Positions 1 through 64,000 of a DNA stretch of 64,000 bases are shown here, one piece after another. Under the pieces are notes generated by a model. It saw only the letters and a program-made list of their open reading frames with translations, did no database searches and was not told the DNA's origin. This DNA comes from Flaviflexus salsibiostraticola (lineage in GTDB: Bacteria > Actinomycetota > Actinomycetes > Actinomycetales > Actinomycetaceae): positions 1,116,001 to 1,180,000 of the forward strand of contig NZ_CP034438.1 in the NCBI RefSeq assembly GCF_003952265.1. The letters are read 5' to 3'. How positions within the stretch are numbered: position 1 is the first letter of the stretch; each line of letters starts with the position of its first letter. Both the position numbers and the translations under genes were made by a program.

Positions 1-830
1 AGTTCTACAACCCGGCCAACTCGGTCAAGGACCGCATCGGCGTCGCCATCGTCGACGCGGCCGAAAAGTCCGGCGCGCTCAAGCCCGGCGGCACCATCGT
101 TGAGGCCACCTCCGGCAACACCGGTATCGCCCTTGCCTTCGTCGGGGCAGCCCGGGGTTACACGGTCGTTCTCACGATGCCGTCCTCGATGTCGAAGGAG
201 CGGCGCGCGCTGCTCCGCGCCTACGGCGCCGAGCTCGTTCTCACCGAGCCGTCCGAGGGCATGAGGGGCGCCGTCGAGAAGGCCGAGGAGATCGCCAAGG
301 AGCGCGAGGGCGCTGTGCTCGCCTCGCAGTTTGCCAACGAGGCCAACCCCGCCATCCACGAGGCCACAACCGGCCCCGAGATCTGGGCCGACACGGACGG
401 CGAGGTCGCGGCACTCGTCTCGGGCATTGGCACCGGCGGCACCATCACCGGCGCCGGCCGCTTCCTCCGCTCGAAGAACCCGGACGTCAAGCTCTTCGCC
501 GTCGAGCCGGCCGAGTCCCCCCTCCTCTCCAAGGGCAAGGCCGGCCCGCACAAGATCCAGGGCATCGGCGCGAACTTCATCCCCGAGGTCCTCGACACCG
601 AGCTCTACGACGAGGTCATCACCGTCCCGACTGAGGATGCCTTCACGTGGGCGCGTGCGGCTGCGACGAAGGAGGGCCTCCTCGTCGGCATCTCGTCCGG
701 CGCCGCGCTCAAGGCCGCGGGAGAAATCGCGGATCGCGACGAGTTCGCGGGTCAGAACATCGTCGTCATCATCCCGTCCTTCGGCGAGCGCTACCTGTCG
801 ACGCCGCTGTTCGAGGGCCTGGTGGACTGA
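1..830 (+). CDS. cysK: Cysteine synthase A (O-acetylserine sulfhydrylase), 5' truncated by window edge
   Basis: PLP enzyme that joins O-acetylserine and sulfide to make cysteine. The frame is open from base 3, so about 276 of the usual ~310 residues are present and roughly the first 35 are outside the window. Visible family motifs are the PLP-lysine segment [10 protein letters not shown], the substrate loop [10 protein letters not shown], the phosphate-binding run [11 protein letters not shown] and, near the C-terminus, [11 protein letters not shown]. The stop codon directly abuts the ATG of cysE (TGA then ATG), so the two are translationally coupled. Both enzymes form the cysteine synthase complex in many bacteria. 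Identity is secure; CysM-type use of other substrates is less likely given the cysE partner. Confidence 0.95.
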
Positions 831-1412
831 ATGATCTTCTCGCTGGGCGCATCCCTCACCACCCTTCTCAAGGAGGATCTTGAGGCGGCGCGCAGGCGTG
901 ACCCCGCTGCACGGACCTCCCTTGAGGTTGCTCTCGCCTACCCGGGCGTGCACGCCCTGTGGGCACACCGCATCGCCCATGCCATGTGGACGAAGTCGGA
1001 CCTGCTCAAGCTGCCCGCCCGCCTGCTCTCGCAGGTGGCCCGGTCGATCACCGGCATCGAGATCCACCCCGGTGCGAAGCTCGGCCGCCGCATGTTCATC
1101 GACCACGGCATGGGAGTCGTCATCGGCGAGACCGCTGAGGTCGGCGAGGATGTCATGCTCTACCACGGCACGACGCTCGGCGGTGTCTCCCTCAGCAAGG
1201 GCAAGCGTCACCCGACCGTCGGCAACCGGGTGACGATCGGCGCCGGCGCGAAGGTCCTCGGCCCGATCACCCTGGGTGATGACAGCCAGATCGGTGCGAA
1301 TGCCGTCGTCATCCGCGACGTGCCCGCAGGGGTCACCGCCGTCGGCGTCCCAGCGAAGAATCGGTCGGTTCCCGTGCTCGAGCCGGCCATGGATCCAGCG
1401 ATCTGGATCTGA
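831..1412 (+). CDS. cysE: Serine O-acetyltransferase
   Basis: Acetylates serine with acetyl-CoA, the committed step of cysteine synthesis, and feeds the CysK encoded just upstream. The 193-residue product is of the short actinobacterial/Bacillus type. It has an N-terminal helical part followed by a left-handed beta-helix of hexapeptide repeats from about residue 75 ([50 protein letters not shown]). The catalytic His of the FIDHG motif is present. The start ATG follows the cysK stop without a gap, and no separate ribosome binding site is needed. The C-terminus ends in Ile (DPAIWI), which matches the general rule that the CysE tail inserts into the CysK active site. Confidence 0.95.
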
Positions 1413-1423
1413 CCGGATACGAC

Positions 1424-1450
1424 ATCGCCCCGCCTGACAGGCGGGGCGAT
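1424..1450. terminator. Terminator hairpin between cysE and rpiB
   Basis: Perfect 11-bp inverted repeat (ATCGCCCCGCC / GGCGGGGCGAT) with a 5-nt loop, placed 12 bases after the cysE stop and before the convergent rpiB stop. There is no long T run, so it may serve both strands. Confidence 0.8.
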
Positions 1451-1490
1451 CGTCATTGTCTGGCCGACGGCAGATCACCGTCGGTTGGGG

Positions 1491-1934
1491 TCAGCCCTCG
1501 TACTCGGTGAGGAGGTCGATGCGGTCCTGGTGGCGCTGCTCGCCGGAGAACGGCTCCTCGAGGAAGGCGTCGACGAGTGCGAATGCCTCCTCCTGGGAGT
1601 GCTGGCGGGCGCCGATGGCGATGACGTTGGCGTTGTTGTGCTCGCGGCCGAGGCGGGCGGTCGCGTCCGACCACGCGAGGATCGCGCGGACGCCCTTCAC
1701 CTTGTTGGCCGCGATCTGCTCGCCGTTGCCGGAGCCGCCGATGACGACGCCGAGGGAGCCCTCGTCGGCGACAACGGCCTCCCCCGCTGCGAAGCAGAAC
1801 GGCGGATAGTGATCGAGCGCGTCGTAGTCGTGCGCGCCATGGTCGACCACCTCGTGGCCGGCCTCCTGCAGGTGCTTGACGAGAGCCTCTTTGAGCTCGA
1901 AGCCCGCATGGTCTGTACCGATGTGTATACGCAT
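1491..1934 (-). CDS. rpiB: Ribose-5-phosphate isomerase B
   Basis: Interconverts ribose-5-phosphate and ribulose-5-phosphate in the pentose phosphate pathway. The 147-residue protein starts MRIHIGTDHAG and carries the RpiB/LacAB signature GGSGNGEQIAANK. In this motif the catalytic base is Glu, as in mycobacterial enzymes, rather than the Cys of E. coli RpiB. The start at 1934 was chosen because it fits the family N-terminus; GGGAG lies only 2 nt upstream, so a start four codons earlier (1946) cannot be excluded. The gene is monocistronic, converging with cysE and diverging from the M13 peptidase gene at 2000. Confidence 0.93.
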   Translation of the reverse strand: MRIHIGTDHAGFELKEALVKHLQEAGHEVVDHGAHDYDALDHYPPFCFAAGEAVVADEGSLGVVIGGSGNGEQIAANKVKGVRAILAWSDATARLGREHNNANVIAIGARQHSQEEAFALVDAFLEEPFSGEQRHQDRIDLLTEYEG

Positions 1935-1963
1935 AGCTCCCAGCATAACCCGACCCGAATCGG

Positions 1964-1993
1964 TTCAGGTGCGACCACTGGTCCCCCTAGACT
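1964..1993 (+). promoter_or_regulatory. Promoter of the M13 peptidase gene, leaderless type
   Basis: TTCAGG (1964-1969), 18-nt spacer, TAGACT (1988-1993). The ATG at 2000 starts 6 nt after the -10 box, so the transcript would begin at or next to the start codon. No Shine-Dalgarno sequence is present, which agrees with a leaderless mRNA. Confidence 0.6.
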
Positions 1994-1999
1994 GGTCGA

Positions 2000-3982
2000 A
2001 TGACTGATCCCATACTCGACAGCGTCCTTACCGACGCCAAGCAATCCGTCCGCATCCAAGACGACCTCTTCCGCTGGGTCAACGGCACGTGGCTCGACAC
2101 CCATGAGATCCCCGCCGACCGTCCGAGTGACGGCTCCTTCTACCTCCTCAATGAGCAGTCGGAGGAGCGGGTCAAGGCCATCATCGACGAGCTGTCACAG
2201 GGCAGCCCGGAGGGTGACGCGAAGAAGATCGCGGACTACTTCCGCTCGTACATGAATCTCGATGCGATCAACGAGGCCGGCATCGCCCCTCTCGAGGGCG
2301 ACCTCTCCCTCATCCGCTCCGCCGACACGAAGGAGGCGCTGGCCGGGGTGACCGGGACGCTGATGCGCACCGGCGTTCGCGTCCCCTTCAGCTTCGACAT
2401 CGACGCGGACCTCAATGATCCGGACACGTACGTCCTGTTCGCCGCGCAGTCTGGACTGTCCCTGCCGGATGAGGCGTACTACCGCGCCGAGCAGCACGCA
2501 CCTACCTTCGAGGACTTCCGGGCGTTCGTCCCCGAATTCCTCGAACTCGCGGGCCTCGTCGATGACCCTGAGGGCGCCGGCGCCCGGATCGTCGGCTACG
2601 AGACTGCACTCGCCTCGCACCACGCCGACGTGGTGACGACCCGCGACACCGACAGGATCAACAACCCGATGCCGTGGTCCGACTTCGTCGAGTCCGCGCC
2701 GGGCTTCGACTGGGACGCCGCCCGCGAGGCTCTGGGCGTGCCCGCCGACCTCGTCGACCGCGTTATCGTCCTCACCCCCGACGCCCTCGCGGGCGCCGCG
2801 ACAGTCTGGTCGGAGACCGACCTCGATACCCTGAAGGAATACCTGTCCTGGCAGGTCCTCCTTGCACGCGCCTCCTACCTGACCGAGGAGATCGACAACA
2901 AGAACTTCGAGTTCTTCCGCAGGAGGCTCACGGGAACGACCGAGCAGAAGGAGCGCTGGAAGCGCGCCGTTGCGGTCGTCTCCGGTGTGCTCGGTGAAGC
3001 ACTCGGAAAGATCTATGTCGAGCGTCATTTCCCGCCCGACCACAAGGCGAAAATGGAGCAGCTCGTCGCCGATCTGCTCGAGGCCTACCGGGAATCGATC
3101 CAGGGTCTGGATTGGATGGGCGAGGAGACGAAGGTGCGTGCGATGGAGAAGCTCGCCACCTTCAATCCGAAGATCGGCTACCCCGACAGGTGGCGGGACT
3201 ACGCAGCCCTCGAGATCACCGATGACCTGCTCGGCAACGTGCGGGCCGCGAACGCCTTCGAGACCGACCGGGCGATCGCCAAGCTCGGTAAGCCGATGGA
3301 CCGCGACGAGTGGTTCATGCCGCCTCAGATGGTCAACGCCTACTACAACCCGGTGTGGAACGAGATCGTCTTCCCCGCCGCGATCCTCCAGCCGCCCTTC
3401 TTCGACCCCGACGCGGATGACGCCTGGAACTACGGCGGCATCGGGGCCGTCATCGGCCACGAGATCGGCCATGGCTTCGACGATCAGGGTTCGAAGTACG
3501 ACGCGACGGGACGCCTCAACAACTGGTGGACAGATGAAGACCGTAAGGAATTCGAGAAGCGGGCCGACGCCCTCATCGCCCAGTACAACGCCTACACACC
3601 CGCCCAGCTCGAGGACTCCGAGCACCACGTCAACGGCGCCCTCACGATCGGTGAGAACATCGGTGACCTGGGCGGTCTGACGATCGGGCTCAAGGCGTAC
3701 GAGATCGCCCTGCGCCGCGCAGGGTACGCGGGCCTGGAGGATGCCCCTGTCATCAATGGCGTCACCGGCGCCCAGCGCGTCTTCTACTCCTACGCCCGCA
3801 TCTGGCGGTCGAAGTCGCGCGACGAGATGGCGATCGTCCTTCTCTCGGTCGACCCGCACTCGCCCGCCGAGTTCCGCTGCAACGGCGTCGTCAAGAACCT
3901 CACGAGCTTCCATGAGGCGTTCGACGTGACCGAGGGCGACGAGCTCTACCTGCCGCCCGCCGAACGGGTCGCCATCTGGTGA
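2000..3982 (+). CDS. pepO: M13 family zinc metallopeptidase (PepO/neprilysin type)
   Basis: 660-residue oligopeptidase of the neprilysin family. The zinc motif HEIGH lies near residue 487 (context AVIGHEIGHGFDD), and the third-ligand motif ENIGD near residue 552. The family's NAYYNP segment, which binds substrate backbone, precedes them at about residue 450. The C-terminus (EFRCNGVVKN...) shows the typical C-terminal RCN element; the residue after it does not form the classical CxxW, as in many bacterial members. No signal peptide or membrane anchor is seen, so it should be cytosolic and degrade small peptides. It is transcribed alone, probably as a leaderless message, and ends at a strong convergent terminator. 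Confidence 0.93.
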   Translation: MTDPILDSVLTDAKQSVRIQDDLFRWVNGTWLDTHEIPADRPSDGSFYLLNEQSEERVKAIIDELSQGSPEGDAKKIADYFRSYMNLDAINEAGIAPLEGDLSLIRSADTKEALAGVTGTLMRTGVRVPFSFDIDADLNDPDTYVLFAAQSGLSLPDEAYYRAEQHAPTFEDFRAFVPEFLELAGLVDDPEGAGARIVGYETALASHHADVVTTRDTDRINNPMPWSDFVESAPGFDWDAAREALGVPADLVDRVIVLTPDALAGAATVWSETDLDTLKEYLSWQVLLARASYLTEEIDNKNFEFFRRRLTGTTEQKERWKRAVAVVSGVLGEALGKIYVERHFPPDHKAKMEQLVADLLEAYRESIQGLDWMGEETKVRAMEKLATFNPKIGYPDRWRDYAALEITDDLLGNVRAANAFETDRAIAKLGKPMDRDEWFMPPQMVNAYYNPVWNEIVFPAAILQPPFFDPDADDAWNYGGIGAVIGHEIGHGFDDQGSKYDATGRLNNWWTDEDRKEFEKRADALIAQYNAYTPAQLEDSEHHVNGALTIGENIGDLGGLTIGLKAYEIALRRAGYAGLEDAPVINGVTGAQRVFYSYARIWRSKSRDEMAIVLLSVDPHSPAEFRCNGVVKNLTSFHEAFDVTEGDELYLPPAERVAIW

Positions 3983-4045
3983 CCACCGGGCGGGTCATGG
4001 TGATGGACAAACGGGTCACGGTGACAGCCCAACGGAGCACCGACT

Positions 4046-4091
4046 GAGAAGGGTGTGGCGCGGAGGATCACCTCCGCGCCACACCCTTCTC
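4046..4091. terminator. Convergent terminator after pepO
   Basis: Perfect 21-bp inverted repeat (4046-4066 with 4071-4091) around the 4-nt loop ATCA, between two convergent genes. It is long and GC-rich enough to stop transcription from both sides. Confidence 0.85.
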
Positions 4092-4096
4092 GTGGG

Positions 4097-4720
4097 TCAG
4101 TTCGACTGAAGCGATGCGAGCATCTGCCGCACATCCTCGAGGTTCTCCTCGAAGATCTCCGGTGTCGCCGAGAAGGCGACCTCCTGCAGTCCGTCCTCGG
4201 CGAAGATCGGGTAGACAACCTGGCGGATCTGCACACCGTCGGCATCCCGCGAGACGATGATGCCCTCGACCGAGGTGCCCTCGACCTCGATCGGGTCGGC
4301 CTCGTCGACCGTCACGCCCTCACCGGTGAAGACATTCCCCGTCGCCGAGCGCCACTCCTCGTAGCTGGTCGGCACGCCGGAGATCGTGTTCGGAGCCCAC
4401 GTGCCGATGATGTTCGCCGCGAACTCGGCGTTGTTGACATCGGAGACGAGCAGGACGGTCATGTTGACCGTCTCGTCGAGCGGGGCGGGGTACGCCTGCC
4501 AGCCGTCGGCCAGAGTCAGGCTGTATCGCCCGTCGGTCGACGTGGCGACGCCATCCTCAACAACCATGACGTCGCCGGCATCCTCAGTCGGCTCCTCGGC
4601 CGCCGCCGAGTCGTCGCGCGTGCTCTCCTCGACGGTTCCGTTCGCCGGCTCCTCATCGGATGAGCAGGCCGCGAGCCCGGCGAGGGCGATGATCGCGGTC
4701 GCTGCCAGTCGTCTCATCAT
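4097..4720 (-). CDS. Putative lipoprotein with acidic linker
   Basis: 207-residue exported lipoprotein of unknown function. The N-terminus MMRRLAATAIIALAGLAAC is a lipoprotein signal with lipobox LAAC. It is followed by an acidic, low-complexity linker (residues ~20-50, rich in Glu, Asp, Ala and Thr) and then a compact domain beginning GRYSLTLADGW. This domain looks like the PsbP/LpqN-type folds seen in actinobacterial lipoproteins (WQAYPAP..., repeated strand patterns), but I cannot assign it firmly. Its ATG overlaps the stop of the upstream thiol protein gene in an ATGA (4717-4720), so the two are co-translated. Whether they share a role is not shown. Confidence 0.75.
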   Translation of the reverse strand: MMRRLAATAIIALAGLAACSSDEEPANGTVEESTRDDSAAAEEPTEDAGDVMVVEDGVATSTDGRYSLTLADGWQAYPAPLDETVNMTVLLVSDVNNAEFAANIIGTWAPNTISGVPTSYEEWRSATGNVFTGEGVTVDEADPIEVEGTSVEGIIVSRDADGVQIRQVVYPIFAEDGLQEVAFSATPEIFEENLEDVRQMLASLQSN

Positions 4721-5322
4721 TCGAAGGACGGACCCTTCTCGCGGGAGCGCTTGAGCTCGTAGAAGCCGGGAACGCTGGCGACGAGGAGCGCGCCGTCGTA
4801 GAGGCGCAGCGCATCATCCCCGCGAGGGGCGGGGGTGACGACCGGCCCGAAGAAGGCATTGCCGTTGATGGAGATGGTGGGGACGCCGACATCGTCGCCG
4901 ACCAGGTCGGTCGCCCCCTTGAGGTCGGTCACGATCCCCTCATCGAACTCGCCGGCCTCGGCGCGCTCGACGAGTGAGACATCGAGATCGAGTGCTTCGA
5001 GAGCCTCGACGATGGCGGAGCGCTCGTTGAGCCGCTCACCCGGGTGGAAGCGCGTGCCGACCTCGGTGTAGAAGCGGCCGAGCGTCTCGTTGTCGTAGGT
5101 CTGCCCGACGCCGACGGCGACCTGCGCACCGAGGCGGGCGTCCTCCATCATCTGGGCGTAGCGCTCGTCGAGATCGCGTCCCTCGTTGAGCTTCGTCAGG
5201 GAGAGGACGCGCCACGTGACGTCGACCTCGCGGTTGGGGACGATCTCTTCAGCGATCCAGCGGGATGTCATCCAGCACCAGGGGCAGGAGGGATCGAACC
5301 AGAATTCAATAGTGTCAGCCAT
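4717..5322 (-). CDS. DsbA-like mycothiol-dependent nitroreductase, Rv2466c family
   Basis: Thioredoxin-fold protein with active-site motif CPWC in the context FWFDPSCPWCWMTSRW. Length (about 200 residues) and motif match the actinobacterial Rv2466c family, whose mycobacterial member is reduced by mycothiol/mycoredoxin and activates nitro prodrugs. The cis-Pro loop VGVPTISIN is present near residue 150. I chose the ATG at 5322 because MADTIEFWFDP matches the family start and GGGGGA lies upstream; a GTG at 5340 is the alternative. The gene overlaps the following lipoprotein gene by 4 nt. It suggests mycothiol chemistry, and hence an actinobacterium, but mycothiol synthesis genes are not in the window. 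Confidence 0.82.
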   Translation of the reverse strand: MADTIEFWFDPSCPWCWMTSRWIAEEIVPNREVDVTWRVLSLTKLNEGRDLDERYAQMMEDARLGAQVAVGVGQTYDNETLGRFYTEVGTRFHPGERLNERSAIVEALEALDLDVSLVERAEAGEFDEGIVTDLKGATDLVGDDVGVPTISINGNAFFGPVVTPAPRGDDALRLYDGALLVASVPGFYELKRSREKGPSFE

Positions 5323-5440
5323 GTGACCATCGTCCCCCACGAGCGGCCCTCGGACAAAGGGGGCGCGCTCCGCGGTCAGCGTATTCTCGCGCCTGGCAGT
5401 AGTGTGGAGGTCATACTCCCATCACCCCGAAAGGACATTC

Positions 5441-7966
5441 ATGCCAGGAGAGAACCTGACCAGGTCGGAGGCCATCGAACGCGCCGCAGCGATCGCGACC
5501 GAGCGATACCGGATCGAACTCGACCTGCGAGGCGATGACACGTTCTCCTCGATCACGACGATCGAATTCGCGGCCACGGCGGCCGAGACCTTCGTCGACC
5601 TCATCGGCACCGTCAACTCGATCATGCTCAACGGCGAACAGATCGATCCGTCCGTCCACGTCGATTCCCGCATCCACCTCACCGGGCTCCGTGACCACAA
5701 CACCCTCGTGGTGGACGCGACGTGCCGGTTCATGAACACCGGTGAGGGCATGCACAGGTTCGTCGACCCCGTCGACGGGGAGACCTACCTCTACACCCAG
5801 TTCGAGGTCGCCGACGCCCGCCGCGTCTTCGCGGTGTTCGAGCAGCCCGACCTCAAGGCCGAGTTCACCTTCGACGTCACTGCACCCAGCCACTGGCAGG
5901 TGTTCTCCAACTCCCCCACGCCCGAGCCGACCACCGTCGACGAGACATCGAGCCGCTGGGAGTTCACTCCCTCGGAGCGGATCTCCTCCTACCTCACCGC
6001 GATCGTCGCAGGCCCTTACAGGGGCGGCACCTCGGAGCTGGTCAGCTCCGATGGCCGGACCATCCCGCTCGGTGTCTACTGCCGCGCCTCGCTCGCCGAG
6101 CATCTCGATGCCGACGAGGTCATGGACATCACGAAGGCTGGCTTCGCGTTCTTCGAGAAGGAGTACAGTCACCCGTACCCGTTCCGCAAGTACGACCAGA
6201 TCTTTGTTCCGGAGTTCAATGCCGGCGCCATGGAGAACGCGGGCGCCGTCACCATCACGGAAACGTACGTGTTCCGCTCCCGGGCCACCGGCGCCGTCAT
6301 CGAGCGCCGCGCGATCACGATCCTCCACGAGCTCGCCCACATGTGGTTCGGGGACCTCGTGACGATGAAGTGGTGGGATGATCTGTGGCTGAACGAGTCA
6401 TTCGCCGAGTTCATGTCCCATCTCGCGCTCGACGAGGCGACCCGATGGAACCAGGCATGGCAGACCTTCCTCGCCTCAGAGAAGTCGTGGGCGATGAATG
6501 CGGACCAGCTGCGCTCGACCCACCCGATCGTCTCCGGCGTCAGCGACCTCGAGGAGGTGTGGGCGAACTTCGACGGCATCACCTACGGGAAGGGCGCATC
6601 CGTCCTCAAGCAGCTCGTCGCCTATGTCGGCCGCGAGACGTTCATGGCCGGCCTGTCGGAGTACTTCACGAAGCACTCGTGGAAGAACACCGAACTGTCC
6701 GACCTGCTCGCGGAGCTCGAGACCGCCTCCGGTGTTGACCTGTCCGAGTGGTCGCGCCTGTGGCTCGAAGAGTCCGGACTCACCCTCGCTCGACCTGAGA
6801 TGACGGTCGAGGGCGGGACCATCACAGGGTTCTCGGTCGTTCAGGAGCTTGGCAACTCTGCGAACCTGCGTCCGCACCGCATGGGCATCGGCCTCTACGA
6901 TCTCGAGGACGGCCGCCTCATGCTGCGCCGGCGCGTCGATGTCACCGTTGCGGGCGACCGCACGGCGGTCGACGAGCTCGTCGGGGAGGCCTCCGCCGAT
7001 CTCGTCCTCCTCAACGATGGCGACCTCGCCTACACGAAGATCCGTCTCGACGAAACGTCGCTTGAGACGGCGGTCCGCCACATTGGGGCGTTCGACGACC
7101 CGCTGGCCCGCACCCTCGTCCTCGAGGCCGCCTGGGACATGTGCCGGGACGCGGAGATGTCGGCCTCGTCCTACACGGAGCTCGCGCTCGCCGCGATCGA
7201 GACGGAGGATCACCCGACCGTCCTGCGCATGCTCCTCCTCAACGTCGCCCAGGCCGCGACGATCTACTCGAGCCCGGCCCACAGGGACTCCCTCGTCGTC
7301 ACGGTCGCGGATGCTCTGTTCGCCATCGCGGACCGCGCGGAGGGCGGGTCGGAGCTGCAGTTCCAGGTCGCACTCGAGGCGGCCCGCCGCGCGAAGAGCG
7401 ACAGCCAGCTCGATCGCATCGACTCCTGGCTCGACGGAGCCGAGCTCCCCACCGGCTTCACGCTCGACACGGATGGCCGGTGGACGGTCATCCAGAGCCT
7501 CGCCGCTGCCGGCAGGATCGATGAGACTGCGATCGAATCCGAGCTGAAGAACGACGACACGGCGACGGGCCGCGAGGCCGCCTGGCGGGCGAGGGCCTCT
7601 CTCCCGACCCCCGAGGCGAAGGAGAGCGCCTTCGGCGCCCTCGTCGCGGGCGAGCTGCCCAACATGCAGCAGCGCAGCGCCCTCTTCGGGTTCCAGGCCG
7701 GTGACCACCGCGTCCTTGAGCCGTTCTTCTCCCGCTATCTCGACTGCCTGACGACGGTGTGGAGCGAGCAGACGTACGAGATGGCGCAGCAGCTGGCCAC
7801 CCGCATGTTCACCCCGTCGATCATCGGTCGCGGCATTGATGTCGAAGGGGCACTCGACGGCTGGCTCGAGGAGCATGAGGATGCGGCACCGGCACTGCGC
7901 CGGATCATCATCGAGCACGGCGACTACACGCGCCGCGCCCTCGCCGCGCAGGAGGCCGACGCCTAG
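5441..7966 (+). CDS. pepN: Aminopeptidase N (M1 family)
   Basis: 841-residue zinc aminopeptidase that removes N-terminal residues from peptides. The exopeptidase motif GAMEN is near residue 262 and the zinc motif HELAHMWFGD near residue 296, with the third ligand Glu in LNESFAEF about 19 residues on. The C-terminal half is the ERAP1-like helical domain usual for actinobacterial PepN. The start at 5441 is preceded by AAAGGA at good spacing and gives the family N-terminus MPGENLTRSEA. The stop TAG shares the palindrome CTAG (7963-7966) with the stop of the convergent EIIA gene, so the two coding regions overlap by 4 nt and have no terminator between them. Confidence 0.95.
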   Translation: MPGENLTRSEAIERAAAIATERYRIELDLRGDDTFSSITTIEFAATAAETFVDLIGTVNSIMLNGEQIDPSVHVDSRIHLTGLRDHNTLVVDATCRFMNTGEGMHRFVDPVDGETYLYTQFEVADARRVFAVFEQPDLKAEFTFDVTAPSHWQVFSNSPTPEPTTVDETSSRWEFTPSERISSYLTAIVAGPYRGGTSELVSSDGRTIPLGVYCRASLAEHLDADEVMDITKAGFAFFEKEYSHPYPFRKYDQIFVPEFNAGAMENAGAVTITETYVFRSRATGAVIERRAITILHELAHMWFGDLVTMKWWDDLWLNESFAEFMSHLALDEATRWNQAWQTFLASEKSWAMNADQLRSTHPIVSGVSDLEEVWANFDGITYGKGASVLKQLVAYVGRETFMAGLSEYFTKHSWKNTELSDLLAELETASGVDLSEWSRLWLEESGLTLARPEMTVEGGTITGFSVVQELGNSANLRPHRMGIGLYDLEDGRLMLRRRVDVTVAGDRTAVDELVGEASADLVLLNDGDLAYTKIRLDETSLETAVRHIGAFDDPLARTLVLEAAWDMCRDAEMSASSYTELALAAIETEDHPTVLRMLLLNVAQAATIYSSPAHRDSLVVTVADALFAIADRAEGGSELQFQVALEAARRAKSDSQLDRIDSWLDGAELPTGFTLDTDGRWTVIQSLAAAGRIDETAIESELKNDDTATGREAAWRARASLPTPEAKESAFGALVAGELPNMQQRSALFGFQAGDHRVLEPFFSRYLDCLTTVWSEQTYEMAQQLATRMFTPSIIGRGIDVEGALDGWLEEHEDAAPALRRIIIEHGDYTRRALAAQEADA

Positions 7967-8385
7967 ACAGTCCCGAGCAGGGAGCCGAGATCGACGTGGG
8001 TGCCTGGTGCCGCCATCTGGCGCCAGGCACCCACCTCATGTTCGGGGAGAGTGATGAGGATGATAGAGGACAGCTTGCCCATCCTCGCCCTGTCCATCTC
8101 GATCAGAGGGGTGCCCACCTCGACGCGTGCACCGACCTCGGTCAGGCAGGTCAGCGCATCGCTCTTGAACGTGTCGATGCCGGCGTGGACGAGGCAGGGA
8201 CCGATGATGACGGCATGGGCACGGGCCGCCGTCACCGTGCCTGCGACCGGCGAGCAGACGGTGACGACGCCGGTTTCGTCGGGTTCGACCGCAGCTCCCG
8301 GCCCCAGCAGGAGCTGGGCGAAGACAGGATCGGGGACCGACTCGAGCTCGAGCACGGTCCCCGATAGAGGCGAATGAAGGTTCAC
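7963..8385 (-). CDS. PTS glucose-type EIIA component
   Basis: 140-residue EIIA of the glucose/sucrose family (Crr-like). The segment CLVHAGIDTFK carries the phosphorylated His of the family motif, and AHAVII upstream fits the second conserved His. In the phosphotransfer chain it takes phosphate from HPr and passes it to EIIB. It overlaps the EIIB gene by ATGA (8382-8385) and follows malQ and EIIB in one minus-strand operon. No EIIC permease is linked, so it must serve a permease elsewhere or act as a regulator. The 3' end overlaps the convergent pepN stop. Confidence 0.88.
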   Translation of the reverse strand: MNLHSPLSGTVLELESVPDPVFAQLLLGPGAAVEPDETGVVTVCSPVAGTVTAARAHAVIIGPCLVHAGIDTFKSDALTCLTEVGARVEVGTPLIEMDRARMGKLSSIILITLPEHEVGAWRQMAAPGTHVDLGSLLGTV

Positions 8386-8606
8386 ACCATGTGTTCCGCG
8401 ACGTCTTCGGCATCGGGGCCGACGACGATCTGGACAACGTTGTTCTGCTGAACGACGACGCCGTGGGCGCCGGCTTCCTTCAGCTCGTCCTCCGACACGG
8501 GGTCCAGCGCATTGACCTCGACACGGATGCGGGTGATGCAGGCTTCGACACGCGTAATGTTCTCCCTGCCGCCGAGGGCGGCAACGAGCGAATCAGCTTT
8601 CTCCAT
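8382..8606 (-). CDS. PTS glucose-type EIIB component
   Basis: 74-residue single-domain EIIB. The phospho-accepting cysteine lies in the motif VEACITRIRVEV (Cys at about residue 23), which matches the EIIB-Glc consensus. It would transfer phosphate from EIIA to an incoming sugar through an EIIC domain. Here EIIB is a free-standing protein instead of the usual IIBC fusion. A good ribosome binding site (AGGAGG-like, antisense of cctcctt at 8611-8617) precedes the start. It lies 15 nt after malQ and overlaps EIIA, which suggests use with maltose or maltodextrin-derived sugars. Confidence 0.88.
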   Translation of the reverse strand: MEKADSLVAALGGRENITRVEACITRIRVEVNALDPVSEDELKEAGAHGVVVQQNNVVQIVVGPDAEDVAEHMV

Positions 8607-8621
8607 GATTCCTCCTTGGTC

Positions 8622-10781
8622 TCAGAGTAGCCGGTTATCGGGTCCAAGTGCGCTCCTGAATGCAGTGAGAAGCGACGTGACGCGAGCGTGTTCCGGGATG
8701 TCGCCGACGAGGACGACCTCCTCTGTGCCATCCGCGAGAGGAATCCGCCAATTCGGGTATTCCTGGTCGGTTCCCGGCTGGTTCTGGATGCGGCGCTCGC
8801 CCACCGCGTCGACGAGCGAGACCGACAGGAAGGTCGACGGGGTGCGGGCGATGTAGCCATGCAGCGCCTCGACGATCTCGCGCTCGGTCGGCTCCTCTCC
8901 GACGAGCCCATACTCACGGAGCCGGCCGATCGTCTCATTCAGCTCACGCTCGGCCGACGCACGGACCTCCTCGATCGGCTGGGTGAAGAGTCCGAGCCGG
9001 TCACGCAGGTCGACATGCTCCCCGGCGATGTAGCCAGCGGCGGGAGGCAGATCATGTGTCTCGACCGACGTAAGGACCTCGGGTCGGTAGTGCTCGGGCC
9101 GGAGCGGGAGACCGTCGCCGTCCTTCTCGAACCAGAAGACGGAGGTGCCGTAGATGCCGCGGGCCTTGAGGTAGTCGCGCACCCACGGTTCGACAGTCCC
9201 GAGGTCCTCGCCGACGAGGATCGCGCGGGCCCGATGGGCTTCGAGAAGGAGGATGCCGATCATCGCCTCGTGATCGTAATTGACGTACGTTCCTTCGGAG
9301 GCCTTGGCGCCGTCCGGGATCCACCAGAGCCGGAAGAAGCCGGCGATGTGGTCGACGCGGAGCATGCCAGCGTGGCGGAGGACGGTGCGGATCATGTCGC
9401 GCAGGGGCTCGTATCCGCTCTGGGCGAGGGTGTCGGGGCGCCACGGCGGCTGCGACCAGTCCTGGCCGTGCTGGTTGTACATATCGGCGGGCGCACCGAC
9501 CGTAACGCCGCGCGCGAACGCCTCGGGATTCGACCACACGTCCGCACCGAGGGGATGGACGCCGACGGCAAGGTCCGTGCAGACACCGATGTTCATGCCT
9601 GAGGTGCGGGCGGTCTCCTGGGCACGTTCGAGCTGCTCGTCGGCGATCCACTGCAGCCACGCCCAGAAGTCGATCCGGTCCGCGAGCTCGCGCCTCTCGC
9701 GCGCGACAAAGACCGAGTCGGCACCCTCGAGATTCTCCGGGAAGCCCTCGGGGTACTTCTCGCACAGTGCGCACCACAGGGCAAAGTTCTGCAGACCCTC
9801 GCCCTCCTCCTCGAGATACTTGTCGAGCGCCGCCTGGCGGGCGAAGGACCGTGGGACGCTGAAAATGACCTCAAGCGCCTCGCGCTTCGTCTGCCACACC
9901 TCGTCGCGATCGATGTGCTCGTTGCGCAGTGACGCCGCGCGCTGCTCCTCGCCGCCCCAGTCGATGAGGGAGCGCTGGGGGCCCGTCAGGTAGGCCGTCT
10001 CGAGGATCGCCTCAGGGCGAATGTAGATGGGGTTGATGAACCGGCGGGACACGGGCAGATACGGGGAGGGCGACATGTGGCCGACCGGCTCTGCTGCGTG
10101 GAGCGGGTTGATCTGGAAGAAGTCCGCGCCTTCGCGGCCGAAGATCGCGACAAGGTCGGCGAGGTCCGAGAAGTCTCCGATGCCCCAGGATTTGGAGGAG
10201 CGGACGGAGTAGAGCTGTGCGGCAACGCCCCAGGCTCGCGTCGTCTCCAGTTCCGGGTCGTGGAGCCGGTCCGGGGTCATGATGAACGGGCATTCCGCCG
10301 TCGTGCCATCATCGAGGACGGCGCGGAGGGTGTGATAACCGAGGGGGATGTCTCCCGGCAGGCGGAACGAGGCCTGCCCTGTCGGCTGGCCATCGATCTC
10401 CCTGTCGGCCGCCCAATCCTCAGTCTGCGACAGCGGCCATTCCCCGCCATCCTCGAGGATAACGGCCACGCGGGCCTTCTCCCCGGATGGCAGGTGCACC
10501 TGAACGGTTCCCTCTTTGTTCTGTCGGTGGACCACAGACGGTGGCAGGACAGAGCGCCACGCCTCGAGGTCGCGTTCGAGCACTGCCGCGCTCGCCGCCT
10601 CCTCCGTGCTTGCATCGACACCCATGGCCGACAGCACCTTGGTGAGCACCTCGTCGGAGATGTCCCGTTGGACTCCGTCATATCCCCAGAACTGGGTGGA
10701 GATCCGATACGCTGCCGCGAGCTCCGTGAGGGTGGATCGAGAGGGCGGGACACTCATAGGGGCAGCCTTTCGCGACGACAT
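8622..10781 (-). CDS. malQ: 4-alpha-glucanotransferase (amylomaltase)
   Basis: 719-residue GH77 enzyme that transfers alpha-1,4-glucan chains and releases glucose from maltodextrins. The catalytic residues are visible: nucleophile Asp in GVCTDLAVGVHPLG (~residue 404), acid/base Glu in LVGEDLGTVEPW (~520) and the stabilising Asp in VETHDLPP (~575). The N-terminal ~150 residues form the extra beta domain found in long actinobacterial MalQ. The ATG at 10781 has AGGAAG five bases upstream; an internal ATG at 10757 is possible. It leads the operon malQ-EIIB-EIIA, which links glycogen/maltodextrin use to PTS sugar uptake. Confidence 0.94.
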   Translation of the reverse strand: MSSRKAAPMSVPPSRSTLTELAAAYRISTQFWGYDGVQRDISDEVLTKVLSAMGVDASTEEAASAAVLERDLEAWRSVLPPSVVHRQNKEGTVQVHLPSGEKARVAVILEDGGEWPLSQTEDWAADREIDGQPTGQASFRLPGDIPLGYHTLRAVLDDGTTAECPFIMTPDRLHDPELETTRAWGVAAQLYSVRSSKSWGIGDFSDLADLVAIFGREGADFFQINPLHAAEPVGHMSPSPYLPVSRRFINPIYIRPEAILETAYLTGPQRSLIDWGGEEQRAASLRNEHIDRDEVWQTKREALEVIFSVPRSFARQAALDKYLEEEGEGLQNFALWCALCEKYPEGFPENLEGADSVFVARERRELADRIDFWAWLQWIADEQLERAQETARTSGMNIGVCTDLAVGVHPLGADVWSNPEAFARGVTVGAPADMYNQHGQDWSQPPWRPDTLAQSGYEPLRDMIRTVLRHAGMLRVDHIAGFFRLWWIPDGAKASEGTYVNYDHEAMIGILLLEAHRARAILVGEDLGTVEPWVRDYLKARGIYGTSVFWFEKDGDGLPLRPEHYRPEVLTSVETHDLPPAAGYIAGEHVDLRDRLGLFTQPIEEVRASAERELNETIGRLREYGLVGEEPTEREIVEALHGYIARTPSTFLSVSLVDAVGERRIQNQPGTDQEYPNWRIPLADGTEEVVLVGDIPEHARVTSLLTAFRSALGPDNRLL

Positions 10782-10910
10782 CGTGCTTCCTGTTCATTCT
10801 CACACAAAAGATCAGGTCCCCCGCGCATTCCCACAGCCCGTGGGCCACGCCCCGGCCGAGGAGGGCGGACGTCGACTGAGGTCGGCTAAAGTTGGCCGAG
10901 GAACAGGAGA

Positions 10911-11813
10911 ATGATGGACAAGAAGATCTACGTGCCCGCAAGTACAACTGAGCCGCTCGCCTCCCTTCTCAATACTCTCCGTCTCGAGCGGCTTGGGGAC
11001 GGTCATTACCGAGGCAACGACAATCTGCCTCAGCTCTCGAAGAGGGTCTACGGCGGCCAGGTCCTTGCTCAGGCCGTTGTCGCAGCGGCCGACACGATCG
11101 ACAACTGCGACGAACGACCGATCCACTCGAAGACCGCCGCCTTCCTCGCCCCCGGCGATGTCGATAAACCGATCGACTTCGAGGTCGAGGTCATCAACGA
11201 CGGCCGCTCCTTCGCAACCCGCCTCGTCCACGCAAGACAGGAGGGCCGGATCATCTTCACGGCCAGGGATTCGTTCCAGCTCCGCCAGCCCGGCTTCGAT
11301 CACGCCGACGCGGCCCCCGACACTCCCGGTCCCGACAATCTCCCTTCGTCGGTCGATCTCTTCGCATCCGTCGACCACCCCGCGGCACGGTTCATGTCCT
11401 CGACGAACGCTCTCGACATGAGGCATGTCGAAGGTCAGATCTACCTGCGGCCGCCCGCCGAGGCCAGGCCCACGACCCACATCTGGTTCAAGACGCGCTC
11501 ACCGATGCCGGAGGGCGTGTGCCAAACCCTCAGCCGCGCGGTCCTCGCCTATGCCGCCGATCAGTTCATGCTCGAGCCGATCCTCCACGCCCACGGCCTC
11601 TCGTGGATGAGTCCGGGACTCTCGGCGGCGACCCTCGATCACACGACGTGGTGGCACCGGGACGTCGACCCCTCCTCGTGGATCCTCGCAGAGCTCCACA
11701 GCCCTTCAGCGCAGGGCGGGCGGGGGCTCACGCTCGCAAAGTTCTTCCAGGACGGCAGGCTCGTCGCCACGATGGCCCAGGAGGGCATGGTCCGCTCGCC
11801 CGAGATGAAGTGA
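10911..11813 (+). CDS. tesB: Acyl-CoA thioesterase II
   Basis: 300-residue double-hotdog thioesterase that hydrolyses acyl-CoA to free fatty acid and CoA. Conserved TesB features are present: RVYGGQVLAQA at the first hotdog, the HSKTAAFLAPGD segment and, in the C-terminal hotdog, the conserved Asp/Thr/Gln-type set in LDHTTWWHR followed by GRGLTLAKFFQDGRLVATMAQEG, the family's ending. Two ATGs are in frame (10911 and 10914); AGGAG at 10905 favours the second by spacing. The gene stands alone, divergent from malQ and facing the ettA gene across a long palindrome. Confidence 0.93.
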   Translation: MMDKKIYVPASTTEPLASLLNTLRLERLGDGHYRGNDNLPQLSKRVYGGQVLAQAVVAAADTIDNCDERPIHSKTAAFLAPGDVDKPIDFEVEVINDGRSFATRLVHARQEGRIIFTARDSFQLRQPGFDHADAAPDTPGPDNLPSSVDLFASVDHPAARFMSSTNALDMRHVEGQIYLRPPAEARPTTHIWFKTRSPMPEGVCQTLSRAVLAYAADQFMLEPILHAHGLSWMSPGLSAATLDHTTWWHRDVDPSSWILAELHSPSAQGGRGLTLAKFFQDGRLVATMAQEGMVRSPEMK

Positions 11814-11844
11814 CCGGCGGCGACGCAGCGCATAGACGATGAAT

Positions 11845-11884
11845 ATGGGGGATGCCCGCTCGATATCGAGCGGGCATCCCCCAT
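11845..11884. terminator. Convergent terminator, tesB / ettA
   Basis: Perfect 40-base palindrome (20-bp arms meeting at GATATC) between the stops of two convergent genes. It has no loop bases of its own, so the RNA hairpin would open at the centre. It can act on both strands. Confidence 0.85.
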
Positions 11885-11892
11885 GTCAGCCG

Positions 11893-13575
11893 TCAGTCGC
11901 GCGTGAGCTTGCGGTAGGTCACCGAGCTCGGGCGGGCCGCATCGGCGCCGAGGCGCTCGACCTTGTTCTTCTCGTACGAGTCGAAGTTGCCCTCGAACCA
12001 GTACCAGTTCGACGGGTTCTCCTCGGTGCCCTCGTAGGCGAGGATGTGGGTGGCGACGCGGTCGAGGAACCAGCGATCGTGGGTGACGACGACGGCGCAG
12101 CCGGGGAAGTCGAGCAGAGCGTTCTCGAGCGAGCCGAGCGTCTCGACGTCGAGGTCGTTCGTCGGCTCATCGAGGAGCAGGAGGTTGCCGCCCTGCTTGA
12201 GCGTGAGAGCGAGGTTGAGGCGGTTTCGCTCACCGCCGGACAGGACGCCGGCCGGCTTCTGCTGATCGGCTCCCTTGAAGCCGAAGGCGGAGACGTAGGC
12301 GCGGGACGGCATCTCAACATTGCCGACCTGGATGTAATCGAGCCCGTCGGAGACGACCTCCCACAGCGTCTTATCCGGATCGATGCCCTCGCGGGACTGG
12401 TCGACGTACGAGATCTTCACGGTCTCGCCGATCTTCAGATCGCCGCCGTCGAGCGGTTCGAGGCCGACGATCGTCTTGAACAGGGTGGTCTTGCCGACGC
12501 CGTTCGGGCCGATGACACCGACGATGCCGTTGCGGGGTAGGGAGAACGACAGCCCGTCGATGAGAACGCGGTCGCCGAAACCCTTCTTGAGGTCGTTCGC
12601 CTCGATGACGACGTTGCCAAGCCTCGGGCCGGGCGGGATCTGGATCTCTTCGAAGTCGAGCTTCCGAGTCTTCTCGGCCTCAGCCGCCATCTCCTCGTAG
12701 CGATCGAGACGCGCCTTGGACTTGGCCTGGCGGCCCTTTGCCGAGGAGCGGACCCAGTCGAGCTCGTCCTTGAGTCGCTTTTGGAGCTTGGCGTCCTTCT
12801 TGCCCTGGACGGTCAGTCGCTCCTGCTTCTTCTCGAGGTACGTCGAGTAGTTGCCCTCATAGGGGTAGAGACGACCGCGGTCGACCTCAGCGATCCACTC
12901 CGCAACGTGGTCGAGGAAGTAGCGATCGTGGGTGACGGCGATGACGGCGCCGGGGTACTTCGCGAGGTGCTGCTCGAGCCACAGGACCGACTCGGCATCA
13001 AGGTGGTTCGTCGGCTCATCGAGGAGCAGCAGATCGGGCTGCTCGAGGAGGAGGCGGCACAGCGCGACGCGGCGGCGCTCGCCGCCGGACAGGTTGGTGA
13101 CCGGAGAATCGGCGGGCGGGCACCGCAGCGCGTCCATCGCCTGCTGGAGCTGGGAGTCGAGGTCCCACGCGTTGGCCGCGTCGATCTCGGTCTGGAGCTT
13201 GCCCATCTCGTCCATGAGGGCATCGAAGTCGGCGTCGGGATTCGCCATCTCTTCGCCGATCTCATTGAAGCGGTTGACCTTGGAGAGGATGTCGGCAACG
13301 CCCTCCTGGACGTTGCCGAGCACCGTCTTCTCCTCGTTCAGGGGCGGCTCCTGGAGAAGGATGCCGACCGTGAATCCGGGGGTCAGCCGGGCCTCACCAT
13401 TGGACGGGGTGTCGAGCCCGGCCATGATTTTGAGGATGGTCGACTTGCCGGCGCCGTTGGGGCCGACCATGCCGATCTTGGCGCCTGGCAGGAACGCCAT
13501 CGTGACGTCGTCGAGGATCAGCTTGTCGCCGATCGTCTTGCGGGCACGAACCATCGAGTAGATGTACTCAGCCAC
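11893..13575 (-). CDS. ettA: ABC-F translation factor, EttA (energy-dependent translational throttle)
   Basis: 560-residue protein with two ABC ATPase domains and no membrane part. EttA binds the ribosomal E site and gates the first peptide bonds according to ATP/ADP. The first domain has Walker A GPNGAGKST (~residue 38), signature LSGGERRRVALCRLL and Walker B LLLLDEPTNHLD. A charged linker (the P-site tRNA-interaction motif region, KKDAKLQKRLKDELDWVR) follows. The second domain has GPNGVGKTT, LSGGERNRLNLA and LLLLDEPTNDLD. The GTG start at 13575 was chosen because AAGGGAGAA lies upstream and the product then begins MAEYIYSMVRARK, the family start. Confidence 0.95.
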   Translation of the reverse strand: MAEYIYSMVRARKTIGDKLILDDVTMAFLPGAKIGMVGPNGAGKSTILKIMAGLDTPSNGEARLTPGFTVGILLQEPPLNEEKTVLGNVQEGVADILSKVNRFNEIGEEMANPDADFDALMDEMGKLQTEIDAANAWDLDSQLQQAMDALRCPPADSPVTNLSGGERRRVALCRLLLEQPDLLLLDEPTNHLDAESVLWLEQHLAKYPGAVIAVTHDRYFLDHVAEWIAEVDRGRLYPYEGNYSTYLEKKQERLTVQGKKDAKLQKRLKDELDWVRSSAKGRQAKSKARLDRYEEMAAEAEKTRKLDFEEIQIPPGPRLGNVVIEANDLKKGFGDRVLIDGLSFSLPRNGIVGVIGPNGVGKTTLFKTIVGLEPLDGGDLKIGETVKISYVDQSREGIDPDKTLWEVVSDGLDYIQVGNVEMPSRAYVSAFGFKGADQQKPAGVLSGGERNRLNLALTLKQGGNLLLLDEPTNDLDVETLGSLENALLDFPGCAVVVTHDRWFLDRVATHILAYEGTEENPSNWYWFEGNFDSYEKNKVERLGADAARPSSVTYRKLTRD

Positions 13576-13624
13576 ATTTCTCCCTTGTAAACGAAATTTA
13601 TTCCGTCCCAAGGTTACCGCAGGA

Positions 13625-14014
13625 TCAGAATTGGGCGGACTCCTCCGCCGCGGGCGGATTCCTCGTGTAGGCGACGGTGCCTCGGCCGATCTCCACCCCG
13701 ACGGAGTCAGCCCGGATGATGAGGTCTTTCCTTGTCTGCGCCGGGTCATCCTTCGCCTGATAGGTGTCCGTCTCGAGCCTGCCGCGGATGAGCAGCGGGA
13801 TACCCTTCTGCACCGACATCGCGCAGTTGCGTGCAAGCTCACCGTAGGTTCTCACCGTGAACCACTCCGTGAACTGCTCCCGCGCCTCGCCCACCCCACG
13901 CCAGGACGTCGACCCGACTCGGAAGTAGGCGTACGGCTTCTTGCCCTCGTTCTCGATGAGAGCGGCGTCTGCACCCGCGAACCCCATTACTGACACGTTG
14001 ATCTCGTTGTTCAT
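13625..14014 (-). CDS. ssb: Single-stranded DNA-binding protein, SSB/OB-fold
   Basis: 129-residue OB-fold protein resembling bacterial SSB (opening MNNEINVSVMGFAG, then a central RTYGELARNCAMSVQKGIPLLIRGRLET motif region that reads as the typical SSB core). It would bind single-stranded DNA in replication, repair or uptake. It differs from the main SSB in lacking the Gly/Gln-rich linker and the acidic DDDIPF-type tip; its C-terminus is EESAQF. It also lies outside the rpsF-ssb-rplI context. It is therefore probably a secondary SSB. It sits 49 nt upstream of ettA's start on the same strand and may be cotranscribed with it. Confidence 0.85.
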   Translation of the reverse strand: MNNEINVSVMGFAGADAALIENEGKKPYAYFRVGSTSWRGVGEAREQFTEWFTVRTYGELARNCAMSVQKGIPLLIRGRLETDTYQAKDDPAQTRKDLIIRADSVGVEIGRGTVAYTRNPPAAEESAQF

Positions 14015-14063
14015 GTGTCCTCCTTCCCCATAAGAGAACCGCAGGCGATGAGTGAGACGGATG

Positions 14064-14095
14064 CACGGAAGCCCCTCTGTTGAGGGGCTTCCGTG
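14064..14095. terminator. Terminator hairpin downstream of the GTPase pair
   Basis: 14-bp perfect stem (14064-14077 with 14082-14095) with loop TGTT. It follows the stop of the minus-strand GTPase gene at 14113 and precedes the ssb start, so it ends the GTPase transcript. Confidence 0.85.
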
Positions 14096-14112
14096 ATGTC
14101 GTGTCTGGGTGC

Positions 14113-15573
14113 TCAGGCCGCTGCTGTGGCCAGCGCCTCCCGGGTGCGCCTGTGCTGGGTGAGAACCACCTGCGCGGGCTCGCCGAGGTCGGTTCGAAGG
14201 GTCTGAAGGATCTTCTCCTGCACCGCGCGTTCATAACGGTCGGCGGCCCGCACCGCGGATGACCTGCGGACGGATCTGGCCATGACGATTGCCCAGATGC
14301 CCGAGAGGATGAGGACGCCGGCCGCGATCCAGCTGGCTGCGGTGTCGCCGAAGAGAATGGGAGCGCCAACCACCGCGGCGACCCGAGTGCCGATCCCGGC
14401 AAGGATAAGGAGCACGCCCAGCCAGATGAGGATCGTCGAATTCCTCGACGACGGCTTGGAAACCGGGACCGAGTCGACGGCTTCGGCGACGTCCCGGCGG
14501 AGCTTCTCAGGTCCAGCGACAGAGTCATGGATTCCCTTGGCCCACGTGGGCGGGAGATCCCGCTCGACGGAGTCCAGCCAGGTCCCCCGGATCGCGGTAA
14601 CGGTCGACGTCGCAGGCTGTTCGGGTTTGGCCAGCGCGAACTCGCGCCAGGACTCACCCGAGGCCCTCATCGAGGATCCAACCGCTCCGATTCCTGCGGC
14701 TCGCGCGAGCTGCTGGGCGACGGGACGAAGACTGTCGTCCGACACCTCGGCCTCAGACTCTGCCACCGAGTCCCACAACCGCCCGGCAATTGCCGCGATC
14801 TCGGCCTTGGCCGTCACCGTGTTGATCGACGTGCGACCGACCGCGGAGGCGATGTGAATCTTGATCTCGTCGATTCCCTGATGGTCGAGGGCCGAGGCCG
14901 TGATGACGGGAATCCCGTCGAGACCGTCGGCCTTGAGCACGTCCTTGACGTCGTCGACGATGCGCTCACGCTGGTCGAACGGGACGGTGTCGATCTGGTT
15001 AAGGACGACGATCATCGAATCCTTCCGCCGAGCGAGGCCCTGGAGATAGCCGGCGTGGAGTGCCTGGTCGGCGTACTTCTGCGGGTCGAGCACCCAGATG
15101 AGGAGGTCGACGACGGGCATGAGCTGGGTGACCTGGACCGAGTGCGAGACCCGGATCGAATCATGGTCGGGCAGGTCGAGAAGGACGAGACCCTCGAATT
15201 CCGGCTCCTCATCGGTGAGCAGCGAGCCCTTGCGGATGCGCCGGTCCTCGTCGACGCCGAGGAAGTCGAGCATGGGCTCCGCACCCTCGCCCCAGGCGCA
15301 CGCGGCGGCCCGCTCGGTCGTGGGACGCAGCTCGCCGGAGTCGGCGAAATCGAGGCCCGAGATGGCATTCGCCATGGTCGACTTACCCGAGCCCGTGCCT
15401 CCGACGAGGGCGACAACCGTCAAGTCCATGCCCAACCCCATACGGTGCTTGACCGCCTTGAGGTCGTCGGCAGCCCTGGCAAGCCGGAACGGTTCGATGT
15501 AGCCCGCGCCCTGCTCGATTGCGCTCTCCAGCGCTTTTCGGCGCGTTTCGACCTCTGCACTGACGTCGTTCAT
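14113..15573 (-). CDS. Dynamin-like/YfjP-type GTPase with C-terminal membrane hairpin
   Basis: 486-residue GTPase. The P-loop GGTGSGKST is at residues ~58-66, the G3 motif in LLDLPDHDS near 135 and the G4 motif NQID near 185; the region PTTERAA supplies the switch I Thr. After a helical section, two hydrophobic stretches (STILIWLGVLLILAGIG and ASWIAAGVLILSGIWAIVM) form a membrane hairpin near residues 385-440, followed by a basic, helical tail. This layout fits bacterial dynamin-like or YfjP GTPases that act at the inner membrane. The start ATG overlaps the stop of the second GTPase gene (TGATG), so both proteins are made together and may form a heteromer. Exact function is unknown. Confidence 0.82.
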   Translation of the reverse strand: MNDVSAEVETRRKALESAIEQGAGYIEPFRLARAADDLKAVKHRMGLGMDLTVVALVGGTGSGKSTMANAISGLDFADSGELRPTTERAAACAWGEGAEPMLDFLGVDEDRRIRKGSLLTDEEPEFEGLVLLDLPDHDSIRVSHSVQVTQLMPVVDLLIWVLDPQKYADQALHAGYLQGLARRKDSMIVVLNQIDTVPFDQRERIVDDVKDVLKADGLDGIPVITASALDHQGIDEIKIHIASAVGRTSINTVTAKAEIAAIAGRLWDSVAESEAEVSDDSLRPVAQQLARAAGIGAVGSSMRASGESWREFALAKPEQPATSTVTAIRGTWLDSVERDLPPTWAKGIHDSVAGPEKLRRDVAEAVDSVPVSKPSSRNSTILIWLGVLLILAGIGTRVAAVVGAPILFGDTAASWIAAGVLILSGIWAIVMARSVRRSSAVRAADRYERAVQEKILQTLRTDLGEPAQVVLTQHRRTREALATAAA

Positions 15574-17126
15574 CACTTCTCCCATACCGCTTCAACAAGT
15601 TCTCGCGCCCGGATCCGAAGGACCGAGCTGTCCGGCAGCTCCAGCTCATCGATAATCGCAGCATACGCGGCGACGACTGTACCGATTGCCTCGTCACAGC
15701 GCTGGCGAAGGGCCCTCTCCACGCGGGTGACCCCGCCTTCGGCTCCGCCCGAGACAAGTGCCGACCGAACGCCGGGGATGCCTCCAGCCCCGGCCCGCAG
15801 AAGATCAGCAAGGCCCTGCTGCGACACCTTCTTCGTGATGGGGCCCTTGACGCGGCCCGCAGCGGCACGTGCGTCCCGATGCCATTCCTCGATCGCGTGC
15901 TCGACGGCGGTCGCGATGTCCGTCTCCACTCGGATACCGCTGGTGTCGACGTACGACATGGACCAGCTGCAAGCAGCCCGATCCCGGGTGTCGATCAACG
16001 CCTGGGTCAGCGCAATCCGCAGAGCGTCATCGATGGCGGATGCGATCTCCGCCGCCGCACGGTCCCTCTTGGCCACGGAGCGGCTGGGGAATAGGAGGGC
16101 TCGGCCGCCTGCGAGCGAGGCAAGCGGGCCGCCGGTCGAGGCGAGCGACAGCCACTGCGTTGTGGGGGCGCCAGCGGCGAGCCGCCCGACATCAATCGCC
16201 GTCATGATCGCGGCAGCCGGCTCGACCCCTGCTTGGGATGCTGAGTCGCGCAGGCTCTGCGCGGCATCGCTCTGCGCAGATGCCGCATCGGCAAGATCGA
16301 GAAGCTCCCTGCGGATCGCAGGCATAAGAGCGCGGGATGTCCTCGCGACAAGCGATTTCGAGGCTCGCGTCGAGCGCATGAGCTCAAGCCATGATCTGAG
16401 CTCGGCAATGCTCGACGGGTCGAGGTGGCCTTCGATGGGACCGGCGTCATCCATGATGAACAGCGGTGACTGCCCCATGCCGGACTCCGCCATGCGCTTG
16501 AGCAGATCGACACGAACGGGCGACTTCGCGCGCTCCGGGACTCGGTTGAGGACGACGGCCGTTGTCATGCCCCGGTCGAATGCCTCCGTGAGTGTCGACC
16601 ACGCGATGAGGTCGCCATAGCGCGCGGCGGTTGTGACGAAGATCCACAGGTCGGCCGCATTGAGCAGCTTCTGGGAGAGGACTCGATTCTCGTCCTCGAT
16701 CGAGTCTAAGTCTGGAGCATCAATAAGGGCGATGCCGGGAATCGCGTTCTCAGTGATGACGACCTCGCACATGCCGAGCAGCATATGGTCCGTCATAGCC
16801 ATCTCATCGTCCGGGTGGAACGCGAGTACCGGGGTTCGAGTCGTCGGTCGGATGACGGAAGCCTCCGACACTTCCTCCCCTAGGAGGGAGTTGAGGATCG
16901 TCGATTTTCCAGCCCCAGAGGAACCGCCGAAGACGACGATCGCGGGGACGGCCTCTTGGAGCAGATGCGGCAGTAGCCGCGTCGAGAGTTGGGTCTGCAG
17001 TGCGCGGTGCGAGTCCATGAGCTCGTTGATGCCGGGGACTGCGAGGGGAAAGGAGACGTCCTCAAGCGCCTCGAGCGTTTCGACAACGAGGCGGGCAAGT
17101 CTGGAGGCGGCATAATGGGAACTCAC
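15573..17126 (-). CDS. Dynamin-like GTPase, first gene of the pair
   Basis: 517-residue GTPase with P-loop GGSSGAGKST (residues ~67-76), switch I Thr in RPTTRTPV, G3 DAPDLDS and a G4-like NRVP instead of NKxD. No clear membrane span is seen, but the mid-region (APTTQWLSLASTGGPLASLAGGR) is weakly hydrophobic and the C-terminal half is helical and charged. Paired, unequal dynamin-like GTPases occur in Streptomyces (DynA/DynB) and mycobacteria (IniA/IniC), where they work on membranes during division or drug stress. This pair has the same arrangement of one soluble-looking and one membrane-anchored partner. The start codon is chosen as the longest frame beginning MSSHYAASRLARL. Confidence 0.82.
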   Translation of the reverse strand: MSSHYAASRLARLVVETLEALEDVSFPLAVPGINELMDSHRALQTQLSTRLLPHLLQEAVPAIVVFGGSSGAGKSTILNSLLGEEVSEASVIRPTTRTPVLAFHPDDEMAMTDHMLLGMCEVVITENAIPGIALIDAPDLDSIEDENRVLSQKLLNAADLWIFVTTAARYGDLIAWSTLTEAFDRGMTTAVVLNRVPERAKSPVRVDLLKRMAESGMGQSPLFIMDDAGPIEGHLDPSSIAELRSWLELMRSTRASKSLVARTSRALMPAIRRELLDLADAASAQSDAAQSLRDSASQAGVEPAAAIMTAIDVGRLAAGAPTTQWLSLASTGGPLASLAGGRALLFPSRSVAKRDRAAAEIASAIDDALRIALTQALIDTRDRAACSWSMSYVDTSGIRVETDIATAVEHAIEEWHRDARAAAGRVKGPITKKVSQQGLADLLRAGAGGIPGVRSALVSGGAEGGVTRVERALRQRCDEAIGTVVAAYAAIIDELELPDSSVLRIRARELVEAVWEK

Positions 17127-17212
17127 ACCCCTATTCTTATCGCAAACCGCCTTGCGTTGGTGGACCGCCCCCGCCGCGTCGGTGCGCTAAGATCTAACGG
17201 GCGCAAGCCCAC

Positions 17213-17285
<73 letters not shown>

Positions 17286-17428
17286 CTACAACCCGTCAAC
17301 GTCGACGCGTTTATTTGCCGCAGGAACCGTACTTCTATCCCACATTGTGAGCGCGAGCTTGTCGAATGTTGCCCGTGGGATTTGTGACCGCGATATGCTG
17401 ATGGCGTGGCTTCACCGACACGAGGCAG

Positions 17429-18223
17429 GTGCGTGCGAACCTCAACCGAGGCGGCTCAGCCCTGATCGACGTCGAGGACAAGGAGGAGAGCGGGCCCGGC
17501 CCGCTCGTGCGACTCGCCCGAGCACTCACGCCCGACACTATTGTCCGCGTCCTCGAGCGGCAGCATATGTTGGCGGGCAGCCCGCAGTCATGGCCGGTGG
17601 ATCGACTGCTCGTCCTCAAGCTCCTGTGGATCCCGTACGCCATTGTCGAGTCCATTATCGTCCTGCCCGTGTTCGGCACGCCGCTCTTCAGTGCGATGTG
17701 GGTGGTTAAGAGCATCATCGTCTACTTCCTGCCCGAGCTGCTGCTCAACAGCGAGGGGACGAAGCGCAACGAGCGCATCCAGCTTGAGCTCGCCGACACG
17801 CTCGATCAGATGACGATCGCGGTGGAGGCGGGACTCGGCTTTGATGCGGCGATGGCGCGATCGGCGAAGAACGGTCGCGGCCCCCTCGCCGAGGAGCTGA
17901 GCCGCACCCTTCAGGACATTCGGATCGGCCGCTCTCGTCGACAGGCCTTTGAGGCGCTCACGATGCGCACGACCGTCGTCGACCTGCGCCGCTTCCTGCG
18001 GGCTGTCATCCAGGCTGATGCCTACGGCATCTCCATTGCCGACGTGCTGAGGACGCAGGCTGGGGAGATGCGGCTCAAGCGCCGCCAGCGTGCGGAGGAG
18101 AAGGCACAGAAGCTACCGGTCAAGGTGCTCGCGCCGCTCATGCTCTGCATCCTTCCTGTCCTCTTCATCGTCATCATGGCGCCCGCGGTCATCAACATGA
18201 TCGGGGCGTTCTCAGGGCTGTGA
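17429..18223 (+). CDS. Type II secretion/Tad F-type membrane protein (TadC-like)
   Basis: 264-residue membrane protein of the T2SSF (GspF/TadC) family, the inner-membrane platform of type IV pilus or Tad secretion systems. Hydrophobic segments lie near residues 65-110 (LLWIPYAIVESIIVLPVF, WVVKSIIVYFLPELLL) and at the C-terminus (LAPLMLCILPVLFIVIMAPAVI split by short turns). Between them is the helical cytosolic domain with LADTLDQMTIAVEAGLGFDAAM, the family signature. The GTG at 17429 is the first start after an in-frame stop at 17399. Normally a TadA ATPase and TadB precede it; here a tRNA gene does, so this copy is separated from the rest of the system. It overlaps the next gene in GTGA. 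Confidence 0.85.
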   Translation: MRANLNRGGSALIDVEDKEESGPGPLVRLARALTPDTIVRVLERQHMLAGSPQSWPVDRLLVLKLLWIPYAIVESIIVLPVFGTPLFSAMWVVKSIIVYFLPELLLNSEGTKRNERIQLELADTLDQMTIAVEAGLGFDAAMARSAKNGRGPLAEELSRTLQDIRIGRSRRQAFEALTMRTTVVDLRRFLRAVIQADAYGISIADVLRTQAGEMRLKRRQRAEEKAQKLPVKVLAPLMLCILPVLFIVIMAPAVINMIGAFSGL

Positions 18224-18855
18224 ACTCGTGGATCGCGCTCGCTGCGGCCCTTGCCTGTGCAGCATCCGGAGCACTGCTCGTCGGGCAGATTCGTCCCTTC
18301 GTTCAGGACGCGTCCAGGTGGGCCCGCTCCCCCATCCTCCCAGCAGTCCTTTCTGGAACGGCCGGCCTCGGAGCGGCGGCCCTTGCGGACGGATGGGCGG
18401 AGCTCGCCGCCTTCGCGGCGGTCGGCGTGGGAAGCTCGCTCCTCATCGTCATCGACCTCGCCGTCAACCGACTGCCCGACCGCCTCGTCGCCGCAACCCT
18501 GGTCGCGCTCGTGGCGGGACTCCTTGTGGCGGCTGCGACGGCGGGCGACTGGTCCTCCTTCGGGCGGTCGCTGCTAGCCGCGCTCGCCCTCTGTGCCGGG
18601 TATTTCACCCTCGCGTTCATCTCCCCGTCGGGCCTCGGGCTCGGTGACGTCAAGTTCGCCGCCGTCGTCGGTGCCTTCCTCGGCTGGTTCAGCTGGCAGC
18701 ACGTCGCTGTCGGGACCCTCCTCGCCTTCGCCCTCAACTTCGCCATCGCCCTCGGCGTGCTCCTCAGCAGGAGGGGCGGTCGGCACACCGACATCCCCTT
18801 CGGTCCCTGGATGGTCGCCGGCGCCATCCTCGCCGTCCTCATCCTCGGACGCTGA
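18220..18855 (+). CDS. Prepilin peptidase-like membrane protease (A24 family)
   Basis: 211-residue, highly hydrophobic protein with the two aspartates of A24 aspartic proteases: one in VIDLAVNRLPD (~residue 80) and one in the GxGD motif LGLGDVKFA (~residue 143). It would cleave the leader of Flp/type IV prepilins and lacks the N-methylation domain of long PilD, as in TadV/CpaA types. It starts with GTG overlapping the stop of the TadC-like gene, so the two are coupled. Its last ~94 codons are overlapped on the other strand by the tail of the secreted repeat protein. Confidence 0.85.
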   Translation: MNSWIALAAALACAASGALLVGQIRPFVQDASRWARSPILPAVLSGTAGLGAAALADGWAELAAFAAVGVGSSLLIVIDLAVNRLPDRLVAATLVALVAGLLVAAATAGDWSSFGRSLLAALALCAGYFTLAFISPSGLGLGDVKFAAVVGAFLGWFSWQHVAVGTLLAFALNFAIALGVLLSRRGGRHTDIPFGPWMVAGAILAVLILGR

Positions 18856-21066
18856 ATCCGGAGGCGTCAGCGCTATCCCGTTGAGATAGTCCTGGGGAAC
18901 GCGCAGAACATAGAAGTTTTCGACAGGGTAGTTGCCGGGGGTCGAGCGGATCCCGCCGGTCCGCGCCACGAGGATGTCGAGCTGACCGAACCGCTGCCAG
19001 CGGGCAATGTCGAACACCGGCTCCCAGTACCTGAGCGAATCATCGGTCAGAGCGAGCGAGGACCACTGCTCGCTGCCCACGCGGGAGCTGAGGAGCGTGG
19101 CAGCACTGCCGTAGAAGTCTCGGTCGCGCACGATGAGGTGGACGATGGCATCGGCGCCGCTGCCAGTCACGAGGATTTTGGGCCGGCCCATGATGGCGAG
19201 CTTGCTACCCGATGTGTAGTGCGTAAAGTCCGTCTGCCTCAGGCGGGTGTTATGGACTGTCCATTCGCCCTCATCGAGGTACATGACCATGTACTGGATC
19301 GGTTCATCCGGCTCGGGCCGCCAATACGAGACGACAAACGGGTTGTCGGCATCGTCGATGGCCATCGCCGTCTGGTTCATGAGTTCGCTGCCCTCGGGGA
19401 TGGCGACGATGAGCTCCGCCTGCTCCGCGGTGATCGGCGTACTGTACGTCTCTCCGGTCGACGTCTCCCATGCTGAGCCTGTCGCGTCGACGGACCGGGC
19501 GTACATAAAGTCGTGGTTCGTGTAGATATCGGGGGTTGTGCGCCAGTTCCAGGCGACGTGCAGGCGGTCCTGCGAGTCGACGGCGGCCTGCCAATAGGGC
19601 GACTTCCCCTGACTGCGACCGTCGATGAGGTTGGACTGGACCTGCGTCCACTGGCGGGCAGCCGTGTCGTAGTGATTGACGACGAGGTTGCCATCACCCG
19701 ACAGGCCGGAGCGGTAGAGCATGTAGAGGTTGCCGTTCGCCTGCTGATGGAACTCGGGGTAGGTGACCTGGTTCTCCTGCAGTCCGGTCAGCGGCTCGAT
19801 GGGACCGAGGAACATCGACCACGGCTCGAGCGATCGCGCGTACTGCATCGGCTGCCCGTGCATGCCCCACGAGACGTGGAGGTACCCGTCGCCGTCGACG
19901 GCGATCGAGATCGAGTTGTGCCCGTCGAGCACCTGACCGGAGTACTGCGTGATGTGGCGCTCCCATTCCGTGCCGCGCGTGAGGTTCTTGCGTGCGATGA
20001 CGAGGTTGGCCTGCGGGTCGTAGTAGGCGACGGTCTGGATCTCGTCGCCGCTGTCCGTCCGGGCCGAGGTCACGATCGGCGTCTTCGAGAACGCGGTGGC
20101 GTTGACAGAGTTGACCGCCCAGCCGGGGCCGATCTCGTCGCCGACGCCGACCGGGAAGCCGAGGTCCGCCGGCGGCTCCGAGGCCGTGTTCCGCTGGATC
20201 TCCGGGGGTGCCTTCATTCCCGGGTGCTGATTGTTCTCGGGCAGCGTCGGCTGCGCATTGTCGTTCCGTCGGACCATGAACGTATCGGTGCCGTTCCCGT
20301 CCCAGTCTCCGAGGAACACCTGATCCCCGGCCCTGCCGTAGACGAACTCGTAGTCGGCGATGCCGCTTGTGAGCTCGTTGCGGACGTAGAAGCGGACACC
20401 GCGGACCACGGCGAGGCTGTCCGTCCCGTCGCTGTCCCAGTCGCCGACCAGGACACCGTCAGCGGCGCGGCCGTAGTTGACGACCCTGTCGGCCCAACCA
20501 CTCCTGTTCGAGTTGACGATGAAGTACGCGTTGCCGCGGCGAACTGTGATCGTGTCGGTGCCGTCACCATCCCAATCCCCGACGACAACGCTGTCCCCGC
20601 GGCGGCCGTAATGAATGGTGTCGGTGCCTGCGGCACCGACAAGGTCGCGCCGAAGCTCGAACCTGTTGCCGCGCCGCACCGCGAACGTATCGAAGCCATC
20701 GCCGTCCCAGTCGCCGACGTGAATCTCGTCGCCCGGCCGACCGAACGTGAACTCGACCGGTACCTCGCCGCCGCTCACTGAGTTGTTGACGATGAAGCGG
20801 TTGCCGCGCCGGACCGCGAGGGTATCGATGCCATCGCCGTTCCAGTCGCCGACGAAGACCTCATCCTCCGCCCGCCCGTACCGGACGACAAGGTCGGCTT
20901 CACCGCCAGCCATTGAGTTCTTGAAGTAATAGGTATTGCCCGCCGCTCGCTTTGGAGCCGCCACGGACTCGGCGGGGGCGAAGAGGACAGGCATCGCCGT
21001 GAGGACCGCGAGCCCCCAGAGCAGAAGTCGATTCACAGAACACCAACAGCTTTCATTCACGTTCAA
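18574..21066 (-). CDS. Secreted VCBS/FG-GAP-repeat protein with BNR_4-like domain
   Basis: Up to 830 residues. A signal peptide (VNRLLLWGLAVLTAMPVLF... ending AESVAA) is followed by five ~50-residue repeats, each with YGRxxDxVxVGDWDGDGxDTxxVRRG, a calcium-binding DxDGDG FG-GAP/VCBS pattern. From about residue 310 comes a domain with VLDGHNSISIAVDGDGYLHV and WGMHGQPMQYARS that resembles BNR_4 beta-propellers, a fold seen in some polysaccharide lyases. Past the likely domain end (QDYLNGIALTPP) the frame runs ~95 residues through a Glu/Gly-rich tail antisense to the prepilin peptidase gene; this part looks like GC-driven read-through rather than a fold. The first codon is TTG; GTG at 21060 or 21036 is more plausible. 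Substrate unknown. Confidence 0.7.
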   Translation of the reverse strand: MNVNESCWCSVNRLLLWGLAVLTAMPVLFAPAESVAAPKRAAGNTYYFKNSMAGGEADLVVRYGRAEDEVFVGDWNGDGIDTLAVRRGNRFIVNNSVSGGEVPVEFTFGRPGDEIHVGDWDGDGFDTFAVRRGNRFELRRDLVGAAGTDTIHYGRRGDSVVVGDWDGDGTDTITVRRGNAYFIVNSNRSGWADRVVNYGRAADGVLVGDWDSDGTDSLAVVRGVRFYVRNELTSGIADYEFVYGRAGDQVFLGDWDGNGTDTFMVRRNDNAQPTLPENNQHPGMKAPPEIQRNTASEPPADLGFPVGVGDEIGPGWAVNSVNATAFSKTPIVTSARTDSGDEIQTVAYYDPQANLVIARKNLTRGTEWERHITQYSGQVLDGHNSISIAVDGDGYLHVSWGMHGQPMQYARSLEPWSMFLGPIEPLTGLQENQVTYPEFHQQANGNLYMLYRSGLSGDGNLVVNHYDTAARQWTQVQSNLIDGRSQGKSPYWQAAVDSQDRLHVAWNWRTTPDIYTNHDFMYARSVDATGSAWETSTGETYSTPITAEQAELIVAIPEGSELMNQTAMAIDDADNPFVVSYWRPEPDEPIQYMVMYLDEGEWTVHNTRLRQTDFTHYTSGSKLAIMGRPKILVTGSGADAIVHLIVRDRDFYGSAATLLSSRVGSEQWSSLALTDDSLRYWEPVFDIARWQRFGQLDILVARTGGIRSTPGNYPVENFYVLRVPQDYLNGIALTPPDSASEDEDGEDGAGDHPGTEGDVGVPTAPPAEEHAEGDGEVEGEGEEGPDSDVLPAEPAEEGTDDGGELDVTEPEARRGDEREGEIPGTEGERG

Positions 21067-21283
21067 ATTGCGTCTTTTAACATCTTTGTCTGTTTGACTA
21101 TGAGGTTAACGCTAGGTGACGTCTCGGACAGAAGATCCGTCATAATCGTGACGATCTGCACGTCAACGTTGTTGGGTACGCAGATCGTCAGAGATCTTCA
21201 CGACGTCCCGCAGAGGGCGGCGGCGGCCTCGTGCCATACTGATCAGTGGCCAGCACGGCCTCAGAATCGTGGAAGGTTTGTAC

Positions 21284-21922
21284 GTGAATCAGCTCACCAA
21301 CCCCATCGTGTGGATCGATTGTGAGATGACAGGGCTCGACATCGTCAACGACGGTCTCGTCGAGATCTCCGTCGTCATCACCGACTCCGATCTCGTCCCG
21401 GTCGACGAGGGTCTTGATCTCGTCATCAAGCCGACGCCGGAGGCGCTGGCCTCGATGGGCGACTTCGTGAGGAACATGCACACGGAGTCCGGCCTCATCG
21501 ACGAATGGGATGAGGGCCTTGACCTCGCCGAAGCTGAATCGCGAGTCCTCGAGTACCTGCGAGAGCGCGTCCCCGCGAAGCGGGCCCCGCTCGGCGGCAA
21601 CTCGGTCGGCACCGACAAGGCCTTCCTCGAGCGGGACATGCCCGCCGTCATCGACCACCTCCACTACCGCGTCATCGACGTCTCCACCCTCAAGGAACTG
21701 GCCCGCCGCTGGTACCCGCGCACCTACTTCGCCGCCCCGGCGAAGTTCGGCAACCACCGTGCGCTCGGCGACATCTACGACTCGATCGATGAGCTCCGCT
21801 ACTACCGCAGCGTCCTCATGCCCGAAGGCGATGGCCCGTCGTCCGAGGAGGCACGGAAAAAGGCGAAGGCGATCCTCGACTCGCGCACCCAGCTCTCCGT
21901 CCAGTCCTCCACGGAGGCCTGA
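21284..21922 (+). CDS. orn: Oligoribonuclease
   Basis: 212-residue DEDDh 3'-5' exonuclease that degrades 2-5 nt RNAs and pGpG to mononucleotides. Exo I motif WIDCEMTGLD, the NSVGTDKAFLERDMP Exo II region and Exo III FGNHRALGDIYDSI are all visible, and the active-site acids are intact. The GTG start at 21284 has GGAAGG about 8 nt upstream and gives the family N-terminus after VNQLTNPIVW. It is the first gene of a plus-strand group leading into def and the two crcB genes, with a 14-nt gap to def. Confidence 0.95.
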   Translation: MNQLTNPIVWIDCEMTGLDIVNDGLVEISVVITDSDLVPVDEGLDLVIKPTPEALASMGDFVRNMHTESGLIDEWDEGLDLAEAESRVLEYLRERVPAKRAPLGGNSVGTDKAFLERDMPAVIDHLHYRVIDVSTLKELARRWYPRTYFAAPAKFGNHRALGDIYDSIDELRYYRSVLMPEGDGPSSEEARKKAKAILDSRTQLSVQSSTEA

Positions 21923-21936
21923 GGACCGACCCGCAC

Positions 21937-22476
21937 ATGATCCATCCCATCGTCATCACCGGTGATCCGGTGCTCCACTCCCCCGCCGACCGCGTCACTG
22001 AATTCGACAGCGCACTCTCCGACCTCGTCGAGGACATGGTCGAGACGACCATTGCCGCGCCCGGCGTCGGCCTGGCCGCACCCCAGATCGGCATCGGGAA
22101 GCAGATCTTCGTCTGGGTCTACGGCGACCAGGATGAGGCGCCGCCCCGCGGGGTCGCCATCAACCCCCAGCTCTTCATCGAGCCGATCCAGCCGGATACA
22201 CCGACCGCGGCGGACCGGGAGGGGTGCCTGTCGTTCCCGGACGAGAAGTTCGCCCTGCTCCGCAGCCCCAGGGCGATCCTGCGCGCGCAGGATGTGACCG
22301 GCCGAGCCTATGAGCTTGAGGCAAGCGGCTGGTTCGCTCGGATCCTCCAGCACGAGTACGACCATCTCCAGGGCACCCTCTACGTCGATCGCCTGACTGG
22401 CAGCGATGCCGAGACTGCCTCGCGCATCACCACCGAGCGCGGTTGGGGGCGCCCGGGACTATCGTGGATGCCGTGA
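21937..22476 (+). CDS. def: Peptide deformylase
   Basis: 179-residue Fe/Zn hydrolase that removes the formyl group from new proteins. All three motifs are present: GVGLAAPQIG, EGCLSFP and QHEYDHLQG, giving the Cys and two His metal ligands and the catalytic Glu (of HEYDH). The length is close to actinobacterial Def. It follows orn by 14 nt and its stop overlaps the GTG of crcB1 (GTGA), so all four genes from orn to crcB2 probably form one transcript. Confidence 0.95.
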   Translation: MIHPIVITGDPVLHSPADRVTEFDSALSDLVEDMVETTIAAPGVGLAAPQIGIGKQIFVWVYGDQDEAPPRGVAINPQLFIEPIQPDTPTAADREGCLSFPDEKFALLRSPRAILRAQDVTGRAYELEASGWFARILQHEYDHLQGTLYVDRLTGSDAETASRITTERGWGRPGLSWMP

Positions 22477-22991
22477 CAAGGCCAACCGCCCTCGAGGACC
22501 ACTCCGACGCTGCCCTCTCGATCGAGCCACACCACGCGGTGCATGACTCGCGCACCCGGATCTTCGAGGACGCGACGAAGCGGCCGGTTCACCTGCGTGC
22601 CCGATTCATCCTCCTCGTCTTCCTCGGCGGTGCTCTCGGCACCGCGGCGAGATATGGTCTCGGATTTCTTCTTCCCGTCGACGCGGGCATCCCCTGGTCG
22701 ATCCTCGTCGCCAACCTGGCCGGATCGTTCCTCCTCGGGATGCTGCTCGAGTCCCTCATTCGACGCGGACCGGACGTTGGGCTTCGTCGCGCGATCCGGC
22801 TGTTCGTCGGGACCGGCTTCCTAGGCGGCTTCACCACCTACAGCGCCCTCGCGGCGGATACAGCGAGTCTCATGGGAGATGACGGGGTGGGGCTTGGGCT
22901 TCTCTATGCAACGGGAAGTGTCCTCCTCGGAATCGCGGCGGCAGGCATCGGCATCGCCGTCGCCTCCCTCACCCGGAGGGCACGGCGGTGA
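22473..22991 (+). CDS. crcB: Fluoride channel Fluc/CrcB, first subunit
   Basis: 172-residue member of the CrcB/Fluc family of dual-topology fluoride channels, which export fluoride. Four hydrophobic helices are seen after a ~45-residue polar N-terminal extension. Signature elements are GGALGTAARYGLG, NLAGSFLLGMLLE (the conserved Asn) and GTGFLGGFTTYSA (the Phe-box/TYS motif). The GTG at 22473 overlaps the def stop; an upstream TTG at 22443 would lie inside def and is unlikely. The next gene encodes a second, shorter CrcB, so the channel is expected to be a heterodimer of oppositely oriented subunits. Confidence 0.93.
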   Translation: MTRPTALEDHSDAALSIEPHHAVHDSRTRIFEDATKRPVHLRARFILLVFLGGALGTAARYGLGFLLPVDAGIPWSILVANLAGSFLLGMLLESLIRRGPDVGLRRAIRLFVGTGFLGGFTTYSALAADTASLMGDDGVGLGLLYATGSVLLGIAAAGIGIAVASLTRRARR

Positions 22992-23359
22992 GCGCGCTGC
23001 TCCTCGTCTCCCTCGCGGGCGGCCTCGGTGCGAGCGCCCGGTTCGTCCTCGACGGCCTCATCCGCGCCCACAGCGACGGCCCGACACCGCGAGCGACGAT
23101 CATCATCAACGTGACCGGCTCGTTCCTCCTCGGCCTCCTTATCGGCGTCACCGCAGGCGTTCTCCTTCCCGCGAGCGCCCTGCTCGTCGTGGGCACCGGC
23201 TTCCTGGGCGGGTATACGACCTTCTCGACCGCGAGCGTCGAGACCGCCCGCCTCATCCAGAAGCAGGAGATCGGCCCGGCCCTGTTCTCAGGCCTCGGCA
23301 CGCTCGTTCTCGGCACGGGCTCGGCGGCGCTGGGCCTGTGGTTGGGCAGCCCCTCCTGA
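22988..23359 (+). CDS. crcB: Fluoride channel Fluc/CrcB, second subunit
   Basis: 123-residue four-helix Fluc subunit with GGLGASARFVLDG, NVTGSFLLGLL and GTGFLGGYTTFSTAS, equivalent positions to the first subunit. It starts in a GTGA overlap with crcB1, so both subunits are produced in equal amounts. In actinobacteria, such tandem genes encode the two antiparallel halves of one channel. No fluoride aptamer precedes this pair; the promoter is probably upstream of orn. A fluoride riboswitch is found elsewhere in the window, before the enolase gene. Confidence 0.93.
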   Translation: MSALLLVSLAGGLGASARFVLDGLIRAHSDGPTPRATIIINVTGSFLLGLLIGVTAGVLLPASALLVVGTGFLGGYTTFSTASVETARLIQKQEIGPALFSGLGTLVLGTGSAALGLWLGSPS

Positions 23360-23469
23360 CGGCTGTCGGGCGTCGTGCGAGCCGAACTTGGGTGGCTGCA
23401 CTCGCCGCTCGGCCTCGTTGCCAATGTCTCATCGCCGCGTCGCGCTCAGCGTAATCTCCTCCGTGACTG

Positions 23470-23499
23470 TTGAATCGCGGCGCACTATCCGGCTAGTGT
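23470..23499 (+). promoter_or_regulatory. Promoter of the mnh operon (leaderless spacing to a GTG)
   Basis: TTGAAT (23470-23475), 18-nt spacer, TAGTGT (23494-23499). It lies in the 345-bp gap between crcB2 and mnhA. A GTG follows 7 nt after the -10 box and opens a 45-codon frame, while the mnhA start is about 200 nt further down, so the mnh transcript would have a long 5' region. Confidence 0.5.
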
Positions 23500-23506
23500 T
23501 CTGGCT

Positions 23507-23644
23507 GTGACTTCTCCGTTCAACACATGCCTGCTGCCGTGGTTCCCCACGAGCAGGGCCGCCACGCACGGCGGCACGAACGGGTACACGACGTCATGGG
23601 GGCCCCTCCTTGCAGGGTCCGCCCCCTCAGCGGCCGCCTCCTGA
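23507..23644 (+). CDS. Candidate 45-codon leader ORF upstream of mnhA
   Basis: A GTG placed 7 nt after a good -10 box opens a 45-codon frame (start VTSPFNTCLLPWFPTSR) that ends in TGA before the mnhA ribosome binding site. No similarity is recognised and codon use is not decisive. The only support is the leaderless position and the lack of another explanation for this 345-bp gap. It could be a regulatory leader peptide, a small protein or chance. The rest of the gap (23360-23469 and 23645-23704) shows no clear element apart from the ribosome binding site GAGGTGG. Confidence 0.3.
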   Translation: MTSPFNTCLLPWFPTSRAATHGGTNGYTTSWGPLLAGSAPSAAAS

Positions 23645-23704
23645 TCAGTCGACCGATTGCCCCCGGGTGTCGGTTCGAGTAGACCGTCGATCCGAGGTGG
23701 ACCC

Positions 23705-26464
23705 ATGCTTGTCGCGAGCTCAGCGATTCTTCTCATCACCACGTTGGCCGCCCCTCTGGCAACCCGTTATCTGGGCAGAGGCGCCGGCTGGCTCCTCGCG
23801 CTCCCGCTCGCGCTGACCGCGGTCCTTCTCGGATCCTCCGGCGCATGGGAGGCTGGATCCGAGATCAATGAGGTTGTGCCGTGGATGCCCACGCTCGATG
23901 TCGGCCTCGCGCTGCGACTCGATGGCCTCTCGCTCCTCTTTGCGCTACTCGTCCTGCTGATCGGCGCGGGAATCCTCATCTACTCGACGAGGTATCTGGG
24001 AGCCAAGGGTCGGCACGGGTCCTTCTATCTCCTCATGACGGCCTTTGCGTTCGCGATGCTCGTTCTCGTCCTCGCGGACGACCTCGTCCTGTTCTTCGTC
24101 GCCTGGGAGGCGACGACGCTGTGCTCGTTCTTCCTCATCGCACGGTCGGGACCCGACGCTCGCGAGCCCGCCATCCGCACCCTTCTTGTCACGGTCGCGG
24201 GCGGGCTCAGCCTCCTGACTGCCGTGTCGATCATGGCGGTCCGCACGGGCACGACCCGGATCTCCGAGGTGCTCACCCACCCCTTCTGGCAGGACGAGCC
24301 GGGGTACGCGATGGCGGCCATGGTCCTCCTCGCCGTCGCCGCGTTCACGAAGTCCGCCCAGTTCCCCTTCCAGGCGTGGCTGCCGGACTCGATGGTGGCG
24401 ATCACCCCCGTCTCCGCCTACCTGCACGCGGCCGCCATGGTCAAAGCCGGCATCTACCTCCTTCTCCGCTTCTCGCCCGTCTTCGCGGGCAATGACGTGT
24501 GGACGGGCATGCTCGTCATCAGCGGTCTGATCACGGCGCTCTTCGGCGCCGCAGCAGCGCTGCGCCGCTTCGACCTCAAAGAACTCCTCGCCTATTCGAC
24601 GATCAGCCAGCTGGGTCTTCTCGTCGCCATGATCGGCGTCGGGACGACCGAGTCACTGACGGCGGCCGTCCTCCATACGGTGAGCCACGCGCTCTTCAAG
24701 TCGGCGCTGTTCATGCTCGTCGGGGCGGTCGACCATCAGGCAGGCACGAGGGACATCCGGCATCTCGCGGGCATGGATGTGCGCATGCCGCTGACGACGG
24801 TCACGCTCGCCCTGGCCGCGGCGTCGATGGCCGGCATCCCGCTCCTCCTCGGATTCGTCAGCAAGGAGCTCATGTTCACGGCCTTCCTCAACGCACCCGG
24901 TGCACGGCCCATCGTCTTCGCCCTCGTCGGGGCCGCGGCCATCGCGTCGATGCTGACCTTCGCCTATTCGGCCCGTATGGTGCTCGGGCTGCGGACCGGC
25001 ACCTCAGGCCCCGTTGTGCGGGAGGCCTCGCCGGTGCTGTGGGGCGTCCCCGCCGTCGCGGCGATCCTCGGACTGGTCTTCGGCGCCATGCCGGCGCCGC
25101 TCGACGGGATCATCGGATCCGCCGCGAGCGCAGCGAGCGGCGAGGTCCTCGATCCCCACCTGGCACTCTGGCACGGGTGGAATGCGGCCTTCGCCGTCAC
25201 GCTTGTCGTGCTCACCGCCGGCACCCTGCTCGTCGTGGGTCGACGCCGGGTGGAGGTGCTGCTCGCACCAATGAACCTTCCCCTGTCGGGCCTGCGGGCC
25301 GTCGATCGGATGCGGGCGGGGACGATTGCGCTCGGTGGTCAGATGGGCAGGCTGACCGGCACTCGGTCGCCCTGGGTTCACCTCGGGATCCCCGTCGTCT
25401 CGCTCGTCGGCATCGCCATCGCCGGCACCATCGGCATCCGGGAGCTCGCGCCGGCACCCGCGCCGAGGTCACAGCCCGCGGATTGGGTGCTCGTCGGCCT
25501 CATCGGCCTTGCCGTCCTCTCGGCGATCCGTGCCCGGACCCGCATCGCCGCCGTCGTCGTCACGGGTGTCGTCGGCTTCTCCATGACGCTGTGGTTCTTC
25601 GTTCTCGGAGCGGCTGATGTCGCCATGACTCAACTGCTCGTCGAGATCCTCACGGTCTGCGTCATGGTCCTCATCCTCAGTCGCCTGCCCAACCGGTTCG
25701 AACCGGCCTCGACGCGTCGACGAATCGGAGCGGGGACCATCGCCGTCAGCGCCGGCTTGGCGACAACCCTCGGGGTGTGGGCGCTGACGGGGCGCCGGGA
25801 GATCTCGCCCGCCGCGGAGTATCTCATCACCGAGGGCGAGGCCGTCACCGGCGGCAGCAACATCGTCAACACGATTCTCGTCGAATTCAGGGCCTTGGAT
25901 ACGCTCGGTGAGCTCACCGTCCTCGGCGTCGCGGGCCTGGCGATGGCGGCTCTGCTGCGGTCCCGGGCCCCGTCCGAGCCGCTCACGGCCGAGTTGGTCG
26001 AGGAGACTCCGCTGACGGATGGGGCTGCCAACTCCGTCTTCACACGCACGATCACCCGCGTCATCGGCCCCGGCATCATCCTGTTCTCGCTCTTCCTGCT
26101 TCTGCGCGGCCACAATGAGCCGGGCGGCGGCTTCATCTCCGCGCTCGTGGGCGGTGCCGGTGTTGCCCTGCTCTACCTGTCGGCCCGCTCCGATGAGTCG
26201 GCGCCGATCCGAGCCCCCTACATGGGACTCATCGGCGCAGGCATCCTCATCGGCATCGGCACCGGCCTGCTCGGGTTCATCGACGGATCCTTCCTGGCCC
26301 CGATCAGCATCGAGGTCGCCGGGACGAAGCTCGTCAGCTCGCTCATCTTCGACGTCGGCGTCTATCTCGCGGTCATCGGCGTCATCTACGCCGCGTTCAA
26401 TCTTCTCGGAACACGCAGGCCGACCGACGCAGACCACGTCACACCAGTGAGGACTCAGCCATGA
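23705..26464 (+). CDS. mnhA: Na+/H+ antiporter subunit A with fused subunit B domain (MnhA/MrpA)
   Basis: 919-residue membrane protein, the largest subunit of the Mrp cation/proton antiporter. Residues ~1-650 resemble complex I NuoL/ND5 (LFFVAWEATTLCSFFLI, QFPFQAWLPDSMVAITPVSA, LHAAAMVKAGIYLL), with the proton-path Lys and Glu residues visible. The last ~250 residues contain the MnhB domain (GPGIILFSLFLLLRGHNEPG then GGFISALVGG), which is the MrpA-MrpB fusion typical of actinobacteria. The ATG at 23705 has GAGGTGG upstream. It overlaps mnhC in ATGA and begins the operon mnhA-C-D-E-F-G for Na+ and pH homeostasis. Confidence 0.94.
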   Translation: MLVASSAILLITTLAAPLATRYLGRGAGWLLALPLALTAVLLGSSGAWEAGSEINEVVPWMPTLDVGLALRLDGLSLLFALLVLLIGAGILIYSTRYLGAKGRHGSFYLLMTAFAFAMLVLVLADDLVLFFVAWEATTLCSFFLIARSGPDAREPAIRTLLVTVAGGLSLLTAVSIMAVRTGTTRISEVLTHPFWQDEPGYAMAAMVLLAVAAFTKSAQFPFQAWLPDSMVAITPVSAYLHAAAMVKAGIYLLLRFSPVFAGNDVWTGMLVISGLITALFGAAAALRRFDLKELLAYSTISQLGLLVAMIGVGTTESLTAAVLHTVSHALFKSALFMLVGAVDHQAGTRDIRHLAGMDVRMPLTTVTLALAAASMAGIPLLLGFVSKELMFTAFLNAPGARPIVFALVGAAAIASMLTFAYSARMVLGLRTGTSGPVVREASPVLWGVPAVAAILGLVFGAMPAPLDGIIGSAASAASGEVLDPHLALWHGWNAAFAVTLVVLTAGTLLVVGRRRVEVLLAPMNLPLSGLRAVDRMRAGTIALGGQMGRLTGTRSPWVHLGIPVVSLVGIAIAGTIGIRELAPAPAPRSQPADWVLVGLIGLAVLSAIRARTRIAAVVVTGVVGFSMTLWFFVLGAADVAMTQLLVEILTVCVMVLILSRLPNRFEPASTRRRIGAGTIAVSAGLATTLGVWALTGRREISPAAEYLITEGEAVTGGSNIVNTILVEFRALDTLGELTVLGVAGLAMAALLRSRAPSEPLTAELVEETPLTDGAANSVFTRTITRVIGPGIILFSLFLLLRGHNEPGGGFISALVGGAGVALLYLSARSDESAPIRAPYMGLIGAGILIGIGTGLLGFIDGSFLAPISIEVAGTKLVSSLIFDVGVYLAVIGVIYAAFNLLGTRRPTDADHVTPVRTQP

Positions 26465-26829
26465 CCACAGCTCTCATCGCCGGACTGCTCATGGTCGGCG
26501 CCGTCTATCTCATCCTCCAGCGGGAGATGCTCCGCATCGTCCTCGGCTTCGTCCTGCTCAGCCAGGCCGCGAACGTCGTGCTCTTGGCCGCCGGCGGGAC
26601 ATCGCGTCGCGAGCAGCCGTTCGGGGCACCCGACGTGGCGACGACGGCGGATCCATTGCCGCAGGCGTTCGTCCTCACCGCGATCGTCATCGCCTTCTCC
26701 ATCACCATCTTCATGCTCGCGCTGTCGATCATGGGCGGCTCGAACGATACGACCGCGGATCCGGGCGACGGTGGGGATGAGGCGCCCGTGGGCGCGGATG
26801 ATTCCCGCGAGTCGGGAGGTGCCGCGTGA
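26461..26829 (+). CDS. mnhC: Na+/H+ antiporter subunit C
   Basis: 122-residue NuoK-like subunit with three hydrophobic helices. The middle helix carries MLRIVLGFVLLSQAANVVLL, where family members keep a conserved acid or polar residue for the ion path, and the third has PLPQAFVLTAIVIAFSITIF, the MnhC signature. The C-terminal ~28 residues form a Gly/Asp-rich tail not needed for the fold. It overlaps mnhA (ATGA) and mnhD (GTGA), so stoichiometric production with its neighbours is expected. Confidence 0.93.
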   Translation: MTTALIAGLLMVGAVYLILQREMLRIVLGFVLLSQAANVVLLAAGGTSRREQPFGAPDVATTADPLPQAFVLTAIVIAFSITIFMLALSIMGGSNDTTADPGDGGDEAPVGADDSRESGGAA

Positions 26830-28340
26830 CCGCCTCACTCATCCCCCTCTTCATCATCGTCCCGCTCATCGGCGCGGGCCTCCTGACGATGATCTCGAAC
26901 AGCCCCCGGCTGCACGCCGCGGCGGCGATCGCCGTGCCGCTGGCCTCGACCATCGGCGCCGTCGGCATGGTCTGGCTCTTCACCTCCGAGGGACCGGTTG
27001 CCCACGGGGTGGGGCTGTGGCCGTTCGGGATCTCGATCCCGCTCGCCGCCGACATGTTCAATGCCCTCATGCTGACCGTGACCGGGCTCTTGACGGTGGT
27101 ATGTGCGTGGTTCGCGCTCGCGACGGGTATCGGGTCCTCGCGGTTCTTCACACCCATGCTGCTCGTCCTCCTCGCAGGCGTGAACGGGGCCCTGCTCACG
27201 GTCGACCTGTTCAACCTGTTCGTCTTCGTCGAGGTCATGCTCCTGCCCTCGTACGGGCTGTTCGTGCTCTCGGCCCAGCGGGAGGCACCGCTCACCCGCA
27301 TCGCCGGCCTGCGGCTCTACGTCACCCTCAACCTGCTGACGTCGACGCTGCTCCTCATCGGCATCGGCTTCGTCTACGGGACTGCCGGGACGGTCAATGT
27401 CGCCCAGCTCGCCGGCGCGGCGACGGACGATCCTCTCGTGGCGATCTCCATGGCGGTCTGTCTCTTCGCGCTGTCGATCAAGGCCGCGATCGTGCCCGTG
27501 TACGGCTGGCTGGCTCGCGCCTATCCGTCGACCTCACCCGCGATCACGGCCCTCTTCTCGGGCCTCCACACGAAGGTCGCGATCTATGCGATCTACCGCC
27601 TCTACGCCGTCGTCTTCGACGGGGATGCGCGGTGGCTGTGGATCGGCGTGCTCCTCTTCAGCGCGACGATGATCATCGGCGTGCTCGGCGCGGTCGGAGA
27701 GTCGACCACCCGGTCGATCCTGGCCTTCCACATGGTGAGCCAGATCGGCTACATCCTCCTCGGCGTCGCCCTCTTCACGCAGGCCGGGCTGACCGCCGGG
27801 ATCTTCTACCTGCTCCACCACATGATCGTCAAAGCCTCCCTCTTCCTCTCGACGGGCGCGATCGAGGTCCGCTACGGCACAGGCAGAATCGGCGCGCTCT
27901 CCGGCATCGCCCGGCGCGAGCCGCTCATCGCCGTCGCCTTCTTCGTCGCGGCGCTGTCGCTCGCAGGGATCCCGCCCTTCTCGGGCTTCGTCGCGAAGCT
28001 GTCCCTCATCTTCGCCTCCGTCGAGGCCGAGCAGATCGGAGCCGTCATCGTCATGGTCGCCGTCAGCCTCATCACGCTCCTCTCCATGTTGAAGATCTGG
28101 TCGGGCGTATTCTGGGGGAAGCCGAGCAGCTCTGAGACACAGGGCGGCGGTGGGACAGCCACACTGGTCGAGGCGGATACTCGCCGGCGCGTCAGCCTCA
28201 ACCTCGCCATGCCGGCCGTCGTCCTCGCACTCATCACAACCGGCCTGGGACTCGGCGCGGAGCTTCTCCTCCACCTGTCCGACATCGCCGCCGCTGGTCT
28301 ACTCGACCCGTCGGCCTTCATCGCGGCGGTGGCCTCATGA
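26826..28340 (+). CDS. mnhD: Na+/H+ antiporter subunit D
   Basis: 504-residue NuoM/N-like subunit with about 14 helices. Conserved elements of the antiporter-like subunits are present: LFNLFVFVEVMLLPSYGLF with the helix-5 Glu, a lysine helix (LSIKAAIVPVYGWL), SPAITALFSGLHTKVAIYAI and LFHHM-like FYLLHHMIVKASLFL. It forms a proton channel with MnhA. It overlaps mnhC and mnhE (GTGA and ATGA). Assignment as D rather than a stray NADH dehydrogenase subunit is secure from the gene order. Confidence 0.94.
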   Translation: MTASLIPLFIIVPLIGAGLLTMISNSPRLHAAAAIAVPLASTIGAVGMVWLFTSEGPVAHGVGLWPFGISIPLAADMFNALMLTVTGLLTVVCAWFALATGIGSSRFFTPMLLVLLAGVNGALLTVDLFNLFVFVEVMLLPSYGLFVLSAQREAPLTRIAGLRLYVTLNLLTSTLLLIGIGFVYGTAGTVNVAQLAGAATDDPLVAISMAVCLFALSIKAAIVPVYGWLARAYPSTSPAITALFSGLHTKVAIYAIYRLYAVVFDGDARWLWIGVLLFSATMIIGVLGAVGESTTRSILAFHMVSQIGYILLGVALFTQAGLTAGIFYLLHHMIVKASLFLSTGAIEVRYGTGRIGALSGIARREPLIAVAFFVAALSLAGIPPFSGFVAKLSLIFASVEAEQIGAVIVMVAVSLITLLSMLKIWSGVFWGKPSSSETQGGGGTATLVEADTRRRVSLNLAMPAVVLALITTGLGLGAELLLHLSDIAAAGLLDPSAFIAAVAS

Positions 28341-28690
28341 GCTGGCTGACGTGGCCGTTCCGGCTTCTTCTCTTCATCCTGTGGTTCGCGGGTCAGATCA
28401 TCGTGACGAACGTGGCGGTGCTCCGCGATAACCTCACCCCCGGCCAGGACTCGACAACGGGAATCGGCCGTTACGACACGCGCTGCGCGACCGACTGGGA
28501 GCTGACCCTGCTGGCCTCCCTCATCACCCTCACCCCCGGCACCCTCACGCTGGGCACGCAGAGTGAGGGCGGGCAGCGCACTCTCTTCGTCCACAGCATG
28601 TACAACCCTGACGCCGACGATCTGCGCGCGGATCTCGCCGTCCTCGAGAACCGGATGCTGCGCGCTGTCCGGAGAAGGGAGCGGAGCTGA
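28337..28690 (+). CDS. mnhE: Na+/H+ antiporter subunit E
   Basis: 117-residue MnhE. A membrane segment near the N-terminus (LLFILWFAGQIIVTNVAV) precedes a small cytosolic domain containing the family stretch LTLLASLITLTPGTLTL and HSMYNPDADDLRADLA. Subunits E, F and G form the part of the Mrp complex that has no complex I counterpart. It overlaps mnhD by ATGA, and its stop shares bases with the mnhF start (TGATGG). Confidence 0.92.
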   Translation: MSWLTWPFRLLLFILWFAGQIIVTNVAVLRDNLTPGQDSTTGIGRYDTRCATDWELTLLASLITLTPGTLTLGTQSEGGQRTLFVHSMYNPDADDLRADLAVLENRMLRAVRRRERS

Positions 28691-28947
28691 TGGCAGGATT
28701 CACCATCGCGATCGTCGTGCTCGCACTCGCGGGAGCGACGTCGCTCTATCGCATGCTCGCGGGCCCGACGGATGCGGATCGGGCAGTCTCTGCGGATCTC
28801 GTGTTCTTCGGCATCGTCGGCCTCATCGCCCTCGTCGGCGTTCGCTTCAGCCACGGGTTCACAGCCGACCTCGTCGTCATCGCCGCACTCGTGGGCTTCC
28901 TCAGCGCACTGTCGCTGGCTCGGGCCCTGACAAGGGGGAAGAGATGA
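28690..28947 (+). CDS. mnhF: Na+/H+ antiporter subunit F
   Basis: 85-residue, three-helix MnhF. The motif RMLAGPTDADRAVSADL, with the conserved Gly-Pro-x-x-x-Asp-Arg, is diagnostic for the subunit and lies between helices 1 and 2. The start ATG overlaps the mnhE stop by one base and its own stop overlaps mnhG (ATGA at 28944-28947). Confidence 0.92.
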   Translation: MAGFTIAIVVLALAGATSLYRMLAGPTDADRAVSADLVFFGIVGLIALVGVRFSHGFTADLVVIAALVGFLSALSLARALTRGKR

Positions 28948-29306
28948 GCACCCTCGCTCTCGTCGGCAACATCCTCGCGGTACTCGGGTCGCTCGTCTTC
29001 GCGACGGCCGCACTTGGGCTCGTCCGCTTCCCCGACACCTACACGCGCCTCTCAGCCGTCGGCACCGCCGGTGGCCTCGGAATCATCCTTATCATCACCG
29101 GCGTCGTGCTCTACGACCCGAGCCCGACCGGGTTCATCCTGCTGCTCCTCATCATCGGCCTGCAGCTGTCGACCTCCTCGATCGGCAGCATTGCGATCGG
29201 CCGCTCCGCCTACCTGACGGGCTCTCCCCTGGTCCGGCCCCACTTCAACGAACTCGACCAGGAGCCGAGCGAGGCCAGCCCGAACACTGAGTCGGAAAAC
29301 GGTTGA
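28944..29306 (+). CDS. mnhG: Na+/H+ antiporter subunit G
   Basis: 120-residue, three-helix MnhG with the family pattern LGLVRFPDTYTRLSAVGTAGG, including the conserved RFPD and RLHA-like RLSA motifs. It is the last gene of the operon and ends in a polar tail. The ATG at 28944 is preceded by GGGGGAAGAG and overlaps the mnhF stop. No clear hairpin follows in the 96-bp gap to the convergent marR gene. Confidence 0.92.
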   Translation: MSTLALVGNILAVLGSLVFATAALGLVRFPDTYTRLSAVGTAGGLGIILIITGVVLYDPSPTGFILLLLIIGLQLSTSSIGSIAIGRSAYLTGSPLVRPHFNELDQEPSEASPNTESENG

Positions 29307-29402
29307 GGATCACTGACCCTGCGAGGCCAAGCGTAGTGAGAGAGGACGCGCACCCACCGAGGCCTAACCTGCCTTCCTGGGTACGAGCGGCAGCGCGCTG
29401 AT

Positions 29403-29906
29403 TCAGGCGTCGGCCGTCAGCCCGCGCTGCTTCCCGAGTGCGGCAAACATCCGATTATCCGGGTCCAGTTTCTCCAGGAGTCTCGTCGTAATCTCGGACA
29501 GCTCGCGCACCTGCTGCTCTGTGAGCTGGTCGAAGATCATGCTGCGGACATAGTCGACGTGGCCGGGGGCGGCTCCGACCAGTTTGGACCAGCCGGCCTC
29601 CGTCAGGGTGACATTCTTGGCGCGCCGGTCCTCCGGGCATTCGCTCCGCTCGACCAGACCCTTCTTCTCGAGCCCGGTGAGGACGCGGGAGAGGCGCGGC
29701 AGCGTCGCGTTCGTCTGTGAGGCGAGGGCGGTGATCCGCATCGTCCGGTCCGGCGCCTCGGAGAGGGAGGCGAGCGCGAAGTACTCGAAGTGCGTGAGAT
29801 CCTCATCGCGACCGAGCTGGCCGTCAAGGGCCGATGGAAGCAGCTCCAGCACCGCCGCCATCCGCTTCCACACGTCCTGCTCGTACTCGCTCAGCCATTT
29901 CGTCAT
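29403..29906 (-). CDS. MarR-family transcriptional regulator
   Basis: 167-residue winged-helix regulator. The HTH part is ALASQTNATLPRLSRVLTGLEKKGLVER and the wing CPEDRRAKNVTLTEAG, both typical of MarR repressors, which dimerise through the terminal helices and release DNA on binding phenolic or oxidant ligands. It is divergent from a small F420/NADP-type reductase and a DoxX gene, with 90 bp between. That gap holds a good promoter and a dyad overlapping the likely transcription start, so the regulator probably represses the divergent genes and perhaps itself. Confidence 0.9.
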   Translation of the reverse strand: MTKWLSEYEQDVWKRMAAVLELLPSALDGQLGRDEDLTHFEYFALASLSEAPDRTMRITALASQTNATLPRLSRVLTGLEKKGLVERSECPEDRRAKNVTLTEAGWSKLVGAAPGHVDYVRSMIFDQLTEQQVRELSEITTRLLEKLDPDNRMFAALGKQRGLTADA

Positions 29907-29926
29907 ACATCCATCTTACCAGATAC

Positions 29927-29969
29927 TTGCACTTACAACCATCCCCTGCTAGCGTATTGGTTGTACCAA
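29927..29969 (+). promoter_or_regulatory. Promoter with overlapping dyad operator (MarR-controlled?)
   Basis: TTGCAC (29927-29932), exactly 17 nt, TAGCGT (29950-29955). An inverted repeat TTGGT-TGT-ACCAA (29957-29969) covers the expected transcription start. The position is ideal for repression by the divergent MarR protein; binding itself is inferred. Confidence 0.6.
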
Positions 29970-29996
29970 CAAGTAATTTCTGTAGAGGAGCTCGAT

Positions 29997-30569
29997 ATGA
30001 CGTCATTCACCATCTTCGGCACGGGCAACATGGGCAGCGCGATCGCAGGGGTCGTCGCAGCCGGCGGCGCCTCGGTTGAGCACATCGACTCATCCGCTAC
30101 CAAGGCCGTCAACGGCGACATCGTCGTCCTCGCGGTCCCCTACCCCGCCCTCTCGGACATTGCCGCCACGTACGGTGACCAGCTCGCGGGGAAGATCGTC
30201 GTCGACATCACCAACCCGCTCAACTTCGAGACCTTCGATTCCCTCGTCGTCGCCCCCGACAGCTCCGCTGCCGCCGAGCTGGCAGCCGCGCTTCCGAACT
30301 CGACGGTCCTCAAGGCCTTCAACACCACCTTCGCCGCGACCCTCGCATCCACGACCGTCGGACAGAACCAGACCACGGTCCTCATCGCGGGCGATGATGC
30401 GGAGGCGAAGAGCACCCTCGCCAACGCCATCAAGGCCGGCGGCGTCGACGCCGTCGACGCAGGCTCCCTCGCCCGCGCACGCGAGCTCGAGGCCCTCGGC
30501 TTCCTCCAGCTGACCCTCGCCGCTGGCGAGAAGATCCAGTGGACCGGCGGCTTCGCCCTCGTCCGCTGA
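29997..30569 (+). CDS. NAD(P)-binding reductase, F420-dependent NADP oxidoreductase family
   Basis: 190-residue Rossmann protein opening MTSFTIFGTGNMGSAIAG, the dinucleotide-binding motif of the F420H2:NADP reductase/NPD family. Further signatures are IVVLAVPYPAL and VVDITNPLNFETF, and KAFNTTFA near residue 105, as in the family. It may pass hydride between NADPH and F420 or another flavin-type carrier; the true substrate is not visible. AGAGGAG precedes the ATG by 7 nt. It is followed by DoxX and controlled from the promoter shared with the divergent MarR gene, suggesting a redox or xenobiotic stress response. Confidence 0.85.
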   Translation: MTSFTIFGTGNMGSAIAGVVAAGGASVEHIDSSATKAVNGDIVVLAVPYPALSDIAATYGDQLAGKIVVDITNPLNFETFDSLVVAPDSSAAAELAAALPNSTVLKAFNTTFAATLASTTVGQNQTTVLIAGDDAEAKSTLANAIKAGGVDAVDAGSLARARELEALGFLQLTLAAGEKIQWTGGFALVR

Positions 30570-30647
30570 CGCACTGACCACGGTGTCCCTCTGGCACCGG
30601 AGCACACGGGCCGCGCCCACTGCACGGCCGAACCACACACCCAAGAA

Positions 30648-31091
30648 ATGGACACAATGAACAACCCCGCACTGAACACCGCTGCCCGCACGATCCTTCG
30701 CGTCGTCGTTGGATTCCTCTTCGTCGCACACGGGTGGCAGAAGTTCAACGAATGGACGATCGCCGGCACCACGGCTGCCTTCGGTGACATGGGCGTTCCG
30801 CTCGCCGACGTCACCGCACCCGTTGTCGCAGGGCTTGAGCTCGTCGGCGGCATTGCCCTCATCCTCGGCTTCCTCACCCGCCCCGTCGCACTCCTGCTGA
30901 CCCTCAACATGCTCGGTGCGATGTTCCTCGTGCACCTATCCGCCGGCGTGTTCGTCGCCAACAACGGCTACGAGCTCGTCCTCCTGCTCGGCGCTGCCGC
31001 GCTGGCACTCGCACTCGTCGGCCCCGGCCGCGTCTCGCTCGACCACGCGCTCTTCGCCAACCGGGACTCCCGCGTCACCGTCCTCGCGTAA
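30648..31091 (+). CDS. DoxX family membrane protein
   Basis: 147-residue protein with four hydrophobic helices. The signature ARTILRVVVGFLFVAHGWQKF begins near residue 14 and LELVGGIALILGFLTRPVAL follows, both typical of DoxX/SURF4-like proteins of actinobacteria. Mycobacterial DoxX associates with SodA and SseA in oxidative defence; a link here is only suggested by the redox neighbour. ATGs at 30648 and 30657 are both possible and the ribosome binding site is weak (AAGAA). The gene lies 78 nt after the reductase and ends at a strong hairpin. Confidence 0.88.
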   Translation: MDTMNNPALNTAARTILRVVVGFLFVAHGWQKFNEWTIAGTTAAFGDMGVPLADVTAPVVAGLELVGGIALILGFLTRPVALLLTLNMLGAMFLVHLSAGVFVANNGYELVLLLGAAALALALVGPGRVSLDHALFANRDSRVTVLA

Positions 31092-31101
31092 GCACCCGCG
31101 C

Positions 31102-31136
31102 AGAGGGAGGTGAACCGATACGGTTCACCTCCCTCT
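31102..31136 (+). terminator. Terminator after doxX
   Basis: 16-bp perfect stem (31102-31117 with 31121-31136) with loop ATA, 10 nt after the DoxX stop. Confidence 0.85.
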
Positions 31137-31247
31137 CGTCGTTCACGGGATCCCACCTGGTCGAGTCGACGTGGTTCTGGCTTTCAGCTCGGTTGCTCAG
31201 TCTCGGCTCTCGCTTCCGGGCCTCGGTTCCGGACCGCGCTTCCGACC

Positions 31248-31312
31248 GTCGACCGCCACCCTCGACCGCCACCCTCGACCGGCGCCCTCGACCGGCGCCC
31301 TCGACGGAGGCT
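31248..31312. repeat. Five tandem copies of a 13-bp repeat
   Basis: Units of 13 bp in a row: one GTCGACCGCCACC, one CTCGACCGCCACC, two identical CTCGACCGGCGCC and one diverged CTCGACGGAGGCT. Each contains TCGAC. They lie in the 306-bp noncoding gap between the DoxX terminator and the RibD-like gene, about 50-115 nt upstream of that gene's -35 box. The rest of the gap shows no gene. Confidence 0.85.
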
Positions 31313-31362
31313 CTCTCCCCCATTCAATCCACCGACAGCTCTCGGCAGTCCCAGCGCGACCC

Positions 31363-31391
31363 TTGGCTGGGTGCCCGCAGGTTCGTAGACT
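31363..31391 (+). promoter_or_regulatory. Promoter of the RibD/DHFR-like gene, leaderless type
   Basis: TTGGCT (31363-31368), exactly 17 nt, TAGACT (31386-31391). The ATG at 31398 follows 6 nt later and has no Shine-Dalgarno sequence. Confidence 0.65.
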
Positions 31392-31397
31392 CTCGCC

Positions 31398-31919
31398 ATG
31401 GCCACGCACTTCTACACCGCCGCCTCCCTCGACGGATTCATCGCCACAGCTGATCACTTGCTCGACTGGCTGTTCGCACAGGACTTCGATATGGCAGGGC
31501 CGATGGCGTATCCCGCCTTCATCGAGCGCATCAGCGCCCTCGTCATGGGGGCGTCGACGTACGCGTGGCTGCTCCGCCACCAGGACGCGTGGGAGTACAG
31601 CCAGCCCGCCTGGGTGTTCACCCACCGCAAGTTCAGCGTGCCCGAGGGTGCCGACGTGCGGTTCGTCCAGGGCAGCCCGAGTGAACACATCGACCTCATC
31701 AATGCCTCGGCCGAGGGGAAGGATGTGTGGGTCATGGGCGGAGGCGATCTCGCCTCCCAATTCGCTCGCGACGGACTGCTCGACGAGCTGTGGATCCAGA
31801 TCGCACCCGTCACCCTCGGTTCAGGCCAGCCGCTCTTTACGCGAGCGCTTCAGCTCGACCTGCTCGAGGTGGCTCGCACTAGGGATTTCGTCTGCACGCG
31901 GTATCGAGTACCCAGGTAG
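31398..31919 (+). CDS. Dihydrofolate reductase/RibD C-terminal family protein
   Basis: 173-residue single-domain protein of the RibD_C (bacterial DHFR-like) family. It opens with THFYTAASLDGFIA and contains LVMGASTYAWLL and VWVMGGGDLASQF, the NADPH-binding motifs of the fold. The C-terminal ELWIQIAPVTLGSGQPLF is the standard end motif. True riboflavin reductase function is unlikely without the deaminase domain and rib neighbours; such paralogs are common in actinobacteria and mostly uncharacterised. The transcript appears leaderless. A 13-bp tandem repeat lies in its upstream region. Confidence 0.85.
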   Translation: MATHFYTAASLDGFIATADHLLDWLFAQDFDMAGPMAYPAFIERISALVMGASTYAWLLRHQDAWEYSQPAWVFTHRKFSVPEGADVRFVQGSPSEHIDLINASAEGKDVWVMGGGDLASQFARDGLLDELWIQIAPVTLGSGQPLFTRALQLDLLEVARTRDFVCTRYRVPR

Positions 31920-31973
31920 GGGTCCCGGCCACGGGGTTATGCTGGCCGCAGGATTCTGCGGAAGGGCAAGACA

Positions 31974-32864
31974 ATGTCAGACGCGGTCATCGATGTTCAG
32001 GGGCTGACGAAGTCGTTCGGCAGGTTTCGGGCGCTCGACGGTCTCGACCTCACGGTCGAGCGGGGGCAGGTGCACGGCTTCGTCGGGCCGAACGGGTCAG
32101 GCAAGTCCACGACGATCCGCATCCTCCTCGGCCTGCTCAAGGCGGACGGTGGAACCGCGACGGTTCTCGGCCGTGACCCCTGGCGGGACGTCGTCGACCT
32201 GCACCGCCGGCTCGCGTACGTCCCGGGCGAGGTCTCGCTGTGGCCGCGGATGTCGGGCGGCGAGGCCATCGACCTACTCGGGACACTGCGGGGCGGACTC
32301 GATGAGCGCCGGCGCGCCGAGCTGATCGAGCGATTCGAGCTCGACCCGACGAAGCGCGGCCGGCAATACTCGAAGGGCAACCGGCAGAAGGTCGCGATCA
32401 TCGCCGCCCTCTCCTCGAACGTCGAGCTGCTCATCCTCGATGAGCCCACGAACGGGCTGGATCCACTGATGGAGCAGGTGTTCCAGGAGGTCGTCGGCGA
32501 GGCCAAGGGCCGCGGCACCTCTGTCCTCCTGTCGAGCCACATCCTCGCCGAGGTCGAGAGCCTCGCGGACCGGCTCTCGATCATCCGCGACGGGACGATC
32601 GTCGAGACGGGGACTCTGGCCGAGCTGCAGAGCCATGCACGCACGTGGATCCACGCGACACTCGAGCGCGTCCCGGACGCGGCCGCACTGTCGATGCTCC
32701 ACGACGTTCACGTCGACGGGAACCGGTTGACGGCCTCGGCTGATGCCGACCGGATCGGTGAGGCGATGACGGCGCTCGTCCCCTATGGGTTGGCCGCCCT
32801 GACTGTCGATCCCCCGTCGCTCGAGTCGCTCTTCCTCCGACTCTACGAAACTGATGCCTCGTGA
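31974..32864 (+). CDS. ABC exporter ATP-binding protein
   Basis: 296-residue ATPase of the drug/antibiotic ABC-2 exporter class. Walker A is GPNGSGKST (~residue 40), Walker B LLILDEPTNGLDP and the H-loop SSHILAE. The signature is YSKGNRQK instead of LSGGQ, a variant known in actinobacterial exporters of this class. The last ~80 residues form a C-terminal regulatory domain. It overlaps the permease gene in GTGA, so the two form one exporter. Ribosome binding site GGAAGG precedes the ATG. Substrate unknown; resistance or lipid export are possibilities. Confidence 0.9.
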   Translation: MSDAVIDVQGLTKSFGRFRALDGLDLTVERGQVHGFVGPNGSGKSTTIRILLGLLKADGGTATVLGRDPWRDVVDLHRRLAYVPGEVSLWPRMSGGEAIDLLGTLRGGLDERRRAELIERFELDPTKRGRQYSKGNRQKVAIIAALSSNVELLILDEPTNGLDPLMEQVFQEVVGEAKGRGTSVLLSSHILAEVESLADRLSIIRDGTIVETGTLAELQSHARTWIHATLERVPDAAALSMLHDVHVDGNRLTASADADRIGEAMTALVPYGLAALTVDPPSLESLFLRLYETDAS

Positions 32865-34450
32865 GCGCGCTGACGGGGGCGGGCCCCCTCCTCCACACCT
32901 CGCTCAGGCACGAACGCCGATCCTTCGCGCCCTGGATCGCGCTCGCCACCCTGCTCTCAACCTCCTCCGTGCTCTTCTACCCGGTGATCTTCCCCAACCT
33001 CGTTGACCGCCTGGCCCTCGCCGTCGCCGTCGGATCGAACCCTGCGCTCGGACTGCTCTTCGGACCCGCCTTCGATCTGTCGACCGCTGACGGCTTCAAT
33101 GCTTGGCGCTCACTGGCACTCGCGGGCTTCCTCACAGCGATCGGCGCGATCTTCACGGTCGTTCGAACGACCCGCGGCCAAGAGGACTCCGGCCAGGCGG
33201 AGCTCCTCGCCTCTGGCGTCATGGGCCGCGGGACACGCCTCGCCACCGGCGTTGGCCTCGGCCTCCTCGGTGCACTCGCCGTCGGCCTCATCGCCGGCAT
33301 TGCGACAGGCCTGTGCGGCGGTGGGTGGGAGTCATCGATGCTGCTCGCTGCGACCTTCACGGCGACCGGATGGATGTTCACCGGCATCGCCGCCATCACC
33401 GCCCAACTCGGCGCCGACTCCCGCACGGCGAGCTCCCTCGCCGTCGGGACCCTCGCTGTCCTTTTCCTCCTGCGCGGCTTCGCATACTCGCACAGCGCCC
33501 CGTCGTGGACGATCTGGGCTAATCCGCTCGGCTGGATGACGGAGACTCGGCCAGCGAGCGGCGATCACTGGTGGCCGCTGCTCCTGGCCCTCGCTCTCAC
33601 GGTCGTCACGCTCACCATCGCCTTCGCACTGCAGGCGCGCCGCGACTTCGGGCAGGGCGCGATCCCGTCCCGGCCCGGGCCCGCCCGCGGCCGGGTGCGA
33701 TCGACATGGCGGCTCGCACTCCGCATCAACACCGGCCCTCTTCTCACGTGGACGATCGCGTTCATCGCCCTCGGCACCGTTTTCGGCTACTTCACGACCT
33801 CCATCCACGACATCCTTCGTGAGGACAGTGCCGTCGCCCGGGTCCTTGCGGCCGGAGCGACGACGCCCGAGGAGCTCACGGCCGCTTTCATCGTCACGAT
33901 CCTCAGCCTCGTCGGCATCCTCGCCGCCATCCCCGGCGTGCAGACCATGCTGCGAGTCCGCACGGAGGAGATCGAGGACCGGGTCGAGCCGCTCCTCGCG
34001 GGCGCCATCAGCCGCCCGCGCTATTACGCCGGCAATGTCCTCATCGCCCTCATCGCACCCACGGCCTACACCCTCATTGCCGGCACGGCGATCGCGTGGC
34101 TCGCCTCGGGCGCCGATATCGGCGTCGGTTTCGCCGACACCCTGCTGCAGGCTGTCGTCACCGTGCCGGCCGTGTGGACGGTCGTCGCCATCTCGATCGC
34201 CGTCATCGGCGCCCACCCATCAGCCCCGATCGCGGCGTGGGCGGGCGTGCTGCTGTCCTACGTCCTCACCATTCTCGGGCCGACCTTCAAGCTGTGGGAC
34301 TCGATCCTCGCCATCAGCCCTTTCTGGCACGTCCCCCGCGTCACTGAGACGGACCCCGCGTGGTGGGGGCTGGTGTGGATCAGCATTCCCACATTTCTCT
34401 TCATCACGATCGGATTCGTGGGGTTCCGTCGTCGCGACCTGGCACGCTGA
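32861..34450 (+). CDS. ABC exporter permease, 12 membrane segments
   Basis: 529-residue permease with about 12 hydrophobic segments arranged as two similar halves of six (first half to ~residue 265, second from the RLALRINTGPLLTWTIAF region), a duplicated ABC-2 permease. A motif RGQEDSGQAELLASGVMGR in the first half and RVRTEEIEDRVEPLLAGAISR in the second correspond to each other and are typical of the TylC/OleC-associated actinobacterial polyketide-type exporters. It starts with GTG inside the stop of the ATPase gene. The partner is the ATPase just upstream; no accessory protein is linked. Confidence 0.88.
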   Translation: MSALTGAGPLLHTSLRHERRSFAPWIALATLLSTSSVLFYPVIFPNLVDRLALAVAVGSNPALGLLFGPAFDLSTADGFNAWRSLALAGFLTAIGAIFTVVRTTRGQEDSGQAELLASGVMGRGTRLATGVGLGLLGALAVGLIAGIATGLCGGGWESSMLLAATFTATGWMFTGIAAITAQLGADSRTASSLAVGTLAVLFLLRGFAYSHSAPSWTIWANPLGWMTETRPASGDHWWPLLLALALTVVTLTIAFALQARRDFGQGAIPSRPGPARGRVRSTWRLALRINTGPLLTWTIAFIALGTVFGYFTTSIHDILREDSAVARVLAAGATTPEELTAAFIVTILSLVGILAAIPGVQTMLRVRTEEIEDRVEPLLAGAISRPRYYAGNVLIALIAPTAYTLIAGTAIAWLASGADIGVGFADTLLQAVVTVPAVWTVVAISIAVIGAHPSAPIAAWAGVLLSYVLTILGPTFKLWDSILAISPFWHVPRVTETDPAWWGLVWISIPTFLFITIGFVGFRRRDLAR

Positions 34451-34565
34451 CGAGAATCCGTTCTGGGGGTGAAGGGCTCCCCGTCGGGCACTCCTGAGTG
34501 TCGTTGTTGTCGACAGCCGTGCTCCGAAAGTCCCGTACCGCAATAATCGGGTGCATTAGAGTATC

Positions 34566-34656
34566 GGTAGGCGGAGGGGCTCGCCTTTACACAAACTGTC
34601 GCTTCGGCGACCAACGGTCCCTACCTCACGCGCAGTCCGACTGGCGGGGGTGGGAC
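34566..34656 (+). ncRNA. Fluoride riboswitch (crcB RNA) controlling enolase
   Basis: The 34569-34624 segment has the full fluoride aptamer layout: P1 GGCG/CGCC (34570-34573 with 34582-34585) closing an 8-nt loop GAGGGGCT, an A-rich junction with ACAAAC, P2 GTCGC-TTCG-GCGAC (34598-34611), then CAACGGTCCCTAC. The loop GGGGC (34576-34580) can pair with GTCCC (34617-34621) to form the family pseudoknot. The same GTCCCTACC strand can instead pair with GGTGGGAC (34649-34656), which gives a rival stem as in known fluoride switches. A -10 box TAGAGT (34557-34562) places the start just before P1. Fluoride inhibits enolase, and enolase genes are known targets of this riboswitch class. Confidence 0.85.
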
Positions 34657-34697
34657 TCTCTCACTCCTGACAAATTTCCCAGCCGGATTGGGCAGAT

Positions 34698-34722
34698 CCC
34701 GGGTTCCAAAGAGGAATCCGGG
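34698..34722 (+). promoter_or_regulatory. Hairpin just upstream of the enolase ribosome binding site
   Basis: 10-bp stem (34698-34707 with 34713-34722, one G-T pair) with loop AAAGA. It ends 5 nt before GGAAGGA (34728-34734), the enolase ribosome binding site. There is no T run, so it may shape the leader rather than terminate. Confidence 0.5.
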
Positions 34723-34743
34723 CGACCGGAAGGACTGAGAGCG

Positions 34744-36009
34744 ATGAATTTCGAAATCAAGGACATCCAGGCAATCGAGATCTTGGATTCCCGCGGGCGT
34801 CCCACGCTGAGCGTCGCCGTTGAACTGACGGACGGAACTCGTCAAGAGGCGGGAGTTCCGTCGGGTGCATCCACCGGCACTCGCGAGGCGGTCGAGCTGC
34901 GCGACGGTGACTCCTCCCGGTTCGGCGGTGCCGGAGTGCTCACTGCCGTCGCCAACGTCAACGGTGAACTCCGCGAGACTCTCGCCGGACGGACATGGAG
35001 CAGCCTCGACGAAGTCGATGAGGCGATGCGCGACCTGGATGCCACCGAGAACAAGTCGCGATTGGGCGCCAATGCGCTCATCGGCACCTCCATGGCGCTG
35101 GCTCGAGCTCTGGCCGCCGCGCAGGGCAAGCCGCTGTACGAGTGGCTGACCGGCTTCGGAGAACCAGCCCGAATGCCGGTTCCCTGCTTCAACGTCCTCA
35201 ACGGGGGCGCGCACGCGCCGAACGATCTGGATTTTCAGGAGTTCATGGTCTGCCCGCTCGGCGCGCCGAGCATGGCTGAGGCTGTCAGGGCCGGAGCCGA
35301 GGTGTACCAAGCTCTCCGCAAACGGCTCGTCGCCGGCAGCCATGCGACCGGACTGGGGGACGAGGGCGGCTTCGCACCGAACCTGGCAGAACCCGAGGAG
35401 GTTCTCGACCTGATCGTCGCGGCGATCTCCGATGCGGGCTACCCGCTCGGCTCCGACGGGGTGGGGATCGCTCTCGACCCCGCGGCCTCCGAGTTCTATT
35501 CAGACGGCGGATACGTGGTGAACGGTTCCCACCTCTCCAGCTCGGACATGATCGATCGCTACGCGGCAATGCTGGACAGGTTCCCGATCTGGAGCATCGA
35601 GGATGGGCTCGGCGAGCAGGACCCGTCCGGGTGGAAGCGGATGACTGAGACAATCGGAGAGCGCGTGCAGCTGGTCGGGGATGACAACTTCTGCACCAAC
35701 CCGGCGATCATCGCAGCCGCCATCGACGACGGGATCGCTAACGCAGCGCTGATTAAGGTGAACCAGATTGGCACCGTCACAGAAACTCTCACGGCGATGC
35801 GGATCTGCCACGAGGCAGGATATGGACAGATGGTCTCCCACCGCTCCGGCGAAACGCCAGATACCTTCATTGCCGACCTGGCCGTCGCAACCGGCTGCGG
35901 GCAGTTGAAGACTGGAGCACCCGCCCGCGGCGAGAGGGTAGCCAAGTACAACCGACTCATCCAGATCGCCACCGAGCGCCCCGACCTGCCCTACGGTCTC
36001 GGCAGATAG
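34744..36009 (+). CDS. eno: Enolase, fluoride-riboswitch linked
   Basis: 421-residue enolase converting 2-phosphoglycerate to phosphoenolpyruvate. Family motifs are all present: EILDSRGRPTLSV, SGASTGTREAVELRDGD, GLGDEGGFAPNL, the metal ligands in ALDPAAS, SIEDGLGEQD and GDDNFCTN, the catalytic Lys in ALIKVNQIGT and the signature end SHRSGETPD. Differences from the housekeeping type include LDPAASEFY with GIALDPA in place of the usual AMDVAAS. The gene stands alone after a fluoride riboswitch, so it is probably an accessory copy made under fluoride stress. Whether a second enolase exists cannot be seen here. The ATG at 34744 follows GGAAGGA by 9 nt. Confidence 0.93.
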   Translation: MNFEIKDIQAIEILDSRGRPTLSVAVELTDGTRQEAGVPSGASTGTREAVELRDGDSSRFGGAGVLTAVANVNGELRETLAGRTWSSLDEVDEAMRDLDATENKSRLGANALIGTSMALARALAAAQGKPLYEWLTGFGEPARMPVPCFNVLNGGAHAPNDLDFQEFMVCPLGAPSMAEAVRAGAEVYQALRKRLVAGSHATGLGDEGGFAPNLAEPEEVLDLIVAAISDAGYPLGSDGVGIALDPAASEFYSDGGYVVNGSHLSSSDMIDRYAAMLDRFPIWSIEDGLGEQDPSGWKRMTETIGERVQLVGDDNFCTNPAIIAAAIDDGIANAALIKVNQIGTVTETLTAMRICHEAGYGQMVSHRSGETPDTFIADLAVATGCGQLKTGAPARGERVAKYNRLIQIATERPDLPYGLGR

Positions 36010-36090
36010 GCCTCACCCCTCCACTGCTACCCAACCCGGTGCGATGAGCAGCTTCGGTCAAAGGGATCAGTGGCGCCTGCGCTGGCGATT

Positions 36091-36118
36091 CGGTCATGGA
36101 CCTCCGGGTCCATGACCG
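36091..36118 (+). terminator. Hairpin downstream of enolase
   Basis: 12-bp perfect stem (CGGTCATGGACC with GGTCCATGACCG) and loop TCCG, 82 nt after the enolase stop. The rest of the 244-bp gap to the MMPL gene shows no gene. Confidence 0.7.
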
Positions 36119-36253
36119 TCGCAGGGGCGCTCGCGCCCGAAGCGTCGATCATGGGGACCCCCTACGCCGTCGGGGACCTCCACCTTTCGATTGACCCGAA
36201 GTTCAGCCACTTCCACGATGTTGGGAGCCCACCCGCCTGGTGGAGTAGATGGC

Positions 36254-38347
36254 ATGGACCATTCCTCTCTCCGCTATCGCATTTCCCACCGGCTGACCTC
36301 CCCTCGGGGAGCATGGGTCACCCTCGGCGGGGCCGCCCTCGTCATCCTCATGATGTTCCTTGTCGTCGGCGGAGCCACTGCCCCCGCCCGAGTCGGGCAG
36401 GCGCCCGCTGGAGCAGAGTCGACTCAGGTGGAGGAGCTGATGGAGAGGCTCCCCGGCGCGGACCAGCAGGCAGTCCTCATCGTGGCCTCCCGTGAGGATG
36501 GCGCCGAGCTGTCCGATGCGGAGGTCGACGCGATCTCGCAGCTGGCTCCCAGCCTGTCGGACCACGTGACCGGCGAGCCGACTGGTCCGATTGTCAGCGA
36601 AGATCTCCGCGCGGCGCTCGTCAGCGCTCCCATCACCGTCGGCGCGGATAACACCGAGACGGCGACGATCATCGACGACCTCCGCTCGGATATCGCGGAC
36701 CTCGCTCCGACGGGCCTCACACTCCAGGTCACCGGCGGCCCGGCGTTCGGCGCGGATATCGCCAATGCCTTCGAGGGCGCGGACGTCACTCTTCTACTCG
36801 TGACGATCCTCGTCGTGGCCGTGCTCCTCATCATCACGTACCGGTCACCGGTGCTCTGGCTGATCCCCCTGCTCGTCATCGCACTCGCCGACGGCCTCGC
36901 CGGTCGGGTCGCCGCGGCAGCCGGGTCACTCTGGGGACTCGAATTCGATGCCGGCATCGTCAGCGTCCTCGTGTTCGGGGCAGGCACCAACTACGCGCTC
37001 CTGCTGATCTCCCGGTACCGCGAGGAGCTGCAACGCACGGAGGATGACCGGGCGGCGCTCGGCGCAGCATGGCGCGGGACCGTGGACGCGATCCTCGCCT
37101 CGAACATCACCGTCGTGTTGAGCCTGTCCGTTCTCCTGTTCGCAACCATGCCGATGACGCGCGGGCTGGGCGTGCCGGCCGCACTCGGGCTGCTCATCGT
37201 CCTCGCCGCCGTCCTCATCGTCCTGCCCCCGGTTCTCGCCATCTGCGGACGGAAGGTGTTCTGGCCGTTCATCCCCCGCCCGCAGCACGCGCCGACGCAG
37301 GGTCGGAGGTGGCGGGCCATTGCCGCCCACGTCTCGGCCAGGCCGATCCGCAGCCTGCTGGCCGGGTTCACGCTCCTCGCCGTCATGGCGGCCGGACTGC
37401 TCGGCACCTCTGTCGGCCTCGGTCAGCTCGAGAAGTTCCGTGTGGAATCGGAATCGGCAACCGGATTCGAGACCCTTGCGGCGCACTTCCCGCCCGGCGA
37501 GGCGCAGCCCATCTGGATCGTGGCCGACGCTGACTCGGCACGGAACGTCGTCTCCGCCGTCGTCCAGGTCGACGGCATCACCCGGGCCCACCCCGCCGGG
37601 CAGGCCGGTGGTCTGACGAGAATCATGGCAGTCAGCAAGCACTCCCCGGGCTCGGAGCAGAGCCTCGATCAGATCACCACGCTGCGGGAGACGGTGGGCA
37701 GCATGGAGGGCGCGAATGCTCAGGTCGGCGGGGCGGTCGCCATCGACCTCGACGCACGGGCGGCGAGCGCCGCCGACCTGCTCCTCGTCGGCCCGCTCGT
37801 CCTCGCCGTGAGCTTCATCGTCCTCCTCATTCTTCTGCGCTCGATCGTCGCGCCTGTACTCCTGCTCGTTGTCAACGTCGCGAGCGCGGCTGCCGCCATC
37901 GGCGCCGGGGCCTGGCTGAGCCGCGTCGTCTTCGACCAGCAGGCACTCGATGTTCAGGTGCCGATCCTCGCGTTCCTCTTCCTCATCGCGCTCGGCATCG
38001 ACTACACGATCTTCCTCGTTCACCGGGCACGCGCGGAGGCCGCTCTGCTCGGCACGAGAGCTGGCATGGTCGAAGCGGTCGCCCATACCGGAGGGGTCAT
38101 CACGAGTGCCGGGATTGTGCTCGCCGCTGTGTTCGCGGCGCTCGGCGTGCTGCCGCTCGTCACTCTCGGCCAGCTCGGCCTCATCGTCGGCATCGGCGTC
38201 CTCGTCGACACGCTCGTCGTTCGCACCGTCATCGTTCCCGCCATCTTCAGCCTCGTCGGCGACCGGATCTGGTGGAGCGGAAAGCCGAATGCCCATCAGG
38301 GAGAATCGACCCATGAGTCTCATCGACATGCCGCTCACGCACACTGA
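36254..38347 (+). CDS. MMPL family transporter
   Basis: 697-residue RND-type exporter of the MMPL family, with about 11-12 membrane helices in two halves. Each half begins with one helix (GAWVTLGGAALVILMMFLVV at the N-terminus) and a ~130-residue periplasmic domain, then a block of five helices. Conserved motifs are FGAGTNYALLLISRYREEL in the first half and LGIDYTIFLVHRARAEA in the second, with the Asp-Tyr pair of the proton relay visible in the second and replaced by Asn-Tyr in the first, as in many MMPLs. The start at 36254 gives the family N-terminus. It overlaps the histidine kinase gene by 35 nt, so the kinase and regulator may control export of a toxic lipid or drug. Confidence 0.9.
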   Translation: MDHSSLRYRISHRLTSPRGAWVTLGGAALVILMMFLVVGGATAPARVGQAPAGAESTQVEELMERLPGADQQAVLIVASREDGAELSDAEVDAISQLAPSLSDHVTGEPTGPIVSEDLRAALVSAPITVGADNTETATIIDDLRSDIADLAPTGLTLQVTGGPAFGADIANAFEGADVTLLLVTILVVAVLLIITYRSPVLWLIPLLVIALADGLAGRVAAAAGSLWGLEFDAGIVSVLVFGAGTNYALLLISRYREELQRTEDDRAALGAAWRGTVDAILASNITVVLSLSVLLFATMPMTRGLGVPAALGLLIVLAAVLIVLPPVLAICGRKVFWPFIPRPQHAPTQGRRWRAIAAHVSARPIRSLLAGFTLLAVMAAGLLGTSVGLGQLEKFRVESESATGFETLAAHFPPGEAQPIWIVADADSARNVVSAVVQVDGITRAHPAGQAGGLTRIMAVSKHSPGSEQSLDQITTLRETVGSMEGANAQVGGAVAIDLDARAASAADLLLVGPLVLAVSFIVLLILLRSIVAPVLLLVVNVASAAAAIGAGAWLSRVVFDQQALDVQVPILAFLFLIALGIDYTIFLVHRARAEAALLGTRAGMVEAVAHTGGVITSAGIVLAAVFAALGVLPLVTLGQLGLIVGIGVLVDTLVVRTVIVPAIFSLVGDRIWWSGKPNAHQGESTHESHRHAAHAH

Positions 38348-39569
38348 CACCTCCGCCGTCGCGCGGCGGACGGTGGGGGCGATGGCATGGGGCCAGCACC
38401 TCATGGCCATCGCCCTCACCCTCATCGGCTCCATCCGCGCCGTCGGCGACGGAGCGTCGCTGCCGGCCGTCACCGTCGCCGCCTCCGCCATTCTCGTCTG
38501 GCACACGGCAGGGACACTGCTTCCTGCGATGACGACGCGCCGCCGAGCAATCTGGTGGATCATCGCCCTGACGGCGATCTGGATCGGCTCGGTCGCGGTC
38601 TCTGCCGAATTCGTCTGGCTGGCCTTCCTGCTCTGGCTTCTCGCCGGTCACCTGCTGCCGCTCGGATGGGGAGTGCTCTACTCGGGTCTCGTGTTCGCCA
38701 TAGTCGTCATCGCACCGATCCTCCACCAGGGCGCGACAAGCTACGCCAACGTGCTCGGCCCCCTCATCGGCGGGATCTTCGCCTTCGGCATCTCCCAGGG
38801 GTACCTCCAACTGCTGCGCGATGCGACGGAGCGGGATCGGCTCGTCTCCTCCCTCACCCGCGCACAGACGGAGATGGCGGAGCTTCAGGACGAGCTCGCG
38901 CTCGCACAGCGGCACTCGGGTGCCATCGCCGAGCGGACCCGCCTCGCCCGCGATATCCATGACACGGTAGCCCAGGCCCTGTCCTCGATCCGGCTCCTCG
39001 CCTACGCCGGTCGGACTGGGGATGCGGATGAGGGCCGGACGCTCGCACAGGTGGAAGCACTGGCCGGTGAGAGTCTCGCCGACGTGCGCCGCATCGTCGC
39101 CGCCCTTGCTCCCACAGAGCTGGAGGATGATGCCCTCGCCAGTGCCTTGCAGCGGATGCTTGATCGCGTCCACGACGAAGCCGGACTCCAGGTCGACCTG
39201 CACGTCGACGACTCGCTCCCGCTCCTGCCCACCGAGGTGGAAGTCGCGCTGCTGCGAACCGCGCAGTCGGCCCTGGCGAACGTGCGTCTGCATGCCGATG
39301 CCGAGCGAGTCGTCGTCAGCCTCATTGACGCGGAGGATTCCGTCCGCCTCGACATCATCGATGACGGGAGCGGCTTCGACGTCGACGCCTGGGAGCAGGA
39401 CCCTGCGGCGTCGAGCTACGGACTGCGCTTCATGCGCGCCCGCCTGCGGGAGCTCGGCGGCGGTCTCGATATCGAGAGCGCTCCGGGCGAGGGCACGGCG
39501 ATCTCGGTGCACCTCCCCCTCCGCGTCGACCCCACCTCTGCCCGCGCCACTGCCAAGGAGAAGCCATGA
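38313..39569 (+). CDS. Sensor histidine kinase, NarL/DesK class
   Basis: 418-residue kinase. The N-terminal ~160 residues hold five hydrophobic helices that form an integral membrane sensor. A coiled coil ([19 protein letters not shown]) leads to the HisKA_3 dimerisation motif [18 protein letters not shown], with the phospho-acceptor His. The HATPase domain has the G-box IDDGSGFD and ends [22 protein letters not shown]. The ATG at 38313, with GGGAG 9 nt upstream, lies within the end of the MMPL gene; another ATG at 38289 is possible. It overlaps the response regulator gene (ATGA). The signal is unknown. Confidence 0.92.
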
Positions 39570-40186
39570 CCACCACCGTCCTCATCATCGACGATCACCC
39601 GGTTGTCAGGAGCGGCCTGCGGGCGGTGCTCGACGCGTCCGACTCCGTGACCGTCATCGGGGAAGCCGCCACCGGCGAGGAGGGATTGTCAATGGCAGCC
39701 CTGCTCGAACCCGACGTCGTCCTGTGCGACCTGCGGCTCGGCAGCGGCATCGACGGCATCCAGACCACTTCGGCCCTGCGCGCCCTCGATTCTCCCCCGG
39801 CGGTCCTCATCCTTACGACCTTTGACCGCGACGCGGAGATCCTCGGCGCGATCGAAGCCGGAGCATCGGGCTACCTCCTCAAGGAGGCCGACCCGGAGGC
39901 GATCGTCGATGGGATCCGGCGCGCCGCACGCGGTGAGACAGTTCTCGCCCCCGATCTGGCCACGCGGGTCCTGCGGGCCATGCGCAACCCACTGCCCTCC
40001 CTGACGAAGCGTGAGCTCGACGTCCTGCGACTTGTTGCGACAGGGCTGACGAACAGGGAGATCGCTCGGGAACTCTTCGTCACCGAGGCAACTGTCAAGA
40101 GCCACCTCGTCCACATCTTCACCAAGCTGGGCGTCGACAGCCGGTCCCGCGCAATCCATGTCGCGCAGGAGACCGGCCTCGTCTGA
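39566..40186 (+). CDS. Response regulator, NarL/LuxR family
   Basis: 206-residue two-domain regulator. The receiver domain has the acidic pair [11 protein letters not shown], the phospho-accepting Asp in [11 protein letters not shown] (~residue 55), the switch Thr in LILTTFDRD and the Lys in YLLKEADP. The C-terminal LuxR-type HTH is [20 protein letters not shown]... with recognition helix [18 protein letters not shown]. It is coupled by ATGA to its kinase and follows an MMPL gene, so the three probably form one operon in which the regulator controls transporter expression. Confidence 0.94.
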
Positions 40187-40224
40187 GGTCCTTACACAAC
40201 CATTCGAAAGGAAACTGTCCGTTG

Positions 40225-40692
40225 ATGAAGAACCTCCTCTATGCCTCATTCACCTACATGGTCGCTGGCGTCGCCTCCGGCCTCTTCTACCGCGAGTTCA
40301 CCAAGCTCAATGACTTCCCCGCGGGTGAGTTCACACAGCTGGGCCTTGCCCACACGCACCTGCTGGCGCTCGGCTTCACCGTGCTCCTCGTCGTTCTCGC
40401 CCTTGAGAAGACCTTCACGATCTCGCAGAGCCGGAGACTGTTCGCCTGGTTCCTCTGGCTCTACAACGCTGGCGTCATCCTCACCTCCGCCATGCTCATC
40501 TGGCACGGGAGCCTCACCGTGCTGGGTCAGGAATCAACGAAGATGATCGCCGGGATTGCCGGTCTCGGTCACATGCTCATCACCGCCGGCATGGTCGTCT
40601 TCTTCGTCGCGCTCCGCCGGGCCGTGCTCACGCCCGCAACGGGCGCGCACCATGCGTTGACCGCCGATCACGCCGGGACGCCGTCGGCCTGA
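40225..40692 (+). CDS. DUF2871 family membrane protein
   Basis: 155-residue protein with four hydrophobic segments. The start MKNLLYASFTYMVAGVASG and the motif LFYREFTKLNDF followed by HTHLLALGFTVLLVVLALEK match the DUF2871 family (domain of unknown function), common in Gram-positive bacteria. The conserved His-x-His in the second helix suggests metal or heme binding, but this is not shown. AAAGGA lies upstream; a TTG one codon earlier is an alternative start. It is 38 nt after the response regulator and may belong to the same transcript. Confidence 0.85.
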   Translation: MKNLLYASFTYMVAGVASGLFYREFTKLNDFPAGEFTQLGLAHTHLLALGFTVLLVVLALEKTFTISQSRRLFAWFLWLYNAGVILTSAMLIWHGSLTVLGQESTKMIAGIAGLGHMLITAGMVVFFVALRRAVLTPATGAHHALTADHAGTPSA

Positions 40693-41046
40693 AGGCCGTC
40701 CGCACCACGCAGCGTCCGTGCCTCCTTCAGTGCCAGCCTCTGGTTCTGCATTGACGTCGAGGCTGGCCCGGCGGCCACGGTCCTGCACGCAGGTCACTGC
40801 ACGCTCCTGACAGATGAAGAGAGTGTCTCTCGCGGGCGCTCTGTTCGGCCTGCGAGGCGCTCGTTGTCAGCGGTCAGGGATTGCTTCGCCGGATGCGGGC
40901 ACGGGTGTCACTGCCACCCACTCGCCTTTGGGATACAGCGTCAGCGACCGAACCGCAAGACCGCGACGCATTGTGGCGTCACCACCGTTGATCGGGGGGG
41001 AAAGCTCCCCTTTTTTTGGGCGAAGCCACCTCGGTAGCATCTGCCA
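40693..41046 (+). other. Intergenic gap with two terminator-like hairpins
   Basis: 354 bp without a supported gene. An 8-bp stem CCAGCCTC/GAGGCTGG with an 18-nt loop lies at 40733-40766. A second hairpin (GGGGA/TCCCC, loop AAGC, 40997-41010) is followed by seven T residues (41011-41017), the clearest intrinsic terminator in the window. TAGCAT at 41035-41040 lies 6 nt before the cupin ATG and fits a leaderless -10 box. Confidence 0.6.
40997..41017 (+). terminator. Intrinsic terminator with T7 run
   Basis: Stem GGGGA/TCCCC with loop AAGC, then seven T. It lies 305 nt after the DUF2871 stop and 30 nt before the cupin gene, so it could insulate the cupin promoter from upstream transcription. Confidence 0.75.
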
Positions 41047-41541
41047 ATGAGCGCGACAAGCCCAGGACCCCGCGTCCTGCGGGCTGGCGACGGTGACGTC
41101 ACCGGCAACGCAGGCAATCTGGATCGCTACCTGCTCGAAAGCGGAGCATCTGGCGGGCACATCGCATTGGTCGAACACATTCTCGAACCGAAGGTCCTTG
41201 CGGCACCAATCCATCGGCACAGCCGCGAGGATGAGTACAGTTTCGTCCTCACTGGCACTCTCGGTGTGATTGAGGACGGCGTCGAAATAACAGCATCCAG
41301 CGGAGACCTCGTATCCAAGCCGCGCGGACGCTGGCACACGTTCTGGAACGCAGGAGACGACCAGCTCCGCGTGCTGGAGATCGTCAGCCCGGGCGGCATC
41401 GAAGACCTCTTCCGAAGGCTCGCTGACCCCGGCGGCGAGTATTCGCCGGCGACTCTTCCGGCCCTCGCCGCCCAGTACGGTGCTGAGGTGGACTTCGACG
41501 CCACCATGCCACTCGTCGACAAGCACGGCCTACGGTTCTGA
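41047..41541 (+). CDS. Cupin domain protein
   Basis: 164-residue single-cupin protein. Cupin motif 1 is PIHRHSREDEYSFVLTG (metal ligands His, His, Glu, though spaced with an extra acidic pair) and motif 2 GDLVSKPRGRWHTFWNAGD, with the third His. A metal site is therefore likely. Such small cupins act as dioxygenases, isomerases or sugar-binding regulators; which one this is cannot be told. It has no Shine-Dalgarno sequence, and a -10-like TAGCAT lies 6 nt before the ATG, so the message may be leaderless. It converges with the GH15 gene with 74 nt between. Confidence 0.85.
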   Translation: MSATSPGPRVLRAGDGDVTGNAGNLDRYLLESGASGGHIALVEHILEPKVLAAPIHRHSREDEYSFVLTGTLGVIEDGVEITASSGDLVSKPRGRWHTFWNAGDDQLRVLEIVSPGGIEDLFRRLADPGGEYSPATLPALAAQYGAEVDFDATMPLVDKHGLRF

Positions 41542-41615
41542 ACCATCGCGGCACGTGGTTCCTGCTGAACAGCACCTGGCTCCCAGCGGAGGTCTTGACG
41601 TCTCAAGAGTCAGAG

Positions 41616-43439
41616 TCAGCTCTGGCGAGGATCGACATACACGCCAGTTGCGGGCGGCAGCACCGGAGTAACCGAAGCCCGCGCCGTGCTGAGATGGCGG
41701 GCACTGTTGACGAGTCCGACATGGCTGAAGGCCTGGGGCATGTTTCCGAGGTGCCGGCCACTCGACGGATCGACCTCCTCCGAGAGAAGGCCAAGGTCGT
41801 TGCGAAGGGCGAGCAGTCGCTCGAAGTGCTGACGCCCCTCCGCGACACGTCCGATGCCGACGAGGGCGTCGACCAGCCAGAAGCTGCAGGGAAGGAATGC
41901 GCCTTCCCTGCCGGGGAGGCCATCCACGCCATGCTCGGTGCGGTAGCGGAGCACATATCCGTCCTCCACGAGCTCCCGCTGCACTGCCTCGACCGAGCCG
42001 ATGACACGCTCGTCGTCCCAGGGTAGGAAGCCGACCTGCGGGATGAGGAGCAGCGCCGCATCGAGACCCGGCGATCCGTAGTACTGCGTGAAGGTCCTGC
42101 GGGTGGCGTCGAATCCCTTCGAGCACACCTCGCGATGGATCTCGGCCCGCACCGTCCTCCACCGGTTCACCGGGCCCTCGAGGCCGAATCGCTCGACCGC
42201 CCGGACCGCGCTGTCCATGCCGGCCCACGCCATCACCTTGGAGTGCACGAACTGTTGGTCGGGGCCGCGGATCTCCCACAGCGACTTGTCGGATCGCCGC
42301 CAATTGCCCTCGAGGAAGTCGAGCAGCTCGAGCTGGAGGCTCCATGCGTCCGGGGCGCCGGGCAGGCCCGACTCCCGGTCGACATGGAGCATGGTGAGGA
42401 CCTCGCCCCACACATCCAACTGGAACTGGCCCGCGGCTGCGTTGCCCTCGCGGACGGGGCGCGACCCCTCGTAGCCGGCGAGCCACTCCAGTTCACGCTC
42501 GGGCAGTCGCCGCCGGCCGTCGATGCCGTACATGATCTGCAGGTCAGCTGGGTCACCCGCTACAGCCCGCAGCAGCCAATCGCGCCAGGCGAGCGCCTCC
42601 TCCTCGAAGCCGACGCGGAGGAGTGACTGCAGCGTGAACGTGGCGTCCCGGAGCCAGCAGTATCGGTAATCCCAGTTCCGTACGCCGCCGAAGTTCTCCG
42701 GCAGGGAGGTGGTCGCCGCGGCGACGATCCCGCCTGATGGGGCATAGGTCAGGGCCTTGAGTGTGAGCAGCGAGCGGTGGACCGCCTCTTTCCACTCACC
42801 CTCGTACTCGCTGTGCGAGATCCACTCGGTCCAGAAGCTCTCGCACCGCGCCAAGAGCCGCTCTGCTGCTCGGAGGGCTGGCCTCCGATGGTGACTGGGG
42901 TGGTGGGTGAGAATGAAGGGGACCCGGTCACCGGGACCCACCTCGAACTCGGCCGTCACCATCTGCTCCTCGACCCGAACCTCAACCGGCGTGTCCAGCC
43001 AGACGACGTCAGGGCCGCCGATGGCGGAGAACTGACCACCGTGTTGCCTCACCCACGGAGTGATGTGCCCATAGTCGAAGCGCAGCTGAAGTTCACTGCG
43101 GATGGGAACACGGCCGGACAGCCCCTCAACGATCCGCACAACATCAGCCGCATCATCGCGCACCGGCATGAAGTCAATGACGCGCACCGCCCCCTCCGGG
43201 GTCTCCCATTCCGTCTCCAGGATGAGGGTGTCCCCGCGGTAACGTCGTCGAGTGCACCGGTCAGAGCCAGAGGGAGCCAGCCGCCAGAAGCCGTTATCGT
43301 CGGCGCCGACGAGCCTGGCGAAACAGGCGCCGGAGTCGAAGCGGGGCAGACACAGCCAGTCAATCGACCCGTTGCTGCCCACGAGCGCCATCGTGTGCAG
43401 GTCGCCGATCACCCCATAATCTTCGATCGCGAGAGCCAC
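41616..43439 (-). CDS. Glycoside hydrolase family 15 (glucoamylase/trehalase type)
   Basis: 607-residue cytosolic protein. It starts with the GH15 pattern IEDYGVIGDLHTMALVGSNGSIDWLC and contains the catalytic core NFGGVRNWDYRYCWLRDATF and, at the end, FLPCSFWLVDALVGIGR, where the acid/base Glu region GREGAFLPCSF lies. It fits the actinobacterial branch that includes mycobacterial GH15 trehalase, so trehalose or an alpha-glucan is the likely substrate. There is no signal peptide. The gene is transcribed alone, convergent with the cupin. The malQ operon elsewhere in the window points to the same general alpha-glucan metabolism. Confidence 0.9.
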   Translation of the reverse strand: MALAIEDYGVIGDLHTMALVGSNGSIDWLCLPRFDSGACFARLVGADDNGFWRLAPSGSDRCTRRRYRGDTLILETEWETPEGAVRVIDFMPVRDDAADVVRIVEGLSGRVPIRSELQLRFDYGHITPWVRQHGGQFSAIGGPDVVWLDTPVEVRVEEQMVTAEFEVGPGDRVPFILTHHPSHHRRPALRAAERLLARCESFWTEWISHSEYEGEWKEAVHRSLLTLKALTYAPSGGIVAAATTSLPENFGGVRNWDYRYCWLRDATFTLQSLLRVGFEEEALAWRDWLLRAVAGDPADLQIMYGIDGRRRLPERELEWLAGYEGSRPVREGNAAAGQFQLDVWGEVLTMLHVDRESGLPGAPDAWSLQLELLDFLEGNWRRSDKSLWEIRGPDQQFVHSKVMAWAGMDSAVRAVERFGLEGPVNRWRTVRAEIHREVCSKGFDATRRTFTQYYGSPGLDAALLLIPQVGFLPWDDERVIGSVEAVQRELVEDGYVLRYRTEHGVDGLPGREGAFLPCSFWLVDALVGIGRVAEGRQHFERLLALRNDLGLLSEEVDPSSGRHLGNMPQAFSHVGLVNSARHLSTARASVTPVLPPATGVYVDPRQS

Positions 43440-43554
43440 GGCTCCTCCGTCCCACCACCCCGAGGGTGGTCACTCTCTTCTACGCGCTGGCCGAAGAGTC
43501 CGCAAGAGTTGGGTCCGTTGAAGGCAGGAGGTGGCAAGCCGGATTCTGGCGTCG

Positions 43555-44328
43555 TTACTTCTTCGGTGGCATCCGCACCTGAAGGTTGGTCCCGCCCGCA
43601 CCGGCGACCCTCTTGAGTTCAAATAGACCGATCGCTTCAAGCAGTTCACCGAGCTTCGAGTACCCCCAGTTGCGGGAATCAAAGTCAGGAGATTGTTTAC
43701 GCACTGTCGAGCCGACTTCGCTCAGATTGGCCCAACCGTCATCATCGGCGCCGGCAGAAATTCCTGCGCGCAGGAGATTCACCAGCTTTGTATCCCCACG
43801 CAGCTGCTTCTTCGTTCGCGATGCCGCGGTCTCTTTGGCGACCGCGGGCCCTGCCTTCGGACGACCCTCTGTTTCGGACTGGCCTTCAGCCACCCGAAGA
43901 ACATCGAAATACGTGAAGGTGTCGCAGGCTTTGACGAATGGCTGCGGGGTCTTTCGTTCACCGAAGCCGAAGACCTGCGCCCCTGATTCTCGAAGCCTCG
44001 CTGCGAGTCGAGTGAAGTCGCTGTCGGAGGAGACGATGGCAAAGGCATCTAGGTTGTTCTGGTGCAACAGATCCATCGCGTCGATGATGAGGGCACTGTC
44101 AGTTGAATTCTTGCCAGTGGTGTACGAGAACTGTTGGATCGGTTGGATGGCATGCTCATTTGCGGCGTCTTTCCAACCGCGCAAAAGGTCTGAGGTCCAG
44201 TCGCCGTACATACGCCGAACTGACGTCGTGCCATACTTCGCCAACTCTGCGAGAACGTTGGAGACATGTGCCGCGCTGACATTGTCAGAATCAATGAGAA
44301 CTGCAATGCGTGAAGACGTCTGGGCCAT
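43555..44328 (-). CDS. NYN (PIN-like) RNase with C-terminal OST-HTH/LOTUS domain
   Basis: 257-residue protein. The N-terminal NYN domain (residues ~8-150) keeps the acidic residues of PIN-like nucleases in VLIDSDNVSAAH, STDSALIIDAMDLL and IVSSDSDFTRLA. The C-terminal ~75 residues (TKLVNLLRAGISAG ... WGYSKLGELLEAIGLFEL) match the OST-HTH/LOTUS RNA-binding domain. The pair is a bacterial relative of MARF1/limkain-like proteins, thought to bind or cleave structured RNA. The start at 44328 gives the family N-terminus after MAQTSSRIAVL. A nested dyad lies ~70 bp upstream. No partner gene is linked. Confidence 0.88.
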   Translation of the reverse strand: MAQTSSRIAVLIDSDNVSAAHVSNVLAELAKYGTTSVRRMYGDWTSDLLRGWKDAANEHAIQPIQQFSYTTGKNSTDSALIIDAMDLLHQNNLDAFAIVSSDSDFTRLAARLRESGAQVFGFGERKTPQPFVKACDTFTYFDVLRVAEGQSETEGRPKAGPAVAKETAASRTKKQLRGDTKLVNLLRAGISAGADDDGWANLSEVGSTVRKQSPDFDSRNWGYSKLGELLEAIGLFELKRVAGAGGTNLQVRMPPKK

Positions 44329-44394
44329 AATGCAATCTTGCACCATAGGCAGTAAACGGCTCTCATGGGGTACCAATGTCACACTTTGGAGTAC

Positions 44395-44431
44395 TAGTCG
44401 ATCGACTCGAGGTTTAACCTATCGAGGACTA
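44395..44431. repeat. Nested inverted repeat upstream of the NYN gene
   Basis: TAGTC...GACTA (44395-44399 / 44427-44431) encloses CTCGA/TCGAG (44406-44410 / 44422-44426) and GGT/ACC around TTA. It lies 67-103 bp upstream of the NYN start, in unusually AT-richer DNA, and could be an operator or a hairpin. Confidence 0.5.
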
Positions 44432-44500
44432 TGTCAACGTCTTATGGGATGAGGAATCCATTTGAGGTCGTACTCCCCACGCCCTGCGGAATGCATAAAG

Positions 44501-44542
44501 CGGTGAGGTCCAAACCTTCACAAGAAGACTTGAACCTCACCG
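44501..44542 (-). terminator. Hairpin downstream of tRNA-His
   Basis: CGGTGAGGT (44501-44509) pairs with ACCTCACCG (44534-44542), with a few more pairs inside. It begins 5 nt past the tRNA-His 3' end on the minus strand. Confidence 0.65.
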
Positions 44543-44547
44543 ATCTG

Positions 44548-44621
44548 GGTGGCTAACGGGGCTTGAACCCGCGACCTCCTGGACCACAACCAGGCGCTCT
44601 ACCGACTGAGCTATAGCCACC
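44548..44621 (-). tRNA. tRNA-His (anticodon GTG)
   Basis: Cloverleaf with the extra 5' G-1 (44621) and C73 typical of tRNA-His: acceptor GTGGCTA/TAGCCAC, D-arm AGCTCAGTCGGTAGAGC, anticodon stem CCTGG/CCAGG with loop TTGTGGT containing GTG, T-arm GCGGG TTCAAGC CCCGT. CCA is not encoded. A -10-like TATAGT lies 24 nt upstream. Confidence 0.95.
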
Positions 44622-44691
44622 ATGGCGTTATCCGCCGATTCACAACTATACCCAACCCCGGCTCAGTTCACGGAATCGGCCGAGTGTGGTG

Positions 44692-45024
44692 TCAGTTGCA
44701 CTTCGCCGTGACGTCCGCATAAACGCGGTCGAAAACATCGCGTGCGCCTGCATCCTCGAGATTCTCAGCGACATTGCCGGCAGCGTCTGCGAGGTCACGG
44801 ATCGACACGGCAAGATCATGATCGGTGGCGAGGACGGATGCCTCCGCCAGCCGAAACTCCCACTGGCGTGCCGCGTTCGCCTGCTCATCTGACAGCGGCT
44901 CCGCGAACTCCTCGACCTCACGAGCGACGGTGTCGGCCTCGCGGCACGCCTCGTCGTTGCTGCCCGTCTCAGCGCCGCAGGCGGCGAGGCCGAATGCGAG
45001 AAGCAGGACGGTCGCGCGTGTCAC
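44692..45024 (-). CDS. Small putative lipoprotein coupled to an ATP-grasp gene
   Basis: 110-residue protein with a lipoprotein signal (MTRATVLLLAFGLAAC, lipobox LAAC) and a short, acidic, helical mature domain that contains two more cysteines (EACREA and the C-terminal KCN). I do not recognise a family. The GTG at 45024 lies inside the stop of the ATP-grasp gene (TGGTGA), so the two are translationally coupled. The pairing of an exported anchor with a cytosolic ligase suggests a shared envelope role, but this is inference only. Confidence 0.65.
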   Translation of the reverse strand: MTRATVLLLAFGLAACGAETGSNDEACREADTVAREVEEFAEPLSDEQANAARQWEFRLAEASVLATDHDLAVSIRDLADAAGNVAENLEDAGARDVFDRVYADVTAKCN

Positions 45025-45944
45025 CAGAATGCACGCACCGCGATCGCATCGGCGAACTTGCTGAGGTTGTCCTCGTCTGCGCTGAGGTAGAGCGAGCCGT
45101 CGATGAGGGAGATCTCCATGACGTAGAACTCCTCCTCGTCGTTGGGACCGCCGCGGACGATGTCGACGCGGTTGAAGAGCAGGAGCTCGTCGCGCCCGCT
45201 CTGCTCTTTGATGTAGGAGTGGAGAGACTGGCGGATCCGCTCGCCCCAGCGCCACTCCTGCTCCGTCGCATCGGACGAGCGCGCGATCTCCTCGTGGACG
45301 GTGTCGCCGCCTTCGAAGCGAGGATGGAGCATGGGCTCCTTCTCCACCTTGTAGGAGGGCAGTCCGTTGAGGTAGATGAGGGAGACTTCGCCCGAGCGGT
45401 CGACCTCTTCGTGGTAGCGCTGGACCATGACGGAGCGGCCGCGCTCGAGGTGGTGCATGGCGTCGGTGATGGCCCTCATGCGGGAGAGCGCATCCGTCGA
45501 CGTGTAGCGGCCGGTGCCGCGGCCACCCGACGAGATCGCCGGCTTGACGACGAAGTCGCCCATGGCCGGGAACCGGGTGTGCACCTGGTTGCGGCCGAAG
45601 CTCTTCGAGGGCTCGAGCCAGGTGGTGGCAATGGTCGGCATGCCGCGCTTGGCGAGCTCCTGAAGGTAGTGCTTATCCGTGTTCCACTTCATGACGCTCG
45701 CGGAGTTGAGCAGCCGGGGAACGGACTCGGCCCACTCGAGGAAGCCCTTCCGGTCCGTCGCGTAGTCACGGACCGACCGCACGACGACGGTGCCGGCCTG
45801 GCTCCAGTCGACCGAGGGGTCGTTCCAGATGGCGATGCGGGGCTCCAGACCTCGATCTCGAAGCGCGTCGGGCAGACCTGCCTCATCCGCATCGAGCTGA
45901 GGAAAGTCCTGCGAGGTTACGAGAGTCACTATCGGATCAGACAC
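45021..45944 (-). CDS. ATP-grasp ligase-like protein (DcsG/RimK-like)
   Basis: 307-residue protein with an ATP-grasp fold. The central motif FVVKPAISSGGRGTGRY supplies the ATP-binding Lys and glycine loop, and FYVMEISLIDGSLYL holds the metal-binding Glu near the end. The N-terminal part (VVVRSVRDYATDRKGFLEW, SASVMKWNTDKHYLQEL) resembles DcsG-type ATP-grasp proteins, one of which closes the D-cycloserine ring, and glutathione-synthetase-like relatives. Here no biosynthetic cluster is present, so the substrate is unknown. It has its own promoter region after the glpD terminator and is coupled to the small lipoprotein downstream. Confidence 0.75.
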   Translation of the reverse strand: MSDPIVTLVTSQDFPQLDADEAGLPDALRDRGLEPRIAIWNDPSVDWSQAGTVVVRSVRDYATDRKGFLEWAESVPRLLNSASVMKWNTDKHYLQELAKRGMPTIATTWLEPSKSFGRNQVHTRFPAMGDFVVKPAISSGGRGTGRYTSTDALSRMRAITDAMHHLERGRSVMVQRYHEEVDRSGEVSLIYLNGLPSYKVEKEPMLHPRFEGGDTVHEEIARSSDATEQEWRWGERIRQSLHSYIKEQSGRDELLLFNRVDIVRGGPNDEEEFYVMEISLIDGSLYLSADEDNLSKFADAIAVRAFW

Positions 45945-46015
45945 GCTCCCAACGGTACCCGAAAAATGGGACCTTTGGCCGCACGGTCCTTCGATTGGAC
46001 CCGCGTCACATCGAA

Positions 46016-46043
46016 CGGGCGCCGGCCATATGGCCGGCGCCCG
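46016..46043 (-). terminator. Terminator after glpD
   Basis: 28-base perfect palindrome (CGGGCGCCGGCCAT and its complement) 11 nt past the glpD stop, before the ATP-grasp gene start. Confidence 0.85.
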
Positions 46044-46054
46044 CTCAGTCCGTC

Positions 46055-47779
46055 TCAGACGATGTTGAGATGCTCGACGGGGACGATCTCCTCGGCCTTC
46101 GTGCGCAGCTGCGAGGCCTCGGAATCGGAGCGCGTCTCCTGGGCCGCGAGGATCGCGTCGGCCTGGGCAACCCAGTTGGCCACCTCAGCCTGGCGCGTCT
46201 CGTCATCCCAGCCGAGCAGTCCGCCCATGATCTCGGCGATCTCGGGGGCTGCCGCGCTGCCGCGGTCCGGCTGCTCGAAGTCGAGCCGGATCCGGTGCAG
46301 GAGCACGTCCTCGAGGTGGAGGGCGCCCTCGTGGGTGACCGCGAAGACCGCCTCGGCGCGGAGGTAATCCGGCGCATGCTCGATCGGTCGGCCGAGCGAC
46401 GGATCGGCGTCGATGAGGGCGAGCACGTCCGGGGTCTCGGTGCCGTAGCGGGAGAACAGGTGCTTGATGACAGTCTCGCTCAGCCTGTACTGCTGCGAGA
46501 GCACCGGCAGACGGCGCCGGCCCGCCTCGTATCCGACCGCGCCGACGAGCGGGATCGAGGCCGTGACCGACGGATTGGACTTCGCCGCACTGCCGAGGAC
46601 GTGGTCGACCGCGTCCTCCGCCATCTGCCTGTACGTCGTCAGCTTCCCGCCGGCGATGACGGTGAGGCCGGGCTGCGGGGAGGTGACCGTGTGCTCGCGC
46701 GAAACCTTCGTCGACTCGTCCTCGCTCTTCGTGCCCGGCTGCAGCAGCGGCCGCAGCCCCGCGAAGGTGCCGATGATGTCGTCGCGCGTCAGCTTGTCGG
46801 CGAGCACGGAGTTGGCCTGCTCGAGGACGTAGTCGATGTCCTCCGAGGTCGCGACGGGGGCGTCGCGCTGTTCGTGCCAGGCGGTGTCCGTTGTGCCGAT
46901 CACCCAGTACCGCTCCCACGGGATGATGAAGAGGACCGACTTCTCGGTCCGGAGGAAGACACCGGTCTTACCCTCGATCCGGTCCTTCGGGACGACGATG
47001 TGGATGCCCTTCGAGGCCAGCACCTCGAGCCCGCCCTCGGAATCGCCGAGCTGCTGGGTCTCCTCGGTCCACACTCCGGTCGCGCCGATGACGTGCTTGG
47101 CGCGGACCGTGATCTCCTCACCGGTCTCGAGGTCCTTGAGGATGGCGCCGACGACGGCGTCGCCCTCGGTGATGAACGAGGTGGCCTGGGTCCTCGGGGC
47201 CGCGAGCGCCCCGTAGCCCTGGGCGGTGCGGACGAGGTCGATGACGAGCCTGGAGTCATCGACACGAGCATCATAGAAGCGGATTCCGCCGATGAGGGAC
47301 TCAGGGTCGAGGCTCGGCACGAGCTCGAGGGCGCCCTTGTGGCCGTAGTGCTTCTGGACGGGCACGCGGCCGCCGCCGATCTTGGCGAGCGCGTCGTACA
47401 TGCCGACGCCGACCGCCGAGTAGGCGCGCTCGATGACGCGCTGCTTGAGCGGCCAGAGGAACGGCTGCGCGGAGACGAGATGCGGCGCTGTCGTCGTCAG
47501 CAGCGTGCCCCGCTCGCGCAGGGCCTCGGCGACGAGGGCGAAGTCGAGCTGGTAGAGGTAGCGCAGTCCGCCGTGGACCAGCTTCGAGGACCACTGGGAG
47601 GTGCCGGCCGACCAGTCCCTCATCTCAACGATCCCGGTCTTGAGGCCGCGTGTTGCCGCGTCGAGGGCGATCCCGGCGCCTGTCACACCCCCTCCGACGA
47701 CGAGGATGTCCAACTCTTCTTCTGCCATCCGCGCGAGCGCGGATTGGCGGCTGTCACGGGTGAGTGCGGTGGTCGACAC
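46055..47779 (-). CDS. glpD: Glycerol-3-phosphate dehydrogenase (FAD-dependent)
   Basis: 574-residue flavoprotein that oxidises glycerol-3-phosphate to dihydroxyacetone phosphate at the inner face of the membrane and passes electrons to quinone. The FAD motif DILVVGGGVTGAGIALDAATRG is near residue 25, with GTSQWSSKLVHGGLRYLYQ and the C-terminal VIAGGKLTTYRQMAEDAV as family signatures. The GTG at 47779 is preceded by GGGAGG at 5 nt, and the long frame upstream is unlikely to be translated. A promoter TTGACG-17-CATTCT is seen upstream. No glpF or glpK is linked. Confidence 0.95.
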   Translation of the reverse strand: MSTTALTRDSRQSALARMAEEELDILVVGGGVTGAGIALDAATRGLKTGIVEMRDWSAGTSQWSSKLVHGGLRYLYQLDFALVAEALRERGTLLTTTAPHLVSAQPFLWPLKQRVIERAYSAVGVGMYDALAKIGGGRVPVQKHYGHKGALELVPSLDPESLIGGIRFYDARVDDSRLVIDLVRTAQGYGALAAPRTQATSFITEGDAVVGAILKDLETGEEITVRAKHVIGATGVWTEETQQLGDSEGGLEVLASKGIHIVVPKDRIEGKTGVFLRTEKSVLFIIPWERYWVIGTTDTAWHEQRDAPVATSEDIDYVLEQANSVLADKLTRDDIIGTFAGLRPLLQPGTKSEDESTKVSREHTVTSPQPGLTVIAGGKLTTYRQMAEDAVDHVLGSAAKSNPSVTASIPLVGAVGYEAGRRRLPVLSQQYRLSETVIKHLFSRYGTETPDVLALIDADPSLGRPIEHAPDYLRAEAVFAVTHEGALHLEDVLLHRIRLDFEQPDRGSAAAPEIAEIMGGLLGWDDETRQAEVANWVAQADAILAAQETRSDSEASQLRTKAEEIVPVEHLNIV

Positions 47780-47825
47780 TGGAACCTCCCAAGAGAAAAT
47801 GCGTCCTGAAAACGCCGTTTTGTCC

Positions 47826-47854
47826 AGAATGCCGGATGTGAACGATTGCGTCAA
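47826..47854 (-). promoter_or_regulatory. Promoter of glpD
   Basis: On the minus strand TTGACG, 17-nt spacer, CATTCT (complement of 47826-47831), about 45 nt upstream of the glpD GTG. Spacing is exact. No clear GlpR-type repeat was found around it. Confidence 0.6.
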
Positions 47855-48045
47855 TACACAGGCACACTCGTGCAGGTAGCGTCCAGGAAAGCGCATCCAC
47901 GTGCCGTGACCTGGCCATTCACCGGCGGACCGGTCCGAGCACGCCGGTACAGACTCGTGAAAACCCCGCCGAGCGGATGCCCGAACGGGTCCGAGCCAGG
48001 GGATGCGCCGCTCTCCCGGCCCATCGAGAAGCGCCTCCCCGGGGC

Positions 48046-50277
48046 CTACACCCGTAGGGCCTCACGCTCGGCGTCCTCCAGGGGCGCGGTGCGCGCCGGG
48101 CTGAGATCGACCGACCGCAGCTGCTGGGCGTTGAGGGCGACGATGACAGTCGAGAGCGACATGAGGATCGCACCTACGCTCATTGGCATGATGAAGCCCC
48201 ACGGTGCGAGGACTCCGGCGGCGAGCGGGACAGCCGCGAGGTTGTACCCGGCCGCCCACCACAGGTTCTGCTTCATCTTCCGATACGACGCGGTCGAGAG
48301 CTCGACGACGGACAGGACGGAGCGGGGGTCGTCGGAGGCGAGAATGACGCCAGCCGAGGCGATCGCGACATCCGTGCCTGCGCCGATGGCGATCCCGACA
48401 TCCGCCTGGGCGAGCGCCGGGGCATCGTTGACGCCATCACCCACCATGGCGACCTGGCGGCCCTCCCCCTGGAGGCGCTTCACGTGCCCCGCCTTGTCCT
48501 CGGGACGCACGCCGGCGAAGTAACCGTCGATGCCTATCTCCTCCGCCACCGAGGCGGCCACCGCCTCGGCATCACCGGTGATCATGATGACGTCGATGCC
48601 GCGCCGGTGGAGCGCCGTCACCGCAGCCGTCGACTCGGGCCGGATCTCGTCGGCGACCCGCAGCGCACCCGCAACCCGGCCATCGACAATGACGTGAAGG
48701 ACCGTGGCGCCGCTGCGGCTCCACTCCTCGGCGATCGGCGCCGCCCCCTCCTGCTCGAGCATGAACGGGCCTCCCACGAGCACCGTGCGAGATCCTGAGT
48801 CAGTCTGAACGTCCGCACGCACACCGACCGCAGGCGATGACGAGAAGTTGTCCGATGCCGGGATCGTCAGGTTTCTGCCCTCGGCTTCGGACACAATCGC
48901 TCGCGCGAGCGGGTGCTCCGAAGAGGACTCGGCGGCCGCCGCGAGCGCCAGCACCTCATCATCGGCGAACCCGTCGACGGAGCGGATGCCATCGACCGTC
49001 GGTGAGCCCTTCGTCAGGGTCCCGGTCTTATCGAAGATGACAGTGTCGACGGTCCTCATCGATTCGAGCGCGAGCCGGTCGGCGATGAGGACGCCGCCCC
49101 GCGCCGCCTTCTCCGTCGCGATCGAGACAACGAGCGGGATCGCGAGACCGAGTGCGTGGGGGCAGGCGATGACGAGGACGGTGATCGTACGCGCGACCGC
49201 GTCCTGTGGATCGCCGATGATGAGCCAGACTGCGATGGTGAGGGCGGCCGCCGCGAGCGCGTACCAGAAGAGCAGAGCCGCCGCCCGGTCCGCGAGCCGC
49301 TGGGCCCGAGTCGATGATGACTGAGCATCGGCGACGAGGCGCTGGATACCCGCGAGCGCGGTGTCATCCCCGACGGCGGAGATCTCGATACGGATACCGG
49401 AGTCTGTCGCGACGGTGCCGGCCACGACCTGCTCGCCCACGGTCCGCGGCACCGCCGCGGATTCGCCGGTGATCATCGATTCGTCCATCGAGGCCGCCCC
49501 ATCGATGATCGTCCCGTCCGCGGGCACGCGCCCACCCGGGCGGACGATGACGACATCGCCGACCTCAAGGTCCGCCGGCGAGACCGTCGTGATCTCGTCG
49601 CCGACGACCTTCTCGGCCTCATCGGGCAGGAGGGCCGCCAGCGAGTCGAGTGCCGATGACGTCTGGGCAAGAGACTTCATCTCGAGCCAATGGCCGAGCA
49701 GCATGATGACGATGAGGAGCGCCATCTCCCACCAGAACTCGAGGTCGTGATGGAGCAGGCCAAGCGTGGCCGCGGCCGAGGCGAGGAAGGCGACTGTGAT
49801 CGCCAGCCCGACGAGCAGCATCATGCCTGGATGGCGCGCACGGATCTCGTCGATCGCGCCGACGAGGAAGGGCCTGCCGCCCCACACATACATGACAGTG
49901 CCGAGAACGGGGGCGATCCACGTCAGCCCCTCGGGCACCTCGTAGCCGACGAGGGACGCGAACATCGGTGACGCGAGGACGACGGGGACACCGAGGGCGA
50001 GCATGATCCAGAACAGGCGCCGGTACTGATCCGCGTGAGAGCTGTGGTCATGGCCGCCATGCCCACTGTGGTCCTCGTGTTCCTCGTGGCCGTCGTGGCC
50101 GTCGTGGTCCTCGTGGTCCTCGTGTTCCTCGTGGCCGTCGTGGCCCTCGTGATCGCCACCAGATGCGGCAGGGCCGTGCGATCCGCCGTGGGCGTCGGGG
50201 TGAGTGTCTCCGTGGCCGTGCTCAGCGTCGTGGGCGACCTCGGTCGGCTCCTCGGGCTCATGCTGGTGTCGGTTCAT
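48046..50277 (-). CDS. copB: Copper-type P1B ATPase with His-rich N-terminus (CopB class)
   Basis: 743-residue heavy-metal ATPase. The first ~85 residues contain about 22 His in GH, EH and DH repeats, a metal-binding tail of the CopB (P1B-3) class. The membrane motif is CPH (VIACPHALGLAIP) rather than CPC, which again marks CopB-type Cu+/Cu2+ or Ag export. Catalytic motifs are DKTGTLT (phospho-Asp), TGES (actuator), the HP motif in SSEHPLARAI and VGDGVNDAPAL. Eight helices are predicted by eye. The ATG at 50277 has AGGAGG upstream. No CsoR or CopZ gene is adjacent, so its regulation is not visible. Confidence 0.93.
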   Translation of the reverse strand: MNRHQHEPEEPTEVAHDAEHGHGDTHPDAHGGSHGPAASGGDHEGHDGHEEHEDHEDHDGHDGHEEHEDHSGHGGHDHSSHADQYRRLFWIMLALGVPVVLASPMFASLVGYEVPEGLTWIAPVLGTVMYVWGGRPFLVGAIDEIRARHPGMMLLVGLAITVAFLASAAATLGLLHHDLEFWWEMALLIVIMLLGHWLEMKSLAQTSSALDSLAALLPDEAEKVVGDEITTVSPADLEVGDVVIVRPGGRVPADGTIIDGAASMDESMITGESAAVPRTVGEQVVAGTVATDSGIRIEISAVGDDTALAGIQRLVADAQSSSTRAQRLADRAAALLFWYALAAAALTIAVWLIIGDPQDAVARTITVLVIACPHALGLAIPLVVSIATEKAARGGVLIADRLALESMRTVDTVIFDKTGTLTKGSPTVDGIRSVDGFADDEVLALAAAAESSSEHPLARAIVSEAEGRNLTIPASDNFSSSPAVGVRADVQTDSGSRTVLVGGPFMLEQEGAAPIAEEWSRSGATVLHVIVDGRVAGALRVADEIRPESTAAVTALHRRGIDVIMITGDAEAVAASVAEEIGIDGYFAGVRPEDKAGHVKRLQGEGRQVAMVGDGVNDAPALAQADVGIAIGAGTDVAIASAGVILASDDPRSVLSVVELSTASYRKMKQNLWWAAGYNLAAVPLAAGVLAPWGFIMPMSVGAILMSLSTVIVALNAQQLRSVDLSPARTAPLEDAEREALRV

Positions 50278-50543
50278 TGCGGTCAACCTCCTGGCCCCAC
50301 CATGCACCGGACCCGCCGCAGGCGCAAGAGATGATGGCACGGGAGCCACGAGTTCCCCTGACCGCGGAAAGGCTGCAGCCGTGGGCGGGCCAAAGTCCGT
50401 CGCCGTCTTTTATGCTTCTGCGTGTGCGTCGCGATGAGGGAAGGACGTGAGTGCCGCCGGGTGGCATCCGCCATCGACAGGTCGGCAGTAACCACGGCGC
50501 TGAAAGATCGGAGGGCGAGATCCCCGAGGCTCTGAAGAAAACA

Positions 50544-50570
50544 AAGATCCCGGCCAGAGGCCGGGATCTT
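50544..50570 (-). terminator. Terminator after tRNA-Lys
   Basis: 12-bp perfect stem AAGATCCCGGCC/GGCCGGGATCTT with loop TCT (minus strand), followed by a T-rich tract. It starts 6 nt after the tRNA. Confidence 0.85.
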
Positions 50571-50576
50571 CATCTG

Positions 50577-50648
<72 letters not shown>

Positions 50649-50660
50649 GCGCAAGAAATA

Positions 50661-50689
50661 ACGATACGCGGTCTTCTTTCGACAGACAA
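50661..50689 (-). promoter_or_regulatory. Promoter of tRNA-Lys
   Basis: Minus strand TTGTCT, 17-nt spacer, TATCGT. The -10 box ends 12 nt before the tRNA, so the leader is very short. Confidence 0.65.
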
Positions 50690-50774
50690 ACCAAGACCCC
50701 TTCTTTGGGCTGTGAACTCCTGCACAGCGACCTTTGCCGCCCGGCGATCGGCGGCTTTGTGGCAGTCTGGAGAG

Positions 50775-53441
50775 GTGACTTCCTCCCCTCTGAATGATGC
50801 CCTCGATATCCTCGCCGATCGTTTCGGGGAGGAGCCGCCCGCTGACGATGTCTACGACGCGTTCCACGCCTGGGTCGAGTCGACGGGCAAGGGGCTCTAT
50901 CCGCACCAGGATGAGGCGCTGCTCGCCGCGCTGGACGGCGACCATCTCATCGTCTCGACCCCGACCGGCTCCGGCAAGTCGATGATTGCGATGGCGGCGC
51001 TGTTCGTCGCCCTCTCGCAGGGCCGCAGCGGCTACTACACGGCTCCCCTCAAGGCACTCGTCTCGGAGAAGTTCTTCGACCTCATCGGACTCTTCGGTGC
51101 CGCGAACGTCGGCATGGTGACGGGTGATTCGACGATCAATGCGGATGCGCCGATCATCTGCTGCACGGCCGAGATCCTCGCCAACGTCGCCCTCCGCGAG
51201 GGCCGGGATGCAGATGCGGGGGTTGTCATCTCCGATGAGTTCCACTTCTTCTCCGAGCCGGATCGCGGCTGGGCCTGGCAGGTGCCCCTGCTCGAGCTCA
51301 CCGACTCCCAGCACATCCTCCTCTCCGCCACCCTCGGCGACACCTCGGCCTTCGTCACCGACCTCGAGCGGCGTACGGACCGGCGCGTGTCGATCATCGA
51401 CAACGCCGAGCGCCCCGTCCCGCTCAGCTACACGTATTCACTCGAGTCCGTCTCCGAGACGGTCAAGGAGCTCGTGTCGACCCACCGCTCCCCCGTCTAC
51501 ATCGTCCACTTCTCCCAGGCGGCCGCCGTGTCCGCCGCGACGGAGCTCCAGTCGGTCGCCCTGTCCTCGAAGGAGCAGAAGGCGGCGATCGCAGACGCGA
51601 TCGGCGACTTCCGGTTCGGGCCGGGCTTCGGCGCGGTGCTGTCCCGCCTCTTGAGGGCCGGCATCGGAGTCCACCACGCCGGCATGCTCCCCCGCTACCG
51701 CAGGCTCGTCGAGAGACTCGCCCAGCAGGGCCTCCTGCGCGTCATCTGCGGCACCGACACCCTCGGCGTCGGCATCAACGTTCCGATCCGCACCGTCCTG
51801 CTCACGTCGCTCGCGAAGTTCGACGGGGAGAAGCAGCGGCAGCTGTCGGCGCGAGAGTTCCATCAGATCGCAGGCCGTGCGGGGCGCGCCGGCTTCGACA
51901 CGACCGGCGAGGTCGTCGTCCAGGCCCCCGAGCACGAGATCGAGAATGCCAAGGCCGAGGCCAAGGCGGCCGAGAGGAAGAAGAAGGCGCAGAAGAAGAA
52001 GCCGCCCGAGGGCCAGGTCAATTGGACCCGCTCGACGTTCGAGCGCCTCATCGCCGCCCAGCCCGAGACCCTCGAGTCGCGGATGAGGATCTCCCACGCG
52101 ATGATGCTGCAGATCCTTGCACGGCCGGGTGACCCGGTCATGAACGTCTACCGTCTGCTCACAGACAACTACGAGCCGAAGCGGGCCTCGAATCCCCTCC
52201 TGCGCACCGCGGTCGAGATCTACGTGTCCCTGCGCGCAGCCGGGGTCATCATTCACCGGGATCGGGACTGGCGGGATGCGCACCCGGGGAAACCCGCCAT
52301 CGAGCTCGCCCGTGAGGTGCCCGACGACTTCGCGCTCAACGCACCCCTCTCACCCTTCGCGCTCGCGTCGCTCGACCTGCTCGACATGGAGTCGCCGGAC
52401 TACGCGCTCGATGTCGTGTCCGTCATCGAGGCCGTCCAAGAGGATCCTCGCCCGATCCTCATGGCGCAGCGGAAGGAGGAGCGGGGCATCGCCATCGGCG
52501 CGATGAAGGCCGAGGGCATGGACTACAACGAGCGGATGGCGCGCGTGGATGAGATCACGTGGCCGACCCCGCTCGCCGAGCTCCTCAACCCGGCCCTCGA
52601 GATCTACCGGCAGACCAATCCGTGGATCGCCGAGTACGAGCTGTCGCCCAAGTCCGTCGTCCGCCACATGGTCGAGCACTCGATGACGTTCTCCGACCTC
52701 ATCTCTCGCTACGATGCCGCCCGCAGCGAGGGCGTCGTCCTCCGCTACCTCACCGACACGTACAAGGCACTGCGGCAGATCGTGCCGGCCGATGCTCTGA
52801 CGGACGAGCTGAGCGACATCATCACGTGGCTCGGCGAGCTCGTCCGCTCGGTCGACTCCTCCCTCATCGCCGAATGGGAGGCCCTCGCCGATGGCGTCAT
52901 CGACGATGACGAGATCATGGAGCACACGCGGATCCCGCAGGGCGGGGTGGAGCGGGCCTTCGGCGCACGCGAGGACGGGACCGTCCCCATCACCGCTAAT
53001 CTCCACGCGTTCCGCACGCGGGTGAAGAACTGGCTGTGGCGCTTCGTCGAGGCCGCCGCCGACGAGAACGTCGAGCGGCTCGCCGCCATGTCCACACCCT
53101 CGTTCCTCGAGCAGCCGCAGCGCCTCGACGCCGACCGCTGGAATGACTTCCTCGACGGCTACTTCGAGGACCACGAGTGGCTCGGCGCGGACACGAATTC
53201 CCGGTCGGCCTCGTTCGTCACCTTCAACGAGGCCCCGCAGGCGGCCGACTTCGTCGCCGTCGGGCTGTCGGACGACGCGGCGCAGGACGCCGCCTCGAAG
53301 AATTATTGGCTCGTCCACCAGATCATCGACGACGGCGAGGAATCCCGCGACACCGAGTTCGTCGCCGTCATCGACGTCCGGCAGAGCGGGGCCACAGATG
53401 AGCTGGTCGCCCAGCTGTTTAGGATAGGAGACGTTGTCTAG
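50775..53441 (+). CDS. DEXD/H-box superfamily II helicase (Ski2/HelY-like)
   Basis: 888-residue helicase. Motif I is STPTGSGKSM, motif Ia APLKALVSEK, motif II DEFHFFSEPDRGW (DEFH rather than DEVH), motif III LLSATLGD, motif V DTLGVGINVP and motif VI HQIAGRAGRAGFD. The order and the C-terminal ~450 residues of helical DUF3516-like extension fit the actinobacterial Ski2-like group, annotated as probable RNA helicases. A charged linker rich in Lys and Glu (AEAKAAERKKKAQKKK) interrupts the second RecA domain region. The GTG at 50775 follows GGAGAG directly; the usual spacing is lacking. It is followed 10 nt later by the YggS gene. Confidence 0.9.
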   Translation: MTSSPLNDALDILADRFGEEPPADDVYDAFHAWVESTGKGLYPHQDEALLAALDGDHLIVSTPTGSGKSMIAMAALFVALSQGRSGYYTAPLKALVSEKFFDLIGLFGAANVGMVTGDSTINADAPIICCTAEILANVALREGRDADAGVVISDEFHFFSEPDRGWAWQVPLLELTDSQHILLSATLGDTSAFVTDLERRTDRRVSIIDNAERPVPLSYTYSLESVSETVKELVSTHRSPVYIVHFSQAAAVSAATELQSVALSSKEQKAAIADAIGDFRFGPGFGAVLSRLLRAGIGVHHAGMLPRYRRLVERLAQQGLLRVICGTDTLGVGINVPIRTVLLTSLAKFDGEKQRQLSAREFHQIAGRAGRAGFDTTGEVVVQAPEHEIENAKAEAKAAERKKKAQKKKPPEGQVNWTRSTFERLIAAQPETLESRMRISHAMMLQILARPGDPVMNVYRLLTDNYEPKRASNPLLRTAVEIYVSLRAAGVIIHRDRDWRDAHPGKPAIELAREVPDDFALNAPLSPFALASLDLLDMESPDYALDVVSVIEAVQEDPRPILMAQRKEERGIAIGAMKAEGMDYNERMARVDEITWPTPLAELLNPALEIYRQTNPWIAEYELSPKSVVRHMVEHSMTFSDLISRYDAARSEGVVLRYLTDTYKALRQIVPADALTDELSDIITWLGELVRSVDSSLIAEWEALADGVIDDDEIMEHTRIPQGGVERAFGAREDGTVPITANLHAFRTRVKNWLWRFVEAAADENVERLAAMSTPSFLEQPQRLDADRWNDFLDGYFEDHEWLGADTNSRSASFVTFNEAPQAADFVAVGLSDDAAQDAASKNYWLVHQIIDDGEESRDTEFVAVIDVRQSGATDELVAQLFRIGDVV

Positions 53442-53451
53442 AAGGAGTGTC

Positions 53452-54123
53452 ATGATCGGTGAGCTTTTCCAGCGGCTGAAGGCCGAGGTCGACGAGGCGT
53501 CAGGAGGACGCACGAGAATCCTCCTCGCCGCCAAGCATCAATCCCCGGAGGCCGTCCTCGAGGCCCTCACTGCCGGCGCAACCCTCATCGGGCACAACAT
53601 CATCCAGCAGCTCACCGCATCGGAGGAGGCGCTGAGGGAGATGGGCGCACCCGAGCACGAGACCCATGTCATCGGCCACGTCCAGTCGAACAAGGCTCGG
53701 CCCGCCCTCATCGACGCCGGCACCATCGAGACCGTCGACTCACTGAAGACAGCGCGCCGCCTCAACACTGTCGCAGGGGACCTGGGCCTTACCCGCATCA
53801 TCTACCTCCAGATCAACTCCTCCAATGCTCCGTCGCAGTTCGGCGTCGCACCCGAGGACACCCTCGAACTCGCGGAGCAGATCTTCGCCCTCCCCCACCT
53901 CACTCTCACCGGGCTCATGTCCATCGGCGCCAACACACCGGACGAGCAGGCCGTCCGTGAGTCCTTCGCGACGACGAGGAAGCTCGCGGAGCAGCTCCGC
54001 GCCGAGGGGCATGTGGGATGCCGGGAGCTGTCGATGGGGATGAGCGGCGACTGGCGCATCGCCATCGACGAGGGTTCCACGATCATCCGCGTCGGCCGTC
54101 AGGTGTTCGGCGAGCGCGACTGA
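53452..54123 (+). CDS. YggS-family PLP homeostasis protein
   Basis: 223-residue alanine-racemase-fold protein of the YggS/PROSC family, which binds PLP and buffers free pyridoxal phosphate. The PLP lysine lies in ILLAAKHQSPEAV. HVIGHVQSNKAR is the family's second motif, and SMGMSGDWRIAIDEGSTIIRVG binds the phosphate near the C-terminus. The ATG at 53452 has AAGGAG at 5 nt, inside the tail of the region after the helicase. The start one codon set earlier (TTG at 53434) would overlap the helicase stop and is less likely. Confidence 0.92.
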   Translation: MIGELFQRLKAEVDEASGGRTRILLAAKHQSPEAVLEALTAGATLIGHNIIQQLTASEEALREMGAPEHETHVIGHVQSNKARPALIDAGTIETVDSLKTARRLNTVAGDLGLTRIIYLQINSSNAPSQFGVAPEDTLELAEQIFALPHLTLTGLMSIGANTPDEQAVRESFATTRKLAEQLRAEGHVGCRELSMGMSGDWRIAIDEGSTIIRVGRQVFGERD

Positions 54124-54215
54124 GGAAGCACTGTCCGGGTGGCAGGGCCGCGCTGATGGTCGGCGCCATCGTCGAAAGCGATTCCTGTGCCGTCTGACGA
54201 GCCGATAGACAGAGC

Positions 54216-54252
54216 GATGTGGCCAGGTCCCGTGCCGGGACCTGGCCACATC
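54216..54252. terminator. Convergent terminator, yggS / cimA
   Basis: 17-bp perfect stem (54216-54232 with 54236-54252) with loop TGC, between the stops of two convergent genes. Confidence 0.85.
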
Positions 54253-54282
54253 ACATCAACCCAAAGGGGTGAGGACCTGCCC

Positions 54283-55881
54283 TCACCTGACGGGGACGCC
54301 AGCCTTGAAGAGGCCGTAGATGTACCCGTCGGTCAGGGCCTCCCACGAGGCCTCGATGATGTCGCGGCCGAGGCCCACGGTCGCCCAGATGCCGGCCGGT
54401 GAGGACATCGAGATGATGACGCGGGTCGTCGCGCGGGTGGCCGCCGAGGGGTCGAGGATGCGGACCTTGAAGTCGATGAGCTCGCAGTCTTCGAGCTCCG
54501 GATAGACCGAGCACAGTCCGCCGCGCAGCGCCTGATCGAGGGCGTCAACCGGGCCGACACCCTCGCCGACGGTAACCGAGCGACCGGCCCCGGTCGAGAG
54601 CTTGACGACGGCCTCAGCCCCGTGCGATCCCTCTGAGCTGCCCGACAGGTGAGTCGTCCACGACTCGATGTCGAAGTAGGACAGCCGCTCGCCGAAGGCG
54701 ACCTCGCGGATGAGGAGCTCGACCGACGCATCCGTCGCGTCATACGTGTACCCGAGCGCCTCGGCCTCCTTGATCCGCCTCGTCACCTCGGAGAGGACGT
54801 CGGGGCGGTCGGACAGGTCGAGGCCCAGCTCGCGAGCCTTGAGCTCGATCGAGGCCCGCCCCGCCATGTCGGACACGATCATCCGCATATCGTTGCCGAC
54901 TCGGGCCGGGTCGATGTGCTGGTAGAGGTCGGCGTCGACCCGGATCGCGGAGGCGTGGAGGCCCGCCTTGTGGGCGAAGGCTGAGACCCCGGTGTACGGC
55001 TGGCGCCGGTACGGGGCGATGTTGACGATCTCCGCAACTGCGTGCGACACGCGGGACAGGTCCGCCAGCTGATCGTCGGTCACGACCTTGCGGCCCATCT
55101 TCAGATGAAGGTTGGCGATCGCGGTGAGGATGTTGGCGTTGCCGGTCCGCTCGCCGTAGCCGTTGACCGTGCCCTGGATGTGGGCGGCGCCGGCCGTGAC
55201 CGCCGCGAGGGTGTTCGCCACCGCCATCTCCCCATCGTTGTGGGCGTGGATGCCGATCGTGGCGGTGAGGCCCTCCTCGTCGAGGAGGGCAGACAGCTCA
55301 CCCACCCGGGCGAGGATCCCGTCGGGCAGCGCGCCACCGTTCGTGTCGCAGGCGATGACCGTGCTGGCTCCAGCGCGGACCGCCTCGACTGCGACGGCGA
55401 AGGTGTAGTCCCGGTCGTAGTCGGCCCCATCGAAGAAGTGCTCAAGGTCGACCATGACCTCGCGGCCCTGCTCGACGAGGTAGGCGACCGTGTCGCGGAC
55501 CATGCGGAGGTTCTCCTCCTCAGTCGTGCGCAGGGCCTTCGCCACGTGCCGAGCATCGGACTTCGCGACGAGGGTGATGATCGGGGCCTCGGAGGCGAGC
55601 AGCGCGGCGACCTGCTGGTCGTCCTCGACGTCGACACCGGCCTTGCGGGTGGCGCCGAAGGCGGCGAGGCGTGCCCGCGTCAGCGGCTGCGTCGCCGCGA
55701 TCTCCCGGAAGAACTCGGTGTCGCGCGGAATCGCGCCCGGCCATCCGCCCTCGATGATGTCGGCACCGTAGGCCTCGAGCATGGGCAGGAGGGTGAGCTT
55801 GTCGGCGACCGACAGGTTCATGCCCTCCTGCTGGGCGCCGTCGCGCAGCGTCGTGTCGTAGACGAGGACGTCGCCGCTCAT
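54283..55881 (-). CDS. cimA: (R)-citramalate synthase
   Basis: 532-residue enzyme of the LeuA/CimA family. It condenses pyruvate and acetyl-CoA to citramalate, the threonine-independent route to 2-ketobutyrate and isoleucine. The start MSGDVLVYDTTLRDGAQQEG is the diagnostic N-terminus, with the Mg-binding HAHNDGEMAVAN and GNANILTAIANLHLKMG later, and a C-terminal LeuA dimer/regulatory domain from about residue 400. It is distinguished from LeuA by DGAQQEG (citramalate type) and overall length. It overlaps ilvE in ATGA. The leuB product can process citramalate-derived intermediates, which explains the shared operon. Confidence 0.9.
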   Translation of the reverse strand: MSGDVLVYDTTLRDGAQQEGMNLSVADKLTLLPMLEAYGADIIEGGWPGAIPRDTEFFREIAATQPLTRARLAAFGATRKAGVDVEDDQQVAALLASEAPIITLVAKSDARHVAKALRTTEEENLRMVRDTVAYLVEQGREVMVDLEHFFDGADYDRDYTFAVAVEAVRAGASTVIACDTNGGALPDGILARVGELSALLDEEGLTATIGIHAHNDGEMAVANTLAAVTAGAAHIQGTVNGYGERTGNANILTAIANLHLKMGRKVVTDDQLADLSRVSHAVAEIVNIAPYRRQPYTGVSAFAHKAGLHASAIRVDADLYQHIDPARVGNDMRMIVSDMAGRASIELKARELGLDLSDRPDVLSEVTRRIKEAEALGYTYDATDASVELLIREVAFGERLSYFDIESWTTHLSGSSEGSHGAEAVVKLSTGAGRSVTVGEGVGPVDALDQALRGGLCSVYPELEDCELIDFKVRILDPSAATRATTRVIISMSSPAGIWATVGLGRDIIEASWEALTDGYIYGLFKAGVPVR

Positions 55882-57014
55882 GCCGACACCCGGTAGGTCC
55901 AGCCGTAGGGGTCCGGCTCGTGGCCGAGCTGGATGGCCGTGACCTGGTCGTAGATCGACTTCGTCACGTCCCCGCCCCCGATCGACACGTCGAAGCCCTC
56001 GCCGGCGATGCGGCCGATGGGGGTGACGACCGCGGCCGTGCCGCACGCGAACACCTCGGCCGCGCGCCCGGACTCGATGTCCGCGACGAGGCTCGTCAGG
56101 GGGATCGTCTCCTCGCGGACCGTGACCCCGCGGTCGCGCAGGATCTGGAGGATGACGCCGCGGGTGCCGCCCTCGAGGATGTTGCCGGTCAGCGCCGGAG
56201 TCGACACCGAACCGTCCTCGTAGACGACGAAGACATTCATGCCCCCGAGCTCATCGATGTTCGTGTTCGTCGCCGCGTCGAGGAAGCAGACCTCGTCGAA
56301 GCCCTCACCGTGTGCTTCGAGCTTCGGGACGAGGGAGGAGGCGTAGTTGCCGCCGCACTTCGCGGCGCCCGTGCCGCCGGGGCCCGCGCGATGGTAGTCC
56401 GGGGAGACCCAGATCGAGATCGGCTGGAAGCCGTTGACGAAGTAGGGCCCGGACGGGGAGGCGATGCAGAGGTAGTCGAGCCTGCGGGCCGCACGCACGC
56501 CGAGGAACGGCTCGGTCGCGACGATGAAGGGGCGCAGGTAGAGCGACGATCCGGGGATCGAGGGCACCCACTCCTCATCGGCCCGCACGAGGCCGACGAT
56601 CGAGGCGAGGAAGTCCTCGACGGGCAGTTCGGGGATCGCGAGGCGGCGGGCCGAGGCATTGAGCCGGTGGGCGTTGTAGCCCGGCCTGAACGTCCAGATC
56701 GACCCATCATCATGACGATAGGCCTTGAGGCCCTCGAAGATCTCCTGGCCGTAGTGGAAGACCGCCGCGGCCGGGTCGAGGGTCAGCGGGCCGTAGGGCT
56801 CGATTGTCTTCGACTGCCAGCCGCTTCCCTCCTCGTACACGGCGTGCGCCATGTGATCCGTGAAGTCGACGCCGAAGCTGAGGCTTCCGAAGATCTCCTC
56901 GCGCTGCTCGGGCGAGGCGGGGGCGGGGTTCGGCCTGTGCTCCCACAGCCCCGCCACCTCGTCGGCGGTCGGCAGCGGCAGCGCGGCGGCCTGTTCAAGT
57001 GCAGACAGTGTCAT
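55878..57014 (-). CDS. ilvE: Branched-chain amino acid aminotransferase
   Basis: 378-residue fold-IV PLP aminotransferase that makes Val, Leu and Ile from their keto acids. The PLP Lys is in AAKCGGNYASS (~residue 220), with VFHYGQEIFEGLKAYR, the substrate motif YLRPF and FLDAATNTNIDELGGMNVFVV as family features. Type II BCAT layout matches actinobacterial IlvE. It lies 11 nt after leuB and overlaps cimA. The gene order puts the final step of three pathways between LeuB and CimA. Confidence 0.95.
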   Translation of the reverse strand: MTLSALEQAAALPLPTADEVAGLWEHRPNPAPASPEQREEIFGSLSFGVDFTDHMAHAVYEEGSGWQSKTIEPYGPLTLDPAAAVFHYGQEIFEGLKAYRHDDGSIWTFRPGYNAHRLNASARRLAIPELPVEDFLASIVGLVRADEEWVPSIPGSSLYLRPFIVATEPFLGVRAARRLDYLCIASPSGPYFVNGFQPISIWVSPDYHRAGPGGTGAAKCGGNYASSLVPKLEAHGEGFDEVCFLDAATNTNIDELGGMNVFVVYEDGSVSTPALTGNILEGGTRGVILQILRDRGVTVREETIPLTSLVADIESGRAAEVFACGTAAVVTPIGRIAGEGFDVSIGGGDVTKSIYDQVTAIQLGHEPDPYGWTYRVSA

Positions 57015-57025
57015 GGTCTCTTCTT

Positions 57026-58081
57026 TCAGATCCGCGCCCCGACGGCGTCGCCGACCTCGGCGGTCGAGCGGATGAGCGGCATACCCGCTTCAGCGGCGTC
57101 GGCCCGCTCCTCCATGTCCGCGTCGACGGCAGCGGCGATGCGCTTCGCCTCGTCGGCGAGCCCGAGATGGTCGAGCAGGAGGGCGACAGAGGAGATCGTC
57201 GCGATCGGATCCGCCTTCTGCTGGCCGGCGATGTCGGGGGCGGAGCCGTGTACGGGTTCGAACATCGACGGGTATGCCCCCGTCGGGTTGATGTTGCCCG
57301 AGGCGGCGAGGCCGATGCCGCCGGTGATGGCGCCCGCCTCGTCCGTGAGGATGTCGCCGAACAGGTTGTCGGTGACGATGACGTCGAAGCGCGCCGGGTC
57401 CGTGACGAGGAAGATCGTCGCCGCATCGACATGGAGGTAGTCGGTCGTCACTCCCGGGTACTCGGCCCCGACACGCTCGACGGTCCGCCGCCAGAGATGA
57501 CCGGCGTTGACGAGCACGTTGTGCTTGTGGACGAGGGTGAGGCGGTTATCGCGCTGGGTTGCGAGCTCGAATGCGTAGCGGACGACCCGCTCGACGCCGT
57601 ACGCCGTGTTGATCGACACCTCGGTCGCGATCTCGTGCGGGGTGTCGACGCGCACCGCGCCGCCATTACCAGCGTAGAGACCCTCGGTGCCCTCGCGGAT
57701 CACGACGAAGTCGATGTCACCGGGATCTGCCAGCGGTGTCGGCACGCCCCGGTAGTGCTTCGAGGGACGGAGGTTGATGTAGTGGTCGAGGTCGAACCGC
57801 AGCTTGAGCAGGAGACCGCGCTCGAGGACACCGGACGGCATCGACGGATCGCCGACGGCGCCGAGGAGGATCGCATCGTGGGACTTGATCTGCTCGAGCT
57901 CGGCATCGGGCAGCACCTCGCCCGTGCGGTGCCAGCGGGCGGCGCCGAGGTCGAAGTGGGTTTCGTCGAGCGTGACGTCCGAGTCGCGGAGCGCCGCACG
58001 GAGGACCTTGATCCCTTCAGCGACGACTTCCGGTCCGATTCCGTCACCGGGGATCACTGCAAGCCTGATGGTTCGATTCAT
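57026..58081 (-). CDS. leuB: 3-isopropylmalate dehydrogenase
   Basis: 351-residue beta-decarboxylating dehydrogenase of the leucine pathway; it may also act on the citramalate-derived methylmalate. Motifs: [15 protein letters not shown] at the start, [31 protein letters not shown] [11 protein letters not shown] and [30 protein letters not shown]. The ATG at 58081 gives the standard N-terminus MNRTIRL. A 32-base palindrome separates it from ilvC, so it may be expressed from its own promoter as well as by read-through. It is followed by ilvE at 11 nt. Confidence 0.94.
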
Positions 58082-58157
58082 GTCGTCAATCCTAGCGTTC
58101 TGTCCACATGTTGAAATCGCCGTTCCGGGATTCGGAAGGCGTGTGGTGCGGCATGAG

Positions 58158-58189
58158 AGAGGTGCCCCGGCCGCGGCCGGGGCACCTCT
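58158..58189 (-). terminator. Hairpin between ilvC and leuB
   Basis: 32-base perfect palindrome directly after the ilvC stop (58196) and 76 nt before the leuB start. It probably limits read-through from ilvBNC into leuB-ilvE-cimA. Confidence 0.8.
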
Positions 58190-58195
58190 GCGCAC

Positions 58196-59766
<1,571 letters not shown>

Positions 59767-59774
59767 GTTTCCTT

Positions 59775-61568
59775 CTATTCTTCGTCGTCCCAGTCGGGAG
59801 CGAGATCCCGCGCGTACTGAATTTCGTCGTTGGAGACGCCCGCCGCAACCATCGGCCACACCATGGCGTCGGCCGAGACCTGGAAGTCGACGACGACCGG
59901 ACGGTCGTTGATCTCCATCGCCTGGCGGATCGTGTCGGCAACATCCTCCGGGCGCTCACAGCGGAGGGCGGCGCACCCGTAGGCCTCGGCGAGCTTGACG
60001 AAGTCGGGGACGCGGCGTGTGCCGTGGCCCGTGTCGAGGTCGGTATTCGAGTAGCGGCCGCTGTAGAACAGCGTCTGCCACTGGCGCACCATGCCGAGCG
60101 AGGAGTTGTTGATGATGGCGACCTTGATCGGGATGTCGTTGATGACGCAGGTGGCGAGCTCCTGGTTCGTCATCTGGAAGCAGCCATCGCCGTCGATCGC
60201 CCACACAACCTTGTCCGGCTGGGCAACCTTCGCGCCCATCGCCGCCGGAACCGACACACCCATCGTGCCCGCGCCGCCGGAGTTGATCCACGTCCGCGGG
60301 TCGCGGAACTTGAGGAACTGCGAGGACCACATCTGGTGCTGGCCGACGCCGGAGACGTAGATGGCGTCCGGGCCGACGATCTCGCTCAGCTGCTCGATGA
60401 CGTACTGGGGCGCCATGTAGCCGTCCTCGGTCGGCGTCCAGCCGAGCGGGTAGGTCTCCCGCATCCTATTGAGGCGGGTCCACCACTCGGAGATGTCGCG
60501 CTTGTCGTACTGACGGTACGCGGCCGGCATCTCCGCCATGAGGTCGAGGATCGTCTCCTTGACGTCGCCGACGATCGGGACATCCGCGTGGCGGTTCTTA
60601 CCGATCTCGGCCGGGTCGATATCGGCGTGGATGATCTTCGCGTCCGGCGCGAACGAGTCGAGGCGGCCCGTCACACGGTCGTCGAAGCGCGCACCGAGGG
60701 TGATGAGAAGGTCGGAGCGCTGCATCGCGTCAACCGCCGCCACCGTGCCGTGCATGCCGGGCATGCCGAGGTTGTGCGGATCGTCGGTCGGCAGCGAGCC
60801 GATCGCATTGAGGGTGGTGACGGCAGGGATGCCGGTCATCTTCACCAGCTCGCGCAGCTCATCGGCCGCACCCGAGCGGATGACGCCGCCGCCCACGTAG
60901 AAGACGGGGCGCTTCGCGGTCGCGATAAGACGTGCCGCCTCACGCACCTGGCGGGCGTTCGGCTTCGTCACGGGCCGGTATCCCGGCAGGTCCCGCACGG
61001 GCGGCCACACGAAGTCGCAGTCGGCGTTCTGGGCGGACTTGGCCACGTCGACGATGACGGGGCCGGGGCGTCCGGACTGAGCGAGCTCGTAGGCCTCGGC
61101 GATGCGGGCGGGGATGTCCTTCGGATCGGTGACGAGGAAGGAATGCTTCGTGATCGGCATCGTGATCCCGACGATGTCGGCCTCCTGGAAGGCGTCCGTG
61201 CCGATGAGGCTCGCGCCGACCTGGCCGGTGATGCACAGCATCGGGACCGAGTCCATGTAGGCGTCGAGAATCGCCGTCGTCAGGTTCGTCGCGCCGGGAC
61301 CGGAGGTGGCGATGCAGACGCCGACCCGTCCGGTGGCGTGCGCGTAACCCTCCGCCGCGTGGCCCGCACCCTGCTCGTGGCGCACGAGGATGTGGCGGAC
61401 CGAGCTCGAATCCATGAGCGGGTCATAGGTCGGCAGGATGGCGCCGCCGGGGATGCCGAATACCGTATCTACACCCAGCTCTTCCAGTGACCGGATAATC
61501 GACCGGGCTCCGGTCGACTTCTCTCGGATGGCACCCTGTGCCCTGATGGCACCGGTCTCAGCCAGTGC
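59775..61568 (-). pseudogene. ilvB: Acetolactate synthase large subunit, 5' end separated by an insertion sequence
   Basis: Thiamine-diphosphate enzyme that makes acetolactate, first step for Val and Leu. From the insertion boundary (61568) the frame is open, and removal of the element restores a 605-codon gene beginning at 63055. Kept parts include the [15 protein letters not shown] loop, the catalytic-Glu region [18 protein letters not shown], the FAD-binding middle domain and the C-terminal TPP motif [19 protein letters not shown]. Between the element and the ATG at 61415 the frame has no ATG, GTG or TTG codon; starting at 61415 would lose the GIPGGAI loop and the first strand. The protein is therefore probably inactive unless translation starts unusually. 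Stop is 8 nt before ilvN. Confidence 0.9.
61561..61568. repeat. 8-bp target site duplication, left copy
   Basis: GCCAGTGC directly outside the left end of the element; the identical copy lies at 63024-63031 outside the right end. It is the size expected for IS256-family insertion. Confidence 0.92.
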
Positions 61569-61613
61569 GGCTTATAGGACAAAATGTGTTGGTTTTGTTT
61601 GATCGGAGGGGTG

Positions 61614-62756
61614 TCAGTCCCAGGTTGTGATGTAGCTGGTCGAGTGGTGCAGCTCGTTCCAGACGGCTGCGGTGCCGATGCCCGGCAGGCCGATGTCCCG
61701 GGCGTGTTCGCCGCGGCTGGCCGCAGCTCGGTAGTAGGCCTGGATCTGGGTGTCGGTGGGCATGGTCCTGAGGATGCGTGCGGGACTGGCAGGGTATTCA
61801 GTGTGCATGTAGCACCACCACATGATCGCTTTGATCCGCCTGTCCAGGCTCATCCCGCGGTGATCGCGTAGCAGGGCCCGCAGTTGAGTGTTGATCCCAC
61901 CCTCGATCCGGTTATTCGTCGCTGGCAGTGGCATGTGCAGGTAGGCGTCGACCGGGAAGTTGGCGGGATCGACGTAGGTGAACAAGGTCTTGGTCCGGAT
62001 CAGCGTATCGAGGGCTGAGCGGGCCGTGACCAGACGCTGGTGAGTGAGTACGACCTGCCCCGTGGCGAGTCGAGTGCGCTCAGCCAGGAAGGCCTCCCAT
62101 GTGGCGCGCCATTGGGTGTAAGCGGCCAGCCATGCCGCGGCCCCGGTGTTATCGCGGACGTGGAGCAGCGCTTTAGCCAGGCCGTAGAGTTCCACTCCGG
62201 CCTGAGTGCGGGGCCGGGTCGTGGTCTGGCGACGCACCTGGCTGAAAGCATGGAACGTACAGCGCTGGACCTTCGTGGTGGGCCAGTGCGCCCGGCGGGC
62301 TTTGGCAAAGCCTGATCCACCATCGGTGACCACTACCTGTGGCGGTGCGATCCGGGCCAGCAGCGCACCCCAGGCCTGGCTGTGTTCACTGCGTGCGAGG
62401 TACCAGCCCACGACATGGGTGTCGGTGGAGGCGATCAGGATCACGGCGCTGCGTCCGAGGTGGATCCCATCGACGTAGATCACCCGGTGGACCTCGTCGA
62501 CCACCTCGGGGGTGGGCCACAGCTGCCAGAACCGTGCGGTGCGCCGACGGAAGGTCCGTCCCGCCCCGGGCAGGTCTCGCTGGCGCTGGCGGGAAAACAG
62601 AAAGGACAAGAACAGGGCGAAGTCTTTCGCGGAGGTGTCGATCGCCGCTACGCGACTCGTCCTGCACCCGGCACAGCGGTAGCGCTGACGTCCCGTACTG
62701 GTCTTTCCATAGCGTGTCATCGCCTGCTCGCACGGGCGGCAATAAGGAGTGTTCAC
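61614..62756 (-). CDS. IS1249-group transposase (IS256 family, DDE)
   Basis: 380-residue transposase that cuts and joins the element ends. The N-terminus has a zinc-ribbon pattern (CRPC ... RYRCAGC). The catalytic triad is visible: Asp in RVIYVDGIHLGRSAV (~residue 95), Asp in VVVTDGGSGFAKARR (~140) and Glu in ATNNRIEGGINTQLR (~290), followed by HRGMSLDRR. The middle part CTFHAFSQVRRQTT carries the conserved C/H insertion region of the family. The start is GTG at 62756, with GGGAGG directly before it. It appears complete and without frameshifts, so the element may still be active. Confidence 0.93.
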   Translation of the reverse strand: MNTPYCRPCEQAMTRYGKTSTGRQRYRCAGCRTSRVAAIDTSAKDFALFLSFLFSRQRQRDLPGAGRTFRRRTARFWQLWPTPEVVDEVHRVIYVDGIHLGRSAVILIASTDTHVVGWYLARSEHSQAWGALLARIAPPQVVVTDGGSGFAKARRAHWPTTKVQRCTFHAFSQVRRQTTTRPRTQAGVELYGLAKALLHVRDNTGAAAWLAAYTQWRATWEAFLAERTRLATGQVVLTHQRLVTARSALDTLIRTKTLFTYVDPANFPVDAYLHMPLPATNNRIEGGINTQLRALLRDHRGMSLDRRIKAIMWWCYMHTEYPASPARILRTMPTDTQIQAYYRAAASRGEHARDIGLPGIGTAAVWNELHHSTSYITTWD

Positions 62757-63023
62757 CCTCCCTATCAGGCAACTTGGACCCGGCCTTTTCGGTGAGAACG
62801 CGCCGAAAAGTCGGGATCAAACCAACACGAAATGTCCTATAAGCCGGCCCCGTGAAACCAACTTCAACCCCCACTTTTCCGCGTCAAAGCAACCAAAGGT
62901 CGGGGTCAAGCCAACACGAAATGTCCACCCATCAAGTTCAGCCGCACGAACTTCAACACCGGCCTAATGGCGGCACAGCAACAAAAGATCAGGGTCAAAC
63001 CAACACGAAATGTCCTATAAGCC
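62757..63023. repeat. Three 89-bp tandem units at the right end of the element
   Basis: The core CCAACACGAAATGTCC recurs with its TGTCC at 62833, 62922 and 63011, exactly 89 bp apart; ACTTCAAC at 62861 and 62950 keeps the same spacing. Units 1 and 3 end in CCTATAAGCC, the element end; unit 2 has CACCCATCA instead. The units are diverged by eye to roughly two-thirds identity, so the expansion is old. Confidence 0.88.
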
Positions 63024-63055
63024 GCCAGTGCAGCCGGGGATGAAGGTTTCCCCAT
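63024..63055 (-). pseudogene. ilvB: Severed 5' end of ilvB (start codon and first 11 codons)
   Basis: ATG at 63055 with AAGGAGGAACC upstream, then MGKPSSPAALA, ending in the right copy of the target duplication (63024-63031). In the present DNA this frame continues into the element and stops about 50 codons on (near 62906). It joins in frame to the open ilvB frame at 61568 when the element and one duplication copy are removed. Confidence 0.92.
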
Positions 63056-63080
63056 GGTTCCTCCTTGAATCGGTATGGCA

Positions 63081-63110
63081 ATGAAAAGCCCCCTGCTTCT
63101 GACAGGGGGC
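63081..63110 (-). terminator. ilvB attenuator (intrinsic terminator)
   Basis: On the minus strand GCCCCCTG pairs with CAGGGGGC around TCAGAAG, followed by TTTT. It lies 26 nt upstream of the ilvB ATG and 14 nt after the leader-peptide stop. GCGCGCC at its 5' edge (63108-63114) can pair with GGCGCGC inside the leader-peptide gene (63140-63146), which gives the rival antiterminator stem expected of attenuation. Confidence 0.85.
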
Positions 63111-63123
63111 GCGCAACACAGCC

Positions 63124-63171
63124 TCAGCAGGCCAGTGCGGCGCGCCGTGGTACTACAAGAATCATTGCCAT
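63124..63171 (-). CDS. ilv leader peptide (15 codons, Ile-Leu-Val-Val)
   Basis: MAMILVVPRRAALAC, then TGA. It contains Ile, Leu and two Val in a row plus a further Leu, the three end products of the operon, so slow translation here would sense branched-chain aminoacyl-tRNA. It starts 7 nt after a -10 box, so it would be read from a leaderless mRNA; GTG at 63177 is an in-frame alternative start. A terminator with a rival pairing follows. Corynebacterium glutamicum ilvB is known to have an attenuator with a peptide of this size. Confidence 0.85.
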   Translation of the reverse strand: MAMILVVPRRAALAC

Positions 63172-63178
63172 GTGCACA

Positions 63179-63208
63179 AGAGTAACCGCAGGCCCTTCTC
63201 CAGAGCAA
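63179..63208 (-). promoter_or_regulatory. Promoter of the ilvB operon
   Basis: Minus strand TTGCTC, 18-nt spacer, TACTCT (complement of 63179-63184), 7 nt before the leader-peptide ATG. It is intact and outside the insertion sequence. Confidence 0.65.
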
Positions 63209-63304
63209 GCCAAAAGTCCCGAATCTCAGATGGTGGCGTGCCGTCCTAGCTGATGAGATGACAAAAAGGGTGGGGCGAGAGACGGAAAAGAGCGCCGATA
63301 CAAC

Positions 63305-63333
63305 GAAAAAGGGAGCCACGCGGCTCCCTTTTC
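63305..63333. terminator. Bidirectional intrinsic terminator
   Basis: GGGAGCC/GGCTCCC stem (63311-63328) with A-rich 5' flank and TTTT 3' flank, so it works on both strands. It ends the transporter gene, which stops at 63348. Confidence 0.85.
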
Positions 63334-63347
63334 GCTTGGATGAATCG

Positions 63348-64000
63348 CTACATCCCGCCGAGGAAATGGGCGACGAGAATCTTCGTGATCATCGCGACCG
63401 GATAGACGAGAGCGTACCCGAGCGCCACGCGCGGGTCGGCTCCCGTACGTCCGTTGGCGAAGGCGAGCACCGCGGGCTGGGTCTGAGCACCGCCGAGGAG
63501 GCCGGACAGTCTCGTCCCGCCCATCTTGAAGATGCTGCGCATGGCCGCATACAGTCCGACTGCCATGATCGACGTGACGAGGATGCCGAGGAGGAGGATC
63601 TTCCACCACTCATCACCGCTGAACGCCTGGCCGATCTGCCCGCCCGCGTTCGTGCCGGCCTGGGCGAGGAAGAGCAGAAGACCGAGCTCCGACATGACGG
63701 CGTTCGCCGACTTCGGCAGGGCCGTGACGACACTCCCGATCCTGCCGAGCCTGCCCATGATGAGACCGACGATGAGGACGCCGGCCGCGGCACCGAGTGA
63801 GAAGCTGCCGCCGCCCGGCATCGGCACCTCGATCGCGCCGAGGAGCATGCCGGCGCTGAGACCGAGGCCGAGGGCGACGGGGTTGATGTCGGTCAGGCCC
63901 TTGGACGAGTCGCCCAGCCAGCGGGAGATCTCCTTGAGCTTCATCGTCGGCCCGACGACGCGGACCCTGTCCCCCATCTCCACCATCATGGACGGGATGG
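63348..64000 (-). CDS. AspT/YidE-type transporter, C-terminal part (5' end outside window)
   Basis: The frame is open to the window edge, so at least 217 residues of a larger protein are seen. It begins inside a TrkA-C (RCK) domain end (MMVEMGDRVRVVGP) and then has five or six hydrophobic helices with LGLSAGMLLGAIEVPMPGGG and LAFANGRTGADPRVALGYALVYPV, typical of the second half of the YidE/YbjL/AspT family with its duplicated membrane domain. The family includes aspartate:alanine exchangers, but many members have unknown substrates. The ilv genes start just downstream on the same strand, after a terminator. Confidence 0.85.
   Translation of the reverse strand, partial: IPSMMVEMGDRVRVVGPTMKLKEISRWLGDSSKGLTDINPVALGLGLSAGMLLGAIEVPMPGGGSFSLGAAAGVLIVGLIMGRLGRIGSVVTALPKSANAVMSELGLLLFLAQAGTNAGGQIGQAFSGDEWWKILLLGILVTSIMAVGLYAAMRSIFKMGGTRLSGLLGGAQTQPAVLAFANGRTGADPRVALGYALVYPVAMITKILVAHFLGGM

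Follow-up and report, generated by a model that had tools for sequence, protein, structure and literature searches.

Genes for branched-chain amino acid synthesis are broken in Escherichia coli K-12, in which ilvG carries a frameshift, and in dairy Lactococcus lactis, in which the ilv/leu genes carry mutations; E. coli K-12 retains other isozymes despite its ilvG lesion. In Staphylococcus epidermidis, IS256 is said to alternate between insertion and precise excision, as reportedly described by Ziebuhr in 1999 and by Hennig and Ziebuhr in 2008. According to an extract of PMC5065196, the target duplications of IS256 are 8 or 9 bp. In Corynebacterium glutamicum, IS1249 produced auxotrophs at 0.2%, and two transposon mutants that mapped to ilvB were Val/Ile double auxotrophs (both from an extract of PMC1590026). 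We found no published natural insertion in ilvB in the open-access literature, to which the search was confined and which does not prove absence. Here we describe an actinobacterial ilvB gene split by an IS1249-family insertion sequence and weigh what this lesion probably means for the synthesis of isoleucine, valine, and leucine.

Structure of the ilvB locus and of the inserted element

The source genome is a single contig of 2,608,471 bases, rated 100% complete, and the window is the 64-kb stretch of it that was analyzed (bases 1,116,001–1,180,000). Unless stated otherwise, positions are those of the window. On the minus strand, ilvB lies in two pieces. The upstream piece (63024–63055), read from the sequence and the ORF list, consists of ten codons (MGKPSSPAAL) and two bases, and the downstream piece (59775–61568) runs open and in frame from native codon 9 to the stop, holding GIPGGAI and three TPP domains. 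Between them, with its insertion point at codon 11 of ilvB, stands an IS1249-family insertion sequence of 1455 bp (61569–63023, minus strand), whose transposase is oriented as ilvB. The 8-bp direct repeat reported in an earlier, sequence-only reading of this DNA is indeed present on both sides: GCCAGTGC occupies 61561–61568 (target-site duplication copy 1) and 63024–63031 (copy 2), both without strand assignment, and duplicates ilvB codons 9 and 10. As an 8-mer, GCCAGTGC is not rare (six places in 64 kb on both strands vs about two expected); even so, its two copies abut the element precisely on either side. The chance of a perfect 8-bp duplication is 1 in 65,536 per copy. After removal of the element, 24 + 8 + 1786 bases give, by arithmetic on the piece lengths, 606 codons with the stop, i.e., the 605 residues that had been predicted.

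The terminal inverted repeats that had been noted were also recovered, the same 13 bases GGCTTATAGGACA being found at each end of the element. Within the terminal repeat, the ilvB frame meets a TAA stop (61572–61574, minus strand). In the upstream end of the element (62819–63023, minus strand), the end motif AACACGAAATGTCC (read on the plus strand) occurs three times in direct orientation, at element positions 1256, 1345, and 1434, and it continues into TATAAGCC only at the first and the last of these. We weighed and rejected a shorter element whose boundary would lie further in, near position 1277: all seven copies that are not cut by nesting reach 1455 and have their duplications there.

The transposase gene (61614–62756, minus strand) has a GTG start, encodes 380 aa, is in phase with ilvB, and ends at its own TGA (61614–61616). 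Its product scored 456.7 bits against the NF033544 IS1249 model (cut-off, 300), aligning with profile positions 2–381 of 382. A transposase–IlvB fusion was considered as a source of normal IlvB and discarded; although the reading frames agree in phase (61616 to 61415 = 201 bases), the TGA and the TAA intervene.

The same site in congeners

We compared the insertion-bearing genome (G000) with five genomes of the same genus (G001–G005). In G005, whose IlvB is 96% identical, the same site is present without the element and with a single copy of the repeat; upstream of it 31 of 31 bases are the same (one repeat copy included), and downstream 39 of 40. In all five congeners, the ilvB frame is free of inner stops and has an SD-led ATG. 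The empty site in G005 and the intact ilvB genes of the congeners are most naturally read as the outcome of a genuine insertion that duplicated its target, as opposed to a fault of assembly. The eight copies of the element in the genome, with at most five differences from their majority, are a classical source of misjoins, and one of them could have been put at the wrong locus. However, a misjoin would not yield a duplication of the local sequence with the same 8-bp length as at five other copies, and the element sits precisely in the site that is unoccupied in G005. An assembly error at the junctions, which the sequence-only reading had named as fatal to its own claim, is countered by the duplication and the empty site, and we consider it highly improbable. 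The central claim of that reading, that an IS1249-like element splits ilvB, is upheld by the same two observations together with the transposase score above the NF033544 cut-off and the terminal repeats.

In the 560 codons that follow from GxPGG onward, ilvB of G000 and G005 differ at 151 codons synonymously vs 25 nonsynonymously, and the gene was therefore under selection until recently. Among the matches listed for IlvB (the best 120 of 8000 candidates scored, in a database clustered at 90%), the top match is 91% identical, and the best of those bearing a name, titled 'Flaviflexus sp.', are 90% identical. On the strength of these names, we assign the genome to the genus Flaviflexus (Actinomycetaceae).

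Other copies of the element and the age of the insertion

Besides the eight copies, the genome has 17 partial matches to the element (68–93%) among 25 in all. Each copy differs from the majority of the copies by 0–5 bases. The copy in ilvB has no private base, and its sole deviation is a T at position 605, common to three copies. Perfect 8-bp duplications flank six of the eight copies, i.e., those in ilvB and at genome positions 331347, 884069, 1494855, and 1980480, and the inner copy of a nested pair; a triple A/T run occurs in one of these six (AAAAGATC). The duplication of the outer copy of the nested pair agrees at seven of eight bases, and the flanks of the copy at genome position 1405920 agree at six of eight (AAGGTGGG/AAGGTTTG). 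As for the congeners, a single copy (97%) plus two short matches occur in G005, three at 71% in G004, four partial matches (two at 90%) in G003, and none in G001 or G002.

By sequence comparison, eight near-identical copies at different places imply that the element has recently been active. Since the duplications are perfect at six copies and no private base occurs in the one in ilvB, the insertion into ilvB is recent, in line with the earlier suggestion of a recent event. Such an insertion might have occurred during isolation or passage in rich medium, giving a mixed or recently cultured population, with wild-type cells still present in the field. This explanation overlaps with the others considered here. 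The absence of a private base within the three-copy T605 group, a downstream frame free of stops, and the excess of synonymous differences from G005, pointing to selection until lately, are consistent with it. The insertion is known from one assembly, and the comparison set has one genome per species. We regard a population variant as a tentative explanation, with the odds somewhat against it.

What ilvB has lost and kept

The native start of ilvB is ATG 63055, and the good ribosome binding site ascribed to it earlier was confirmed: AAGGAGGA (63059–63066, minus strand) ends 3 bases upstream, with a computed pairing of −11.2 kcal/mol. This site now serves only a fusion peptide of 49 residues, in which the upstream ilvB piece reads into the element and terminates there (stop at 62906–62908). 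Cut off from the downstream piece are native codons 1–8 of a variable tail, start codon included, together with the strong ribosome binding site. Its open frame, read from 61571 just past the TAA, covers positions 2–118 of 119 of TPP_enzyme_N, and the open frame after the element scored 1077.1 bits against PRK07789 (cut-off, 881) and 745.1 bits against TIGR00118 (cut-off, 538.35). The claim that the strain makes no normal IlvB is probable, but the reason given for it needs correction: GIPGGAI is not cut off and lies downstream, in frame with TPP_enzyme_N.

Neither ATG, GTG, nor TTG was found in the ilvB frame from 61571 to 61416. The next such codon, ATG 61415, is inside the TPP domain and has no ribosome binding site (computed, +0.4 kcal/mol); a product starting there would lack domain positions 1–37 (profile from 38) and thus GIPGGAI. 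The earlier statement that no usual start precedes 61415 holds for the ilvB frame but not for another frame, which has GTG at 61552, 61534, and 61474, and ATG at 61426.

Starts were then compared across 109 ilvB loci, comprising 80 named loci (among the matches listed, none titled Flaviflexus) and 29 from a whole-genome search, including G000. The GxPGG motif was located in 108 of them (it was missed in L139), i.e., in 107 loci other than G000. G000 is the only one of the 108 in which the open frame ahead of GxPGG contains no ATG, GTG, or TTG. As a control, 10 of the other 107 loci, including G005 and G001, likewise lack a usual start in the last 38 codons. By this comparison, having no spare start is nothing unusual, and what matters is the loss of the native one. 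Nine of these 107 loci have a frame-closing stop at most 36 codons from GxPGG, vs 38 codons left in G000. The tail cut away by the element is variable, and natural homologues need none longer than what remains.

Because the frame after the element is open and natural tails can be short, weak initiation at AUU, AUC, or CUG could give some working enzyme. Read-through transcription from the ilv promoter or the transposase gene, combined with a near-cognate start (AUU 61499, AUC 61529, or CUG 61565), would then yield low amounts of near-full-length IlvB, and the strain would be a bradytroph, not an auxotroph. The computed pairing of AUU 61499 (−5.8 kcal/mol, ending 7 bases upstream) is fair beside the native value, but a product would begin five residues inside the aligned domain. 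AUC 61529 is located 24 codons before GxPGG, a distance that matches an SD-led ATG in nine of the other 107 loci, but its pairing is weak (−3.9 kcal/mol, with a gap of 2 bases), and CUG 61565 has no ribosome binding site (computed, +0.4 kcal/mol). Near-cognate starts are also poor in general, CUG having 0.86% of the efficiency of AUG according to an extract of PMC11497404. As to transcription, the element is oriented as ilvB, and a scan of that strand found only two terminator-like sites within the element, of 5 pairs each; however, a simple scan restricted to the sigma-70 type saw no promoter in the scanned region. On balance, a leaky gene of this kind seems unlikely, and loss of IlvB function through lost initiation is the reading that we prefer.

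The ilv leader upstream of the element

Actinobacterial ilv leaders composed of an Ile/Leu/Val-rich frame and a terminator are described in extracts of PMC1262725 and PMC10272879. In these extracts, attenuation is supported for Corynebacterium (PMC10272879), and codon changes in the ilvB leader of Streptomyces coelicolor are without effect on regulation (PMC1262725). The present locus has the same attenuator pattern, a short frame rich in Ile, Leu, and Val and then a terminator hairpin. The putative leader peptide MAMILVVPRRAALAC (63124–63171, minus strand) has a candidate at the same offset in all five congeners, and the terminator-like hairpin GCCCCCTGTCAGAAGCAGGGGGC followed by TTTT (63088–63110, minus strand) lies between it and ilvB. 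Folding of the leader region beats all 200 shuffles (z = −3.62), and no Rfam match was obtained in 61400–63400 at E up to 1.

The element lies directly downstream of the intact leader and in the same orientation, an arrangement that would suit a nutrient-gated switch: shortage of branched-chain amino acids would lead to leader read-through into the transposase gene, and either the additional transposase or transcription as such would increase excision and restore ilvB. If this were true, starvation would favor the very reversion that cures it. However, the leader codon changes in S. coelicolor mentioned above had no regulatory effect, a weak 5-pair terminator-like site (62915–62899) lies between the leader and the transposase, and the transposase start falls in a predicted hairpin, the fold of which is no better than that of shuffles (z = −1.07). 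We consider such a switch far-fetched. The mechanism is ordinary: an insertion sequence has cleanly disrupted a gene.

Pathway genes and the search for a second synthase

The genes downstream of ilvB have the same direction (minus strand) and are uninterrupted. They are ilvN, encoding the small subunit (59236–59766), ilvC (58196–59221), and ilvE (55878–57014), all three identified by family matches; the leuB open frame (57026–58195), the true start of which is probably inside the frame; and cimA, encoding citramalate synthase (54283–55881; 561.1 bits against TIGR00977, cut-off 450), the start of which was placed within a longer frame. In the whole genome, ilvN, ilvC, two IlvD/Edd-family frames, ilvE, leuA, leuB, leuC, cimA, and a BrnQ carrier are present. 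The one small subunit gene found is ilvN, adjoining ilvB.

Five proteins in the genome matched TPP_enzyme_C: IlvB, a PoxB-type pyruvate dehydrogenase (PRK09124), IolD, MenD, and DXS. Each of the four proteins other than IlvB exceeds the cut-off of its own best curated model. A search of the genome with the IlvB protein gave four matches, one at IlvB itself and the others at three of the places already listed. These whole-genome searches with the TPP_enzyme_C profile and the IlvB protein thus revealed no second acetohydroxyacid synthase, and the suggestion that the strain carries one is not supported. By gene content, the pathway, as far as covered by the genes named above, is whole except for the first common enzyme, and a BrnQ-type route for the uptake of branched-chain amino acids is likely.

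Predicted phenotype and its consequences

With a probability of about 0.72, we propose that IlvB function is lost through lost initiation, leading to Ile/Val (and Leu) auxotrophy or severe bradytrophy. In this view, an active IS1249-family element has lately transposed into codon 11 of ilvB and duplicated 8 bp there. Translation from the native start and its ribosome binding site now yields only the 49-residue peptide, and the catalytic frame, although open, offers no usual start codon until midway through the first domain. The only catalytic subunit of acetohydroxyacid synthase found would probably not be made in normal amounts, and the cell would need external isoleucine, valine, and leucine, imported by carriers such as BrnQ. 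Leucine is made from a valine precursor, and a need for leucine is therefore expected. The sequence-only reading had raised the need for branched-chain amino acids as one of several outcomes; the failure to find a second synthase and the precedent of ilvB in C. glutamicum support it as probable. Precise excision would be expected to restore ilvB, since both 8-bp repeats are unaltered and the remaining frame shows no damage.

For an auxotrophic strain, isoleucine, valine, and leucine would have to be provided in culture media and in metabolic models, and tools that judge by gene presence and count the open ilvB frame would wrongly predict prototrophy. The locus offers a clear natural lesion in the sole acetohydroxyacid synthase that a complete genome was found to encode, together with a congener that shows the empty site, and a ready test of how much enzyme near-cognate starts can yield.

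Comparison with known systems

The lesions of E. coli K-12 ilvG and of L. lactis ilv/leu are not insertions of this kind. In K-12, moreover, other isozymes remain, whereas here the sole synthase found is affected. The present case resembles IS256 in S. epidermidis in that an element of the IS256 group, flanked by short target duplications, interrupts an otherwise open gene in a manner reversible in principle. It differs in that the target there is the synthesis of a polysaccharide adhesin, whereas a biosynthetic gene is hit here and excision is only predicted. The element itself is like IS1249 of Tn5432 from Corynebacterium xerosis, a member of the IS256 group, since its transposase passes the IS1249 model over nearly the full length. 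Unlike the triple A/T target preference reported for IS1249 in the extract available, such a run is seen in just one of the six perfect duplications, but this preference is a reported tendency and not a defining feature of the family. Another parallel is with the ilvB mutants of C. glutamicum, which likewise have an insertion in an actinobacterial ilvB; those, according to the extract of PMC1590026, were generated experimentally with an IS6100 vector, whereas the insertion described here stands at codon 11 of ilvB in a sequenced genome.

Leader and pathway genes around ilvB

Folding of the ilv leader region upstream of the ilvB start (window 63070–63180) beat 200 of 200 shuffles (z = −3.62), and a predicted stem in this leader pairs its start region with bases past the terminator. 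The Rfam search of the leader region gave no match. An I/L/V-rich stretch was kept in the leader candidates of all five Flaviflexus congeners compared (G001–G005).

The citramalate synthase gene (window 54283–55881) is located downstream of ilvE, which suggests an isoleucine route that is independent of threonine and would likewise require IlvB. Two IlvD/Edd-family genes (genome 712224–713192 and 1181878–1182855) were found in the F. salsibiostraticola genome; G001, G004, and G005 also have two, and G002 and G003 have one.

Copies and ends of the IS1249-family element

At locus L093, two copies of the element are nested (L093 1501–4418; genome 2025259–2028176), the inner one being inserted near the end of the outer one and flanked by an 8-bp duplication, AAAAGATC, derived from the element's own sequence. 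At locus L089, the 8-mers on the two flanks of the copy (genome 1405920–1407374), AAGGTGGG and AAGGTTTG, match at only six of eight bases. These imperfect flanks may represent a duplication that has since decayed or else a rearrangement.

The upstream end of the copy in ilvB (window 62819–63023) carries the end motif in three direct copies with a spacing of 89 bases. A second element, present at four places in the genome, aligns at 71% to positions 1287–1455 of the IS1249-family element.
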